Below are positions 1 through 51,087 of a stretch of DNA of 51,087 bases, in pieces. The notes beneath the pieces were generated by a model. The model was given only the letters and a program-made list of their open reading frames with translations. It made no database searches and was not told the origin of the DNA. The stretch comes from Aeromicrobium sp. (lineage in GTDB: Bacteria > Actinomycetota > Coriobacteriia > Anaerosomatales > Anaerosomataceae), in the NCBI GenBank assembly GCA_015351705.1, contig JADIIM010000029.1, forward strand, positions 1 to 51,087. The letters run 5' to 3'. Made by a program: the position numbers and the translations under genes. Each line of letters starts with the position of its first letter. Position 1 is the first letter of the stretch.

Positions 1-1100
1 ACCTCCCGCCAGCGCTTCTCGCCGAGCTGTCGGCGCTGCTCAAGCCCTCGCCCCGCGGAGAGCTGGGGCCCGGGGCGCCCGCGGAGCCGGACGCCCGCGC
101 GATCGCACACGAAGCGACCGAGGCCACCGAGGACGACGTGATCCACATCGGCGCGCTTGTTGGAGCCGCGACCAGCGACAACGCCGCCCGACGCGCGCTG
201 ACAACCGTTATCACCATCGCCGAGATGCGCCCCGGGCCGGAGACCGTCCGCGCACTCGCCGAGGCCCTCCCGGCCGCGGTCCAGGCGGGCGCGTTCGAGG
301 AGACCGCGCGCGCCGCCGAGTTCCTTGCCGCGCACGCCGACGAGCCAGGCCTTGCGGAGTCTGTGCAGGCTGCGCGATCCGTCCTCTCGGCACCGGACCT
401 CTTGCGCGAATGCGTCACTCGTCTGGCGGCCGATCCCGCGTCCCGGCCGGGACGCTCGCTCCTCCTCGCCGCCGGTGCGGCTGGAGCCGAGGCGCTCGTC
501 TCCGGATACATCGAGGGCGACGAGACCGTGCGCCTGCGGCTGGTCCCGCTCGTCGATGAGATGGCCGAGTCGGTCGGCCCGACCGTAGGGCGGATCCTCC
601 GCTCAGGCGACCCCCGGCTCGCCTCGGCAGCGGTGGAGATGCTCGGCGCCACCCGCTCGCGCAGGCTGCAACCGACGATCGCGCTCGCGCTCGAGCACCT
701 CGACAGCCAGGTGCGCCGCGCGGCGATTGCCGCGCTCGGGGCGGACCCCGGGCCGGAGAGCGCAGCGGTGCTCCAGAAGACGCTCGGCCACTGGGACCCT
801 GAGACGCGACGCCTCGCCGCGCGCGAGATCGGGACGTCAGGCGTACGGCAGGCCGTGCCCGCGTTGCTCAAGGTCGTCTCAGAGGTCAGCCTGTTCGAGA
901 GGAACTACGAGCTCAAGAAAGAAGTACTGAAGAGTCTCGAGACACTGGGCGCCGCCGAGGCGGTGCCCGTGCTACAGCGGCTCGCGGAGCGGCCGATAGT
1001 ACTGGGTAGGAAGAACCGCGAACTGCGCTATCTTGCGCGTCGGGTCCTGGAGACCATCCGCGATGCCGACCGCACCGGACGAAGGGGGACGGAGCAGTGA
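1..1100 (+). CDS. HEAT-repeat protein, 5' end cut off by the window edge
   Basis: The first possible start inside the window is a GTG at 138, but the frame is open from base 3 with Leu/Ala/Glu-rich coding-like sequence, so the gene most likely begins upstream. The visible part is almost all alpha-helical and Ala/Leu/Arg-rich. From the middle on, repeats of about 31 residues resemble HEAT/PBS-lyase repeats (for example 'VRRAAIAALGAD' and 'TRRLAAREIG'), which usually act as protein-binding scaffolds. No catalytic motif or membrane segment is seen. The stop overlaps the GTG start of the HD-GYP-like gene, so the two are probably translationally coupled and may act together. The HEAT assignment comes from repeat pattern alone. 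Confidence 0.8.
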   Translation, partial: LPPALLAELSALLKPSPRGELGPGAPAEPDARAIAHEATEATEDDVIHIGALVGAATSDNAARRALTTVITIAEMRPGPETVRALAEALPAAVQAGAFEETARAAEFLAAHADEPGLAESVQAARSVLSAPDLLRECVTRLAADPASRPGRSLLLAAGAAGAEALVSGYIEGDETVRLRLVPLVDEMAESVGPTVGRILRSGDPRLASAAVEMLGATRSRRLQPTIALALEHLDSQVRRAAIAALGADPGPESAAVLQKTLGHWDPETRRLAAREIGTSGVRQAVPALLKVVSEVSLFERNYELKKEVLKSLETLGAAEAVPVLQRLAERPIVLGRKNRELRYLARRVLETIRDADRTGRRGTEQ

Positions 1101-2575
1101 CCGACGCCGCTCGCGACGAGGAGAGACTGGAGAGCCCGCAGGAGATGGCCACGCTCGCCGGTCCGGCGGCGCGTGCGCCGTTCGCCACCGCAAAGCGACT
1201 CGAGAAGGCGCGCGACCTCGCCCGCGTGCTTGCCGTCGCGCAGAACCACGGCGCGCTGTACCCGCCGAGCCACCCACTGGTGGTGCAGTCGGTGCAGGAC
1301 CTGGTGGACGGCGTGGCAGCGATCATGGACCTTGGCTTCGAGGAGGTCACGGTCAACGTCTACAAGGCGACGCTCTTCATCGAGAATCAGGTGCTTCCCG
1401 AGGAGAGCGTCACCTACCGCAAGCTCATCACGGACCTTCTTGCGCGCGGCATCTCGGCGGTCACCCTGCGCCTCGGCTTCACCGCGATCGATGCAGCGGC
1501 CGTGGCCGATCTTCTCAACGCGACAGACGTGACCGGCATCGAACAGGCGCGCGGCTTCCTCGAGCACCGTGGCGCGGTCAACGTGGAGGTCGCCGAGACG
1601 ACCGACCTCGACGACACCGTGCGTGAGGCCGAAGAGCGCGAGAACAAGATGGAGGGCCGCGAGACGTACGACCGCGGCATCGCGCTCATGCGGGACGTGG
1701 AGACGCAGGCGAAGCTCGGCAAGGTGTTCGAGGTCGAACCGCTTCAGCAGATGGTGAGCTCGCTGCTCGACACGCTGTTCAAGGACCCCGCGGCCGTCCT
1801 CGGCCTGACCGCCATCAAGAGCCACGACGATTACACGCTCAACCACTCCATCAACGTGTGCATCCTGTCGATCTCACTCGGCGCCGCACTCGGGCTGGAC
1901 AGCGAATCGCTCAAGTCGCTCGGACTCTCGGCGCTGCTCTACGACCTCGGCAAGGTGCGCATCCCCGAGGACATCCTCGCCAAGGAGGGCCCGCTCACGG
2001 CCGACGAGTGGCAGATCGTGCGCAGTCATACCACCGAAGGGGCGGACCTGCTCAAGCGGATCCAGCTGGTCGATCAGATGCCGATGGTGGTCGCCTACGA
2101 ACACCACCAGCGCCATGACCTGCAGGGATACCCTCCTCCCGTGGGACCGCAGGAGCAGCACCTGTTCAGCAAGGTCGTGGCGTTGTGCGACGCCTATGAC
2201 GCGATGACCACACGGCGTCCGTTCCGCCGGGAGATCCGCCCTGACAAGGCCCTCGCCGTCTTGATGCAGGGGCGCGACAAGGCCTACGACCCGAGTGTCA
2301 CCAAGGCGCTCGTCGCGATGCTCGGCATCTACCCGATGGGCGCGGTCGTGCGACTGACCGATGACACGACAGCCGTGGTGTTCCGCGTGAACAAGGACGA
2401 CCTGCTGAGGCCCCGCGTGAAGCGGCTCATCGCGGCCGATGGCCGATGGCTCGCCGATCCCGAGGTGGTGGACCTCCGACTCATCGACCCGGAGTCCGGG
2501 ACCTTCAGTCACAGCATCATCGAGTGCCTCCCGGCGGCCGACGCGGGGATCGACGACGTATGGCAGTACCTGTAG
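1097..2575 (+). CDS. HD-GYP-like domain protein with altered HD motif
   Basis: A 492-residue protein starting at a GTG inside the stop of the HEAT gene. The C-terminal half (about residues 235-420) resembles HD-GYP cyclic-di-GMP phosphodiesterases: 'NHSINVC', a 'YDLGKVRIPEDIL' segment where family members usually have HDIGK, 'RSHTTEGADLL', and 'HHQRHDLQGYP' in place of the usual HHE..DG.GYP. The first metal-binding His is therefore Tyr and the HHE Glu is Gln. The N-terminal 200 residues are soluble and helical with no recognised sensor domain. No membrane segments. It may be a signalling protein with reduced or altered catalysis. HD-GYP fold is confident; activity is not. Confidence 0.88.
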   Translation: MTDAARDEERLESPQEMATLAGPAARAPFATAKRLEKARDLARVLAVAQNHGALYPPSHPLVVQSVQDLVDGVAAIMDLGFEEVTVNVYKATLFIENQVLPEESVTYRKLITDLLARGISAVTLRLGFTAIDAAAVADLLNATDVTGIEQARGFLEHRGAVNVEVAETTDLDDTVREAEERENKMEGRETYDRGIALMRDVETQAKLGKVFEVEPLQQMVSSLLDTLFKDPAAVLGLTAIKSHDDYTLNHSINVCILSISLGAALGLDSESLKSLGLSALLYDLGKVRIPEDILAKEGPLTADEWQIVRSHTTEGADLLKRIQLVDQMPMVVAYEHHQRHDLQGYPPPVGPQEQHLFSKVVALCDAYDAMTTRRPFRREIRPDKALAVLMQGRDKAYDPSVTKALVAMLGIYPMGAVVRLTDDTTAVVFRVNKDDLLRPRVKRLIAADGRWLADPEVVDLRLIDPESGTFSHSIIECLPAADAGIDDVWQYL

Positions 2576-2642
2576 GCCGAGGAGAAGCCGCGCGTCACGC
2601 ATGAGAGTGCGGATGCGGCGGGGCGTGGACCAGGCCCGCCAA

Positions 2643-2990
2643 CTACTTGATGGCGGCCTCGATGTCCGCGAAGTCCGTGTCGTCGGGGAGTGACACGCGA
2701 TCCAACTCCCGTCGGACGGCATCGAGTTCGAGGAGTATCTCACTCGTGGCGGCCGAGTCTGCACTGACGCCTGTCGCTGTGCCCGAACCGCCCACCGCCG
2801 TCTCACCGTCCTGGTCGCTCGCGGACGAGTCGCCGGACGCGACGTCGACGCCGTCCGCGGTCGCACTGCTCACGTCCGACGGCACGGCCCCCTCACCGGG
2901 GGTCGTGCCGTCGCCGCGATCAGGATCACCGCATCCGGTCAGACCCACCGCCAACACGACAGCGAGCGCGACCGCAAGCAGCCGGGTCAC
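2643..2990 (-). CDS. small lipoprotein of unknown function
   Basis: A 115-residue protein with a short basic N-terminus, a hydrophobic stretch and the lipobox 'LTGC' near residue 20, so it should be lipid-anchored outside the membrane. The rest is acidic and low complexity (Asp, Ser, Gly, Thr), ending in a short helical segment ('ILLELDAVRRELDRVSL'). Its GTG start overlaps the stop of the upstream secreted coiled-coil gene, so the two are co-translated and probably act at the same place. No known domain is recognised. Confidence 0.75.
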   Translation of the reverse strand: MTRLLAVALAVVLAVGLTGCGDPDRGDGTTPGEGAVPSDVSSATADGVDVASGDSSASDQDGETAVGGSGTATGVSADSAATSEILLELDAVRRELDRVSLPDDTDFADIEAAIK

Positions 2991-3607
2991 TCGGTGCCGC
3001 CTCCTTCGTCGAGGTCATCGACGATCTCCTCGATCTCATCGGCGACCTGCTGGAGCCGGGTCCGCACCTGGCTCATCGTCTGCACGGCATTACGCGCCTG
3101 GGTACGCGCCCTGACGAACGCGCCGCTCTTGTCCGACTCGTCGGCCAGACGGCGGAACATCTGCGTTGCCGTCTGCTCCTGCTCACGCGCCTTCACCAGC
3201 AACTGCTCGCACTCGCGGAGCCGCGTCTGGATCCGAGCGGTGTCGCCGCCGAGCTGCTTGACCTGGCCCGCCAGCACCTCGAGCCGCTCGCGCTGACGCT
3301 CGAGCGCGGCGGTCGCGCTGTCGAACCGGCGCGCTCGCTTCTGGAGAGCGTTGCCGATACGCTGACGCAGCTGCGAGACGGCGTCATCGGCGGACTGCTG
3401 TGTGCCCGACGAGGCTCCCGAGTCGCTTCCCGTGCCCGTCCCACTCCCTGAGGTCTGGGTCAGTGCGGGACCGCTCGCCGTGCCGGTGTCGCCGCTCCCC
3501 ATCTGCCCCGCGCCTGAACCCGCGAGCGCGATCGCCGGGAGCAGGAGCGCGCCCACGAGCATGAACGCGAGTACTGCGAGGCCGATCCGTCGTGCTGTGC
3601 GCTTCAT
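2987..3607 (-). CDS. secreted or anchored coiled-coil protein
   Basis: The start is placed at the last of three consecutive ATG codons (3605-3607) because it lies 6 bases after an AGGTG ribosome site. That gives about 206 residues: a signal peptide ('RRIGLAVLAFMLVGALLLPA'), a Gly/Ser/Thr-rich low-complexity linker of about 45 residues, then a long charged helical region with heptad-like spacing (R, E, Q, L) likely to form a coiled coil, ending in an acidic tail. Function unknown. It sits just downstream of a two-component system in the same direction and is coupled to a lipoprotein gene, suggesting an envelope role under that system's control (inference). Confidence 0.75.
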   Translation of the reverse strand: MKRTARRIGLAVLAFMLVGALLLPAIALAGSGAGQMGSGDTGTASGPALTQTSGSGTGTGSDSGASSGTQQSADDAVSQLRQRIGNALQKRARRFDSATAALERQRERLEVLAGQVKQLGGDTARIQTRLRECEQLLVKAREQEQTATQMFRRLADESDKSGAFVRARTQARNAVQTMSQVRTRLQQVADEIEEIVDDLDEGGGTE

Positions 3608-3722
3608 CATCATCACCTGCCGATGGTCGCCATGACGGCGTCCGACGTCTTCAGCGTACACCTTCACTATCGGCACCAGGCGTTGGCGCCCGATGGAGGC
3701 GACATTGAGAACGCGTTAACGG

Positions 3723-5180
3723 TCATGAGCCCTCCGGTGCATGAACCGGACCTGTATCGAGGCAGACGAAGAACCGCGCGCCGCCGAGATCCGAGTCCTC
3801 CACACCGATCGTGCCGCCCATCAACTCCACGAGCCGAGAGCAGATCGCAAGGCCGAGTCCCGAGCCGCCGCCCTCGGAGCGCCTGCTCGGATCGAGTCGC
3901 ACGAACCGATCGAACACGCGCTCACGGTCTCCGGGAGCGATGCCGGGACCCGAGTCTTCGACGAACAGGCACCACCGCCCGCCCTGCACGGTCGCACCGA
4001 CCTGCACCATGCCCCCGGCGGGTGTGTAGGCGAGCGCATTACGCACCAGCGCCGATGCCACCTGAAGCACACGCTCCTCATCGCCGAGGGGACGCCCCGC
4101 CTCGCCGAGATCGCCGATATCGAGACCCACGTCACGCCCGACGGCCTCGGGCCCGTGCCGCGCACGAAGCGCCTCGGCGAGCGCCCGGGTATCGACCGGC
4201 ACGCGCGCGAGCTCCACCCTGCCCGAGTCCAGATCGGCGAGCGCGAGCAGGGTGCTCGTGAGATCCATCAGCCGTCCTGCCTCCTGACGGATCACCCGCG
4301 CGCAGCGCTCCTGCTCCGCCTGATCGGACGCGACACCGTCAAGGAGAGCGCCAGAGAACCCCTGTATCGAGGTGATGGGCGTCCGCAGTTCATGCGACAC
4401 GTCTGCCACAAAGTCCTTCTGCGCGCGATAAGCGGCCTCGACACGGGATGACATCGCATTGAACGACCGGGCCAGCGCCTCGACCTCGACGTCACCTTCC
4501 ACCGGCACCTGGTGGCCCCATGAGCCGGCGGCAATCGCCTCGGCCCCGTCGCGGAGCCGCACCACGGGCGCGGTGACCCGATGGGCAGCCACGCCGCCGG
4601 CAAACCAGGCTCCCGCGATCACCAGCAACGTCACCACTCCGAGCACCAGCGCACCGCCCCGCCGGGCGGAGGCGAACTCCCTGATGGGCTGCAGGGCCAC
4701 GAGGTAACCGTCGACCGGGACCGCATCGACCGGTGCCGCCACGACGATCACGCGACCCGCCCGCGCGAGCGGCGCGGTGCCGGTGCGCACGCCACGGTCG
4801 TCAGGGAGACCGGTCAGACGCTCGAGATCGTAGCGCTCAAGCGTCACGTCGGCGGCAGACGAGTAGCGCACCGTGCCCTCGGCGTCAGTGAGCACGAGAT
4901 GTGTCCCGATCAGGCGCGCCTCTACCTGGAACAGCTCGGCCCTGAGCCCGCTTATCGGTTCCTGCGCCTCGAGATCGACCGGTCCGCTCGCCGCAAGGCC
5001 CGCCGCGATGGCGGAGACCTGCCGCGACAGCTCGGTGGTGCGCACCCACTCGGTGTGCTGGATCCAGGCGACGTAGAGCGCCACTGCAAGCAGCAGCACC
5101 GACGCGATCGCGACGCCCGCGACAGCCAGCCGAGTCCGCCGCACTACCGTCATGCGGCCGGATGCGACGCCATCGGCCAC
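3723..5180 (-). CDS. sensor histidine kinase, HAMP type
   Basis: Membrane sensor kinase of a two-component system. It has TM1 (about residues 19-40), an extracytoplasmic sensor of about 135 residues, TM2 (about 175-196), a HAMP linker, a HisKA helix with 'DVSHELRTPITS' (phosphorylated His at about 263), and a HATPase domain with intact G1 'DSGPGIAPGD', 'FDRFVR' and G2 'GGGSGLGLAI'. The start used is GTG 5180, with GAGGG upstream; ATG 5153 is an alternative. The upstream response regulator ends 3 bases before it, so they form one operon. The sensed signal cannot be deduced. Confidence 0.95.
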   Translation of the reverse strand: MADGVASGRMTVVRRTRLAVAGVAIASVLLLAVALYVAWIQHTEWVRTTELSRQVSAIAAGLAASGPVDLEAQEPISGLRAELFQVEARLIGTHLVLTDAEGTVRYSSAADVTLERYDLERLTGLPDDRGVRTGTAPLARAGRVIVVAAPVDAVPVDGYLVALQPIREFASARRGGALVLGVVTLLVIAGAWFAGGVAAHRVTAPVVRLRDGAEAIAAGSWGHQVPVEGDVEVEALARSFNAMSSRVEAAYRAQKDFVADVSHELRTPITSIQGFSGALLDGVASDQAEQERCARVIRQEAGRLMDLTSTLLALADLDSGRVELARVPVDTRALAEALRARHGPEAVGRDVGLDIGDLGEAGRPLGDEERVLQVASALVRNALAYTPAGGMVQVGATVQGGRWCLFVEDSGPGIAPGDRERVFDRFVRLDPSRRSEGGGSGLGLAICSRLVELMGGTIGVEDSDLGGARFFVCLDTGPVHAPEGS

Positions 5181-5182
5181 CG

Positions 5183-5866
5183 TCAGGAGCCCTCACGGAT
5201 GACGCGATAGCCCACACCCCGCACCGTCTCGACGTAGCGCGGCGCGGTCGCGTCGTCCCCGAGCTTCTCGCGGATGTGACGGATGTGGACGTCGACGCCG
5301 CGCGCGTCGACGTACTCGGTGAATCCCCACGCGGCGTCCAGCAGCGCCTCGCGGCTCATGACGATGCCCGCGTTGCGCAACAGCGCGTGGAGCAGATCGA
5401 ACTCCTTGGCGGTAAGGGCCACGCGCTTCCGCGCGACAGTCACTTCCCTCGTAGCCGGATCGAGCGTGAGATCGCGAACCTTGAGCGGAGCGACCGGTCG
5501 CCCGTGCTCGGCCCGCCTCAGGAGCGCCCGCACGCGAGCGACCAGTTCGGGAGGACTGAACGGCTTGGTCACGTAGTCGTCGGCCCCGATCTCAAGCGCC
5601 GCGACCTTCTCGAGATCGCTCTCCCGGGCCGTGAGCATGATGATGGGGACCTGGGAGTGATCCCGTATGCGCCGGCACACCTCCACGCCATCGACCCCGG
5701 GCAGCATGATGTCCAGGATGATGATGTCGTGCGAGCCTCGGCGGGCGAGATCAAGTGCCTCGGCTCCGTCGGCGGCCTGCTCCACGACGAAGCCCGCCGT
5801 CTGCAGGTAGACCCCCACAAGATCACGGATGTTCTGCTCGTCATCGACGATCAACGCACGCGGCAT
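5183..5866 (-). CDS. OmpR/PhoB-family response regulator
   Basis: A 227-residue DNA-binding response regulator and partner of the kinase encoded next to it. The receiver domain (1-120) has the acidic pair 'VDDE', the phosphoacceptor Asp at about 52 ('IIILDIMLPG') and the conserved Lys at about 101 ('YVTKPF'). The C-terminal winged helix (about 130-225) shows 'LTAKEFDLLHALL' and 'VRGVGYRV', typical of OmpR/PhoB. The start ATG at 5864-5866 was chosen because GAGGGGG lies 5-6 bases upstream and the receiver begins directly at 'RALIVDDE'. First gene of the kinase operon. Confidence 0.95.
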   Translation of the reverse strand: MPRALIVDDEQNIRDLVGVYLQTAGFVVEQAADGAEALDLARRGSHDIIILDIMLPGVDGVEVCRRIRDHSQVPIIMLTARESDLEKVAALEIGADDYVTKPFSPPELVARVRALLRRAEHGRPVAPLKVRDLTLDPATREVTVARKRVALTAKEFDLLHALLRNAGIVMSREALLDAAWGFTEYVDARGVDVHIRHIREKLGDDATAPRYVETVRGVGYRVIREGS

Positions 5867-5924
5867 GGTCGCCCCCTCCCTCTCACCGTGCAGTGTACCC
5901 GCATCGGGCACGTCCGGCGCGTCC

Positions 5925-6251
5925 TCACGACGAGAGGTCGTCCCTGACCTCGCGCAGGATCGTTCTGACCTGGGCCGCCCGGCGTCCGATGCGCGCACCG
6001 ATACGGTACGCGATCGTCTCCATCAGCGGCCGTTGGCGCGTGGCCGAGGACGCCGCGGCGAGGGTGCGGTCGTAGGCGCGTCGGCGTGAGGGGTCCGACA
6101 GCACCTCATAGGCGCCGTTGAGCCGCCTGGCCAGCTCGGCGTCGCCCCCGCGGTCGGGGTGGGCGTCGCGCATCAAGCGCCGATACGCGGCAGCGATCAC
6201 CTCGGCGGACGCGTCGCGTCGCACCTGCAGCAGCCGGTAGTGGTCGGTCAC
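5925..6251 (-). CDS. J-domain (DnaJ-like) protein
   Basis: A 108-residue protein beginning at GTG 6251 after an AGAGG site. The first 65 residues are a J domain: '[17 protein letters not shown]', the diagnostic HPD tripeptide in '[10 protein letters not shown]', and '[14 protein letters not shown]'. J domains stimulate the ATPase of a DnaK-type Hsp70. The Gly/Phe, zinc-finger and substrate-binding regions of a full DnaJ are absent. The remaining 40 residues are basic and helical. It is therefore a specialised co-chaperone, not the housekeeping DnaJ. Its client is unknown; it stands between a radical SAM enzyme and the response regulator. Confidence 0.9.
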
Positions 6252-6345
6252 GGGCGGCCTCTCACGCTCTTTGGTGGATGCACATGCCGAGGGTAGCACG
6301 CGCCCGATGCCCGCCGCACCGAACGAGAGTGACACACCCACTCGA

Positions 6346-7467
6346 TCACACGAGTACGAGGTCGTCCGCCCAGGCCGCCTCGTCGTCCCGCCGGTACACG
6401 AGCATGCGGCCTTCATCGGCGGGGTCCTTCGCCCGATGGTACCGCGCGTAGATGTGACGCTCGTCGATGCCGACGACCTCGATCTTGCCCGAGGCGTGAG
6501 ACATGCTGAACCGGGCGCGCCTCGAGAGACCCGAGACCTTGTTGCGCGCCTCGGAGACGACTTCCATTCCACGGGTGATCGGCACCACGAACGGCGCGTT
6601 GCCCGTGGTGGGGCGGCATTGGAACACGTAGTACTGCGGGCAGCCGGCATCCGTGCACGCCTGGAAGAGGGCGGCGAGAACGGCGGGATCGTCGTTGATG
6701 CCGGCCGTGAGCGGACATTGGTTGAGGCACTCGGCTCCGGCGTCACGCATGAGCGAGATCGCGCGCCGCGCCAGCGGGCCGAGCTCGCGCGGGTGGTCGA
6801 AGTGCGTCATGAGGTAGAACGTCCGGCCCGATGCGACCACCCCGGCGATCGACTCGAGCAGCGCCGGGTCGTCTGTGATCCTGCCCGGGTCGAACGCGGG
6901 GACCTTGGACCCGATGCGTACCGTGCGAACGTGGGGAATGGCGATGATGCGCTCGATGAGCGTCCTGAGGTCCGCGGTGCGCAGCGTCAGGGGGTCCCCG
7001 CCGCTCAACAGAACGTCGGTGATCTCGGGGTGCGACGCGATGTGGGCAAGCGCCGGGCCCCAGTCGCGCAGCGTCTCGCGACGGGCATCGGTGAACAGGC
7101 GCTTGCGGAAGCAGTAACGGCAGAACCCGGCGCACTGGTCGGTGACGAGCAGGAGCGCGGTGTCCGCGTACTTGTGCTGAAGACCGGGGACCACGGTGTT
7201 GGCGGCCTCATCCGATGCGTCAGGCGAGCCGAAGTCGGCGGCCTCGGCTTCCGTGGGCACGATCAGCCGCCGGATGGCATCGGCCGGGTCGCTCCAGTCG
7301 ATGAGCCCGGCATAGTAGTCGGTCGCGCGGAACGCGAACGGCACACGATGCTCGCGGGCGATGTGCGGCGACGGGCCGAGCGCCGCTGTGTGCAGCAGGC
7401 ACCGGCGTGCACGGGCCACGGTCAGGTGAGGACGACTCTCGCGGAGATGCGTGGAACGTCCGGGCAT
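6346..7467 (-). CDS. KamA-family radical SAM aminomutase-like enzyme
   Basis: A 373-residue member of the lysine 2,3-aminomutase family, which moves an amino group using a 4Fe-4S cluster, SAM and PLP. The radical SAM motif 'CAGFCRYC' is at residues 112-119, followed by '[10 protein letters not shown]', '[10 protein letters not shown]', '[11 protein letters not shown]', and 'HASGK' with the presumed PLP lysine at 328. Positions that in clostridial KamA hold the two lysine-binding Asp residues appear here as Arg285 ('QCRPTTG') and Ser321, so the substrate is probably not lysine. The start ATG at 7467 follows a GGAGG site. It could be a glutamate 2,3-aminomutase-like or otherwise uncharacterised enzyme. 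Confidence 0.88.
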
Positions 7468-7587
7468 GGGTATCGGCCTCCTCCACGGCGGCGCCCGCTT
7501 GAACGCGGCGTGCGCACCGGGTGCGATCACTCGGATGGCGGCCCGACCACCCGCGAAGCCTTCACGGCCGACGCCGTGAACCCATGC

Positions 7588-8028
7588 CTACTTCCTCGGT
7601 GGCTCGATGATACCACGGCCGTTCTCGTGGCCAGGGGGCCTCGAGGCGCCGCGACGGCCGAAGCGCCATGCGTTCTCGACGAGCACAAGCACCGTGCCGT
7701 CCGGCAGCCGGTCGGCCGAGACGACCACCTCCATGCTCCCGCGCCGTGTGGAGACGACGTCGACGCGGACGTCCAGGGACGCGCCGGTGGCCGCGACCCG
7801 CTCGAGCACGGCGTGTACCTCGGGGGCCTCGGTGACAGACATCGCGGTCTCGACGGGGAGCGGGACGGCCGGGGCGATGCCCCTGGCGCGCAGCGCCTGC
7901 GTGGCCGCATCGTTCATCCAGACCACGCGCATCTCGACGGGGTCGACCAGCAGTGCCTTGACCCGGGCAGGACCGCTGCGCCCATCCCCACCATCGACGC
8001 GCATGCCTGCTCCGGCGGTGTCCGTCAT
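7588..8028 (-). CDS. PAS-like small cytoplasmic protein
   Basis: A 146-residue protein whose ATG overlaps the stop of the preceding OB-like gene. Residues of about 25-125 look like a single PAS fold: 'VKALLVDPVEMRVVWMNDAA' followed by a helical stretch and strands ending in 'LPDGTVLVLVENAW'. No kinase, DNA-binding or membrane region is attached, so it would work as a partner-binding or ligand-binding module. It is the last gene of the trkH operon, suggesting a role in tuning potassium transport (inference). The PAS assignment is by pattern only. Confidence 0.65.
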   Translation of the reverse strand: MTDTAGAGMRVDGGDGRSGPARVKALLVDPVEMRVVWMNDAATQALRARGIAPAVPLPVETAMSVTEAPEVHAVLERVAATGASLDVRVDVVSTRRGSMEVVVSADRLPDGTVLVLVENAWRFGRRGASRPPGHENGRGIIEPPRK

Positions 8029-8540
8029 GACGCCAGCGTCTCGCGGCGGCGCAGATACACACGCCACAGCGCGAACGCGGCAGTGGCGGCGAATACTCCG
8101 ACCACCGCCAGATCCGGCCGCACCTCATGGTGGCGCACGGCGCCGCGTCTGATGATCACGATCTCCTCGGCATGAACATCGAACTCCCCGGCATGTTGTT
8201 CGCACGCCACGCTCACGCGGCCGACGACTCGTACGATGTCGCCGGTGTGCCGGTGGTCGCCGAAGTACTCGATCTGGGCGACCATGTCATCGGTCATCCA
8301 AACGCCGAGGCCGACCTCATCGCCGAGAAGGTTGACCCACCAGCCGCCGCCCATAGCACGCAGCGCCTCGCCGACCGCCTCACCCTCGACGCCGATGACC
8401 TCACCGTCGAGGAAGCGGTCGATGTCCACGACCTCGGCCGGGGACAGGACCGGGCCGGTGTACGCCCATGCGCCGGACGTCACCACGACGAGCGACAGCG
8501 TCAGCGCGAGCACGAACGCGGTGGAGCGCCGGATGCTCAC
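8025..8540 (-). CDS. secreted OB-like protein with C-terminal membrane anchor
   Basis: A 171-residue protein from a GTG start that overlaps the trkH stop (GTGA). It has an N-terminal signal peptide ('FVLALTLSLVVVTSGAWA'), then about 105 residues of beta-rich sequence ('GEVIGVEGEAVGEA', 'LGVWMTDDMV', 'GDIVRVVGRVS') like OB-fold tRNA_anti-type domains, and a C-terminal hydrophobic helix ('LAVVGVFAATAAFALW') followed by Arg residues. The domain should lie outside the membrane between two anchors or after cleavage. Coupling to trkH and to the PAS-like gene on both sides implies a common unit. Confidence 0.7.
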   Translation of the reverse strand: MSIRRSTAFVLALTLSLVVVTSGAWAYTGPVLSPAEVVDIDRFLDGEVIGVEGEAVGEALRAMGGGWWVNLLGDEVGLGVWMTDDMVAQIEYFGDHRHTGDIVRVVGRVSVACEQHAGEFDVHAEEIVIIRRGAVRHHEVRPDLAVVGVFAATAAFALWRVYLRRRETLAS

Positions 8541-10048
8541 ACGCGCACCTTCTTCACGCGCATCGCGAGCAGGACGTTCGCGACGAGGACCAGGACCGCG
8601 ACGAACTCGAGGCGGCCCGCCCACATCTGGAACATGTACGTGAGCTTGAGCCCGGTGGGCATCGAAGGCGACGTCACGCCGATGGAAAGGCCGGAGTTGG
8701 CGGTGGCGGAAACCGACTCGAACAGCGCCTCGGGCATCGAGTACCCGTACGCTGCGCCGATGACGGCACCGGTCACGTACGTGGCGATGTACAGCACGAA
8801 CATCGTGGTCGCCATGCCGGTGACCTCCGGCGTGAGCACCCGGGGGCCGAGATGATGGTAGCGCGCACGGATGGTCGCGCTGTTGGGGGCGAGTGCCTGC
8901 TTGATGTACAGGACGATGGACTTGCCGATCACGCCGAGACGCAACGCCTTGATACCGCCGCCGGTAGACGACAGCGACCCGCCGATCCCCATGCCGATGA
9001 TGATCGCGATCAACGCGGCACCGCCGAAGTCGTGCAGCAACTGATTGCCGTAGACCGTCTGATGGCCCGCGCTGTGGCCGGATATGACCTGGAACACGCT
9101 GCGCCTGAAGATGCCGAACGTACCGGTGAACGCACCCTCGGCTTTGGCGCCGAGCACGACGAGCATCGACATCACAGCGATAGCACCTGCGAGCACCCTC
9201 GTCTCGATGCTCTTCCACAGTTCGCCGGGTGCGCCGGCCCACACGCGAGCGTGCAACGCGAAGTTGAGAGAGCCCGCGGCCATGAGGAACAGTGCGATCA
9301 GTTCTACCAGGTAACTGTGGTAGTACATCAGGTTCATACGCTGGGGCGCGAAGCCTCCGGTATCAAACGCCGCCACGGAGATCCAGAATGCGTGCAGCGC
9401 ACCGCGGCCGGGCGACATGCCGAGGTGGCTCATCACGCCGAACAGCGTCACGGTCCCGAACACGACGTACACCGCCGTGACGAACCAGATGAAGCGTGCC
9501 GTGTGAAGCACGTTCGGCAGGATGCGCTCATCGCGGCCCTCGGCGAAGTAGAGCGAGAACGCGCCGCCCCGGAGGCCGACGGCGAGTGACAGCGCCGCGA
9601 CCACGATGCCCTGGCCACCGATGAACTGCATCAGGTGCCGCCACATGTTATGCGCATGGGCCATGTGATCGAGGTCCGCGGCCAGGGTAAGGCCGGAGAC
9701 GGTGAGTCCCGAGATCGCGTCGAACAGCGCGTCGAGATACGAACTGTAGTTGCCCGAGAGCGCAAGCGGCACGGCGCCCACAGCGGCGGCTCCCAGCCAT
9801 CCGAGAGCGGTGATGGCGAAAGCGTGCGTGTGGCTGACCCGACCAGCGTGGATGTCGATGTTGATGAGCGCTGCGCCGATGAGCAGCGCTACGCCCATCC
9901 CGAACACGTAGTGGATCGCGGCATGGGGCTCCCCTGCGATGAACCCGGTGGCCATGGGCGCCACCATCGCCAGTCCGATGCCGATGATGAACCTGCCGAC
10001 GAAGTGCGCGACGAGTCTGATGTCGTCGGTGCGCAGCCTGACCCACAT
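8537..10048 (-). CDS. trkH: TrkH/KtrB-family potassium transporter
   Basis: A 503-residue polytopic membrane protein. Four pore-loop-like repeats with selectivity-filter glycines are visible: 'AISGLTVSGLTL', 'AFDTGGFAP', 'GSLSSTGGGIK' and 'ATANSGLSIG', as in TrkH/KtrB channels that take up potassium together with a cytoplasmic TrkA/KtrA gating ring. No trkA is in the window. It starts 1 base after the stop of a 42-residue membrane peptide gene and its stop overlaps the OB-like gene, giving a four-gene operon that ends with the PAS-like protein. Confidence 0.93.
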   Translation of the reverse strand: MWVRLRTDDIRLVAHFVGRFIIGIGLAMVAPMATGFIAGEPHAAIHYVFGMGVALLIGAALINIDIHAGRVSHTHAFAITALGWLGAAAVGAVPLALSGNYSSYLDALFDAISGLTVSGLTLAADLDHMAHAHNMWRHLMQFIGGQGIVVAALSLAVGLRGGAFSLYFAEGRDERILPNVLHTARFIWFVTAVYVVFGTVTLFGVMSHLGMSPGRGALHAFWISVAAFDTGGFAPQRMNLMYYHSYLVELIALFLMAAGSLNFALHARVWAGAPGELWKSIETRVLAGAIAVMSMLVVLGAKAEGAFTGTFGIFRRSVFQVISGHSAGHQTVYGNQLLHDFGGAALIAIIIGMGIGGSLSSTGGGIKALRLGVIGKSIVLYIKQALAPNSATIRARYHHLGPRVLTPEVTGMATTMFVLYIATYVTGAVIGAAYGYSMPEALFESVSATANSGLSIGVTSPSMPTGLKLTYMFQMWAGRLEFVAVLVLVANVLLAMRVKKVRV

Positions 10049-10049
10049 G

Positions 10050-10178
10050 TCAGAGGACCCACACGATGAGCGCGGTGAGGGCGAACAAGGCCCCGAGGAA
10101 CGCGAGGAACGCGGTCATCTCGGTAAGCAGGCCTCGGGCCCACGTCCGGAGAGGGATATGGAACAGGTACCGATGCAT
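10050..10178 (-). CDS. 42-residue membrane peptide coupled to trkH
   Basis: A short frame from ATG 10178 with GAGG about 10 bases upstream. The product has an amphipathic basic N-terminus ('MHRYLFHIPLRTWARG') and one hydrophobic helix ('MTAFLAFLGALFALTALIVWVL') that runs to the end. Its stop is 1 base before the trkH ATG, so it would be translated with trkH. By analogy with small subunits such as KdpF it could be a transporter-stabilising peptide; this is inference and no family is recognised. Support is the operon position and the clear membrane helix. Confidence 0.6.
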   Translation of the reverse strand: MHRYLFHIPLRTWARGLLTEMTAFLAFLGALFALTALIVWVL

Positions 10179-10314
10179 ACGCCTGGACCTCGCACAGGGA
10201 CGGGGGCTCCGCACGCGAGTATAGCCGATGCGCTGCACGGGCACTGCGGTCACGACACGCGCCCGGCAGTGGGACCGACCGGGCGGCGTCCGCTTCCCCC
10301 GGCCCCCGACGCAA

Positions 10315-10341
10315 GACGACCGGCCGCAGGGGCCGGTCGTC
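10315..10341 (-). terminator. hairpin terminator after tRNA-Phe
   Basis: A perfect 11-bp stem (10315-10325 with 10331-10341) and a 5-base loop, located 11 bases downstream of the tRNA on the minus strand. It is followed by TTGCG, so only a weak T-run. Confidence 0.7.
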
Positions 10342-10351
10342 AGCATGTGCG

Positions 10352-10427
10352 TGGTGGCCAGAGACGGACTTGAACCGCCGACACGGGGATTTTCAGTCCC
10401 CTGCTCTACCATCTGAGCTACCTGGCC
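10352..10427 (-). tRNA. tRNA-Phe (GAA)
   Basis: A 76-base cloverleaf on the minus strand. The acceptor stem GGCCAGG pairs with TCTGGCC. The anticodon stem is GGGGA/TCCCC around loop CTGAAAA, giving anticodon GAA. The T-arm reads GGTTCAAGTCC, with discriminator A and an encoded CCA. Confidence 0.97.
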
Positions 10428-10624
10428 TTGTGGTGCTGAAAGAGAGTACCCAACGGTCGCGGGTAAATCAAGCGACCGCCGACTGCCCGGCCCGCGCACC
10501 GGGGCCCGGCGGAGCCGCTCGGCGGCGCCCCCGGATCACGGCCCTCGTCGCGGCAGGGTACCCGCACCCGGGAGTCGAACATATCATCTACGTGTGTAGT
10601 GCCGTGCCGAGGGGGTAGCCTGCA

Positions 10625-12124
10625 ATGCGTCCGTCCACCCGCACCCATGCCCGACTCCGTGCCGCTGCGACCGGCGCGTGCGCGCTGCTGCTCGCGACCG
10701 CACTCGGCGGGTGTGCCGCCGCCGAGGAAGAGGCCGCCGCGCCATCGATCCCAGCGGGCACCCACGACCCCGCCGTCTGGGGCGAGGTCTACCCGGACCA
10801 GTACCGCACGTACCTCGCCACCGCCGATGAGCGCCCCGCGGACAAGAGCGCGTACAAGCGCGGCTTCGACGGCGGCGTGATGTACGACAAGCTCTCCGAG
10901 TACCCGTTCATGCCGCTGCTGTTCAACGGCTGGGGCTTCGGCGTCGAGTACAACGAGCCGCGCGGTCACTACTACATGATGATCGACCAGGCCGAGATCG
11001 ATCCGTCACGCGTCAAAGCCGGCGGCGCCTGCCTCACCTGCAAGTCGCCCTACACACAGGACCTCTACGAGCAGGACAGGGGCGCGCTCTTCTCGGCAAG
11101 CTACACCGAGGCCGTGGAGATGCTGCCATCCGAGCACCGCACTCTCGGCGCAGCGTGTATCGACTGTCACGACAGCGGGTCGATGGCACTCGCCACCCGT
11201 CGATGGACCGTTGACGCCGCGCTCACGGAGGTAGGGCTCGACCCCGAAGGACTGTCCACCGAGCAGCAGTCGCTCATGGTGTGCGGACAGTGCCACTGCA
11301 CGTACTCGGTGATGAAGGAGGACGGTGCCTCGATCGACGTGGACTTTCCCTGGGAGGGCAGTCAGTGGGGCGCGATCACCGTGGAGAACATCATCGAGCG
11401 CCTGCTCGACGACCCCGCCCGCGCTGAATGGACCCAGGCGGTCACCGGTCAGAAGCTCGGCTTCATCCGGCATCCCGACATCGAGTTCTACACAGCGGGC
11501 TCGCCGCACGCCGCCACCGGCGTGGTCTGTGCCGACTGCCACATGCTGGATACCAAGACCACCGGCGGAACCTTCTCCAGCCACGACCTCAAGAGCCCGC
11601 TCAAGATGGACATGGCCCCGTGCCAGCGCTGCCACCCCGGCTCGGCAAGCGAGCTCCGCGCACAGGTGATCGAGGTCCAGGAGGCCAACCTCGGCCTGCT
11701 CATCAACGCCGGCTACAAGACCGCGACGGTGGCCAAGCTCATCGAACTCGCCAACGAGTCGCTTGACCCCATGGCAGCCGACGTCCGCCCGGCCTACGAG
11801 AAGGGCGCGCGGCTCTACCGCCAGGCCCTCTACCGCGTGATCTTCATGGGGGCGGAGAACTCGGTGGGATTCCACAACCCCGCCGAGGGACGCCGGATCC
11901 TCATCGACGCCGCCTCGTACGCCGATGACGCCGAGGCGACCATGCGGGAGCTGCTCGCGAGCAAGGGCATAAGCGTGTCCGCCGAGGTCCCGCTGGAGCT
12001 GCGCACGTATCTCGACGGGCGCGGCGAACACGACCTCGGCTTCGTGCGCGAGCACCACATCGACGATCCCACCGGACAGGCGCAGAAGACGTGGCCGGCG
12101 AACCTGGCGGCGCTCCTGCAGTAG
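10625..12124 (+). CDS. nrfA: pentaheme cytochrome c nitrite reductase (NrfA), lipoprotein
   Basis: Ammonia-forming nitrite reductase, which reduces nitrite to ammonium with six electrons outside the cytoplasmic membrane. Five haem sites are visible: the family-specific catalytic 'CLTCK' (136-140), 'CIDCH' (178), 'CGQCH' (220), 'CADCH' (302) and 'CQRCH' (333). The conserved Tyr two residues after the third haem site, 'HPDIEFY' and the distal 'GFHNP' are also present. A signal sequence ending in 'LGGC' (Cys30) predicts lipid anchoring. ATG 10625 follows GAGGGGG. No NrfH quinol dehydrogenase is adjacent; the 12-heme cytochrome at 43 kb is a possible donor (inference). Confidence 0.96.
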   Translation: MRPSTRTHARLRAAATGACALLLATALGGCAAAEEEAAAPSIPAGTHDPAVWGEVYPDQYRTYLATADERPADKSAYKRGFDGGVMYDKLSEYPFMPLLFNGWGFGVEYNEPRGHYYMMIDQAEIDPSRVKAGGACLTCKSPYTQDLYEQDRGALFSASYTEAVEMLPSEHRTLGAACIDCHDSGSMALATRRWTVDAALTEVGLDPEGLSTEQQSLMVCGQCHCTYSVMKEDGASIDVDFPWEGSQWGAITVENIIERLLDDPARAEWTQAVTGQKLGFIRHPDIEFYTAGSPHAATGVVCADCHMLDTKTTGGTFSSHDLKSPLKMDMAPCQRCHPGSASELRAQVIEVQEANLGLLINAGYKTATVAKLIELANESLDPMAADVRPAYEKGARLYRQALYRVIFMGAENSVGFHNPAEGRRILIDAASYADDAEATMRELLASKGISVSAEVPLELRTYLDGRGEHDLGFVREHHIDDPTGQAQKTWPANLAALLQ

Positions 12125-12191
12125 CCGTGTGGGACCGGACGTGTGACTGACTCCGCCTGCGGCACGGTAAGCCACGCGACAGGCGAGCGCC

Positions 12192-12926
12192 CTACCCCGC
12201 GTCCACGCGGTGGAAGACCACGCCGAGCCACACGCGCTCGGCCTCGTCCGGCATCCCCACCGGACCTGCCGCGCGGTCACCCTCACAGCGCTGGTTGACC
12301 TCGGCCTTGGTGCCGAACACGAGTTCGGCCCAGCACGGGCGCGGGTCACCGTCCTTAGGCTTGCCCACGCTCCCGTCGCTCACGTAGTGGACCGCGCGGC
12401 CGTCCGGCGCGGTGAGCACCCGGTGGTACGGGATGTGAATGTGCCCCACGCACACCAGGTCGGCCTGCCCGAGGTCCGCGAGCTTGGCGAGGTTGTCGTC
12501 CGGGCGGTCCGGCATCAAGTACTCGTTGATACGCCGGGGGCTGCCGTGGCACAGGAGGACCCGAGCGCCGGCCTCCTCCAGACGGATGTCGTCGCGCAGT
12601 GTGGCCAGGTACTCATGCTCCGGATCGTCGAGCGCCGCGTCGGTGCGCGTGTAGCTCTCGGCACCGATCGCCTTGTCCGCCTCCGTAGGGTAGTAACAGC
12701 CGCAGCTGCCGAGGCGCTTGCCCACGCCGTCGTCGTAGTTGCCCCTGATGACCGGGTCGCCGGTGGCCTTCACCAGCGCGATCACCCCGGACGGGTCGGG
12801 ACCGTAGCCTACCAGATCACCGAGGCAGTAGCGCTCGGCGATGCCGCTCGCTTCAATGTCAGCGAGCACCGCCTCGAGAGCGGGCAGGTTGGCGTGGATG
12901 TCCGAGTAGAGCGCGACCCGGCGCAT
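12192..12926 (-). CDS. metallophosphoesterase of an arsenic operon
   Basis: A 244-residue calcineurin-like phosphoesterase. It has the metal-binding motifs 'SDIHAN' (about 8-13), 'GDLVGYGPDP', 'GNYDD', 'CHGSP' and 'GHIHIPY' in the usual order. An unusual 'CGCYYP' insertion follows the GNYDD motif. The start is the ATG at 12924-12926, directly before 'RRVALYSDIHAN', one base downstream of the acr3 stop on the same strand, so it belongs to the arsR-acr3 operon. The substrate is unknown; co-transcription with arsenite export hints at a phosphate/arsenate-related or stress role (inference). Confidence 0.88.
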   Translation of the reverse strand: MRRVALYSDIHANLPALEAVLADIEASGIAERYCLGDLVGYGPDPSGVIALVKATGDPVIRGNYDDGVGKRLGSCGCYYPTEADKAIGAESYTRTDAALDDPEHEYLATLRDDIRLEEAGARVLLCHGSPRRINEYLMPDRPDDNLAKLADLGQADLVCVGHIHIPYHRVLTAPDGRAVHYVSDGSVGKPKDGDPRPCWAELVFGTKAEVNQRCEGDRAAGPVGMPDEAERVWLGVVFHRVDAG

Positions 12927-12927
12927 G

Positions 12928-14043
<1,116 letters not shown>

Positions 14044-14044
14044 C

Positions 14045-14347
14045 TCATGCCCCCTTCGCTGGACAGGACGGATGCTCGGCGATGAGGCCGTCGAGCGCGT
14101 CGGTCAGGTCCGCGAGCGGCCCCTCGGCGATGCAGTAGACCATGCTCGTACCCCGGGGAGTGGCGCGCACGACGCCCGCGTCCTTCAGGACGGCGAGGTG
14201 CTGCGAGATGGTCGACTGCGCCAGCGGCAGCTCGCTGAAGATCTCGCCCCCCATGCATGCGTCTTGCGCCGCAAGCACGCGGAGTATCCGTACGCGGGCC
14301 GGATGGCCGAGTGCGCGAGCCACCTGTGCGATACGTTCGTCGTCCAC
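14045..14347 (-). CDS. arsR: ArsR-family metalloregulatory repressor
   Basis: A 100-residue winged-helix regulator from a GTG at 14345-14347 with GGAGG 6 bases upstream. The ArsR fold is clear: 'ALGHPARVRILRVLA' and the recognition helix 'LAQSTISQHLAVLKDAGVV'. The ELCVCDL arsenic site of classical E. coli ArsR is absent; single Cys residues at about 31 and 96 could form an atypical As(III) site. It heads the acr3 operon and has a near-perfect palindrome 25 bases upstream, so it is probably autoregulated and derepressed by arsenite. Confidence 0.93.
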   Translation of the reverse strand: MDDERIAQVARALGHPARVRILRVLAAQDACMGGEIFSELPLAQSTISQHLAVLKDAGVVRATPRGTSMVYCIAEGPLADLTDALDGLIAEHPSCPAKGA

Positions 14348-14371
14348 TGCCGCCTCCTGCCCTAACGCTCA

Positions 14372-14394
14372 ATCGTCCATCGTCGATGAACGAT
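14372..14394. promoter_or_regulatory. probable ArsR operator, 23-bp palindrome
   Basis: ATCGT-C-CATCG-T-CGATG-A-ACGAT is symmetric at 10 of 11 position pairs. It lies 25 bases upstream of the arsR start, where a promoter would be expected. Size and place fit an ArsR dimer site (inference). Confidence 0.75.
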
Positions 14395-14443
14395 AGACGC
14401 TCAGGCGGCCCGTGGTCAACGCGTGAAACGTGGAAGCAACAAG

Positions 14444-14469
14444 AAGAGGCGGCCCGAAGGCCGCCTCTT
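14444..14469 (-). terminator. terminator of the cold-shock gene
   Basis: A perfect 11-bp stem (14444-14454 with 14459-14469). On the minus strand it closes a C(TTCG)G tetraloop and is followed by a pyrimidine-rich CTTGTTGCTTCC. It starts 24 bases after the cold-shock stop. Confidence 0.85.
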
Positions 14470-14493
14470 CCCTACAAGCTATCGCCGCTACGC

Positions 14494-14697
14494 TTAGAGC
14501 GCGCGCACGTTGGTCGCCTGCTGCTTGCCGTTGTTGCCCGTGGCCTCGTCGAACGAGACCTTCTGGCCCTCGTCGAGGGTCTTGAAGCCATCGCCCTGGA
14601 TCTCGGAGAAGTGGACGAACAGGTCGTCGCCACCCTCACGCGAGATGAAGCCATAGCCCTTGTCCGGGTTGAACCACTTCACGGTACCTTCAGCCAT
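14494..14697 (-). CDS. csp: cold-shock protein, CspA family
   Basis: A 67-residue single-domain cold-shock protein that binds single-stranded RNA/DNA and acts as an RNA chaperone. It shows the family start '[16 protein letters not shown]' with RNP1 (K-G-Y-G-F-I) and RNP2-like 'DLFVHFSEI', and ends 'QATNVRAL'. Length matches the family. Monocistronic: it has its own terminator and a small leader hairpin just upstream of the ribosome site. Confidence 0.97.
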
Positions 14698-14712
14698 TCC
14701 AAACCTACTTCC

Positions 14713-14727
14713 TTGCCCAACGGGCAA
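14713..14727 (-). promoter_or_regulatory. leader hairpin upstream of csp
   Basis: TTGCCC-GTT-GGGCAA on the minus strand forms a 6-bp stem directly before the likely ribosome site (GGAAGTAGG) of the cold-shock gene. Cold-shock mRNAs often have structured leaders that respond to temperature. The role here is inferred from position only. Confidence 0.4.
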
Positions 14728-14851
14728 AACATAACGGCGCGACTTCCGCTTCAAGAACTGCGGAGTGTCACGCCGCGATCCTTCGGGCCCCATCGGCCCG
14801 CGCGTGCAGTATAGCAGGTCGCGGCGCCGTACGCACGCGCGGGCCGCGGAC

Positions 14852-15280
14852 TCACCCGCGCCACAGCTCGCAGACCCACTCGCGACAGATGTCCGCACGG
14901 TAGGTGCGAGGCAGCAGACAGCCGGTGTCCGGGTGGCAGAACTGGCACTTGCGGACGTCCACCCACGCGGGGAGCGACGCCCGATACGCCGCGCCCTCGG
15001 CAGTGGGAAGGTGGCTCAGGCGCGGGTCGTGGAGCGGCTCGACGCCCGCCTCGCCCGCACGATACTCGGTGTCAGTGACCACGAGCGCGCCGCTTGCCTG
15101 CAGCCGCTCAAGCCAGAGCTCGATGTACTCGGGCAGCCAGCCGTCGCCGATGTAGGCCCCGTTCTCGTCGTGCGCAAGATAGAGACAGCAGCAGAGGCCG
15201 CCGCACTCGTTGCAGAGGTCGAAGTCCTCGGCCTGGGCCTCGGCCACGGCCACCCTAGTCGCCCGCGTTCCGTGCCACAT
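14852..15280 (-). CDS. YkgJ-like cysteine-cluster protein
   Basis: A 142-residue soluble protein with '[13 protein letters not shown]' near the N-terminus, '[10 protein letters not shown]' near residue 115 and 'CREWVC' close to the end. These are the Cys clusters of the CxxCxxCC (YkgJ/UPF0153) family, thought to bind zinc or an Fe-S cluster. The ATG at 15280 (GGGGG 4 bases upstream) overlaps the ferredoxin oxidoreductase beta gene by 26 bases; GTG 15253 is an alternative start. Its place at the end of that operon hints at a maturation or electron-transfer role (inference). Confidence 0.8.
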
Positions 15281-16157
15281 AACGCCCCCAGCGCTCGTCG
15301 ATCCACGCCTGCACCTCGGCGACGTCGGCCTCGGACATGCCGCGAAAGCGCCCCTGGCTCGCGAGGTACTCGGCCACCGGCGTGCGCGGCTTGCCCGACT
15401 TGGCGAGCGCGGCCGAGCGCCCGGTGAGGCGGAAGACGCCATCGGCGATCTCGAAGAGGACCACCAGCCCGGTCTCCACGGCCAGCTTGCCGAGGCGGAC
15501 CGAGTCTTTGGGGTCGAAGCTCCAGCCGCTCGGGCAGGGCGTGTTCATGTGGAGATAGCGCAGACCGCGACGGTCGCGCGCCGTGACCATCTTGTCGTAG
15601 ACGTCGGTGGGAAACGCCGCGCTCGTGGAGGCCACGTAGCCGATGCGGTGCGCCTCCATGATGGCGAGCACGTCTTTGGGGTTCTCGCGCTTGCCGGTCC
15701 ACGTGGTGGTGGTCTTAGCGCCGTGCGGCGTGGAGCCCGAGCGCTGCGTGCCGGTGTTCATGTACGCCTCGTTGTCGTAGCAGACGTAGATGAAGTCGTC
15801 GTCGCGCTCGGCGGCGCCCGAGAGCGCCTGGATGCCGATGTCGGCCGTCCCGCCGTCGCCGGCCATCGCGAGCACGGTCATCTCGCCCTCGCGCCCCATA
15901 GCGCGCAGTCCCGCGCGAACACCGGCAGCCGCGGCCGCGGTGCTCGGGAAGGCGACGTTGATCCACGGGATGTCGAGCGAGGCGAGCGGGTACATTCCGC
16001 CGAGGACGGTCAGGCAGCTTGCCGGGTTCACGAGCACCATGCGGCCGTCAAGCGCCTTGGTGATCGCGCGCAGGCCGATGCCGATGCCGCAGCCCGCGCA
16101 CGCGCGGTTGCCGGAGAGCAGGTGCTCGGTGGTGGGGAGTTCGGTGACGCACGTCAT
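15255..16157 (-). CDS. porB: 2-oxoacid:ferredoxin oxidoreductase, beta (TPP) subunit
   Basis: A 300-residue thiamine-pyrophosphate subunit. It shows 'GNRACAGCGIGIGLR' (cluster Cys plus TPP region), 'MAGDGGTADIGIQAL' (the GDG...N-type TPP/Mg motif region) and 'YVCYDNEAYMNTGTQRSG', typical of PorB/VorB. The complex oxidatively decarboxylates a 2-oxoacid to acyl-CoA and reduces ferredoxin, or runs in reverse. Its start overlaps the alpha-subunit stop by 4 bases. Substrate (pyruvate, branched-chain or aryl 2-oxoacid) cannot be decided from sequence by eye. Confidence 0.93.
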   Translation of the reverse strand: MTCVTELPTTEHLLSGNRACAGCGIGIGLRAITKALDGRMVLVNPASCLTVLGGMYPLASLDIPWINVAFPSTAAAAAGVRAGLRAMGREGEMTVLAMAGDGGTADIGIQALSGAAERDDDFIYVCYDNEAYMNTGTQRSGSTPHGAKTTTTWTGKRENPKDVLAIMEAHRIGYVASTSAAFPTDVYDKMVTARDRRGLRYLHMNTPCPSGWSFDPKDSVRLGKLAVETGLVVLFEIADGVFRLTGRSAALAKSGKPRTPVAEYLASQGRFRGMSEADVAEVQAWIDERWGRYVARNAGD

Positions 16158-17371
16158 CGCATGCTCCCTTCGGCCAGGTTGATCCAGACGGGTGCGCGGT
16201 CGGTGACGCCCGCAGCCAGGTCGCCGAGCGCCGCGCGTGTGGCGGCCGCGAGCTGCCCGGGCGAGACGTCGCGCCCGCCCAGGCCGCAGATGGCGCCATA
16301 GACGGCCGGAGCGTCCGGTGCGGCGTAGAGCGCGGCTTTGAGGTCCTCGGCGATCGGTCCCTGGTAGCCGTAGGAGAGCGCCTTATCGAACACGAGCGCG
16401 AGCGCGCGCCCGGCCAGCCGCTCGCGGAGTGCGGCCACAGGGAACGGGCGGTAACAGCGGATGCCGAGCACACCAGCGCGTACTCCCTCGGCGCGAAGCG
16501 CCTCGGCCACCAGCGTGAGCTGCGTGACAAGCGAGCCCGCCGCCACAAGCACGATCTCAGCATCATCGAGGAGGTACTCGCAGACGAGCCCGCCCCAGCC
16601 GCGGCCGGTGGCGGTCTCCCACGCGCGGTCCACGTCCGGTACCACCTCGAGCGCCTCGAGAAGCGCGCCGTGGTGCATGGCGCGGAACTCCATGTAGCCG
16701 GGCTGCAGCGTGCCGTCGGCGTCCGCGCGCGGGTCGGCGAGCGTGACCGGGCCGACATTGCGCGGGTTGTTCACGTCCACGACCTGCAGCGGCGCGGTGC
16801 GCGGCGGCAGGAACGCGTCGGCGACCTCGGCGTCCGGCACGTCCACCGGCATCATGGTGTGTGAGAGCAGGAAGCCGTCGTAGCACACCATCACGGGCAC
16901 GTTCAGGCGCTCGGCGATGCGGAACGCCTGAACGGTAGTGTCGAGGATCTCCTGGTTGTCGCGGCAGTACAGCTGCACCCAGCCGGCGTCGCGCACGCTC
17001 ATGGAGTCCTGCTGGTCGTTCAAGACGTTCCACGGCGCGGCCATCGCGCGGTTGGCCACGCACATCACGATCGGCAGCCGTGCGCCGGCCGCCCACCACA
17101 CCTGCTCGGTCATGTAGGCGAGGCCGTTCGCGCTCGTGGCGGTGAAGGCCCGGGCGCCGACAGTGGACGCACCGATGCAAACGGTCAGTGCCGAGTGCTC
17201 GCTCTCGACCGCCACGAACTCGGCGGGAAGCTCGCCTTGCTCGACCCACTTGGAGAGGTTCTCCACCACAGGCGACTGCGGGGTGATGGGATAGGCGGCG
17301 ACCACCTGGACGCGCGCGAGCTTGGCGGCGGTGGCGGCGGCGTCGTTGCCGGTCATGACGTGGACGGTCAT
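16154..17371 (-). CDS. porA: 2-oxoacid:ferredoxin oxidoreductase, alpha subunit
   Basis: A 405-residue alpha subunit. It has the hallmark 'AAYPITPQSPVVE' near residue 30, 'VESEHSALTVCIGAS', 'FTATSANGLAYM' and the C-terminal domain with 'RCYRPFPVAALRE'. This subunit contributes the pyrimidine-binding and transketolase-C-like domains. The start ATG at 17369-17371 overlaps the delta-subunit stop. Length is normal for a four-subunit PorA/VorA. Confidence 0.93.
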   Translation of the reverse strand: MTVHVMTGNDAAATAAKLARVQVVAAYPITPQSPVVENLSKWVEQGELPAEFVAVESEHSALTVCIGASTVGARAFTATSANGLAYMTEQVWWAAGARLPIVMCVANRAMAAPWNVLNDQQDSMSVRDAGWVQLYCRDNQEILDTTVQAFRIAERLNVPVMVCYDGFLLSHTMMPVDVPDAEVADAFLPPRTAPLQVVDVNNPRNVGPVTLADPRADADGTLQPGYMEFRAMHHGALLEALEVVPDVDRAWETATGRGWGGLVCEYLLDDAEIVLVAAGSLVTQLTLVAEALRAEGVRAGVLGIRCYRPFPVAALRERLAGRALALVFDKALSYGYQGPIAEDLKAALYAAPDAPAVYGAICGLGGRDVSPGQLAAATRAALGDLAAGVTDRAPVWINLAEGSMR

Positions 17372-17676
17372 CGGGCGGCACCTCCGGGCATCTCGCACAC
17401 CCCGTGCGCGCGCTCGGGCACCATCTCGATTGCGTGCGCCGGACACTCCTCGGCGCAGATCCCGCAGCCCTTGCAGTACTCCAGCTCGATCTCAGGCGGC
17501 ATGCCCTGCGTGATGCACGCGTCGGGACAGTACAGCCAGCACAGCTGGCAGGTTACTTTGCCCGCCTTGGCGGCAAGGCACAGCTCGGCGCGCATGACGG
17601 GTCGGCTGCTGCGCCAGTCGCCGGTGCGGCCGGCCTCGCCCACACTCGGGCGTGACATCGAGATCTTCTGATTCAT
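17368..17676 (-). CDS. porD: 2-oxoacid:ferredoxin oxidoreductase, delta (ferredoxin) subunit
   Basis: A 102-residue 2x[4Fe-4S] subunit. Two cluster motifs are visible: 'CQLCWLYCPDAC' and 'CKGCGICAEECPAHA'. It passes electrons from the TPP centre to external ferredoxin. The ATG at 17676 follows an AAGGA about 11 bases upstream. It heads the delta-alpha-beta block. The gamma gene, normally next to it, lies 845 bases upstream, beyond an inverted toxin-antitoxin pair, so this block probably needs its own promoter. Confidence 0.92.
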   Translation of the reverse strand: MNQKISMSRPSVGEAGRTGDWRSSRPVMRAELCLAAKAGKVTCQLCWLYCPDACITQGMPPEIELEYCKGCGICAEECPAHAIEMVPERAHGVCEMPGGAAR

Positions 17677-17794
17677 GCCGAAACGGTCCTTCCCCCAGCG
17701 TGAGGTCCCGGCCGATGCGGCCGCCCGTACAGGGTAGCGCAGCGCACGCCTCATCGCACGGCGGGCGAAGGCTGACCTGCAACGTGTCAGACAA

Positions 17795-17818
17795 GACATA
17801 TATGGTTGACATATATGG
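17795..17818. promoter_or_regulatory. double CATATATG operator upstream of the toxin-antitoxin pair
   Basis: GACATATATGG occurs twice, 13 bases apart (17795-17805 and 17808-17818). Each copy contains the palindrome CATATATG. The site is strikingly AT-rich against its surroundings, and lies 23 bases before the antitoxin start and about 120 bases before divergent porD. It fits an autoregulatory RHH antitoxin operator overlapping a -10 element (inference). Confidence 0.65.
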
Positions 17819-17841
17819 CGCGCCCGTGGATGATCGGAGGT

Positions 17842-18114
17842 ATGAAGAAGACGATGATGTACCTGCCCGAGGAGATGCACGCCTACCTTGCCGGGGAGGC
17901 GGCCCGCCGCGGCGTCCCGATGGCCGAGATCGCGCGTGAGGCGATCGCCGAGTACCGCACCGCGCGCAACCTCGCCACGGCACCGGACGTGTCGGCGCTC
18001 ATCGGCGTGATCGGTGACGAAGGTCCGCCTCTGGAAGTTGCCGCGCGCGCCGACGAGACGCTCGCCGAATACTTCGCAGATGACGGAGACTGGCAGCGGG
18101 AGAACCGCGCGTGA
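17842..18114 (+). CDS. vapB: VapB-like antitoxin (ribbon-helix-helix type)
   Basis: About 90 residues. The N-terminus 'KKTMMYLPEEMHAYLAGEAARRGVPMAEIAREAIAEY' has the strand plus two-helix pattern of RHH/CopG antitoxins (shown here only as position: residues 2-38). The acidic C-terminal half ('ETLAEYFADDGDW') would wrap the toxin. The true start is uncertain: GGAGG lies only 1 base before ATG 17842, and ATG 17854 or 17830 are alternatives. The stop overlaps the toxin GTG (GTGA). A repeated palindrome upstream suggests autoregulation. Confidence 0.82.
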   Translation: MKKTMMYLPEEMHAYLAGEAARRGVPMAEIAREAIAEYRTARNLATAPDVSALIGVIGDEGPPLEVAARADETLAEYFADDGDWQRENRA

Positions 18115-18524
18115 CGGCGCTCGTCGATACGAGCGTGCTCGCCGCGGCGGCCTCGCGCAGGGATACGCTCCACGCCGAGGCGGTGTCCGTGGTGACCGAG
18201 AACGCGGAGCAGCGTCTCGTGGTACCGATGACCGTGTTCACGGAGACGATGTGTCTGATCCGTGCCCGGTACGGTCCCGACGCACAGACGACGTTCTGGG
18301 ACGGCTTCTCGGCCGCCGGCATCGAGGTCGTTTCGCTCGATGACGCGATGCTCAGCGCCGCGCGCGAGATCGAGCGCCGGTATGCGGATACGGCCTACGG
18401 CTTCGTGGACGCCACCTTACTCGCCGCGTGCGAGTCGCTCCGGTGCGCGCGCATCCTGAGCTTCGACCGGCGCCTGGCGGCGTACCGGCCGTCGTTCGCC
18501 ACCGCGCTCGAGGTCCTGCCCTAA
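18111..18524 (+). CDS. vapC: VapC-like PIN-domain toxin
   Basis: A 137-residue PIN-domain ribonuclease. The acidic residues expected at the active site are present: 'LVDTSVLAAA' (Asp6), 'VFTETMCL' (Glu), and 'YGFVDATLLAACE' (Asp near 105), followed by 'ARILSFDRRLA' (Asp). VapC toxins cleave RNA until bound by the antitoxin. Its stop (TAA) overlaps the stop of the convergent gamma-subunit gene, so there is no spacer between the two genes. It lies opposite in direction to the flanking operon. Confidence 0.88.
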   Translation: MTALVDTSVLAAAASRRDTLHAEAVSVVTENAEQRLVVPMTVFTETMCLIRARYGPDAQTTFWDGFSAAGIEVVSLDDAMLSAAREIERRYADTAYGFVDATLLAACESLRCARILSFDRRLAAYRPSFATALEVLP

Positions 18525-19132
18525 GCCCGCGCGCTGCCCTCGCCTGCCGTGCACTCAAACGCCGTCCGGGCGGCCTCGGCGTTCTTCGCAGCCGGCCCCG
18601 GCGCGAAGGCGCCGACGATAGCTGCCTCCACACTCTCCAGCGTCGCCAGCCCGGTGGCCTTGGCTACCGCACCCAGGATGGCCGCCGAGACGATCGGCTG
18701 GCCGCCCACGATCACGCCCGCGGCCTCGGCCGCGCCGGTGACATCGGTGGCCACGATACGGAAGTCTCCGGCGAGCCCCAACTCCCCGGCGGGCTGCGTC
18801 GTGTTGACGAGCACCACGCCGCCGGGCCTCACGCCGGCGGCGGCGTTGGCCACCGTGAGCAGCGAGTCGTCGAGCACCACCACCACATCGGGCGTGGTGA
18901 CCTGCGAGAGCACGCGGATCGGCTCGTGTGCGAGGCGCGTGGATGCCGTGACCGGTGCGCCGCGGCGCTCGGCACCGAACGTGGGCGCGCTCGTCACGCC
19001 CTCCCAGCCGCTCGCGTACGCCGCCTCGGCGAGCAGCTTGGCGGCCGTCACCGCGCCCTGGCCGCCCCGCCCGTGCCAGCGGATCTCAACCGTCCCGCCG
19101 CCCTCCGCAGCACCCACGATCCCGGCGCTCAC
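18521..19132 (-). CDS. porG: 2-oxoacid:ferredoxin oxidoreductase, gamma subunit
   Basis: A 203-residue gamma subunit. Characteristic segments are '[21 protein letters not shown]', which opens the domain near residue 17, '[11 protein letters not shown]', and 'VVVLDDSLL'. This subunit closes the CoA/TPP site in PorCDAB-type enzymes. Its GTG start overlaps the stop of the acyl-CoA synthetase gene, so the two are coupled. It is separated from delta-alpha-beta by the inverted vapBC pair. Confidence 0.92.
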
Positions 19133-20859
19133 TGCCGCACCGCGCAGTCGTTGTCTGTGACGTCGGAATCGACACCGTCGCCGCCCGCCCCCGGCGCCTC
19201 GCTCGCGAACACCTTCACCTCGGCCAGGCCAAGTGACTCGGCGGCCATCTCCCGCAGCTTGTACTTCTGGATCTTGCCGCTTGCCGTCATCGGATATGTA
19301 TCGACGAAGAACACGTACTTGGGCGCCTTGTAGCGCGCCATCCGAGCGCGGGCGAACTCCTGCACGTCGCCTTCGGTGATGTCGCTGCCCGCGCTCCGGC
19401 GGATGAATGCGCCCACGACCTCGCCATACTTGGCGTCCGGCACGCCGACGACCTGCGCGTCTTCCACGCCGGGCATCGTGTAGAGGAACTCCTCGATCTC
19501 GCGCGGGTAGATGTTCTCACCGCCGCGGATGATCATGTCCTTGATGCGGCCGGTGATGCGGTAGTAACCGTGCTCGTCCACCGTGCCGAGATCGCCGGAG
19601 TGAAGCCATCCATCGGCATCGATGGCCTTCGCAGTGGCCTCGGGCATGTTGTAGTAGCCCTTCATGATGTTGTAGCCACGGCAGAGCAACTCGCCGGGCA
19701 CGCCCGGTGCGCAGTCCTCGCCGGTCTCCGGGTCCACCACGCGGACCTCGACTTCGGGATGCCTGGTGCCGACGGTCTCGCACTTGCGCACGAGATCGTC
19801 GTCCACCGACGTCTGGGTGAACACCGGTGAGGCCTCGGTCAGACCGTAAGCGATGGTGATCTCGCTCGCGTGCATGCGGTCGATGACCTGCCGCATCGTC
19901 TCGATCGGACACGGCGAGCCCGCCATGATGCCGGTGCGCAGGCTCGTCAGGTCGAACAGGTCGAACATCGGGTGCGCCAACTCGGCGATGAACATCGTCG
20001 GGACGCCGTAGAGCGCCGTGCACCGCTCCTTCTGGACGGCGGCGAGCACCATGACCGGGTCGAAGCTCTCCACCATCACGAGCGCCCCGCCGTGCGTAAG
20101 CGTGGCGAGCACGCCGAGCACGCACCCGAAGCAGTGGAAGAGCGGGACCGGCAGGCACATGCGGTCGTCGGGGCCGAGCCTCTGGCGCTCTCCGATGAAG
20201 AAGCCGTTGTTCAAGATGTTGCGGCTCGTCAGCATGACGCCCTTAGGGAAGCCGGTGGTGCCCGAGGTGTACTGCATGTTCACGACGTCATCGGCATGAA
20301 GTGACGCGGTGAGCTCGCGCAGCGGAGCGTCAGGCATGTTCTCACCGAGCACGAGCAGCTCGGGCATCGCGTAGAAGCCGCGGTGCTTCTCCGGGCCCAT
20401 GTAGATGAGGCTCTTCAGGCGCGGGAACTCGGCGCTGTCCAGGTGCCCGCGCTGTTGCGTGGACGCCTCGGGCACGAGCTCCCGCACGATCTGGACGTAG
20501 TCCACGTCGCGGAAGGCATCGATGATCGCAAGCGCCTTCATGTCGGACTGCTTGATGACGTATGCGAGCTCGTGGGCCTTGTAGACCGGGTTCACCGTGA
20601 CGAGCACAGCGCCGATCTTGGCCGTCGCGAACATGAACGTGAGCCAGTCGGGCACGTTGCGCGCCCAGATCCCCACGTGGTCGCCCCGCTCGATCCCGAT
20701 GGCGAGAAGCCCCTTGGCGAGCTGGTCGACGCGGTGATCGAACTCAGCGTAACTCCAGCGCAGGTCGCGGTCCGGGTAGACCACGAAATCACGGTCAGGA
20801 TGCGCCGTGACTTCCCGCTCGAAGTACTGGCCGATGGTGAGGTCGGTGTGCAGTGCCAC
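19129..20859 (-). CDS. AMP-forming acyl-CoA synthetase (FadD-like)
   Basis: A 576-residue member of the AMP-binding (ANL) superfamily, which joins a carboxylic acid to CoA through an acyl-adenylate. It has P-loop '[12 protein letters not shown]', 'YGLTEASP', '[16 protein letters not shown]', hinge '[16 protein letters not shown]' and catalytic Lys in '[13 protein letters not shown]'. No membrane segment. The preferred acid is unknown. It lies between an XRE/cupin regulator (12 bases) and the coupled gamma-subunit gene, implying that its acyl-CoA is a substrate or product of the ferredoxin oxidoreductase. The 40-residue C-terminal tail after the catalytic Lys is acidic and low complexity. Confidence 0.93.
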
Positions 20860-20870
20860 GGCCGCCCCCC

Positions 20871-21449
20871 TTACGCCGGCGCGTAGACGACGGCGAGGAT
20901 GCGCGCTGCCGTGTCACCCGCGGCGCGCACCTGGTGCGGGACGATCGAGTCGTAGTAGATGGAGTCTCCCGCCTCCAGCACATGGCGTTCCTTGCCGTAC
21001 TCGACCTCTATCGCGCCGTCGAGCACGTACAGGAACTCCTCGCCCTCGTGACTCGAGAGCTGGTGTTCGGTGGCCTCGGCAGGCTTCACGTCGATGAGGA
21101 ACGGCTCCATGTGCCGCGATGCCTTGCCGCTCGCGAGTGAGAAGAAGTCCAGCACGCCGGCATCGCTCGCAGTCTCGAGCGCCTTGATGCGCGTGACCTG
21201 CTCGGCGGCGTCACGGCGGGTGATGATCGGCCCGAGCTCGGTCTCGTCGTCCAGAAGCGTGCCGAGGCGGACGCCGAGCGCGCGCGTGAGCTTGATCAGC
21301 GGCGTGAGCGACGGCACCACCTCTCCGCTCTCAAGCGCGGTGATCGTGCTCACGTCGCAGCCGCTGCGCTCGGCCAGGCCCTCGACGGACAGGCCGAGTG
21401 ATTCGCGCAGTGTCGTGATCTTGCCGGCGATACGGTTCTCGGGCGTCAT
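20871..21449 (-). CDS. XRE-family regulator with C-terminal cupin domain
   Basis: A 192-residue one-component regulator. The N-terminal HTH (about 8-62) shows '[25 protein letters not shown]'-type helices (given here as residues 18-42). The C-terminal cupin (about 115-190) has '[21 protein letters not shown]' and '[13 protein letters not shown]'. Such proteins often control neighbouring metabolic genes in response to a small ligand bound by the cupin. ATG 21449 was chosen for the AAGGA 8 bases upstream. First gene of the acyl-CoA synthetase/oxidoreductase operon, so probably its regulator. Confidence 0.9.
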
Positions 21450-21585
21450 GACGCGTCCTTCCCCCAGGGTGGCACGCACGCGGTCGGCGTAGCTCCGCCG
21501 CGGCGCGGGCGGGCGGTAGCACGCATGATAGCCGAAGAGAGGTGTGGGCTTCAGCCCGGGCCGCCGCGCACCGGGTGGCAGCGCC

Positions 21586-22425
21586 TCAGAAGCGCTCGGG
21601 CACGTAGGTCTGCGAGTCGATCGGCGGGCGCATATAACCCTCGGCCGACTGCTTGCGCGGCGGCAGCTTGAACGGCTCGGCCAGCACGTCCTCGTACGGG
21701 ACCATCGTGAGCAGGTGGCTGATGCAGTTCAGCCGGGCCCGCTTCTTCACGTCGCCCTCCACAACCCACCAGGGCGACTCCTTGGTGTCCGTGTACTTGA
21801 ACATCTCGTCTTTGGCGCGTGAGAACTCCTCCCAGCGATCGCGACCCTTGAGGTCGGTCTCGGAGAACTTCCAGCGCTTGAGCGGGTCGTCGATGCGATC
21901 CTGGAACCTGCGGTCCTGCTCCTCGTCTGAGATGGAGAACCAGTACTTGATGAGCACGATGCCCGAGCGGACGAGCATGCGCTCGAACTCCGGGCAGTCG
22001 CGGAAGAACTCCTTGACCTGTTCCTCGGTGGCCCACCCCATGACGCGCTCGACCACCGCGCGGTTGTACCAGGAGCGGTCGAAGAGCACGATCTCGCCGG
22101 CCGCGGGCAGCTGCGCTGCGTAGCGCTGGAAGTACCACTGGCTCTCCTCGCGCTCGGTGGGCGCGGGTAGCGCCACGACGCGGCAGATGCGAGGGTTGAG
22201 CGCCTCGGTGATCCGCTTGATGACGCCCCCCTTCCCGGCGGCGTCCCGGCCCTCGAAGACCACGACCACGCGCAGCCCCTCGCGCTTGACCCACTCCTGG
22301 AGCTTGACGAGCTCGATCTGCAGGCGATGCAGCTCGGCCTCGTAGGTCGCGCGGTCAAGCTTGGAGCGGCCCTCCAGCGCCTCGCCGCCGGCGGACGCCT
22401 TCTTGCCCGACCCGTTCTTGCTCAT
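21586..22425 (-). CDS. ppk2: polyphosphate kinase 2
   Basis: A 279-residue PPK2-family enzyme, which typically uses polyphosphate to phosphorylate nucleotides. Walker A is 'FEGRDAAGKGG' (about 57-67), Walker B 'VLFDRSWYNRA' (about 113-123), and the lid region carries 'RRFQDRIDDPLKRWKFSETD'. One-domain length matches class I (NDP-phosphorylating) enzymes, but class is inferred. The N-terminus is Lys/Gly-rich. It begins 3 bases after the ppk1 stop, so one operon makes and uses polyphosphate. Confidence 0.95.
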   Translation of the reverse strand: MSKNGSGKKASAGGEALEGRSKLDRATYEAELHRLQIELVKLQEWVKREGLRVVVVFEGRDAAGKGGVIKRITEALNPRICRVVALPAPTEREESQWYFQRYAAQLPAAGEIVLFDRSWYNRAVVERVMGWATEEQVKEFFRDCPEFERMLVRSGIVLIKYWFSISDEEQDRRFQDRIDDPLKRWKFSETDLKGRDRWEEFSRAKDEMFKYTDTKESPWWVVEGDVKKRARLNCISHLLTMVPYEDVLAEPFKLPPRKQSAEGYMRPPIDSQTYVPERF

Positions 22426-22428
22426 CGT

Positions 22429-24576
22429 CTACCCCTTGCTCCGGGAACTCTTCTTGCGCACGACGGTTCCCACCTTGGCCTTCTTGCGCCGCCTCGGCTC
22501 GACCGCCCGGCGGATCGCCAGGAGCGCGGCCTGCGAGTCGACGGCCACTTCGCCCTCGGCCGGCGACAGGCGCTCGTACGTGCCATCGGGCAGCATGCGG
22601 CGGCTCCGCACGTTGTCGGCCAGGTACGTGCCGAGTATCTCATCGCGCAGCCGCGACACAAGCGCGGGGTCCTCGACAGGGGCCAGGACCTCCACCCGGC
22701 GGTCGAGATTGCGGGGCATGAGGTCGGCGCTCCCGATGTAGACGCACGGCTCGCCGCCGTTGCCGAAGTAGTAGATGCGGCTGTGCTCAAGGAAGCGCCC
22801 GACGACGCTCGTGACCGAGATGTTCTCGCTCACACCGGGGATCCCCGGTCTGAGGCAGCAGATGCCGCGGACAAGCAGATCGATCCTGACGCCCGCCTGC
22901 GACGCCTCGTACAGAAGCGAGATCAGCCTGCGGTCCACGAGTGAGTTCATCTTCAAGATGAGCCGCCCCTGGCCTCCGGCCGCGACATGCTCCATCTCGC
23001 GCCGGATGAGTGCCGCAAGCCGCTCACGCATCTCGACCGGGGCCACAAGGAACTTGCGGTAGCTCACCTTGGCGGCGTAGCCGGTGATGAGGTTGAAGAG
23101 CTCCGAGGCGTCCGCTCCCATCTTGGCGTTCGAGGTGAGGAGGCCAAGGTCCGTGTACAGAGTCGCGGTGACCGCGTTGTAGTTGCCGGTGCCGATGTGC
23201 ACGTAGCGGCGGATCTTCCCGCCCTCGCGTCTGACCACAAGCGCCACCTTGCTGTGCGTCTTGAGACCCACCAGGCCGTACACGACGTGGACCCCGGCCC
23301 GCTCCAGAGCACGCGCCCACTCGATGTTGCTCTCCTCGTCGAAGCGCGCCTTGAGCTCGACCAAGACGGCGACCTCCTTGCCCGCAAGCGCCGCGTCCAT
23401 GAGCGCCTCGACGATCGGCGAGTCGGCGCCCACACGGTAGAGCGTCATCTTGATGGCCAGGACGTCAGGGTCGTGCGCCGCCTGCCTGATGAAGGCGACC
23501 ACCGGCTGGAACGACTCGAAGGGATGGTGCACCAGGATGTCCCGCTCGCGGATCGCCGTGAAGATGTCGACGTCGTCTTCGCCGCCGAGGTCGACGGTGA
23601 GCTCCGGCACGAACGTCGGGAACTTGAGATCGGGGCGATCGATCCGGGCCAGTGCGAACAGCTCACTCATGCCAAGCGGCGGCTCGATGGTGACCACGTC
23701 AGCGGTGTCCATTTTGAGGTTCTCGACGAGGATGTCGCGGATGAGCTCCGGCATCGACGGGTCCACGGTCATCCGCACGACCGAGCCGAACCGCCGCTGC
23801 CGCACGCCCGCCTCGATCGTTTCGAGCAGATCGTCGGCCTCAAGCTCCTGGATGACCATCTCGGCGTCGCGCGTGATGCGGAACGGGTGCGCCTCGGTCA
23901 CCTCGAATCCCGGGAACAGCGTGCCGATGTGCGCGATGGCGAGCTGCTCGAGCCAGACGAACGAATGCGTGCGCGTGCCCCGTGCCTCTTCAGGGTCGAC
24001 GGGTACCAGCCGGGGAAGTGCCTTGGGCACCTTCACGCGCGCGAAGCGCTCCTGGCCGTCCGGGCCTTTCACCACCACTGCGAGGTTCATGCTCAGGTTG
24101 GAGATATGCGGGAACGGCCGCCCGGGGTCGAACGCGAGCGGCGTGAGGACCGGGAACACATCGGACGCGAAGTACTCGTCGGCGACCGCGCGCTGCGCAT
24201 CGTCGAGGTCCGCATAGTCGAGCAGGTTGATGCCCGTCGCGGCGAGATCGGCCTTGAGAGCGCGGAACGCCTCGCGTGCCGCGCTCAACATCCCGGGGAT
24301 CCGCTCGCGAACGGCGGCCAGCTGCTCCGCAGCGGTCATCCCATCGTCGGACAGTCCGGTGACGCCCGCCGCGATCTGCTGCTTGAGGCCAGCCACGCGC
24401 ACCATGTAGAACTCCGAGGTGTTGGAGCTGAAGATCGCCAGGTACTTCGCGCGCTCGAGCAGCGGGTTGCGTGGATCGACGGCCTCCTCGAGCACTCGCT
24501 CCTGGAATGCGAGCAGCGCAAGCTCGCGGTTGACGTACAGTGACGGATCATCGAGTGCGATCCGGTCTGCAGGCAT
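22429..24576 (-). CDS. ppk1: polyphosphate kinase 1
   Basis: A 715-residue enzyme that polymerises the ATP gamma-phosphate into polyphosphate. N, head and two PLD-like catalytic domains are in normal order: 'YVNRELALLAFQERVL' near the start, 'VELKARFDEESNIEWA', the phosphorylated His in 'HIGTGNYNAVT' (about 460) and the second His in 'LEHSRIYYFGNGG' (about 598). ATG 24576 was chosen because AGGG lies 7 bases upstream and the family N-terminus follows at once. The C-terminal tail is extended and very Lys/Arg-rich. Confidence 0.96.
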   Translation of the reverse strand: MPADRIALDDPSLYVNRELALLAFQERVLEEAVDPRNPLLERAKYLAIFSSNTSEFYMVRVAGLKQQIAAGVTGLSDDGMTAAEQLAAVRERIPGMLSAAREAFRALKADLAATGINLLDYADLDDAQRAVADEYFASDVFPVLTPLAFDPGRPFPHISNLSMNLAVVVKGPDGQERFARVKVPKALPRLVPVDPEEARGTRTHSFVWLEQLAIAHIGTLFPGFEVTEAHPFRITRDAEMVIQELEADDLLETIEAGVRQRRFGSVVRMTVDPSMPELIRDILVENLKMDTADVVTIEPPLGMSELFALARIDRPDLKFPTFVPELTVDLGGEDDVDIFTAIRERDILVHHPFESFQPVVAFIRQAAHDPDVLAIKMTLYRVGADSPIVEALMDAALAGKEVAVLVELKARFDEESNIEWARALERAGVHVVYGLVGLKTHSKVALVVRREGGKIRRYVHIGTGNYNAVTATLYTDLGLLTSNAKMGADASELFNLITGYAAKVSYRKFLVAPVEMRERLAALIRREMEHVAAGGQGRLILKMNSLVDRRLISLLYEASQAGVRIDLLVRGICCLRPGIPGVSENISVTSVVGRFLEHSRIYYFGNGGEPCVYIGSADLMPRNLDRRVEVLAPVEDPALVSRLRDEILGTYLADNVRSRRMLPDGTYERLSPAEGEVAVDSQAALLAIRRAVEPRRRKKAKVGTVVRKKSSRSKG

Positions 24577-24751
24577 GGGCGTCCCTCTCATCAGGTCGTG
24601 GTCTCTCATGGCGCGCAGGCCGCCGGGCGCCACGGGGTGTCCCTGCAGTAGATACCCCTGCGCCGCCGCGTTCTCGGACCGGCATCTTGTGCGCCCGGCC
24701 GCGAGCGGTCACGATGAGCGCGGGCACACACCTCTTCTCAGGAGATGGCCG

Positions 24752-25156
24752 ATGACCACTATCGTGTGGGACCCCGCACTCGAGACCGGCGACGCCACGA
24801 TCGACGGCCAGCATCGTCGGATCTTCGGCCTGGCCGCGGCACTGGCCGAGGCGGTCGAGTCTAAGGAGCGCGACGCCGAGGCCGTCGCGGACTGCGTCTG
24901 GCAGCTCACCGACTACGTCGTGGAGCACTTCGCCGATGAGGAGGAGTTGATGGCATCCGTGGGCTATCCGCGACTCTCGGTGCACCGCGACCTGCACGCT
25001 CACCTGACCGGGGAGACGCTCCGTATCGCGGCGCGGTACTTCAACGGTGAAGATCTGTCGGCCGACTCGCTCGCCCCGTTCGTTGCCGGATGGTTGCGCG
25101 ATCATATCCTCGACTCGGACATGGACTTCGTGCGCTACCGGACCCAGCGCACCTGA
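24752..25156 (+). CDS. bacteriohemerythrin
   Basis: A 134-residue four-helix protein carrying a di-iron O2-binding site. Ligands are in family order: His in 'DGQHRRIF' (about 25), 'HFADEEEL' (His and Glu), 'HRDLHAHL' (two His), and 'HILDSDMDF' (His and Asp). AGGAG lies 7 bases before ATG 24752. It probably buffers, delivers or detoxifies O2 in a mainly anaerobic cell. Divergent from ppk1 across a 175-base gap in which no clear motif was seen. A second, different hemerythrin is at 44.3 kb. Confidence 0.93.
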   Translation: MTTIVWDPALETGDATIDGQHRRIFGLAAALAEAVESKERDAEAVADCVWQLTDYVVEHFADEEELMASVGYPRLSVHRDLHAHLTGETLRIAARYFNGEDLSADSLAPFVAGWLRDHILDSDMDFVRYRTQRT

Positions 25157-25205
25157 CGCACTCCCGGCCGCCACCACGCGGTTCGCGCCTGAGCCACCGG
25201 CCGGC

Positions 25206-25943
25206 CTACCGCACCGGCACATACTCGGCGCGTTCCCAGATTGTGCCGACGACCCGCGCACCGTCCTCCCCGATCTCGACGGAGTCGATCGACAGACCCG
25301 GGATGCGCGCAAGCCGTGGATTCACCACACCCTCGAGGAACCGCTCGCCGAGCGGAAGATACTCGGCCGGGACATCGATGCCCGCGACCTCGGCCGAGGC
25401 GATGTCCACCGAGAGCGTCGAACCGGCGAGCGAGCCCCCGCCGGACACGGAAACGGCCCAGTCGCGGCCCGCGTACGTCACCATCCCCGAGGCCTGCACG
25501 GCGCCGTCTTCGGCGAGGTCGATCCGCATGGCCTTGATGGGCCAGTACGAGGCGCCGTGCCTGAACGACATCAGCGCTGAGATCTCCGCCTCGGTGAGGA
25601 CGACGTCGAGGGGCTTGCTCCCGCTGTAGACCCGTTCGTAATCGTCCGGATCCGCGCCCTCGGGCAGCTCCGGCCACTCCAGCCCCATCTTGCCGAGCGC
25701 GCTGTCGAAGTCCGCCTCGGAGTACTCGGCGCCGACATCCTCAGGCGAACTGGACTGGCCGAGGAAGACCGCGACCCCGATGGCGGCGAGGATCGTCAGC
25801 ACCACGACGATGGCGAGCGCGATCAGGCACCCCTTGCGCTTGCGCTTCGGACCCGGAGCACGTGCCCCGGGTGGTGCCGCTGGAGGCGCGGCCGCGGGCG
25901 GCGCCTCCGCGATGGCGGTGCCCTGCATGCGATCCTCGTCCAT
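25206..25943 (-). CDS. membrane-anchored protein with extracytoplasmic domain, unknown
   Basis: A 245-residue protein from ATG 25943 (GAGGGGG 6 bases upstream). A Pro/Ala-rich cytoplasmic N-terminus of about 30 residues ends in 'PKRKRKG'. One membrane helix follows at about 39-61, then an extracytoplasmic beta-rich region of about 180 residues containing 'LTEAEISALMSF' and 'GTIWERAEYVPV'. This resembles in outline DUF2993/DUF2140-like lipid-binding domains, but I cannot assign it firmly. Single gene, convergent with the hemerythrin. Confidence 0.75.
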   Translation of the reverse strand: MDEDRMQGTAIAEAPPAAAPPAAPPGARAPGPKRKRKGCLIALAIVVVLTILAAIGVAVFLGQSSSPEDVGAEYSEADFDSALGKMGLEWPELPEGADPDDYERVYSGSKPLDVVLTEAEISALMSFRHGASYWPIKAMRIDLAEDGAVQASGMVTYAGRDWAVSVSGGGSLAGSTLSVDIASAEVAGIDVPAEYLPLGERFLEGVVNPRLARIPGLSIDSVEIGEDGARVVGTIWERAEYVPVR

Positions 25944-26093
25944 GATCTGCCCCCTCGCACGGATTCCGGTGCACGCTGACTGTAGTGCGCCACGAGCACC
26001 ACCGGCAAGGCACCTGCCGCACGCCACGGCCAAGTGAATGCACCCGGGGGCAGGATCCGGGGTACACACACAGCACATCCGACGACCGAGGTG

Positions 26094-26483
26094 ATGACCG
26101 TGCCCGTGAAGAACCCCGACTTGATCCCGCTGTTCAACGAGCTCAAGGATCTGCTTGCACCGTACGAGGACCGCTTCACTGTTCGCCGCAACGAGCCCGG
26201 TTACTACGACCTGTGGTCGGAACGCGAGGTCACGGTCGCTGGCAGGAAGCGCACGGAGGTCTTCTTCGCGGGACTCATCATCCAGAAGCGCTACGTGGGC
26301 TTCTACTACATGCCCGTGTACGCCGAGAGCGAGCTGAGCGCGGTCTTCGGGGCCGAGTTGCTTGCGACCCTCAAGGGCAAGTCGTGCTTCTACATCACCA
26401 CACTCCCGACGTCGCTGCGGGAACAGATAGTCGACGCACTCGCACGAGGGTACGAACTGTACGTGGACCGAGGATGGGCCTGA
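26094..26483 (+). CDS. conserved hypothetical protein (DUF1801-like)
   Basis: A 129-residue soluble protein. 'NEPGYYDLWSE', 'EVFFAGLIIQKRYVGFYYMPVY' (here as residues 58-79) and 'CFYITTLPTSLREQIVDAL' suggest a small alpha/beta fold with a conserved aromatic core, somewhat like DUF1801/YdhG proteins. That match is tentative. GAGGTG overlaps the region just before ATG 26094; GTG 26100 is an alternative start. It is followed 14 bases later by a 71-residue gene. Confidence 0.7.
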   Translation: MTVPVKNPDLIPLFNELKDLLAPYEDRFTVRRNEPGYYDLWSEREVTVAGRKRTEVFFAGLIIQKRYVGFYYMPVYAESELSAVFGAELLATLKGKSCFYITTLPTSLREQIVDALARGYELYVDRGWA

Positions 26484-26497
26484 CGGAGGGCGGATCG

Positions 26498-26713
26498 ATG
26501 ACGTGTTACATGCGACATCTCGGGTGGCTGTTCCGTGTGCTTGAGCTCGAGAACGACGCCGGCAACCGTCATCGGCTCGACCGCGCGATCAAGAGCGCGC
26601 TCGGCTTACGTGCCGACGCGCCCTGCCCCGAGGTGAACGCGTATCTGAAGGCCTTGTCCGGTGAGGAGCGCTTCGAACTCATCGACGCGCTTGAGCGTGA
26701 ACTCGGCGAGTGA
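26498..26713 (+). CDS. 71-residue protein of unknown function
   Basis: A short helical protein from ATG 26498 with a strong GGAGG 8 bases upstream. The sequence has 'RHLGWLFRVLELENDAG' and ends 'LSGEERFELIDALERELGE'. It contains two Cys (positions 3 and 43). It is 14 bases downstream of the DUF1801-like gene and so probably shares its transcript. No family recognised; the ribosome site and spacing are the main support. Confidence 0.65.
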   Translation: MTCYMRHLGWLFRVLELENDAGNRHRLDRAIKSALGLRADAPCPEVNAYLKALSGEERFELIDALERELGE

Positions 26714-26739
26714 GCCGTACGGCTGCGCTCAGTCAGCAC

Positions 26740-26765
26740 AACGGGCCGCCCGAAGGCGGCCCGTT
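26740..26765 (-). terminator. terminator between convergent genes
   Basis: A perfect 11-bp stem (26740-26750 with 26755-26765). On the minus strand it closes a C(TTCG)G tetraloop and lies 27 bases after the SDR stop. It could also serve the plus-strand 71-residue gene. T-run is weak on both sides. Confidence 0.75.
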
Positions 26766-26792
26766 CTCATGCCCTGAACGTGCGGGCGTGTC

Positions 26793-27557
26793 CTACGCCG
26801 AGGTCCAGCCGGCGTCAGCGGGGATGCACGCACCGTTGATCATCAGCGACTCGTCTGAGGCAAGGAAGAGCGCGAGACTCGCGATGTCGGTCGCCTTCAG
26901 CTGCCCCGGGATAGCCGCATACCAGGTCTGGGAGCGCGCCAGACCTGCCTGGTCGAACTTCGAGGGATCCACGCTCTGCATGATGTTCGTCTCCACCGCA
27001 CCCGCGACGATGGCGTTGCAGCGGATGCCCTCCTGCGCGTAACGGAACGCCGTGTTCTTGGTCAGTCCGATGACGCCGTGCTTGGAGACCGTGTAGGCGC
27101 AGCCTGCCGCGCCGCCTCCCACGCCGGCGACCGACGCGGTGTTGATGATCGAGCCACCACCGGTCTGCTTCATCACCGGGACCGCCGCACGCGTCAGGTA
27201 CATGGGCCCGTTCAGGTTGATGCCGAGAACGCGTCCCCACGTCCCGTCGTCCATCTCGGCCACTCCCGCGTTGAGATCCATGACGCCGGCGTTGTTGCAG
27301 AGCACGTCGAGACGGCCGAAGCTTCCCGTGGCCGCATCGATGATGCGCTTGCAGTCCTCGGGATTCGAGACGTCACCCTGCACTCCCACGATCTCGCCGC
27401 CGGCGGCCTTCACCTCGTCGACGACCTCGCCCAGCGTGGCCTCGTTCCACTCGGCGGCCACCACCTTCGCGCCCTCGGCCGCGAACAGGTTCGCCATCGC
27501 GCGGCCCATCCCGGACCCCGCACCGGTCACCACTGCGACCTTCCCATCAAGCCTCAT
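26793..27557 (-). CDS. short-chain dehydrogenase/reductase (SDR)
   Basis: A 254-residue classical SDR. It has NAD(P)-binding 'TGAGSGMGRA' (about 10-19), 'NNAGVMD', 'GSIINTAS', the catalytic pair in 'YTVSKHGVIGLT', and 'PADAGWTSA' at the end. An acidic residue after the second strand ('AAEWNEA') favours NAD over NADP (inference). ATG 27557 follows AGGGGG. The substrate is not deducible. A TetR-type palindrome 57 bases upstream suggests control by a repressor that may be encoded elsewhere. Confidence 0.93.
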   Translation of the reverse strand: MRLDGKVAVVTGAGSGMGRAMANLFAAEGAKVVAAEWNEATLGEVVDEVKAAGGEIVGVQGDVSNPEDCKRIIDAATGSFGRLDVLCNNAGVMDLNAGVAEMDDGTWGRVLGINLNGPMYLTRAAVPVMKQTGGGSIINTASVAGVGGGAAGCAYTVSKHGVIGLTKNTAFRYAQEGIRCNAIVAGAVETNIMQSVDPSKFDQAGLARSQTWYAAIPGQLKATDIASLALFLASDESLMINGACIPADAGWTSA

Positions 27558-27613
27558 CGCGCTACCCCCTTCTCCCCGTTGGACCGTCGCAAGGTTGCGC
27601 GGGTCCACCTGAT

Positions 27614-27631
27614 TCGTAACAATCGTTACGA
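27614..27631. promoter_or_regulatory. 18-bp palindrome between SDR and DUF4345 genes
   Basis: TCGTAAC-AATC-GTTACGA has perfect 7-bp arms and the form TAAC-N4-GTTA typical of TetR-family operators. It sits in the divergent region upstream of both the SDR and the DUF4345 genes. The binding protein is unknown. Confidence 0.65.
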
Positions 27632-27725
27632 TAACCGAGCCGCCCGGCCCGCGACAACGGTCGCCGGCATCCGGGCCGCGCAGGGTACGTACCCACACGA
27701 ACGGCCACTGGAACGAGGGGGCGCG

Positions 27726-28082
27726 ATGGACTGGGCTTCTGTGCCGGCACTGGCCGCGGCGACCGTCATGCTGGTGTTCGGTCTCGGGGCGATGGCGCGC
27801 CCGGCCTCGCTCCGGTGGGTCGGCGTCAGTGCGGTGAGCGCACTCGGCGCCTCGGAGATCCGCGCGGTCTTCGGCGGGATGTTCGTCGCGCTCGCCGCCG
27901 GCTGCCTGATCACCCGCGACCCCCTGGTATGCGCGGTCGTCGGCGCGGCGTGGTTCGCCGACGTCATGGTCCGAGTGGCAAGCACGTTCATCGACCGGGT
28001 CCCCGCTCGCCAGTCGGTCGTCGTCATCGCCATCGGACTGAGTGTGGGAGCGGGCCTGGCAAGCGGCTACTGGCTCCTGTGA
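27726..28082 (+). CDS. four-helix membrane protein, DUF4345-like
   Basis: A 118-residue membrane protein with four hydrophobic segments. It has the DUF4345-like centre 'ASEIRAVFGGMFVALAAG', then 'AVVGAAWFADVMVRVAS', and a last helix at the C-terminus. Function unknown. ATG 27726 has GAGGGGG about 5 bases upstream. Its 3' end overlaps the convergent YaiI/YqxD gene by 16 bases. Confidence 0.8.
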   Translation: MDWASVPALAAATVMLVFGLGAMARPASLRWVGVSAVSALGASEIRAVFGGMFVALAAGCLITRDPLVCAVVGAAWFADVMVRVASTFIDRVPARQSVVVIAIGLSVGAGLASGYWLL

Positions 28083-28543
28083 GACTCCCCGCGCTCCATC
28101 ATGCCGAGCAGGCGCTCGAGCTGCTCGACGAAGTGCTCGCGGTCTTCGTCCGTGAACTTCGGTGGGCCGCCATGGCGTCCACCGGCACGGCGCAACCGGC
28201 TCTCGGCATGACGGACGGCAAGCTCGGCGTCGATCGTGGCGAGATGGAAGATGCGCCCGCGCGGACTCAATGCTCCCGCACCGCGCCCGAGCGCCATCGC
28301 CGCGAGTCCGATGTCCTGCGTCACCACCACGTCACCGGCCGCCAGCCGCTCCACGACCGCGAAGTCGGCGGCATCGCGGCCGCCCGAGACCGTGACGGCC
28401 TCCACGCCGCGTCGCCCGGCGTAGCGACTCAGGTCCTGCGTGCTGTTCGCCACGACCGCCACCTGCCACCCGCGCTCGCGCGCACAGGCGATCGCCTCAC
28501 GCGTGACCGGACAGGCGTCCGCATCGACGAAGACGGTTCCCAC
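28067..28543 (-). CDS. YaiI/YqxD family protein (UPF0178, DUF188)
   Basis: A 158-residue protein with the clear family N-terminus 'VDADACPVTREAIACA' and 'VVTQDIGLAAMAL', 'ALSPRGRIF'. The fold is PIN-like, with conserved Asp residues (4, 6, about 59) suggestive of metal-dependent nuclease chemistry, but the biochemical role of the family is not established. It is about 30 bases downstream of citrate synthase on the same strand. Confidence 0.92.
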   Translation of the reverse strand: MGTVFVDADACPVTREAIACARERGWQVAVVANSTQDLSRYAGRRGVEAVTVSGGRDAADFAVVERLAAGDVVVTQDIGLAAMALGRGAGALSPRGRIFHLATIDAELAVRHAESRLRRAGGRHGGPPKFTDEDREHFVEQLERLLGMMERGESHRSQ

Positions 28544-28573
28544 TCCGGGTGAGCCTCCTCGCCCGTCTGCGCG

Positions 28574-29968
28574 CTACCGCTGCTCCAGCGGCACGTACTC
28601 CCGCCGGCTGGCGACACTCTTGTAGGCCGGCCGGATGATCTTGCCGCCACTGGCAAGCTCCTCGATCCGGTGCGCACACCAGCCGACCACGCGAGAGACC
28701 GCGAAGATCGGCGTGTACAGCTCCTCGGGGATGCCGAGCATCCGGTAGATGTAGCCGGAGTAGAAGTCCACGTTGGCCGAGACGCCCTTGTACATCTTCC
28801 GTGACTTGCCGATCGCGCCCGGGGCGATATCCTCGACCTTCGTGAGCAGCTGGTACTCGTCTGACAGGCCCTTCATCTCGGCGAGATCACGCGCGTACTC
28901 GCGCATGATGATCGTCCGCGGGTCTGACACGGAATAGACCGGGTGCCCCATGCCATAGATGAGGCCGGAGCGGTCGAACGCGTCTTTGCCGAGCACGCGC
29001 AGCAGGTACGCTTCGATCTGCTCGTCGTCGGTCCAGTCGGACACGTTGCGCTTCAGGTCATCGAACATCCGCACCATCTTGATGTTGGCGCCACCGTGCT
29101 TCGGGCCCTTGAGCGCGCCGAGTGACGCGGCGACCGTTGCGAACGTGTCTGTGCCGCTCGACGAGACGACGTGTGCCGTGAACGAGGAGTTGTTGCCGCC
29201 TCCGTGCTCGGCATGGAGCACGAGTGCGAGGTCGAGCACCTTGGCCTCGAGGTCGGTGAACTTGGTGTCCGGCCTCAGCATGCGCAGGATGTTCTCGGCA
29301 GTAGAGAGCTCGGGCGCCGGCGAATGGATCACCAGACTGCTGTCGTGGAACTGATTGGCGTGCGCCTGGTACGCGTAGACGGCCAGCAGCGGGAACGTGG
29401 CGATGAGCTGGAGGCTCTGACGGAGAACGGCCTGGATCGACGTGTCGTCGGGGTTCTCGTCACGCGTGTACAGTGCGAGGACGGCGCGTGACATGGCGTT
29501 CATGACGTCCCTGCTCGGCATGCGCAGGATCGCGTCGTTGATGAAATGGCGCGGGAGCACGCGGCTCTCAGCAAGATGGCGCTCGAACAGTGAGAGATCC
29601 TCGGCCGACGGGAGTTCGCCGAACAGGACCAGGTACGCGGTCTCCTCGAACCCGAACCGGTCGGCGGCCTGGAACCCGCGAACAAGCTCGTTGATCTCGA
29701 TGCCGCGGTAGACGAGCTCGCCAGGGATCGGGATGTAGGCATCGCCGTCAGGCGCCGAGCCCACGACGTCGCCGATCTGCGTCAGACCCGCGAGCACACC
29801 CTTGCCTGACACGTCGCGCAGCCCTCGCTTGACGTCGTAGCGAGAGTACAGCTCGGCATCGACCCGGCTGGACTCCAGGGCCATCTCCCCCCAGCGCTCG
29901 AGCGCGCTGATGGCGTGACCGCTCGTGTGCGGCGGCTTGCCGACGCAGTTCCCGTCCTGTGGTGTCAT
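28574..29968 (-). CDS. citrate synthase family protein
   Basis: A 464-residue citrate/2-methylcitrate synthase (Si type). It condenses acetyl-CoA (or propionyl-CoA) with oxaloacetate. Active-site residues are visible: 'LHAEHGGGNNSS' (His255), 'KHGGANIKM', 'GMGHPVYS' (His342) and 'VDFYSGYIY' (Asp401). It is longer than typical 375-430-residue bacterial enzymes because of an N-terminal extension of about 40 residues. ATG 29968 follows AAGGGA by 6 bases. Feeds the oxidative or incomplete TCA pathway, e.g. glutamate synthesis. Confidence 0.93.
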   Translation of the reverse strand: MTPQDGNCVGKPPHTSGHAISALERWGEMALESSRVDAELYSRYDVKRGLRDVSGKGVLAGLTQIGDVVGSAPDGDAYIPIPGELVYRGIEINELVRGFQAADRFGFEETAYLVLFGELPSAEDLSLFERHLAESRVLPRHFINDAILRMPSRDVMNAMSRAVLALYTRDENPDDTSIQAVLRQSLQLIATFPLLAVYAYQAHANQFHDSSLVIHSPAPELSTAENILRMLRPDTKFTDLEAKVLDLALVLHAEHGGGNNSSFTAHVVSSSGTDTFATVAASLGALKGPKHGGANIKMVRMFDDLKRNVSDWTDDEQIEAYLLRVLGKDAFDRSGLIYGMGHPVYSVSDPRTIIMREYARDLAEMKGLSDEYQLLTKVEDIAPGAIGKSRKMYKGVSANVDFYSGYIYRMLGIPEELYTPIFAVSRVVGWCAHRIEELASGGKIIRPAYKSVASRREYVPLEQR

Positions 29969-30219
29969 GTCGTTCCCTTCGCCTTGGGTTCGGCTGGTCA
30001 GCGGCGTGGACCGCTCAGGTGGCTGCTGACGATCGGCCGCGGATCCCCCCGGAGCACCCGGCGCCGCGGCACGCGCGGCTCGAACGGCCGCACGCTTCAG
30101 TCGCACCGGTATTGTACCCGAACGCCCTGACGTGCCGCCTCCGACAGATGAGGGCCCGAGCCGGGTCCGTTCGGATGCCTTCGCCTCGACTCTGATGTGG
30201 GCTGTGGGGCCGGACAGCA

Positions 30220-30245
30220 CGAGAGCCGCCTGCCGGCGGCTCTCG
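30220..30245 (-). terminator. terminator after tRNA-Asp
   Basis: A perfect 11-bp stem (30220-30230 with 30235-30245) with loop TGCC, 9 bases downstream of the tRNA on the minus strand. No T-run. Confidence 0.65.
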
Positions 30246-30254
30246 GAGCGTGTG

Positions 30255-30331
30255 TGGCGGGAGTAACGGGACTCGAACCCGCGGCCTCTGGCTTGACAGG
30301 CCAGCGCTCTAACCAACTGAGCTATACCCCC
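30255..30331 (-). tRNA. tRNA-Asp (GTC)
   Basis: A 77-base cloverleaf on the minus strand. Acceptor GGGGGTA pairs with TACTCCC (one G-T). Anticodon stem CTGGC/GCCAG surrounds loop CTGTCAA, anticodon GTC. T-loop is TTCGAGT, discriminator G, encoded CCA. Confidence 0.97.
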
Positions 30332-30405
30332 GCATGGGGCGCCCGCCGAGGCGGACAGCATACGGATTCTAACGAGCAGGGGCGGTGTTGTCCATAGATG
30401 AGCCG

Positions 30406-32235
30406 CTACTCGTCCATATCCATGTCAGGGAACGTGAACGAGAGCACCGTCCACCCCTCTGCGCCAGCGCCGGCCTCGATCGTGCCGCCGAGGCCCGCGG
30501 CAAGCGCCGCGGCCACCGCAAGCGAGAGCCCCGCGGCATCCGGCCGGAGCCCCGCCGATGTGCGCATGCGCCCAAACGGCTCGAAAAGCAGTCCGATCTC
30601 CTCATCGGGGACGGGCGGGCCGGCATCGGCGATATCCACACGCGATCCACGCTGCGTTCGCGTGACGGTCACGTCGACACGGCCGGCGGTCGTCACCGAG
30701 ACCGCGCGCTCGATCAGCGTAGCGAGCACCCTGCGGACGAGAGCGGGGTCGCTGACAGCTCCGGCGTGCTCAAGCGCGGAGTGCAGCACCAGGTCGAGCC
30801 CTTTGTCGGCTGCCGCTCCTCGAGCCGCGTCCACGACCTCTTCAGCCGCGGCTCCCACGTCGAAGCGATCGGGTCGGGGCACTACCTGCCCGCCAAGGAC
30901 GTGTGCGGCATCGAACGCCTCGTCGACGAAGCCGAGGAGCCGCTTGCCCGCATCGTTGACCAGCGTCGCGTGATGCCGCTGGGCGTGGGTGAGTTCGCCA
31001 TCCATGCCCTGAAGCAGGACGTCGCTGAAGCCGATGATCGTGTTGAGCGGCGTCCTCATCTCATGACTCATGCCGGTGAGGAACGCATCCTTCGCCTGGT
31101 TGGCCAGAGCGAGGTCGAGGTTGGTGCGCGCGAGGTCGGCGAGCGTGCGCTCGAGTTCCTGTGTCCGCTCCTCGACAAGCCGCTCCAGGTGCTGCCGATG
31201 AAGGTCGAGCTCCTCTTGCCGGGCGATGCGCTCGGTGATGTCGTGCAAGACGATCACGTGGCCGCCCGCTACGTGGGAGCGCTCATCCACAGGCGACACG
31301 GCCGCCTCCAGCCAGCGCCCGGCGCACCGGAGCAGGCCCTCCTGCGGCGGCCCCGTGACCTGCTCGAGCCCAGGGCAGTCGTGTGCCACCTCGGCTAGAC
31401 GACTCCCGAACGGCACTCGGCCGTCCAGTCCGAGGAGACGCATCGCCGCGGTGTTCATGTCGATGATCCGGCCTTCTGGGTCCAGAACGATCAACCCGTC
31501 GGCCATGCGATCGATCGCAACGTTGCGGGCGAGCGGCACCAGGTCCAGCAGCTGCCACTTGAACACGCCTGCGGCCATCACCGTACCGGTGATGGCGAGC
31601 GCTACGCGCGACAGGTCCAGGCCCTGCACGGGACTCAGGTCCGCGACGTAGACGACGCTTGCGACCCACGGGAACAGGATCGCCACCAGCAGCAGCACCG
31701 CCTGGGTCCGATACAGGGCCGGACGGAGTATCACCTGTCGCACGACGAGGACCGTGGCGATGGTGATCAGCATATATGAGTAGCCCACGTACCCCACCCA
31801 GAACCACAGGCCGTGCCCGTAGGAGATCAGGTTCGTCGCCGGCGAGACCTCCGAGAACCCGGTCCACACGAGCGAGTGCCACTCGTTGGTGAACACGATC
31901 AGAAGCGTCGCGACCGGGAGGACGCACAGAGCCACGATCGTGCGAGCACTATGCTGTCGCCGCTGCAGTTCGTGGCTGGTGACGAAGAGGAACAGCAGGA
32001 CGGGAGCGAACACGGCGCCCACGTACTCGAACTTGGACCACAGTATCTTGAGCGGGACAGTGGTGGCGGACACCTCGAGAACGCCGAAGCCGGCCCACAG
32101 CGTGATCGCGAGCAGCATGAGCACGAGGTAGCGACCGCTCGCCGTCGTCCGGCGACGGGCACTCATGATCGTGACGACCAGCGCGATGATCGTGGTCACC
32201 GCGTACAGCCACGTTATGGCGGTCAGTCGATACAC
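30406..32235 (-). CDS. 7TM-PAS histidine kinase homologue with degenerate ATPase domain
   Basis: A 609-residue protein from GTG 32235 (AGGGAG 7 bases upstream). It has seven membrane helices (about 1-230, HisKA_7TM-like), a PAS domain (about 235-335, 'MADGLIVLDPEGRIIDMN'), a coiled coil (340-385), and HisKA with 'MSHEMRTPLNTI' (His391). The HATPase part is degraded: N-box 'VLATLIERAVSV' lacks the Mg-binding Asn, G1 reads 'DAGPPVP' not DxGxGI, and G2 'DAAGLSLAV' lacks GLGL. It may be a pseudokinase that is phosphorylated by, or senses for, another protein. No response regulator adjacent; it is divergent from the B12-binding gene. Confidence 0.88.
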   Translation of the reverse strand: MYRLTAITWLYAVTTIIALVVTIMSARRRTTASGRYLVLMLLAITLWAGFGVLEVSATTVPLKILWSKFEYVGAVFAPVLLFLFVTSHELQRRQHSARTIVALCVLPVATLLIVFTNEWHSLVWTGFSEVSPATNLISYGHGLWFWVGYVGYSYMLITIATVLVVRQVILRPALYRTQAVLLLVAILFPWVASVVYVADLSPVQGLDLSRVALAITGTVMAAGVFKWQLLDLVPLARNVAIDRMADGLIVLDPEGRIIDMNTAAMRLLGLDGRVPFGSRLAEVAHDCPGLEQVTGPPQEGLLRCAGRWLEAAVSPVDERSHVAGGHVIVLHDITERIARQEELDLHRQHLERLVEERTQELERTLADLARTNLDLALANQAKDAFLTGMSHEMRTPLNTIIGFSDVLLQGMDGELTHAQRHHATLVNDAGKRLLGFVDEAFDAAHVLGGQVVPRPDRFDVGAAAEEVVDAARGAAADKGLDLVLHSALEHAGAVSDPALVRRVLATLIERAVSVTTAGRVDVTVTRTQRGSRVDIADAGPPVPDEEIGLLFEPFGRMRTSAGLRPDAAGLSLAVAAALAAGLGGTIEAGAGAEGWTVLSFTFPDMDMDE

Positions 32236-32423
32236 CGGTCGCTCCCTGCCGGTACGGGGAGAGGTCGCGCGCCCGTCCTGGTCACGGGCGGCGCTCTCCA
32301 CCACGTACGATACTCGACTGCTCTGTCACCGGTACGGCCACTCGTCGGAACAGAGGAGGCGACCGTCCGGCCATCAGTGCCGCCCGCTCGTCGTGAGAAC
32401 GCCGTCAGCCGGCCGTGAACCGA

Positions 32424-32429
32424 TACACT
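32424..32429 (+). promoter_or_regulatory. candidate -10 element for the B12-protein/ABC operon
   Basis: TACACT lies 24 bases before GTG 32453, with GAGGAG between them. No good -35 is seen. The same hexamer occurs at a similar place before 40191 and 43046. Confidence 0.4.
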
Positions 32430-32452
32430 CTGAATCGATGAGAGGAGCACGG

Positions 32453-33088
32453 GTGCCACCGGTGAGCGACGGAGTCCGCGAGACACTGCTCGACCGCATC
32501 GCACGGCGCGATCGTGCGGGCGCGGTCGAGGCTGCGCTTGCGGCGGTGCGAGATGACGCACTGCCTGTTCCGGAGCTCTATGATCTCCTGGCCGACGTGC
32601 TCGCCGAGATGGGGGCCTCGTGGTCCCGGGGCGAGACCGAGGTCTGGCAGGAGCATTACGCGACCGCGGTGATCCGGACGATCGTCGAGGCGTGCCAGCC
32701 GCTCGTGGCCCAGCGTGCAGCGCCCGCCAACGGACTCACCGTCGTCCTCGCCACACCGCCGGAGGAGTACCACGACCTCGGCCTGCGGATGATCGCGGAC
32801 CGGTTCACGCTCGTCGGATGGACCGCACACCTGCTCGGAGCGAACACGCCCGTCGGTGAGCTTTCCGCGGCGATCGCCGAACTGGACGCCGATGCCGTGG
32901 TGCTCTCGGCGTACACGCACTTCCACCGTATGGCCCTCAGGGCGTACGTTGACGAGATGCTCGTCGCACATCCCGCCGTTCGCGTGTGGGTGGGCGGGGC
33001 CGCGTTCGCCCGCGAGCACGAGGGCTGGCCTGACGACATGGTCCTCGACGTGGCCGCGATCCCCCGACTCGCTGAGACGATAGTGTGA
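32453..33088 (+). CDS. stand-alone B12-binding protein with Wx9EH photoreceptor motif
   Basis: A 211-residue soluble protein. Residues about 1-90 form a helical cap with Trp57 followed ten residues later by Glu67-His68 ('WSRGETEVWQEH'), exactly the Wx9EH signature of adenosylcobalamin photoreceptors of the CarH/LitR type. Residues 95-211 are a Rossmann-like B12-binding domain with the lower-ligand motif E-x-H-x-x-G ('EEYHDLG', His107), 'LSAYT' and 'VGG'. The MerR DNA-binding domain of CarH is missing. GTG 32453 follows GAGGAG by 5 bases; ATG 32438 is an alternative. It is 4 bases upstream of an ABC permease gene. Confidence 0.88.
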   Translation: MPPVSDGVRETLLDRIARRDRAGAVEAALAAVRDDALPVPELYDLLADVLAEMGASWSRGETEVWQEHYATAVIRTIVEACQPLVAQRAAPANGLTVVLATPPEEYHDLGLRMIADRFTLVGWTAHLLGANTPVGELSAAIAELDADAVVLSAYTHFHRMALRAYVDEMLVAHPAVRVWVGGAAFAREHEGWPDDMVLDVAAIPRLAETIV

Positions 33089-33092
33089 TGCG

Positions 33093-34217
33093 ATGCTGAG
33101 CCTCAGGATCGCCGCGCGCTTCCTCAGGAGCTCGCCTGGCCAGTCGGCGCTCATCATCTCCGGCATCGCCGTGGGCATCGCCACGCAGATCTTCGTGGGC
33201 TCGCTCATCACGAGCCTGCAAGCCGACCTGCTCGACGCCGCCGTCGGCTCCAGCCCGCACATCACACTGCGCGCCTCTGACGGCGCGACGATCTCGACGT
33301 ACTTCGCTGAGGACGCCGAGGCCATGGAGCCGCGCATCTCGACCGCGATAGCCGTGCGCACGTTCTCGGCCATCTACGCCAGCGGAGGCGAGAGTGTCCC
33401 GCTGGCAGTGACCGGGGCCGATGCGGCCGATCTCGACTCGATCTACGGACTCTCGGAGCGGATCACCACAGGCAGCTACCGGCTCGGAGCCGACGAGGCG
33501 CTGGTGGGCGCGCGGTTCTCCGAGACCTACGACATCGAAGCGGGTGACGCACTCGAAGTGCTGCTCCCGGACGGCCAGCGGGCGGACTACGAGATCGCCG
33601 GCGTCTTCGACCTTGGCCAAGGGACCGCCAACGAGCGCTTCGCGTTCGTGGGCGCAACCACCGCCGCAGGCGCGCTCGGCATGAACGACGACGAGTGCTC
33701 GGCGATCCAAGTCCAGCTCACCGACCCGTTCGATTCGGCCGAGGTGGCGCCTGTGCTCGGCGAAGCGTTCGGCGTGGAGTCCCTGGACTGGCAGGCCGAG
33801 AACGAGGAGTTGCTCTCCGGCCTCGCCGCACAGTCAGGGTCATCGATCATGATCCAGATCTTCGTCCTGGTGGCGGTCGCGCTCGGCATCGCAAGCACGC
33901 TTGCGATCAGCGCCGTTCAGAAGACCCGCCAGATCGGCATCCTCAAGGCCATCGGCATGGGCGACTCGGCAGCGGGACGCATCTTCCTCTGGCAGGCCGC
34001 ACTGCTGGGCGCCGGCGGCACCCTCGGTGGCATCGGGCTCGGCTACGGGCTCATCTGGGGTTTCAGCCTGGCGCCAGTCCCGTTCTCGATCCGCCCGGAA
34101 CCCACCTTCATCGCCATCTCGGCGGCGATAGGCGTCTCCGTGGCCCTCGCCTCCTCGGTCATCCCGGCGCGCTCCACGTCCCGCCTCGACCCGATCGAGG
34201 TGATCCAGAGTGGCTGA
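33093..34217 (+). CDS. LolC/LolE-like ABC transporter permease
   Basis: A 374-residue FtsX/MacB-superfamily permease. TM1 (about 15-38) is followed by a periplasm-side MacB-like domain of about 215 residues, then three C-terminal helices with 'QKTRQIGILKAIGMGDSAAG', the coupling-helix signature of this family. Type VII ABC transporters of this form extract lipoproteins or lipids or transmit mechanical force rather than pump solutes. It starts 4 bases after the B12-protein stop and overlaps the ATPase gene, forming a three-gene operon. Confidence 0.9.
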   Translation: MLSLRIAARFLRSSPGQSALIISGIAVGIATQIFVGSLITSLQADLLDAAVGSSPHITLRASDGATISTYFAEDAEAMEPRISTAIAVRTFSAIYASGGESVPLAVTGADAADLDSIYGLSERITTGSYRLGADEALVGARFSETYDIEAGDALEVLLPDGQRADYEIAGVFDLGQGTANERFAFVGATTAAGALGMNDDECSAIQVQLTDPFDSAEVAPVLGEAFGVESLDWQAENEELLSGLAAQSGSSIMIQIFVLVAVALGIASTLAISAVQKTRQIGILKAIGMGDSAAGRIFLWQAALLGAGGTLGGIGLGYGLIWGFSLAPVPFSIRPEPTFIAISAAIGVSVALASSVIPARSTSRLDPIEVIQSG

Positions 34218-34920
34218 CCTCCTCGTGGTCGATGCGATCGAGAAGACCTACGGAGAAGGGGACACCGCCACGCGCGCGCTCAAAGGCGTGAGCTTCACGG
34301 TGGCCGAGGGCGAGTTCGCCTCGATCGTCGGCCAGTCCGGCTCGGGCAAGTCCACGCTGCTCAACCTGATCGGCCTGCTCGACACGCCGACATCAGGCCA
34401 GGTCCTCTTTGGCGGCAAGAACACCACCACGCTCGGCCGCAAGGGCCGGGCGCGCGTGCGCAACGAGGGGCTCGGGTTCGTGTTCCAGTTCCACTACCTG
34501 CTGCCCGAGTTCAGCGTGTGGGAGAACCTCACGATGCCCGCGCAGATCGCCGGTCGCACCGTGACCGGCGAGGAACGGGACCGGGCACTGCAGACGCTCA
34601 CGCTGCTCGGCCTCGAAGGGCTGGAGCACAAGAACGCGAACCAGCTTTCCGGTGGACAGAAGCAGCGCGTGGCCATCGGCCGGGCGCTCATGAACCGCCC
34701 GAGGCTGATCCTCGCCGACGAGCCTACCGGCAACCTCGACACCGCGAACACGGCGGTCGTCTACGAACTCTTCCGGACGATCAACGCCGAGATCGGCACG
34801 ACGTTCCTCATCGTCACGCACGACCGGGCCGTGGCGCAGCAGACCGATCGCATCCTTGAGGTCCGCGACGGCGAGCTGGTCCAGGACGTGCGCAACGACT
34901 ACGTGGCCGCCGACACCTAG
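34210..34920 (+). CDS. LolD/MacB-like ABC ATPase
   Basis: A 236-residue ATPase for the overlapping permease. Walker A '[15 protein letters not shown]' is near residue 40. The Q-loop '[18 protein letters not shown]' resembles LolD. Signature is '[15 protein letters not shown]', Walker B '[12 protein letters not shown]' and H-loop 'IVTHDRAV'. GTG start overlaps the permease stop. Its stop codon overlaps the stop of the convergent glycine-zipper gene (34917-34920). Confidence 0.93.
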
Positions 34921-35162
34921 TCGGACGCGCCGCGCTTCCGTCGCATCTCGACAACGGCACCCGCGACGGTCCCCACCGCCGCTCCGGCGAGCATCCCCAT
35001 CACGAGGTCGCCGAGGATGACGCCGAGCACCATGCCGAACCCGGCTCCGATCCCGATGAGTGCGCCCATCCCCGGGAGGGCGGGCGAGCGCTCCACACCG
35101 TGCTCGATCACTACCTCCGGCTCACCGCTCCCTTGCGTGCGGTCATCTCGTCCGGCCATCAT
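34917..35162 (-). CDS. small glycine-zipper membrane protein
   Basis: An 81-residue protein from ATG 35162 (GGAGGG 5 bases upstream; ATG 35159 also possible). About 30 charged residues are followed by two hydrophobic Gly-rich helices ('MGALIGIGAGFGMVLGVIL' and 'MGMLAGAAVGTVAGAVV') with GxxxG spacing typical of tight helix packing, and a basic tail. It is 10 bases downstream of the MacB-like ATPase gene on the same strand, so likely co-transcribed with that transporter. Function unknown. Confidence 0.75.
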   Translation of the reverse strand: MMAGRDDRTQGSGEPEVVIEHGVERSPALPGMGALIGIGAGFGMVLGVILGDLVMGMLAGAAVGTVAGAVVEMRRKRGASD

Positions 35163-35172
35163 CAGCTCCCTC

Positions 35173-35868
35173 CTACCGCGTCGCAGCGACCTGGCCATCG
35201 ACCACGCCGTCACGCATGTGCACGGTGCGGTCGCACGCCTCCGCTACCTCGGGATTGTGCGTGACGATGAGGAACGTCGTACCCTTCTCGCGGTTGATGC
35301 CCCGCATGATGTCCACGATCTCAGCTGAGGTCGCTGTGTCGAGGTCGCCGGTGGGTTCATCTCCCATCACGATCGCGGGCTCGTTGACGAGCGCGCGCGC
35401 GATGGCCACGCGCTGCTGCTGTCCGCCCGAGAGCTCACTCGGTGCGTGCCGCATCCGGTCCGCGAGCCCCACGCTCTCCAGGAGCAGGTGCGCGCGCATG
35501 GCCGCCGTCTTGCGAGACGCGCCAGCGTACTCCGCGGCCAGCGCCACGTTCTCGAGCGCCGACATCGTGGGCACCAGATTGAAACCCTGGAAGATGAAGC
35601 CCACCTCGCGCCCCCGGAGCCGCGCCAGCTCCCCGCCGCGCAGCGTGTCAACGCGACGCCCCGCGAGCCATACCTCGCCGGAATCAGGCCCGTCCAGACA
35701 GCCCGCGATATGCATGAGCGTGGACTTCCCCGAGCCTGATGGCCCCATGATGGCGACCATCTCCCCGGTCTCGACCTCCAGCGATGCTCCCCTGAGCGCG
35801 TCGACGTAGTTGTGCTTGCCGAGACGGTAGCGCTTGGTGACGTCCATGACCCGGACGATCGGTTCCAT
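35173..35868 (-). CDS. MacB-like ABC ATPase
   Basis: A 231-residue ATPase with Walker A '[15 protein letters not shown]', Q-loop 'IFQGFNLVPTMSALENV', signature 'LSGGQQQRVAIARAL', Walker B 'IVMGDEPTGDLD' and H-loop 'IVTHNPEV'. This is the MacB/LolD subfamily. It lies 28 bases after the matching permease gene and before the glycine-zipper gene. ATG 35868 has AAGGAG nearby upstream. Confidence 0.94.
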   Translation of the reverse strand: MEPIVRVMDVTKRYRLGKHNYVDALRGASLEVETGEMVAIMGPSGSGKSTLMHIAGCLDGPDSGEVWLAGRRVDTLRGGELARLRGREVGFIFQGFNLVPTMSALENVALAAEYAGASRKTAAMRAHLLLESVGLADRMRHAPSELSGGQQQRVAIARALVNEPAIVMGDEPTGDLDTATSAEIVDIMRGINREKGTTFLIVTHNPEVAEACDRTVHMRDGVVDGQVAATR

Positions 35869-35896
35869 GTTCGTACTCCTTCCTTGAGGGCAGACG

Positions 35897-37060
35897 CTAC
35901 TCGTAGCGCAGCGCCTGGACGGGGTTCAGACGGGCCGCATGCCATGCGGGGTACAAGCCGGAGAGCACGCCGAGCACAAGTGCGAACGCTACCGACCCTA
36001 AGGCCAGTCGCGGCGTGACCAGGAACAGCTCCGTCGCGCTCGCCGCCCCGGCCTGGTTCCCGCCCATCGCCACGAGTGACCCGAGGCCGAGGCCGAGCAG
36101 GCCACCGATCAGGCCGATGACGGCGGACTCGGCGATGAACTGACGCATGATCGCACCGTCGGTCGCGCCGATGGCCTTACGCACCCCGATCTCGCGCGTC
36201 CGCTCGGCGACCGACATCGTCATCGTGTTGATGACCGAGAGCCCGCCCACCATGAGCGACACGATCGCCACCGCGTAGATGATCTGGTTGAAGATCTTGA
36301 GCGGCTCTTTGACCGAGGCCTCGAAACCGGACGGGCCCATGGCTGTGACGTCCGGCACCTCGAATGCGATGACCTCGGCCATCTCGTCGGGATCCACACC
36401 CTCATCGAGATAGACGGCGATCGATGTGATGAGCGCTGCCGGGTCCACGCTCTCGGCGACCGCGGCGGGCAGATCGGCCACCAGCAGCTCCTGCGCGTCG
36501 GCCAGCGACATCTGGACCGCCATGTCCGGAGCGGTCAGCGTCTTGCCGAGGATCCCGATGACCTCGAAGTCACGTCCGCGCACCTCGATCGTCTCGCCGA
36601 CGCGGGCGTCGAGCTTGGAGACAAGGTCGGCGCCCACGACCACGACGTCACGGTCATCGCGTTCGAGCGCCCGCCCGGAGATCACCTCGGACTCGAAGCT
36701 CTCGTAACCTTCCTCACGGAAGTCGCTCGCGTTGATGTTGGCCGGGATACCGACGCTGACCGCGGACGGCTCCGCGTCCAGGAGCATCATGATCGACCCT
36801 GCGGCACGAGCGACGCCGTCCACGGCCTCGATCTCGGCGATCAGATCGGTCGAGATCGGCTCGACGGAGAAACCGGCCATGCCGCTCGAGCCGCTCACGA
36901 TCACCTTGTCCGCGTAGTAGTCCGTGCCGCCGTCGACAAGAAGGCTCAACTTCTCGGCGATGGAGCCCATCACCACCAGCGCGAGCACGCCGATGGTGAT
37001 GCCGAAGATGGTGAGCGCGGCGCGCAGCTTGCGCCTGAAGATCGAGCGTAGGGTCCTCAT
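35897..37060 (-). CDS. MacB-like ABC transporter permease
   Basis: A 387-residue permease with TM1 (about 15-35), an extracytoplasmic MacB_PCD domain of about 220 residues and three C-terminal helices containing 'VAERTREIGVRKAIGATDGAI'. It probably exports a lipid, peptide or drug, or acts in envelope stress. ATG 37060 follows GGAGG by 6 bases; the upstream in-frame ATG at 37075 has no good site. It is divergent from a TetR regulator that probably controls it. Confidence 0.93.
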   Translation of the reverse strand: MRTLRSIFRRKLRAALTIFGITIGVLALVVMGSIAEKLSLLVDGGTDYYADKVIVSGSSGMAGFSVEPISTDLIAEIEAVDGVARAAGSIMMLLDAEPSAVSVGIPANINASDFREEGYESFESEVISGRALERDDRDVVVVGADLVSKLDARVGETIEVRGRDFEVIGILGKTLTAPDMAVQMSLADAQELLVADLPAAVAESVDPAALITSIAVYLDEGVDPDEMAEVIAFEVPDVTAMGPSGFEASVKEPLKIFNQIIYAVAIVSLMVGGLSVINTMTMSVAERTREIGVRKAIGATDGAIMRQFIAESAVIGLIGGLLGLGLGSLVAMGGNQAGAASATELFLVTPRLALGSVAFALVLGVLSGLYPAWHAARLNPVQALRYE

Positions 37061-37151
37061 CCGGGCCTCCGTCATGCCTGGTGGTACTTAACGGCGTTTA
37101 CTGACGGTCGTTAACTTATCGCACGATGTACCTCGCGTCAAGCCTCTATCA

Positions 37152-37170
37152 GTGTCATTATGATTGACAC
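37152..37170. promoter_or_regulatory. candidate TetR operator in the macB/tetR divergent region
   Basis: GTGTCA-TTATGAT-TGACAC is a 19-bp dyad with perfect 6-bp arms. Further GTTAAC-type dyads lie at 37110-37115 and 37185-37190. The region between the two divergent genes is AT-rich compared with its surroundings. A TetR dimer could bind any of these. Confidence 0.6.
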
Positions 37171-37217
37171 CAATGGTGAACACTGTTAACTTCATCACGA
37201 AGGATGAGAGGAGCACC

Positions 37218-37835
37218 GTGGCCGCCCGACCAGCCAACCCCCGCCTCGCACACGACATCATCGAAGCCGCCGCATCGTTGGTGGAGGAACGCGGCCCAGA
37301 AGGCATCACCATGCGCCTCGTGGCCGACCGGATCGGCTACAGCCCCACCACCATCTACCTGTACTTCAAGAACAAGGAGCACCTGCTCGACGAGACTGTG
37401 AACCGTGCCTACGACTGGTTCGCCGAGCACCTCGAGCGGGCGCAGACGGGCGCCTCAGCGCCCGAGCGACTGCGCCAGGGCGCGCACGCATACCTGGACT
37501 GGGGACTTCAGAACCCGGGCATGTACCGCCTGATGTTCGAGTGGGGCTACCTCGGCGACATCTCGGAAGAGGCGATCTTCGCCCGCCGGGCGAGCTGGCG
37601 CCGCACTCGCAACGTCATCGAGCGCGGCGTCGAGGAAGGGGCCTTCCGGTCCGGCCTGGACAGCGCGACAGCGGCCGACACGATGTGGGTCGGCATACAC
37701 GGGCTCACTTCGCTCGCGCTGTCAGGGCGCATGTTCGGGAATCCTGGCGTGGCGGACCCGGCCGTCGTACACGGACGATCGCACCAGCTCGCCGACGCGC
37801 TGGCCGACAGCTGGGAAGCCGCCTGGCGGCCCTGA
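37218..37835 (+). CDS. TetR-family transcriptional repressor
   Basis: A 205-residue regulator from GTG 37218, which has AGAGGAG 5 bases upstream; an in-frame ATG at 37164 falls inside the operator and is unlikely. The N-terminal HTH is clear: 'IIEAAASLVEERGPEGITM', 'IGYSPTTIYLYFKNKEHLL'. The C-terminal part (about 90-190) resembles the WHG/TetR_C_13-type ligand domain ('GMYRLMFEWGYLGD'). Divergent from the MacB-like ABC genes, so probably their ligand-responsive repressor. Confidence 0.93.
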   Translation: MAARPANPRLAHDIIEAAASLVEERGPEGITMRLVADRIGYSPTTIYLYFKNKEHLLDETVNRAYDWFAEHLERAQTGASAPERLRQGAHAYLDWGLQNPGMYRLMFEWGYLGDISEEAIFARRASWRRTRNVIERGVEEGAFRSGLDSATAADTMWVGIHGLTSLALSGRMFGNPGVADPAVVHGRSHQLADALADSWEAAWRP

Positions 37836-37881
37836 GCGTCTGAACGCCGTGGCATGCGCCGCACGCGCCACCAGGAGGACC

Positions 37882-38832
37882 TCACAACCCGAGACCGAGT
37901 TGCTCCCCACCCATCGGCTCTACCGGCTCGACCACCTCGGGGCCGAGGATCTCCGCAAGCTCCCGCGCGTTGACCGGCGCGTAGTCGTACTTGCAGTTGT
38001 TGAACATCACGTAGGTGACGTCGGTCTCCCCGGCGAGCTCCAGCACGCGGGGCGCCCACTCCTCGAGCTCCTCGCGGGCGTAGCGGTAGTCGAACCGGTC
38101 TGCTGCCGAGATGTTGCGGGCGAAGTACGTCTCGCGGTTGCGACCATGCAGCCGCACGTAGCCCACCCGGCTGGTCGCCGCCACCAGCGGAGGCATCGTC
38201 GTGCGTGTGGGGAACTGCGGGGCGTCGACCGCGACGTAGGTGATGTCACGCTCGGCCAGGAACTTGAGCGTCTGCTTCCGGCGGCCCTCGTCCACCCACG
38301 ACGGATGGCGGAACTCCACCAGCATCCGGCGCCTGCCGAGCTTGCTGCGCGCGTACTCGATGTATGCAAGGTTGTCCTCGTACAGCGCATCGTCGAGCGC
38401 GGTGAAGAACGGCGGGAACTGCATGAGCACACCGCCGAGCTTGCCTGCCTGATCGAGCGGCTCGATCGCCTCGGCGAACAGATCGAAGGCGAGGTCGACC
38501 ATCTCCTGGGACGGCCGCCTGACCCGTCCGCGCTCCACCTCGTGTGGATACTCGCGCAGCTCGGGATGGAGTGCGCGCTCATCGACGGCGTGCTGCGTCA
38601 TCATGCCGAACGCCTTGACGTGGAAGACGAACCCCGGCGGTGTGCGCTTGGCCCAGTTCTCACACACACGCCGGTCGGGGATGGCGTAGAACGGCGCGTC
38701 CGCCTCGACGGTGTCGAACCGCTCGGCGTAGTAGCGCAGACGCGCCGCGGGCGTGCTCACCTCGGGTGGATACCACGCCTCGATCATGGTGCGGTCCGCC
38801 CACGAGCAGGTGCCGACGTGCACCCGTCCCAC
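37882..38832 (-). CDS. DUF72 (YecE) family protein
   Basis: A 316-residue TIM-barrel-like protein of the DUF72 family. It has N-terminal 'VHVGTCSWADRTMIEAWYP', 'FDTVEADAPFYAIP', 'VLMQFPPFF', 'MLVEFRHPSW', 'YVRLHGRN' and 'YVMFNNCKYDYAPVNA'. The family's biochemical role is not established. It is the last of three minus-strand genes after a hydrolase and a cytochrome c lipoprotein, but their co-operation is not obvious. Confidence 0.92.
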   Translation of the reverse strand: MGRVHVGTCSWADRTMIEAWYPPEVSTPAARLRYYAERFDTVEADAPFYAIPDRRVCENWAKRTPPGFVFHVKAFGMMTQHAVDERALHPELREYPHEVERGRVRRPSQEMVDLAFDLFAEAIEPLDQAGKLGGVLMQFPPFFTALDDALYEDNLAYIEYARSKLGRRRMLVEFRHPSWVDEGRRKQTLKFLAERDITYVAVDAPQFPTRTTMPPLVAATSRVGYVRLHGRNRETYFARNISAADRFDYRYAREELEEWAPRVLELAGETDVTYVMFNNCKYDYAPVNARELAEILGPEVVEPVEPMGGEQLGLGL

Positions 38833-38849
38833 GTGTGCCGCCTCTCGCT

Positions 38850-39146
38850 CTATCGCAGGGACAGGTACTCGGCGATGGCCGCGGCCTCATCGTCCGAGAC
38901 CTGCGCGCCCTTGGCGATCATCTCATCGATGATCGCTGCCCAGGTGACCGCATCGGCGTCCTCTGCCCAGACGCGGTCGAGGTTGTGACACGTGGTGCAC
39001 TTCTCCTCGAGAAGCGCCCCGCCATCCAGCCCGGTGGCCTCACCCGGAGTGGGCTCAGGCTCGGGGACCGGCTCGTCGGCGCCACAGGCGACGACCGTGG
39101 CGAGAACGAGTACGAGCAACACGACGAGTGCGGATCGCTTCATCAT
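38850..39146 (-). CDS. monoheme cytochrome c lipoprotein
   Basis: About 98 residues from the first of two ATGs (39146; AAAGGA 6 bases upstream). It has a signal sequence with lipobox 'VVAC', a Pro/Glu-rich linker, then one class I-type haem site 'CTTCH' in 'LLEEKCTTCHNLDRV' and a following helical segment with 'EMIAKGAQVSDDEAAAIAEYL', as in quinohemoprotein-like small c-type domains. Met residues after the haem site could give the sixth ligand. It would carry single electrons on the outer face of the membrane. Confidence 0.9.
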   Translation of the reverse strand: MMKRSALVVLLVLVLATVVACGADEPVPEPEPTPGEATGLDGGALLEEKCTTCHNLDRVWAEDADAVTWAAIIDEMIAKGAQVSDDEAAAIAEYLSLR

Positions 39147-39197
39147 GATCGGTCCTTTCATCCACTCGCGGCCGCTCACACGCGCGGCCGACACCGG

Positions 39198-40091
39198 TTA
39201 GATACCCGAGCGTCCTGCAACCGACACGCGCGCCCGGTCGGCGTCCAGCAGGCCGCCGTAGTCGCGCACGTAGTCCTCGAACGCAAGCGGTTCCGGAGGC
39301 GCATGGTACGGCCAGTCGAACCGCTCGGAGACGAGGTCCGCGAAGTTCGCGTCGATGAACGTGCGCGTGATGCCATAGTCGAGCAGCGGGTCGTGTTCGG
39401 ACATGCCAAAGAAGCACGGTTGCGGATACGGTCCGGCCAAGTCCTCCTCGGTGACCGTGAGAATCTCGCGCACCTGCGCGACGAGCACCTGTATGGTGGC
39501 CGCCGAGTACGACATGAGCCGCGCCTTGAGGTCGCTCGGGGTCTCGAAGCCGCCGATCTCGCACATGAACCACACCACGAGCCGGACGGCCGTCTCATTG
39601 CCGAGAAGCCAGGCGAGGACCCGTCGCGGCGCGCGGTGCTCGAGCGCGGTGATCACCGCCGAGATCATCGCCCGGTCGGCCGGCGGCCGGAGCAGCGCGC
39701 GGTGACTGACGCACGGCGACAGCAGCCCCACGCGATCCACCCGGTCGCCAAGGTGCTGCAGCGCCCGGAGCGTGAGGATCCCGCCGAACGAGAACCCCAT
39801 CAGCGCGAATCGCTCGGCGCCGATGTGATCCGCCAGATCGCCGATGACCGCCGCGAGGCGCGCACTGGAGAAGCCCTCGGCCAGCGGCGTGCTGCCTCCG
39901 TGACCCGGCATCTCGAAGAAGTGCGTGCGGTACCGCTGCCCCATGAACTGGATCATCGGCGTCCAGTCCTCGGCGAGCGAGACCGTGGCCGGCACGATGA
40001 TCAGCGGCGGGCCGTCGCCGCACTCCGCGTAGCGAAGGCGGGTGCCGGGAAGCTCGGCGTGCTTGAGCACGACGGGGCAGGGCGTGGTCAC
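39198..40091 (-). CDS. alpha/beta hydrolase
   Basis: A 297-residue alpha/beta-hydrolase fold protein. It has 'PPLIIVPATVSLAEDW', the 'EMPGHGGSTP' loop, nucleophile elbow 'LMGFSFGGIL' (Ser), acidic residue in 'MSEHDPLLDY', and a cap region of about 90 residues. The catalytic His is not certain by eye. GTG 40091 follows AGGAG by 5 bases. Esterase, lactonase or haloalkane-type activities are all possible. It heads a minus-strand group with the cytochrome c and DUF72 genes. Confidence 0.85.
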   Translation of the reverse strand: MTTPCPVVLKHAELPGTRLRYAECGDGPPLIIVPATVSLAEDWTPMIQFMGQRYRTHFFEMPGHGGSTPLAEGFSSARLAAVIGDLADHIGAERFALMGFSFGGILTLRALQHLGDRVDRVGLLSPCVSHRALLRPPADRAMISAVITALEHRAPRRVLAWLLGNETAVRLVVWFMCEIGGFETPSDLKARLMSYSAATIQVLVAQVREILTVTEEDLAGPYPQPCFFGMSEHDPLLDYGITRTFIDANFADLVSERFDWPYHAPPEPLAFEDYVRDYGGLLDADRARVSVAGRSGI

Positions 40092-40177
40092 GGATCTCCT
40101 TCGCAGGCACGGCACGGACGCACGTATCATCGCCCGTGCACGCGGCCGGGGCAACACCGGGACGGTGACGGTCGTGC

Positions 40178-40183
40178 TACACT
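40178..40183 (+). promoter_or_regulatory. candidate -10 element, possibly leaderless transcript
   Basis: TACACT ends 7 bases before ATG 40191, the spacing expected if the transcript begins at the start codon, as is common in actinobacteria. No ribosome site precedes ATG 40191. Confidence 0.4.
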
Positions 40184-40190
40184 CGTAGCG

Positions 40191-40373
40191 ATGGGATACG
40201 CGGTGCGGCGACATCCTCGCCCGGCACGCCGGTTCGGCCCAGATGCCACCGGCCAGGTTCCCTACTCACCCCTCTGGCAGCCCGCGCACGTGCACAGCCA
40301 CGCGCGCGTCCATCCGCTCGCCCGTGTCCGCGGACGCGGGGAACCGACCGGTGCGAGGCAGGTGACGGCATGA
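40191..40373 (+). CDS. small open frame of uncertain reality (60 codons)
   Basis: A 60-residue Arg/His/Pro-rich frame in the 505-base gap between the hydrolase and GNAT genes. Its only support is the TACACT -10-like element at leaderless spacing and the ATGA overlap with the next small frame. Composition is skewed ('HVHSHARVHPLARVRGRG') and no fold is suggested, so it may be a chance frame in GC-rich DNA. Confidence 0.25.
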   Translation: MGYAVRRHPRPARRFGPDATGQVPYSPLWQPAHVHSHARVHPLARVRGRGEPTGARQVTA

Positions 40374-40522
40374 GCAGGCTGGCGACAAGACGTCCGAGGA
40401 AGCGCCGTCGGCGCTACGAGATGGCGGTCTTGCTCCAGCGACAGCCGGGCGCGGGCGTTGCCACGGTGCGCATCAAGCCCGTCCGGCGGATCTTCACCTC
40501 GGCCACGCAGTACCACTTCTGA
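40370..40522 (+). CDS. small basic protein, 50 residues, uncertain
   Basis: A frame from ATG 40370 overlapping the previous small frame by ATGA. The product is very basic at its N-terminus ('RRPRKRRRRYEMAVLLQRQ') and more beta-like after that ('ATVRIKPVRRIFTSATQYHF'). It could be a small nucleic-acid-binding protein. A weak AGG lies upstream. The rest of the gap (40092-40190 and 40523-40595) shows nothing I can name. Confidence 0.35.
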   Translation: MSRLATRRPRKRRRRYEMAVLLQRQPGAGVATVRIKPVRRIFTSATQYHF

Positions 40523-40595
40523 GCCAACGCGGCGGTCGAGAGCGGACCGTCCGTCGCCGGTGGCGGTGCGCTTCAGCGTCTGCCAGAATCGCCGC

Positions 40596-41108
40596 ATGAC
40601 ACAGGCACGTCATACCGGCGGCCCGGCGGGCCGGATCATCATCGCGCGCGCGACGCCCGACGACGCCGAGGAGATTCTCGCGCTCATCCGGCGTGCGTTC
40701 GCGCCGGCAGCGGAGATGTACGACGCACCGGACCTTCCGCCGCTGACCGAGACGCTCGAGGAGCACGTCGCGCGCTACCGGACCCACGCGGTGCTCAAGG
40801 CCACGGACGCCAGTGGGCGCATCGTCGGTACGGTGCAGGGGAATCTGCGCGAGGACGGCACCTGTTATGTGGCCCGGCTCGCTGTGGAGCCCGCCGAGCA
40901 GGGACATGGTGTCGGCCGCGAGCTCGCACGCGCCCTCGAGAGGCTGTTCCCGACCGCACGGCGTTTCGAGCTGTTCACGGGGCATCGGAACGAGGCGTCA
41001 CTCGGGCTGTACGCGTCGCTCGGCTACCGCGAGGTGCGCCGAGAACGCGAGAACGAGCGCCTCACCCTTGTGTGGCTCGAAAAGGACGTGTCAGACCGGC
41101 CACGGTGA
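40596..41108 (+). CDS. GNAT-family N-acetyltransferase
   Basis: A 170-residue acetyltransferase. It shows strand 'IIIARATPDDAEEILALI', 'YVARLAVEPAEQGHGVGRELARAL' with the acetyl-CoA pyrophosphate loop Q-x-x-G-x-G, and 'LYASLGYREVRRE' at the end. Substrate unknown. ATG 40596 has no ribosome site; 'CAGAAT' at 40584-40589 lies 6 bases before it, so this too could be leaderless. In-frame upstream codons would add unlikely Arg/Ser-rich sequence. Confidence 0.88.
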   Translation: MTQARHTGGPAGRIIIARATPDDAEEILALIRRAFAPAAEMYDAPDLPPLTETLEEHVARYRTHAVLKATDASGRIVGTVQGNLREDGTCYVARLAVEPAEQGHGVGRELARALERLFPTARRFELFTGHRNEASLGLYASLGYREVRRERENERLTLVWLEKDVSDRPR

Positions 41109-41147
41109 CCCGGGGCGACGGTGGCCCTGGGATGGTGACCCGGGGCG
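41104..41147. repeat. 14-bp direct repeat between convergent genes
   Basis: GGTGACCCGGGGCG occurs at 41104-41117 and again at 41134-41147, a 30-base period, in the gap between the GNAT and DUF192 stops. The function is unknown. It may reflect a local duplication. Confidence 0.6.
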
Positions 41148-41153
41148 GCGCGC

Positions 41154-41666
41154 TCACCTTGGCGGGCCGAACGCACTGCCCGGTCCGAGATCCCGGCTCG
41201 CGGCCCACCCCTGCGGAAGCTCGAGCACATATGCGCAGGGGCACGGGCTCGTCACCAGGCGCTCGTCCCCGGGATCGAGCGGCTCGATGGCACGCACGAT
41301 GAGGTCGTCGTCGATGAAGACCACATCGATGGGGAACGCGACCTCCTTCATCGCGAACGTACGCGGAGCCGAGTCCTCGAAGATGAACAGCATCCCCTCG
41401 CCGGGCTCAAGGGGCTCGTGGTCCTGAAGGCCGTGGGCGCGCTCCGCAGCCTGATCGGCGACCTCGGCGATGACCTCCACGCCGTCGAGCGTCACGATGA
41501 CGCGTTCAGGCGCGCCGAGCGAGCACGCGGTGCCGAGGAGCGCAGCCAGCACAAGAGACAGAAGCGCCACGAGGGCGCCGCGCGGTGATGCGCCCAGAGC
41601 CCGACGCCGCTGAACTACCAGCGATGTGGCGGCGGCCCGTTCGACCATCGGTCTGCGGCGATACAC
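41154..41666 (-). CDS. DUF192 lipoprotein
   Basis: A 170-residue protein with a basic N-terminus, a hydrophobic stretch and lipobox 'LGTAC' (near 48), followed by a DUF192 domain: 'ERAHGLQDHEPLEPGEGMLF', 'FAMKEVAFPIDVVFID', and 'YVLELPQGWA'. DUF192 domains are small beta-barrels of unknown biochemical role, usually exported. GTG 41666 directly follows the upstream stop (TGA then GTG), suggesting re-initiation; ATG 41648 is an alternative start. Confidence 0.88.
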   Translation of the reverse strand: MYRRRPMVERAAATSLVVQRRRALGASPRGALVALLSLVLAALLGTACSLGAPERVIVTLDGVEVIAEVADQAAERAHGLQDHEPLEPGEGMLFIFEDSAPRTFAMKEVAFPIDVVFIDDDLIVRAIEPLDPGDERLVTSPCPCAYVLELPQGWAASRDLGPGSAFGPPR

Positions 41667-42062
41667 TCAGACGGTAACGGCAGCGGCCTCGAGTCCGGCT
41701 CCGGCGAGTTCGACGTGCGGCACGCCCGAGGTCACGAGCGCATGTGCATCCTCGAGCGAAGCGACACGTCGCGTGCCATGCCGACGGAGCCGGTCCGCGA
41801 TGCTGACGAGCCGTCGGGTCGCCTCAAAGGACACCTTGCTGAAGTGCATCTCGTCCCACTCGGCATGCGTGAGCGTGGCCCACAGCTCGCCGAACAGCCA
41901 TCTCAGGTTGGCGATGTCGTCTTGCGACAGATAGTGCCAGTCAGCCTTCAGGCCGTGACGCAGGCGCTCCACGGCGCGCTCCACTGCCCTCTGGCGGTTC
42001 ACCTCGTGCATGCGCATGCCAAGGGTCTCGTTGGTCATTTCGGGATGGATGCTGCCGGGCAT
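41667..42062 (-). CDS. hypothetical protein, 131 residues
   Basis: A soluble protein from ATG 42062 with GGAGG about 10 bases upstream. The centre is helical and rich in aromatic residues: 'LKADWHYLSQDDIANLRWLFGELWATLTHAEWDEMHF' spans residues about 38-75. The last 40 residues contain 'RVASLEDAHALVTSGVPHVEL'. No family recognised. Its stop abuts the DUF192 start, so the two are one operon. Confidence 0.7.
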   Translation of the reverse strand: MPGSIHPEMTNETLGMRMHEVNRQRAVERAVERLRHGLKADWHYLSQDDIANLRWLFGELWATLTHAEWDEMHFSKVSFEATRRLVSIADRLRRHGTRRVASLEDAHALVTSGVPHVELAGAGLEAAAVTV

Positions 42063-42159
42063 CGTGATCGTCCCTCCACTAGGCGTACCTATCGATATTC
42101 GACTCCCCTTGTGCGCCTCTGCACAAGCGTACGGCCGGTGAGCGGTGTCAAAGCGCCGG

Positions 42160-42867
42160 TCAGCGGCTGCCCGACAACACCCTCGCCACCATCGAGTCGG
42201 CCTCGCGACGCAGCATCACGACCTCCGGGTCGAGGTCGAGCGCGTGCTCGAGCCGCTCGAGAAGCCGGTCGCCTGAGCGCAGGCCGGCCCAGCGCAGTCG
42301 GCGAGCGAGCGGCTCCCACGCGCTGCGACGGTTGACCAGCCACAGCCGGAGCACGCTTAAAGCGAGCAGCGCGAGCGGGACCGCGGCCACCCACTCATGC
42401 GCGGGGAACAACGCCGCCGCCGTGACACCGAGCCCCACGGCGATGACGGGCCAGATCGCAGGCGTCGGCTGGTTCATGACCATGAACATCAGCTTGGGCA
42501 CCTCGATGACGCCACCTTTGGGCTCGAAGCCGATCTCAGCACGCCGCAAGCGGATGTAGACCGCCAGCGCACCACGACGGCGGCGCATGTCCCACATAGT
42601 CATCAGCAGGAAGGTGGCGAACACGACGCCGACGGCCCACCGCACCGGTACGGCGTGCGCAGGCATGCCGAGCATCAGGCCTAGGCCGGCGACCGCGGCG
42701 GCGATGATGTACAGCGGCGGGATGCCAGCGGCAGGCTCGGCCAGACGCGCCTCGGCAACCCCGTCGACATCGGTGGACAGGAGGTAGCCCCACCCGATCG
42801 GATCGCGCATGGCGGCGATCGCGACAAGAACAAGAAAGCCGGTCATACCGAGGACTGTCAGGAGCAT
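42160..42867 (-). CDS. five-helix membrane protein, unknown
   Basis: A 235-residue membrane protein from ATG 42867 (AAGGA 7 bases upstream). There are five hydrophobic segments (about 3-20, 50-70, 77-97, 145-163 and 168-187), a charged cytoplasmic-type loop between the third and fourth, and a soluble C-terminal region of about 50 residues. No family recognised. It is divergent from the 12-heme cytochrome gene, which may suggest a shared regulatory region but not a function. Confidence 0.75.
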   Translation of the reverse strand: MLLTVLGMTGFLVLVAIAAMRDPIGWGYLLSTDVDGVAEARLAEPAAGIPPLYIIAAAVAGLGLMLGMPAHAVPVRWAVGVVFATFLLMTMWDMRRRRGALAVYIRLRRAEIGFEPKGGVIEVPKLMFMVMNQPTPAIWPVIAVGLGVTAAALFPAHEWVAAVPLALLALSVLRLWLVNRRSAWEPLARRLRWAGLRSGDRLLERLEHALDLDPEVVMLRREADSMVARVLSGSR

Positions 42868-43002
42868 GGGTCGTCCTTTGCGGGTAGGGATCCGTGCGGG
42901 GGCTGCTCTCGCGGTGCGCTGCAGGACGGTAGTACATTGCAGGAAGTCTACGACGCGCGCATCGGCGCTCCTGCAATCGCGGCCTGGGGGAATCGCTTCG
43001 GG

Positions 43003-43008
43003 TACACT
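43003..43008 (+). promoter_or_regulatory. candidate -10 element of the 12-heme cytochrome gene
   Basis: TACACT lies 37 bases before ATG 43046, with the ribosome site GAGGTG in between. No convincing -35 box. Confidence 0.4.
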
Positions 43009-43045
43009 GGAGACGTCCATGTCCCGGCAACGAGGTGATGTGCCG

Positions 43046-44212
43046 ATGTCACGGCTCAAGCGTCTGCTGACCGACCCGGCCGCACGGCCGCGACTCATGA
43101 TGTGGCTGGGAGTGCTGGCTGTCGCCGCACTCGTCTTCACCGCCGTCAGCACCATCGGCACGTCCACCAACTGGTTCTGCACGCAACCGTGCCACATGGT
43201 GCACGATGACAACACGCAGGCCTTCGACCAGGGATCCCACGTGATGGTCTCCTGTGTCTCGTGCCATGAGCCGGTGAACGGCAGCCCACTGACCTTCCTC
43301 CTCCTGAAGCTGGAGGTCGCCCCCGACCTCATCCCCACGATCATGGGCACGTTCCACCTGCCGATGAACGAGAACAGCGCGATCGGCTTCGAGATGACCG
43401 ACGACTACTGCACGCAATGTCACTCGCTGAACACCCGGACGGTCACGCCCACCCGGGGGATCATCATCAACCACGATGTCCACACGCTGAAGGGCATCAC
43501 CTGCACGTCATGCCACAATCGCGTGGCTCACCCGGAGGACGGCCTCGTCTGGATGCTGGAGGGCTCGAAGGCCCACGAGGACTGGATGGTCATGGACGCG
43601 TGCTTCCGCTGCCACGGACTCGAGCCGGCCGCAGAGGCGCCGGGCGCCTGCGCGGCGTGCCACCCGGTCGGCTTCGATCTGGTGCCGTCCAGTCATGACG
43701 CCGACGGCTGGTACGAGCCGTTCGGCGCGAGCGGCGGACACGCCGCGGCCTACGCGGAGGAGGCCTCACGTGTTGCCGAGGCCGAGGTGTGGGCGGCCGG
43801 CTTTGGCGAGATCGAGCACCTTGCCACCTGGGACATGGGCTACGAGCAGACGGTGAACACGTGCTACACGTGCCACCTGAAGGCCTTCTGCACGGACTGT
43901 CACGGACTTGAGATGCCGCACCCGGCCGGGTTCGAGCGCGAGCATGGCGCCATCGGGCTGGCCGAGCCCGACACGTGCGCCGCCTGTCACGCACGCAGTG
44001 AGGCCGAGGCTGCCGCTGCGGGTTTCTGCAACGCGTGCCACCATCCGCAGGGCGACGCCGCCAGACCGTGGCTGCAGCAGCACAACGGCGTGGTGGGCCG
44101 AGAAGGCGCGCGACAGTGCTTCGACTGCCATGACCCGGCGTACTGCGCGGCGTGTCATGTCAGCGGTCCGGACGCAGCGGAGCGCTACATGAGGGACAGA
44201 GCTGGGGACTGA
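43046..44212 (+). CDS. membrane-anchored 12-heme cytochrome c, NapC/NrfH-like N-terminus
   Basis: A 388-residue protein with one N-terminal membrane helix (about 18-38) and a large extracytoplasmic part. I count eleven CxxCH sites (CVSCH, CTQCH, CTSCH, CFRCH, CAACH, CYTCH, CTDCH, CAACH, CNACH, CFDCH, CAACH) plus a first site 'CTQPCHM' (45-51) spaced CX3CH. The anchor and first four sites resemble NapC/NrfH quinol dehydrogenases, so it probably takes electrons from menaquinol to an outer acceptor. NrfA at 10.6 kb is one candidate. ATG 43046 follows GAGGTG by 8 bases. Confidence 0.92.
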   Translation: MSRLKRLLTDPAARPRLMMWLGVLAVAALVFTAVSTIGTSTNWFCTQPCHMVHDDNTQAFDQGSHVMVSCVSCHEPVNGSPLTFLLLKLEVAPDLIPTIMGTFHLPMNENSAIGFEMTDDYCTQCHSLNTRTVTPTRGIIINHDVHTLKGITCTSCHNRVAHPEDGLVWMLEGSKAHEDWMVMDACFRCHGLEPAAEAPGACAACHPVGFDLVPSSHDADGWYEPFGASGGHAAAYAEEASRVAEAEVWAAGFGEIEHLATWDMGYEQTVNTCYTCHLKAFCTDCHGLEMPHPAGFEREHGAIGLAEPDTCAACHARSEAEAAAAGFCNACHHPQGDAARPWLQQHNGVVGREGARQCFDCHDPAYCAACHVSGPDAAERYMRDRAGD

Positions 44213-44257
44213 GCGCCGCATCCTGCCGCGGCCTGGAGCGTCCGTGCGAGAACGGAC

Positions 44258-44701
44258 CTACGCGTCGAGGTCGGCGGATCGACGCGTGGGAGGCTCGGCC
44301 GAGATGGCCCGCGCCCGGACGAAGTCGATCAGGTGGCGGTCCTGCTCGTGGACGTGGGTGGCCAGCCAGTCGCGGAGCAGCTCGGCGAGCGGCCGCATGC
44401 TGGTGAGGTCCCCGGCGCGGAACTCGAGGACCGCGGCGCGCGCCGCCTCGGCGAGTCTCGCATGATCTGCGATGTGGTCTGCGGCGCGGACCGGATCGTA
44501 GCCGGACCGGCGCATAAGGTCCTCTTCCGTCAGGAAGTGACAGTCCACGTGGTCCATCAGCCGCTCGAGCACCCGCATGAGCTCGTCCGGCCGGTCGTCT
44601 GCGGCGTCGATGTCATCGACGAGCTCGTGGATGTCCCGGTGCTGTTTGTCGACGAGGGGATCGCCCGTCTCAAGCGAGGGTTCCCAACGCGGCTCGGTCA
44701 T
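44258..44701 (-). CDS. bacteriohemerythrin (second copy)
   Basis: A 147-residue hemerythrin with all di-iron ligands: 'DKQHRDIHEL', 'HFLTEEDLM', 'HIADHARL', and 'HVHEQDRHLIDFV'. AAGGAG precedes ATG 44701. It is only moderately similar to the copy at 24.8 kb, so the two are not a recent duplication. It is convergent with the 12-heme cytochrome gene. O2 scavenging near a respiratory enzyme is a reasonable guess. Confidence 0.93.
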   Translation of the reverse strand: MTEPRWEPSLETGDPLVDKQHRDIHELVDDIDAADDRPDELMRVLERLMDHVDCHFLTEEDLMRRSGYDPVRAADHIADHARLAEAARAAVLEFRAGDLTSMRPLAELLRDWLATHVHEQDRHLIDFVRARAISAEPPTRRSADLDA

Positions 44702-44812
44702 CGGGCTCCTTCCTGACATCGGCGTGTTCCACAGCGGATGTGCTTGCGACCCATCTTGGCAGTTACACGGCGACGACGTCCACCTCCCGGCGCACCGGCC
44801 CGGCAACGGGAA

Positions 44813-44838
44813 CGGGACCGTCCGGTCAGACGGTCCCG
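44813..44838 (-). terminator. terminator after tRNA-Val
   Basis: A perfect 10-bp stem (44813-44822 with 44829-44838), loop of 6 bases, directly downstream of the tRNA on the minus strand, followed by TTCCCGTTGCC. Confidence 0.7.
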
Positions 44839-44847
44839 CTGTGCGAC

Positions 44848-44922
44848 TGGTGGGCGATGAGGGATTTGAACCCCCGACTTCCTCCTTGTAAGGGAGGCAC
44901 TCTCCCGCTGAGTTAATCGCCC
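44848..44922 (-). tRNA. tRNA-Val (TAC)
   Basis: A 75-base cloverleaf on the minus strand. Acceptor GGGCGAT/ATCGCCC. Anticodon stem CCTCC/GGAGG surrounds loop CTTACAA, anticodon TAC. T-loop TTCAAAT, discriminator A, encoded CCA. Confidence 0.97.
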
Positions 44923-44960
44923 GCTGGTGGTGCGGGTGCCATTCTATCAGCATGTGCACG

Positions 44961-44992
44961 AAGCAGGGCCCCGCAGTTGCGGGGCCCTGCTT
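44961..44992 (-). terminator. terminator of the cell-wall-binding protein gene
   Basis: A 13-15-bp perfect GC-rich stem (44961-44975 with 44978-44992) 32 bases downstream of the minus-strand stop at 45024. Strongest hairpin in the window. Confidence 0.85.
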
Positions 44993-45023
44993 GTCAGTAC
45001 CGTGCGGTCGTGCCGCCCGTACG

Positions 45024-47246
45024 CTAGTACAGGCAAGCGGCGATCGCGTTCCTGACCGCCTGCGAGATGGCGACGAGGCCACCCGCGTAGCGGACCTGCG
45101 AGATCTGCTCCTTGTTGGCTTCGAGCGCGGCCTTGGTCTGAGCCGGCAGGAAGCTCGGGGACGTGAGCATCATCACGTTCCCGTTCGGCCCGAGCGCCGC
45201 GCCGAGCGCGAGTGCGTCCGGGTAGTTGTCGCCGGTGGCGATGCCGACCGTATCGACGCTCATGCCGAGGTTGTCGACGCCCCAGTCGGCGACCTTGGCC
45301 GCGGTGTCGTAGCGGTTCGACCCGCCGATGCGCTCGTCCTCGACCACGCCGAGCGCCGCGACCTGGCTGCCGACCTCAAGCGGAACGGCCACCGAGCCGC
45401 CCAGAACGATGACGGTCTCCACGCCAAGGTCGCTCATGCACGCCTCGGTCTCATCAAGAAGCCCCGTGGACTCCGAGAGGAAGACCGGCCAGCCGGCCCA
45501 TGCGGCAAGCGGGGAAGCGGCAAGCGCGTCGGGGAAGTTGCGGCCGGTCGTGACGAACGCCGTGCCGTCCCAGCCCTCATCCAGGTGCAAGACGAGCTCC
45601 TCGGCGATCAGGCACGCCGTCTCAAAGCGGTCCTCTCCGCCAAGACGCATGGTCTCCATGCCGAACTGGTCCCACAGCGCCTGCTCCACGTTGGCCGGGA
45701 TAGCGCTCTCTCCACCGAGGATGATGGCGTAGCTGGCGCCGAGGCGCTCGATCTCCGCCGCAACGTCTGCAGGCAGCTGCCACGCCACGCCGTTCTCAAC
45801 AGCACCGATCGCGACCTCGGCCGGAGAGGCCTGGTCGACGAGCAGGATCGGGCCGCCGTAGGCGGACGCGAGCGGGGCGCCGGTCAGCGCGTCCGGCCAG
45901 TTCTTGCCGGTGGCGATCACCACGGTATCGGCACCCAGCGGGAAGCTCTCACGCGAGATGTCGATGGCGGTCTGGTAGCGCGTGGCGCCCTGAAGCGGCA
46001 TCTTCTGTGTGGACACCGTGCCCGTGCCGAGGTACTTGGCGTACAGGTCGGCGTTGGAGTCATCGCCGTCCCACGGCCGGTGATCGTGCCAGTAGACCCA
46101 GCCGGCGTCAGTGGTCGAACGCCCGGCGTACTTGAACCACTCCTCGGAGATGGTGGCCTTGACCTCCGCTGCGGCCTCGAGCTCCTCGAGCGTCATCTTC
46201 TCGCCGTCAGCGGCAGCATCGACGGCATCCATGCCGGAGCCGAACTCCGCCGCAACGAGGAGGACTTCCTCCTCGTTGGCGATGTCGTAGCCCCAGACCT
46301 CCATCGAACCGCTGCGGCGGTCGGTCCACGTCACCCAGCCGTCGGAGACGACCGGATGCCAGCAGCTGTTCGTGGCGCTCGGATCACGCAGGTCGGTGAC
46401 CTCGCCGGTCGCGATGTCGTACATCTTGATCGTGTCGCGATTCCACCCACTGCTCCCGTTCCATCCATAGGAGTACTCGTTGAACACGACCTTGCCGTCA
46501 CCGACGTGGGGGTCGTAGTTGTGGACGTACTCGTAATCGTACGGCGGGCTCGGGTTGGAGTACGCCACGCCCTCTGCCACGCATGTCGCCTCATCGGAGG
46601 CGATGTCGTAGAGGTAGACGCTATAGTGACCACCGCTCGGAGTGGTGCGCTCGTCCCGCCATGCGATGTAGTTCTCCCACACGGTGGATTCACGCTGATT
46701 CGCGGGCCCAGGCGCCACAGCGCGCGCCTCGCCGGTCTTGAGGTTCTTCATCCAGATCGTACCTGGTGAGGAGCGCCAGTCGTTCCACGTGACGATATCG
46801 CCGTAGATGTAGGGGTTGCCCTGCCCATTCGGCGCGTCGCAAATCAGCGTCTCTACACCGGTGGCGATATCGTACATGTAGATATCGCACTCGGTCTCGT
46901 CGTAGTTGCGCTGATCGGAGTAGACCACACGCGTACCGGAGACGGCGGGGTTCGACTGCTCCCACAGCCCCTTGTTCTCAGGGGTGACCGCGAAGTCGCG
47001 TCCCGTTTCCATGTTGTAGACGCGGATGTGCGGCTCGCCCTCCCCGACGCCCATGTAGTCGTAGCGGCCGTCCTTGTAGGCCACATACGGCCAGTCGGCG
47101 TCCGGCTGTACCTGACCGCCCGGCGCCACCACCAGCGGGTACTCATCGTTGATGGCGCGCTCGCCGAATGCCGACAGCGCCCCAAAGGGCAGTAGCCCTA
47201 CCACCATGATGACGATGAGTGCGGTTCTTCGTACACGTGAACCCAT
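45024..47246 (-). CDS. secreted beta-propeller protein with three cell-wall-binding (CWB2) repeats
   Basis: A 740-residue exported protein. The signal peptide is 'TALIVIMVVGLLPFGALSAFG'-like (about 8-28). Residues 35-420 form TolB/YVTN-like propeller blades ('VVYSDQRNYDETECDIYMYD', 'WVTWTDRRSGSMEVWGYD', 'WVYWHDHRPWDG'). The last 310 residues carry three CWB2 repeats, each opening like 'RYQTAIDIS', 'RFETACLIAEE', 'RYDTAAKVAD' and containing 'NWPDAL/NFPDAL/NYPDAL' and 'ILGG/VLGG/YAGG'. CWB2 repeats hold proteins on the cell wall. GGAGG precedes ATG 47246. Role of the propeller (adhesion or ligand binding) is unknown. Confidence 0.92.
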   Translation of the reverse strand: MGSRVRRTALIVIMVVGLLPFGALSAFGERAINDEYPLVVAPGGQVQPDADWPYVAYKDGRYDYMGVGEGEPHIRVYNMETGRDFAVTPENKGLWEQSNPAVSGTRVVYSDQRNYDETECDIYMYDIATGVETLICDAPNGQGNPYIYGDIVTWNDWRSSPGTIWMKNLKTGEARAVAPGPANQRESTVWENYIAWRDERTTPSGGHYSVYLYDIASDEATCVAEGVAYSNPSPPYDYEYVHNYDPHVGDGKVVFNEYSYGWNGSSGWNRDTIKMYDIATGEVTDLRDPSATNSCWHPVVSDGWVTWTDRRSGSMEVWGYDIANEEEVLLVAAEFGSGMDAVDAAADGEKMTLEELEAAAEVKATISEEWFKYAGRSTTDAGWVYWHDHRPWDGDDSNADLYAKYLGTGTVSTQKMPLQGATRYQTAIDISRESFPLGADTVVIATGKNWPDALTGAPLASAYGGPILLVDQASPAEVAIGAVENGVAWQLPADVAAEIERLGASYAIILGGESAIPANVEQALWDQFGMETMRLGGEDRFETACLIAEELVLHLDEGWDGTAFVTTGRNFPDALAASPLAAWAGWPVFLSESTGLLDETEACMSDLGVETVIVLGGSVAVPLEVGSQVAALGVVEDERIGGSNRYDTAAKVADWGVDNLGMSVDTVGIATGDNYPDALALGAALGPNGNVMMLTSPSFLPAQTKAALEANKEQISQVRYAGGLVAISQAVRNAIAACLY

Positions 47247-47342
47247 GTGCCTCCCCTTCCACCCGTCGACCCGCGCGAGTCATCGCGCGGCGCCCCTCCG
47301 TTCAACCACTATGTGTCAAGCATCGCCCGACAGGGACTCCGT

Positions 47343-47765
47343 TCACCGACTTTCGAGAACATTTCTGAGTCTGGTCAGATCCGTTCGGGCCAGCCTCTCC
47401 GCCTCGGCCACGATACGGCCCTCGGCCAGTTGTGCGACACCGCCCGGGTCGGCGGAGAACGACATGCCCACGCGCGTGCCCCCGCTCTCCGCGAGGCACT
47501 GGAACGCGAAGCGTGCGCGATACGGGTTGGACAGCCGTAGCGCGAAGCGCTCGGGCGGCGCGTACTCGGAAACCTCGAGCTCGATCGTGGCGCTACGCCC
47601 GCCGAACGAGTAGGTCTGCGTGACCCGGTCGCCAGTGCCCGCGACGGTGCCGCGAGAGGCGGTGAGGTGGCTGCGCCACAGCCGGTCGTTCGCCGGGTCG
47701 GTGATGAAGGAGAAGACCTCCTCGCGCGGCCGGGCGATCAGAACGCTGGCACGCGCGCTGATCAT
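47343..47765 (-). CDS. SRPBCC-fold (polyketide cyclase/START-like) protein
   Basis: A 140-residue soluble protein: 'ARASVLIARPREEVFSFITDP' at the N-terminus, 'YSFGGRSATIELEVSEYAPPERFALRLSNP' spanning residues about 57-86, and a long C-terminal helix. This is the SRPBCC hydrophobic-ligand-binding fold, often of unknown ligand. Its ATG overlaps the stop of the upstream small membrane protein gene (ATGA), so they are co-translated. Confidence 0.85.
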   Translation of the reverse strand: MISARASVLIARPREEVFSFITDPANDRLWRSHLTASRGTVAGTGDRVTQTYSFGGRSATIELEVSEYAPPERFALRLSNPYRARFAFQCLAESGGTRVGMSFSADPGGVAQLAEGRIVAEAERLARTDLTRLRNVLESR

Positions 47766-47971
47766 GAGTCGCCGCCTGCCCGTCGCAGCCCAAGACCGAC
47801 GGCGATCATCCCCAGACCTGCCGCGATAGAGGCGATGCCGGGACCGGGGCAGACGAGCATGGGTACGCCGATCGCAACGAGTGCGATGCCGACGGCGACA
47901 CTCACGCAACCAGGGCGGCCGGTAGGCGACGGCGGCTCCTGCATATCAGGGGTTCGCGGCGCAGTGTCCAT
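47762..47971 (-). CDS. small two-helix membrane protein
   Basis: A 69-residue protein with a soluble Pro-rich N-terminus of about 20 residues and two hydrophobic segments ('VSVAVGIALVAIGVPMLV' and 'GIASIAAGLGMIAVGLGL'), ending in Arg/Asp residues. The 'GPG' turn resembles small transmembrane proteins of the PGPGW type. ATG 47971 has only a weak AGG. It is coupled to the SRPBCC gene. Confidence 0.7.
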   Translation of the reverse strand: MDTAPRTPDMQEPPSPTGRPGCVSVAVGIALVAIGVPMLVCPGPGIASIAAGLGMIAVGLGLRRAGGDS

Positions 47972-48054
47972 ACCTGGTAGGTACCCGCAGAAGCTCCGGG
48001 GACACGCGATCAGGGCGGGGCTTCAGGTGGCCAGCGAACGGGTTGTGAGAAACG

Positions 48055-48086
48055 CAGGGGAGCCGCCCCCTTGGACGACTCCCCTG
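48055..48086. terminator. hairpin beside a tRNA 3' fragment
   Basis: An 8-bp stem CAGGGGAG/CTCCCCTG with a 16-base loop, 9 bases beyond the CCA end of the tRNA-like fragment. It looks like the terminator of a lost tRNA gene. Confidence 0.45.
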
Positions 48087-48094
48087 TGAACGTC

Positions 48095-48124
48095 TGGTGC
48101 CCCCAAGGGAATTCGAATCCCGAT
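48095..48124 (-). other. 3' fragment of a tRNA gene, probable attachment-site remnant
   Basis: On the minus strand, CGGGATTCGAATTCCCT reads as a T-arm (one mismatch at the stem end), followed by TGGGGGC, discriminator A and CCA. No matching 5' acceptor (GCCCCCA) or anticodon arm is found upstream within 200 bases. This is the typical leftover when an element integrates into a tRNA 3' end. Confidence 0.55.
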
Positions 48125-48137
48125 AGTGCTTGTGACT

Positions 48138-48220
48138 ATTGGGACTACTTGGGACTCGTTGGTACTCAAGAGCTGCGGCGAGTCCCAATAGGTACCAACA
48201 AGTCCCAACGAGTACCATGT
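48138..48220. repeat. 10-bp-phased repeat array, direct then inverted
   Basis: Three consecutive 10-base units of the form nTTGG(G/T)ACTn (48138-48167) are followed by a 13-base spacer and then four units of the reverse complement, AGT(C/A)CCAnn or GGTACCAnn (48181-48220). All are spaced exactly 10 bases. The region can also fold as an imperfect hairpin. It may be a protein-binding array (recombinase or regulator) of an integrated element. Confidence 0.75.
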
Positions 48221-48224
48221 ATTT

Positions 48225-48248
48225 GGGCGACAAATCGGGCGACAAATC
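48225..48248. repeat. 12-bp tandem repeat
   Basis: GGGCGACAAATC occurs twice without a gap (48225-48236, 48237-48248), just after the phased array. The rest of the 470-base gene-free gap (47972-48441) shows nothing else I can name. Confidence 0.7.
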
Positions 48249-48441
48249 GTGACGCGATTTCGGCGCGAGTGCCTCCGTCAAACCTGGGGCGTTTCACGCC
48301 TGGTGTGGCACGGTCCACCGTAGCGGCACAGCGCACAGTCCATCTCGTAGTGGCCGACCAAGAACCCACCGCCATGGAAGTTGATGCAGGCCGGCGGGAG
48401 ATCTTCGGTCTCGCTAGCAGCGACCGCCATCGGGTCGCGCC

Positions 48442-51087
48442 CTACTCGCTCCTCAGCGCCTCCACCGGGTCCTTGCGTGACGCCGCGGACGATGGGATCA
48501 GCCCGGCAAGGAACGTCAGCCCCATGCTGATGGCCACCAGGGCAGCGGCGGCGATTCCGGGCAGTATGGCGACGTTCTCGATATCGAAGTTGGCGTAGAT
48601 GATGGCGTTGGCGGGGATGATGAGCAGGCTCGTCACAACGATACCCAGCAGCCCGGCTACGAACCCGACGATCAACGTCTCGGCGTTGAACACCCGCCGG
48701 ATGTCGCGCTTCGATGCGCCGATGGAGCGCAGAATGCCGATCTCCTTGATGCGTTCCAGCACGGAGATGTAGGTGATGACCCCGATCATGATCGATGACA
48801 CCACCAGGGAGATCGCCACGAAGGCCACCAGGACGTAGCTCACCACGTTGACGATATCGGTCACGGAGGACATCAGCGTCCCCACGATGTCGGTGTAGGT
48901 GATGACTTTGTCATCGGCGCCCTCGGCCTCCATCTGCTCGTTGTAGCCATCCAGGATCTCAATGACCTGGCCCTTGCTCTCGAAGTCGACGGGGTAGATG
49001 TCGATGCTGGACGGTTTCGCGTAATCGGCGTAGCCCAGTTTGGCCAGGTTGCCGTCGTACGAGCTCTGTTCGGTTCCCATCATCGACAACATCAGCTGCG
49101 TCAGTTCTTCCTCATCCATGTTGAACTGGAAGATCTCTCCAAACGCGTTCGCGTCGATGGCCATGAGGCCGGACATGTTGCTGGTGAGCTGACCCATCGA
49201 CGACTCAAGGACGGCGCCGATCTGTTCCTGCAGAGCGGTGCCAAGCTCAGCGGTGATCTGCTGCGCGAGCGTGGAGAGCACCTGCTGCATGTACGTGGCC
49301 ATGCTGGCCTGGAGCTGCTCCCCTATCGCCGCTGAGACCGCATCGACCTGCGACTGAACGGCATCGCCGAGGCTCTCGGCCAGCGCCGCGAGCAACCGGC
49401 TCTGCAGCTCGCCCAGACCGGTCTCCGCGCCACCGAAGAGCGACTCGGTCTCCGCCAGGATGGCCTGGCCGTCGGCTGACGCAAGGAAGAGTGGGAAGTT
49501 CGTTTGCGTGTCCACCGGATCCAGGCCCTCGGCGGTGCAGAACTCAAGGTAACCCTGAACCATCCGGTTGGCCACGTCGGCGACCTGCTCCGCGTCCACG
49601 CTGAAGTCGATGCCCTCGATGAGTGCCGCGTAGTCGATTCCGGCGAGCGCTGCCTCCAGGTCGATCTCGCCAAGCCCCGAGGTCAGATCAAGTCCGGCAA
49701 GCGCGTCGTCAAGGTCAAGTCCGGCAAGCAGGTCTGCCGGGTCGAGTGCGGGCATGGCGGACGGATCCAGGCTGAAGTCCTCCATCGAGAAGTCCAGCGC
49801 CGAGGGATCGAACGCCAGCTTCGACGCATCGAAGCTGAACATCGAGGCCATCGCGTCCTCATCCACCGTCACCAGCGACGCCATGTCGAACCCTTCTCGT
49901 TCCGGGTTCTCCTCCTCGTCCAGGAAGGTCCGGCCCGAGAATACGTTCGTTGCGGGCTCGTTCAGCTGCATGCGCACGATCTCGGTCTCGGCCGCCTCGG
50001 TGACAAGGCGGGCGGTCAGCGCCGGCGTGTAGTAGATCCCGGGCTGTAGCGCGGTCGCGGTCGACCCGTCCTTGGCCTGGACGACACCGACGATGCGAAT
50101 GTCCTCGCCGCTTTCCACCAGCCCCTTGAGGTACTCGGTGTCCGTCTGCTTGTCGGTCCAGACGTTGTACTGCTCGTCGTAGACATAGTAGTCAGTGGCG
50201 TTCACCACCTTGAACGAGACGCCCATGAGTTGCTCGTGCGTGAAGGACCTGGTGTCGGTCGGTGTGACGATCTCCTCGTCGTTGACCATCTGCTCCACCA
50301 TCGCGTCCAGTTCGGAGGCATCGCGGAGTCCCATCGCGTAGGACATGAAGTCGCTGACCCCGCCGTTTGGAGTCAGCACCACCACCGTCTCGTTGTACGC
50401 CGTCGGCCAGCGTCCGGCCTTCACGTCGTACTGCCCTTCGATTATCGCGATGTCATCAACCAGTTCCCCGAACACGTTGGTGCTCATGCCGGAGGCCATC
50501 AGGGCGTTCGTCGAAGAGGCCGCTCCAAAGCCGAGCGCAGAGAAGGTGGTGTCCGGGTTGACCTGGCGCACACCTTCCGAGGTGTCCGAGCTGAAGATCT
50601 GCGGCGTCACGTTGTAGGAGTACTGGATCAGGTTGACCTGGTCGTTGATGCCCCCGCCGTTCCCGTCCAGGTACACCTTGAGCGCGGCCAGGTCGTTGGA
50701 GCCCACGGACTCGAACATCCGTGTCATCATCCGCAGCTCCTGCACGTCGCCCTCGCCCGCTGCGGAATCCGTGCTGTCGCCCCCCGCGCCACTGTCGCTC
50801 TCATCCGTTCCCCCGGCCATGTCGCTCGATGCTCCAAACAGCGCGGTGAAGTCCATGCCCTGGCTCTGGATCGTCAGCGGGTACAAGGAGAGCGCATCTT
50901 CCTCGACGCTCGCGATGTACTCGTTCACACCGTTGGCCAGCGCCAGGATGGCAGCGATGCCGATGATGCCGATGCTGCCCGCAAAGGCCGTCATCAGCGT
51001 TCGGCCCTTCTTGGTCATGAGGTTGTTGAAGGAGAGTGCGATGGCGGTCAGGAATGACATGGACGTCTTCCTGACGCTCTTCTGGCT
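48442..51087 (-). CDS. MacB/FtsX-type ABC permease, probably the C-terminal part of a fused ATPase-permease (cut by window edge)
   Basis: From ATG 51060 it reads 872 residues: TM1 (about 22-44, 'FAGSIGIIGIAAILALANG'), a very large extracytoplasmic region of about 690 residues, and three C-terminal helices with 'VLERIKEIGILRSIGASKRD' and the end 'RKDPVEALRSE'. Although AGGAAG precedes ATG 51060, the frame continues without a stop to the window end ('SQKSVRKTSMSFLTA'), and this junction resembles fused ATPase-permease proteins, so the gene is treated as partial. Residues about 410-490 are an unusual Asp/Leu/Ala pseudo-repeat. Confidence 0.85.
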   Translation of the reverse strand, partial: SQKSVRKTSMSFLTAIALSFNNLMTKKGRTLMTAFAGSIGIIGIAAILALANGVNEYIASVEEDALSLYPLTIQSQGMDFTALFGASSDMAGGTDESDSGAGGDSTDSAAGEGDVQELRMMTRMFESVGSNDLAALKVYLDGNGGGINDQVNLIQYSYNVTPQIFSSDTSEGVRQVNPDTTFSALGFGAASSTNALMASGMSTNVFGELVDDIAIIEGQYDVKAGRWPTAYNETVVVLTPNGGVSDFMSYAMGLRDASELDAMVEQMVNDEEIVTPTDTRSFTHEQLMGVSFKVVNATDYYVYDEQYNVWTDKQTDTEYLKGLVESGEDIRIVGVVQAKDGSTATALQPGIYYTPALTARLVTEAAETEIVRMQLNEPATNVFSGRTFLDEEENPEREGFDMASLVTVDEDAMASMFSFDASKLAFDPSALDFSMEDFSLDPSAMPALDPADLLAGLDLDDALAGLDLTSGLGEIDLEAALAGIDYAALIEGIDFSVDAEQVADVANRMVQGYLEFCTAEGLDPVDTQTNFPLFLASADGQAILAETESLFGGAETGLGELQSRLLAALAESLGDAVQSQVDAVSAAIGEQLQASMATYMQQVLSTLAQQITAELGTALQEQIGAVLESSMGQLTSNMSGLMAIDANAFGEIFQFNMDEEELTQLMLSMMGTEQSSYDGNLAKLGYADYAKPSSIDIYPVDFESKGQVIEILDGYNEQMEAEGADDKVITYTDIVGTLMSSVTDIVNVVSYVLVAFVAISLVVSSIMIGVITYISVLERIKEIGILRSIGASKRDIRRVFNAETLIVGFVAGLLGIVVTSLLIIPANAIIYANFDIENVAILPGIAAAALVAISMGLTFLAGLIPSSAASRKDPVEALRSE

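Follow-up and report, generated by a model that had tools for sequence, protein, structure and literature searches.

The attachment sites of the Tn916/Tn1549 and lambda integrases are composed of a core and arm repeats of about 10 bp. CIMEs are elements that lack integration and transfer genes, keep their attachment ends and form a tandem, at a tRNA 3' end, with a conjugative element that carries an integrase (PMC5704250); described examples of CIME/ICE/IME accretion are the ICESt1-related elements and the tRNA-Lys islands of Streptococcus agalactiae (PMC5704250). The ssrA islands of Dehalococcoides are likewise in tandem, with direct repeats of the RNA gene 3' end, and have been suggested to be cis-mobilizable; 16 of them have an integration module and 15 do not, the recombinase is the serine recombinase DsiB and the target is the tmRNA (PMC3146451). 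Integrons and CALINs are arrays of small cassettes, some without an integrase and mobilised in trans by an integrase located elsewhere (PMC11389934). Finally, tmRNA-targeted islands with IntY have direct-repeat flanks, defence cargo and helper-dependent transfer, and each is a single island that encodes its own integrase (PMC12595487).

Here, we analyzed a stretch of 51,087 nucleotides (the window), which is contig C39 in an assembly of 2.07 Mb and 60 contigs. Taking the local and the general claim as one, we consider it likely that a site-specific cassette array lies at tRNA-Glu, that the segment at 48055-48248 is its outermost junction, where it borders host DNA, and that integrase-less cassettes are added to it through the integrase of a conjugative element acting in trans. 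A literature search with most subscription journals and preprints outside its coverage yielded no account of such an array, so a prior report is possible, and the mobile-element terms looked for are absent from the paper on the first isolates of the order (PMC9686372).

Structure of the site and its surroundings

The preliminary description had listed seven 10-bp units, three direct and four inverted, in exact 10-base phasing. The array is real, but it contains four motifs in each orientation, hence eight; the direct motifs start at 48130 (TTGTGACT), 48139, 48149 (TTGGGACT) and 48159 (TTGGTACT), and the inverted motifs at 48181, 48191, 48201 and 48211, with a spacing of exactly 10 except for the first step, which is 9 (Table 1). 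Among the 40-mers of the window, the arm stretches had the top lag-10 self-identity (0.70), and the arms also contain every one of the window's seven 26-bp inverted repeats that reach 20 or more of 26 pairs. The 12-bp tandem repeat described earlier was recovered as two perfect copies, and the same repeat recurs in the right ends of cassettes and inside the integrase gene.

Table 1. Positions of the junction features and of neighbouring landmarks in the window
Position	Strand	Feature	Basis
44848..44922	-	tRNA-Val(TAC), host landmark	Adjoins tRNA-Glu in several array-free relatives
47343-47765	-	SRPBCC-like protein gene, host flank	Homologue just outside first unit in G005, G007, G018
47762-47971	-	Small membrane protein gene, host flank of array boundary	Taken together with the 47343-47765 gene
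48055..48086	-	Hairpin at original host terminator position of tRNA-Glu, now outer edge of the proposed array	Inverted repeat with 14-bp arms
48095..48121	-	3' 27 bp of tRNA-Glu(TTC), proposed attachment-site core	Matches intact tRNA-Glu 3' end in relatives
48130..48166	+	Four direct 10-bp candidate arm motifs, TTGGKACT-type	Self-comparison in window, alignment of units
48170..48178		Nearly invariant centre GAGCTGCGG separating two half-arrays	Alignment of units
48181..48218	-	Four inverted 10-bp candidate arm motifs	Self-comparison in window, alignment of units
48225..48248	+	12-bp tandem repeat GGGCGACAAATC x2, end of conserved unit	100% identity
48249..48298		Extra left-end sequence, common to about ten other cassettes	Conserved for 48-49 bp past the unit
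48442..51060	-	FtsX-domain ABC permease, 872 aa, probable cassette cargo	Pfam FtsX; contig ends at 51087

The tRNA 3' end without its 5' half was also borne out. The core matches, base for base, the 3' end that intact tRNA-Glu(TTC) genes have in the genomes of relatives, and no complete tRNA was called at its position by ARAGORN or Rfam. The intact tRNA that had been expected to share this 3' end is therefore present in relatives, but it was not found in the window's own assembly. Similar hairpins to the one just downstream of the tRNA fragment occur at the empty sites of relatives and at outermost units. A reading of the site as a non-coding RNA was dropped, since the 48055-48248 segment had no Rfam match.

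The permease to the right of the junction is probably cassette cargo. DNA with 86% identity to it occurs in G044, a member of another family, with a cassette right end and a unit to the right of this DNA; permease orthologues in G009, G016 and G039 are chromosomal, in stretches without units. On the host side, a large gene with repeats, putatively for a cell-surface protein (45024-47207, minus strand), occupies the space between tRNA-Val and the array boundary, and partial relatives of it lie near the arrays of G008 and G009. Elsewhere in the window, an nhaA-I riboswitch at 7533-7583 (minus strand) scored above the Rfam gathering threshold.

The genome to which the window belongs shows only a single unit, that of the outer junction, and neither purH, the right-flank gene of the tRNA-Glu site, nor the cognate tRNA-Glu integrase was found in its assembly. 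Considering that tRNA-Glu and purH are both absent from it, the far end of the array seems to be unassembled, and the missing part presumably holds the rest of the array. Contig C19 of the same genome encodes a related tyrosine integrase (L131:4216-5399), 42% identical to the tRNA-Glu one and adjoining tRNA-Met, which is perhaps part of a second tRNA-targeted element.

Distribution of the unit and organization of the cassettes

Other copies of the array, whose existence had been left to a genome search, turned out to be numerous. The unit of about 154 bp is present in about 115 copies, which stand in tandem behind tRNA-Glu and are spread over 30 of 61 genomes from the order Anaerosomatales/OPB41 (29 of the 60 searched relatives and the window's own); the copy number is a manual count of listed matches scoring about 100 bits or more. 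A single genome has as many as about 11 units, and in G008 seven tandem units between 304 and 335 kb precede an intact tRNA-Glu located at 342 kb. In a class-wide search of 398 genomes, unit matches were confined to the same family and order, and a pattern scan of 84,980 species gave 58 stretches, each of them from a MAG labelled Coriobacteriia, Anaerosomatales, or unspecified Actinobacteria/Actinomycetes. The unit had no match in plasmids, and an exact search with one unit pattern found none in viral contigs. Chance can be ruled out because about 115 conserved copies exist in 30 genomes; the named array records are metagenome assemblies, and assembly error is disfavoured by the same recurrence. 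The relatives lacking the array, with which a comparison had been proposed, carry an intact tRNA-Glu beside tRNA-Lys, and in several of them tRNA-Val is adjacent as well. G003 has such an empty site, though G013 and G018 of the same genus bear arrays.

Almost every unit contains the core sequence, with 26-27 bp identical to the tRNA-Glu 3' end. The earlier proposal that the tRNA fragment is an attachment site holds up well, as the same unit repeatedly bounds mobile cassettes at tRNA-Glu in relatives. Phased inverted motifs are possible binding sites for many proteins, and a regulatory or structural repeat unrelated to integration, such as a binding array for a nucleoid or replication protein, could be imagined on this general ground. 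We find that explanation scarcely credible, because the units always include the tRNA-Glu core, mark the borders of cassettes and occur in an integrase-bearing element as well.

When the distances between consecutive units were collected, 37 of 46 intervals spanned 1.0-9.9 kb (counting one doubtful case of 998 bp in G016) and nine spanned 19-53 kb. The left end, common to all cassettes, consists of core, arms and 12-bp repeat. Most cassettes also have a common right end, about 100-250 bp long, which closes with CTGACCTGCG ahead of the next core, and outermost units border host sequence instead of a cassette right end. Variants of the 12-bp repeat (GAC/ACC/AAC), compared by eye between left and right cassette ends, showed no consistent match. 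Many right ends, for example the one in L057 just left of 9576, also contain a hairpin GTAGCCCGATTTC...GAAATCGGGCTAC just past the 3' end of the tRNA, with which the cassette perhaps supplies a new terminator in place of the old one. Two arrays, G013:C2 (L061-L062) and G007:C36 (L069, L121), have long intervals of 30-40 kb that share about 12 kb at 89% identity without a cognate integrase, possibly another large element between the same ends.

The small cassettes examined contained no integrase gene, and, except for fragments in G041 and G007, matches to PF00589 belong to int genes linked to tRNA-Glu or fall outside the arrays. Neither an excisionase nor a transfer origin was found on the cassettes. 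Cation efflux, P-type ATPase, ABC transporter and aldehyde ferredoxin oxidoreductase genes occur among the variable cargo, as do AbiEii/AbiEi, Fic, an NgoMIV-type restriction enzyme, a YobI/Tmn-like ATPase and a Dsr1-like protein. Using a simple gene caller of our own, 72 of 99 called cargo genes were oriented toward tRNA-Glu. Genes for a protein of about 500 aa with a C-terminal cupredoxin-like domain (L058:1111-2613) recur in several cassettes, including those of G015 and G023, beside P-type ATPase or cation-efflux genes.

To compare arm sites with a folded site, we aligned 51 distinct units. TTGG/CCAA was nearly invariant in most motifs while the intervening bases varied, and the 10-bp spacing of the eight motifs was kept throughout. 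The distance from core start to arm end was 126 in 42 units, 116 in six and 136 in one, and it was one base off in three. These lengths indicate the gain or loss of entire motifs, which is what a requirement for helical phase would produce, and the earlier idea of phased sites is consistent with this turn-of-helix spacing, on which a protein would bind. In the best inverted pairing, 18% of about 1,260 cells were unpaired with 0 double compensatory cells, and in the second, 21% of about 1,400 cells were unpaired with five. Arm length changing almost only by 10-bp steps, along with almost no compensatory change, points to integrase arm sites and not to a folded attC-like site, which was rejected since base pairing is not conserved; from their sequences, the motifs look like candidate arm sites of an integrase. 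The same figures bear on a true integron or a relative of one with a folded single-stranded substrate. Array form, arrays without integrase, cargo running mostly in one direction and strong inverted repeats would all suit an integron, but besides the poor pairing, the core is a tRNA 3' end and the integrase resembles Tn1549 and phage integrases, which makes an integron highly improbable.

The integrase, the conjugative element and probable cassette movement

A tyrosine integrase of about 453 aa, conserved at 85% identity or more, was found in eight of the 61 genomes, all of them array-bearing, and in all eight its gene overlaps the tRNA-Glu 3' end. The reading frame crosses the right-end 12-bp repeats (KSGDKSGDKS) and then the core (VPPREFESLLPP). 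According to our own reading, the catalytic residues expected for the family are conserved. The nearest solved structures include Tn1549 Int, by sequence and by fold, and integron integrase is also among the fold matches at a lower rank. In a structural model of low overall confidence, residues 2-59 form three strands and a helix with pLDDT of about 47-80, and lambda Int aligns to the model from residue 2 at a large rmsd. We take this strand-strand-strand-helix arrangement of the N-terminal domain to be the shape of known arm-binding domains.

In G010, G018, G001 and G015, the integrase gene lies within an element of 45-53 kb at the array, which was not seen at most other arrays. The G010 element has type IV secretion genes; VirD4, TrbL, a VirB4-like ATPase and ParA were recognised in it by Pfam, along with a weak relaxase match. 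The preliminary description had offered the segment as the scar or the end of an element, with no integrase gene left in the window; an end with its integrase elsewhere agrees with the matching integrase of relatives, whereas a scar does not hold.

Several comparisons point to movement. Cassettes G010_5195 and G015_14929, from different genera, are 99.8% identical over 3.4 kb, and the alignable host flank of the two genomes is about 73% identical, save for 82 bp near the tRNAs. The AbiE cassette (about 1.97 kb) is alignable end to end in G023, G009 and G044, the last from another family, as is the Fic cassette (about 1.5 kb) in G018 and G039, and the neighbours of common cassettes were unrelated in both pairs compared. 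Such identity across two genera argues against the view that the arrays are immobile relics, an ancient repeat family at tRNA-Glu in which movement has ceased. That view could draw on the lack of a cognate integrase in most array genomes, on the stops in the integrase copies of G045 and G053, and on damaged outer cores in some units (G015_6207, G015_13390), but six integrase copies are free of stops, the cores of most units are intact and an intact tRNA-Glu stands at the array end, so we judge relics to be quite improbable.

G023 and G008 share two cassettes, and G008 has five more between these and tRNA-Glu. This layout, together with the position of the conjugative element there, suggests that new cassettes enter next to tRNA-Glu. 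In the cassette-array explanation, a cassette would consist of the left end (core, eight phased arms and 12-bp tandem), cargo, and a right end abutting the next core. The tyrosine integrase of the conjugative element probably binds arms and core and would recombine a circular cassette, after its excision, with the tRNA-Glu 3' end; each integration would restore tRNA-Glu and push older cassettes outward. Cassettes may be mobilised in trans, or as a composite with the helper element by accretion. Since most arrays lack an integrase, cassettes would move only when a helper is present.

Alternatively, cassettes may be separately decayed copies of the conjugative element, that is, classical CIMEs that lost integrase and transfer genes, with no dedicated cassette class. 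The conjugative element has the same core and left end as the cassettes, a 9.9-kb interval in G045 ending in an integrase copy with two stops is a plausible decay intermediate, and some 30-40 kb intervals have no integrase. However, the small cassettes mostly carry two other right-end types, with an extra segment of about 75 bp, instead of the integrase-linked type, and compact 1.5-2 kb cassettes recur end to end across genera and families. We therefore hold separate decay to be rather unlikely, though it deserves serious consideration.

Comparison with known systems

Beyond the cassette-array explanation itself, we tentatively put forward a broader proposal, to be taken as a whole and a little short of an even chance: that the arrays are a cassette-capture platform independent of integrons, in which visiting conjugative elements supply the integrase for double-stranded recombination, at tRNA-Glu, of dedicated integrase-less cassettes with conserved ends of their own, and the cassettes form a pool of defence and metal-resistance genes shared across the families of the order. 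If cassettes do move through the integrase of a helper, bacteria would have a second means, besides integrons, of keeping small gene modules in an ordered array and exchanging them. In this subsurface order, which has been little studied, the arrays hold many anti-phage and metal-resistance genes, and with their natural 10-bp classes of arm length the role of helical phasing in integrase complexes could be tested directly.

Compared with Tn916/Tn1549 and lambda, the integrase shares the tyrosine recombinase fold and a predicted N-terminal domain resembling an arm-binding one, but the eight motifs are one-sided, in two opposed half-arrays around an invariant centre, and the integrase gene runs into the tRNA core. 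The arrays resemble integrons and CALINs as rows of small cassettes mostly without integrase. In contrast to those, the units have no attC-like folding signal, and their core is a tRNA 3' end with apparently double-stranded arm-type sites. Among solved structures, the integrase comes closest to Tn1549 Int in sequence and fold, an integron integrase standing lower among the fold matches. Dehalococcoides ssrA islands also accumulate many tandem elements at an RNA gene 3' end, whereas the target here is tRNA-Glu and the linked enzyme is a tyrosine integrase instead of the serine recombinase DsiB. As with the IntY tmRNA islands, the cassettes are repeat-bounded at a small RNA gene, carry defence cargo and would depend on a helper for their transfer, yet they stand in arrays and mostly lack an integrase of their own. 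Like CIMEs, the cassettes keep both ends, the small ones have no integrase and some arrays are in tandem with a conjugative element; unlike CIMEs, their units number up to about 11 in one genome and about 115 across the order, right ends of separate types mark the small cassettes, most arrays are without a resident integrase and cassettes recur across genera. Taken together, the arrays are best read as the known accretion of CIMEs in an integron-like variant.
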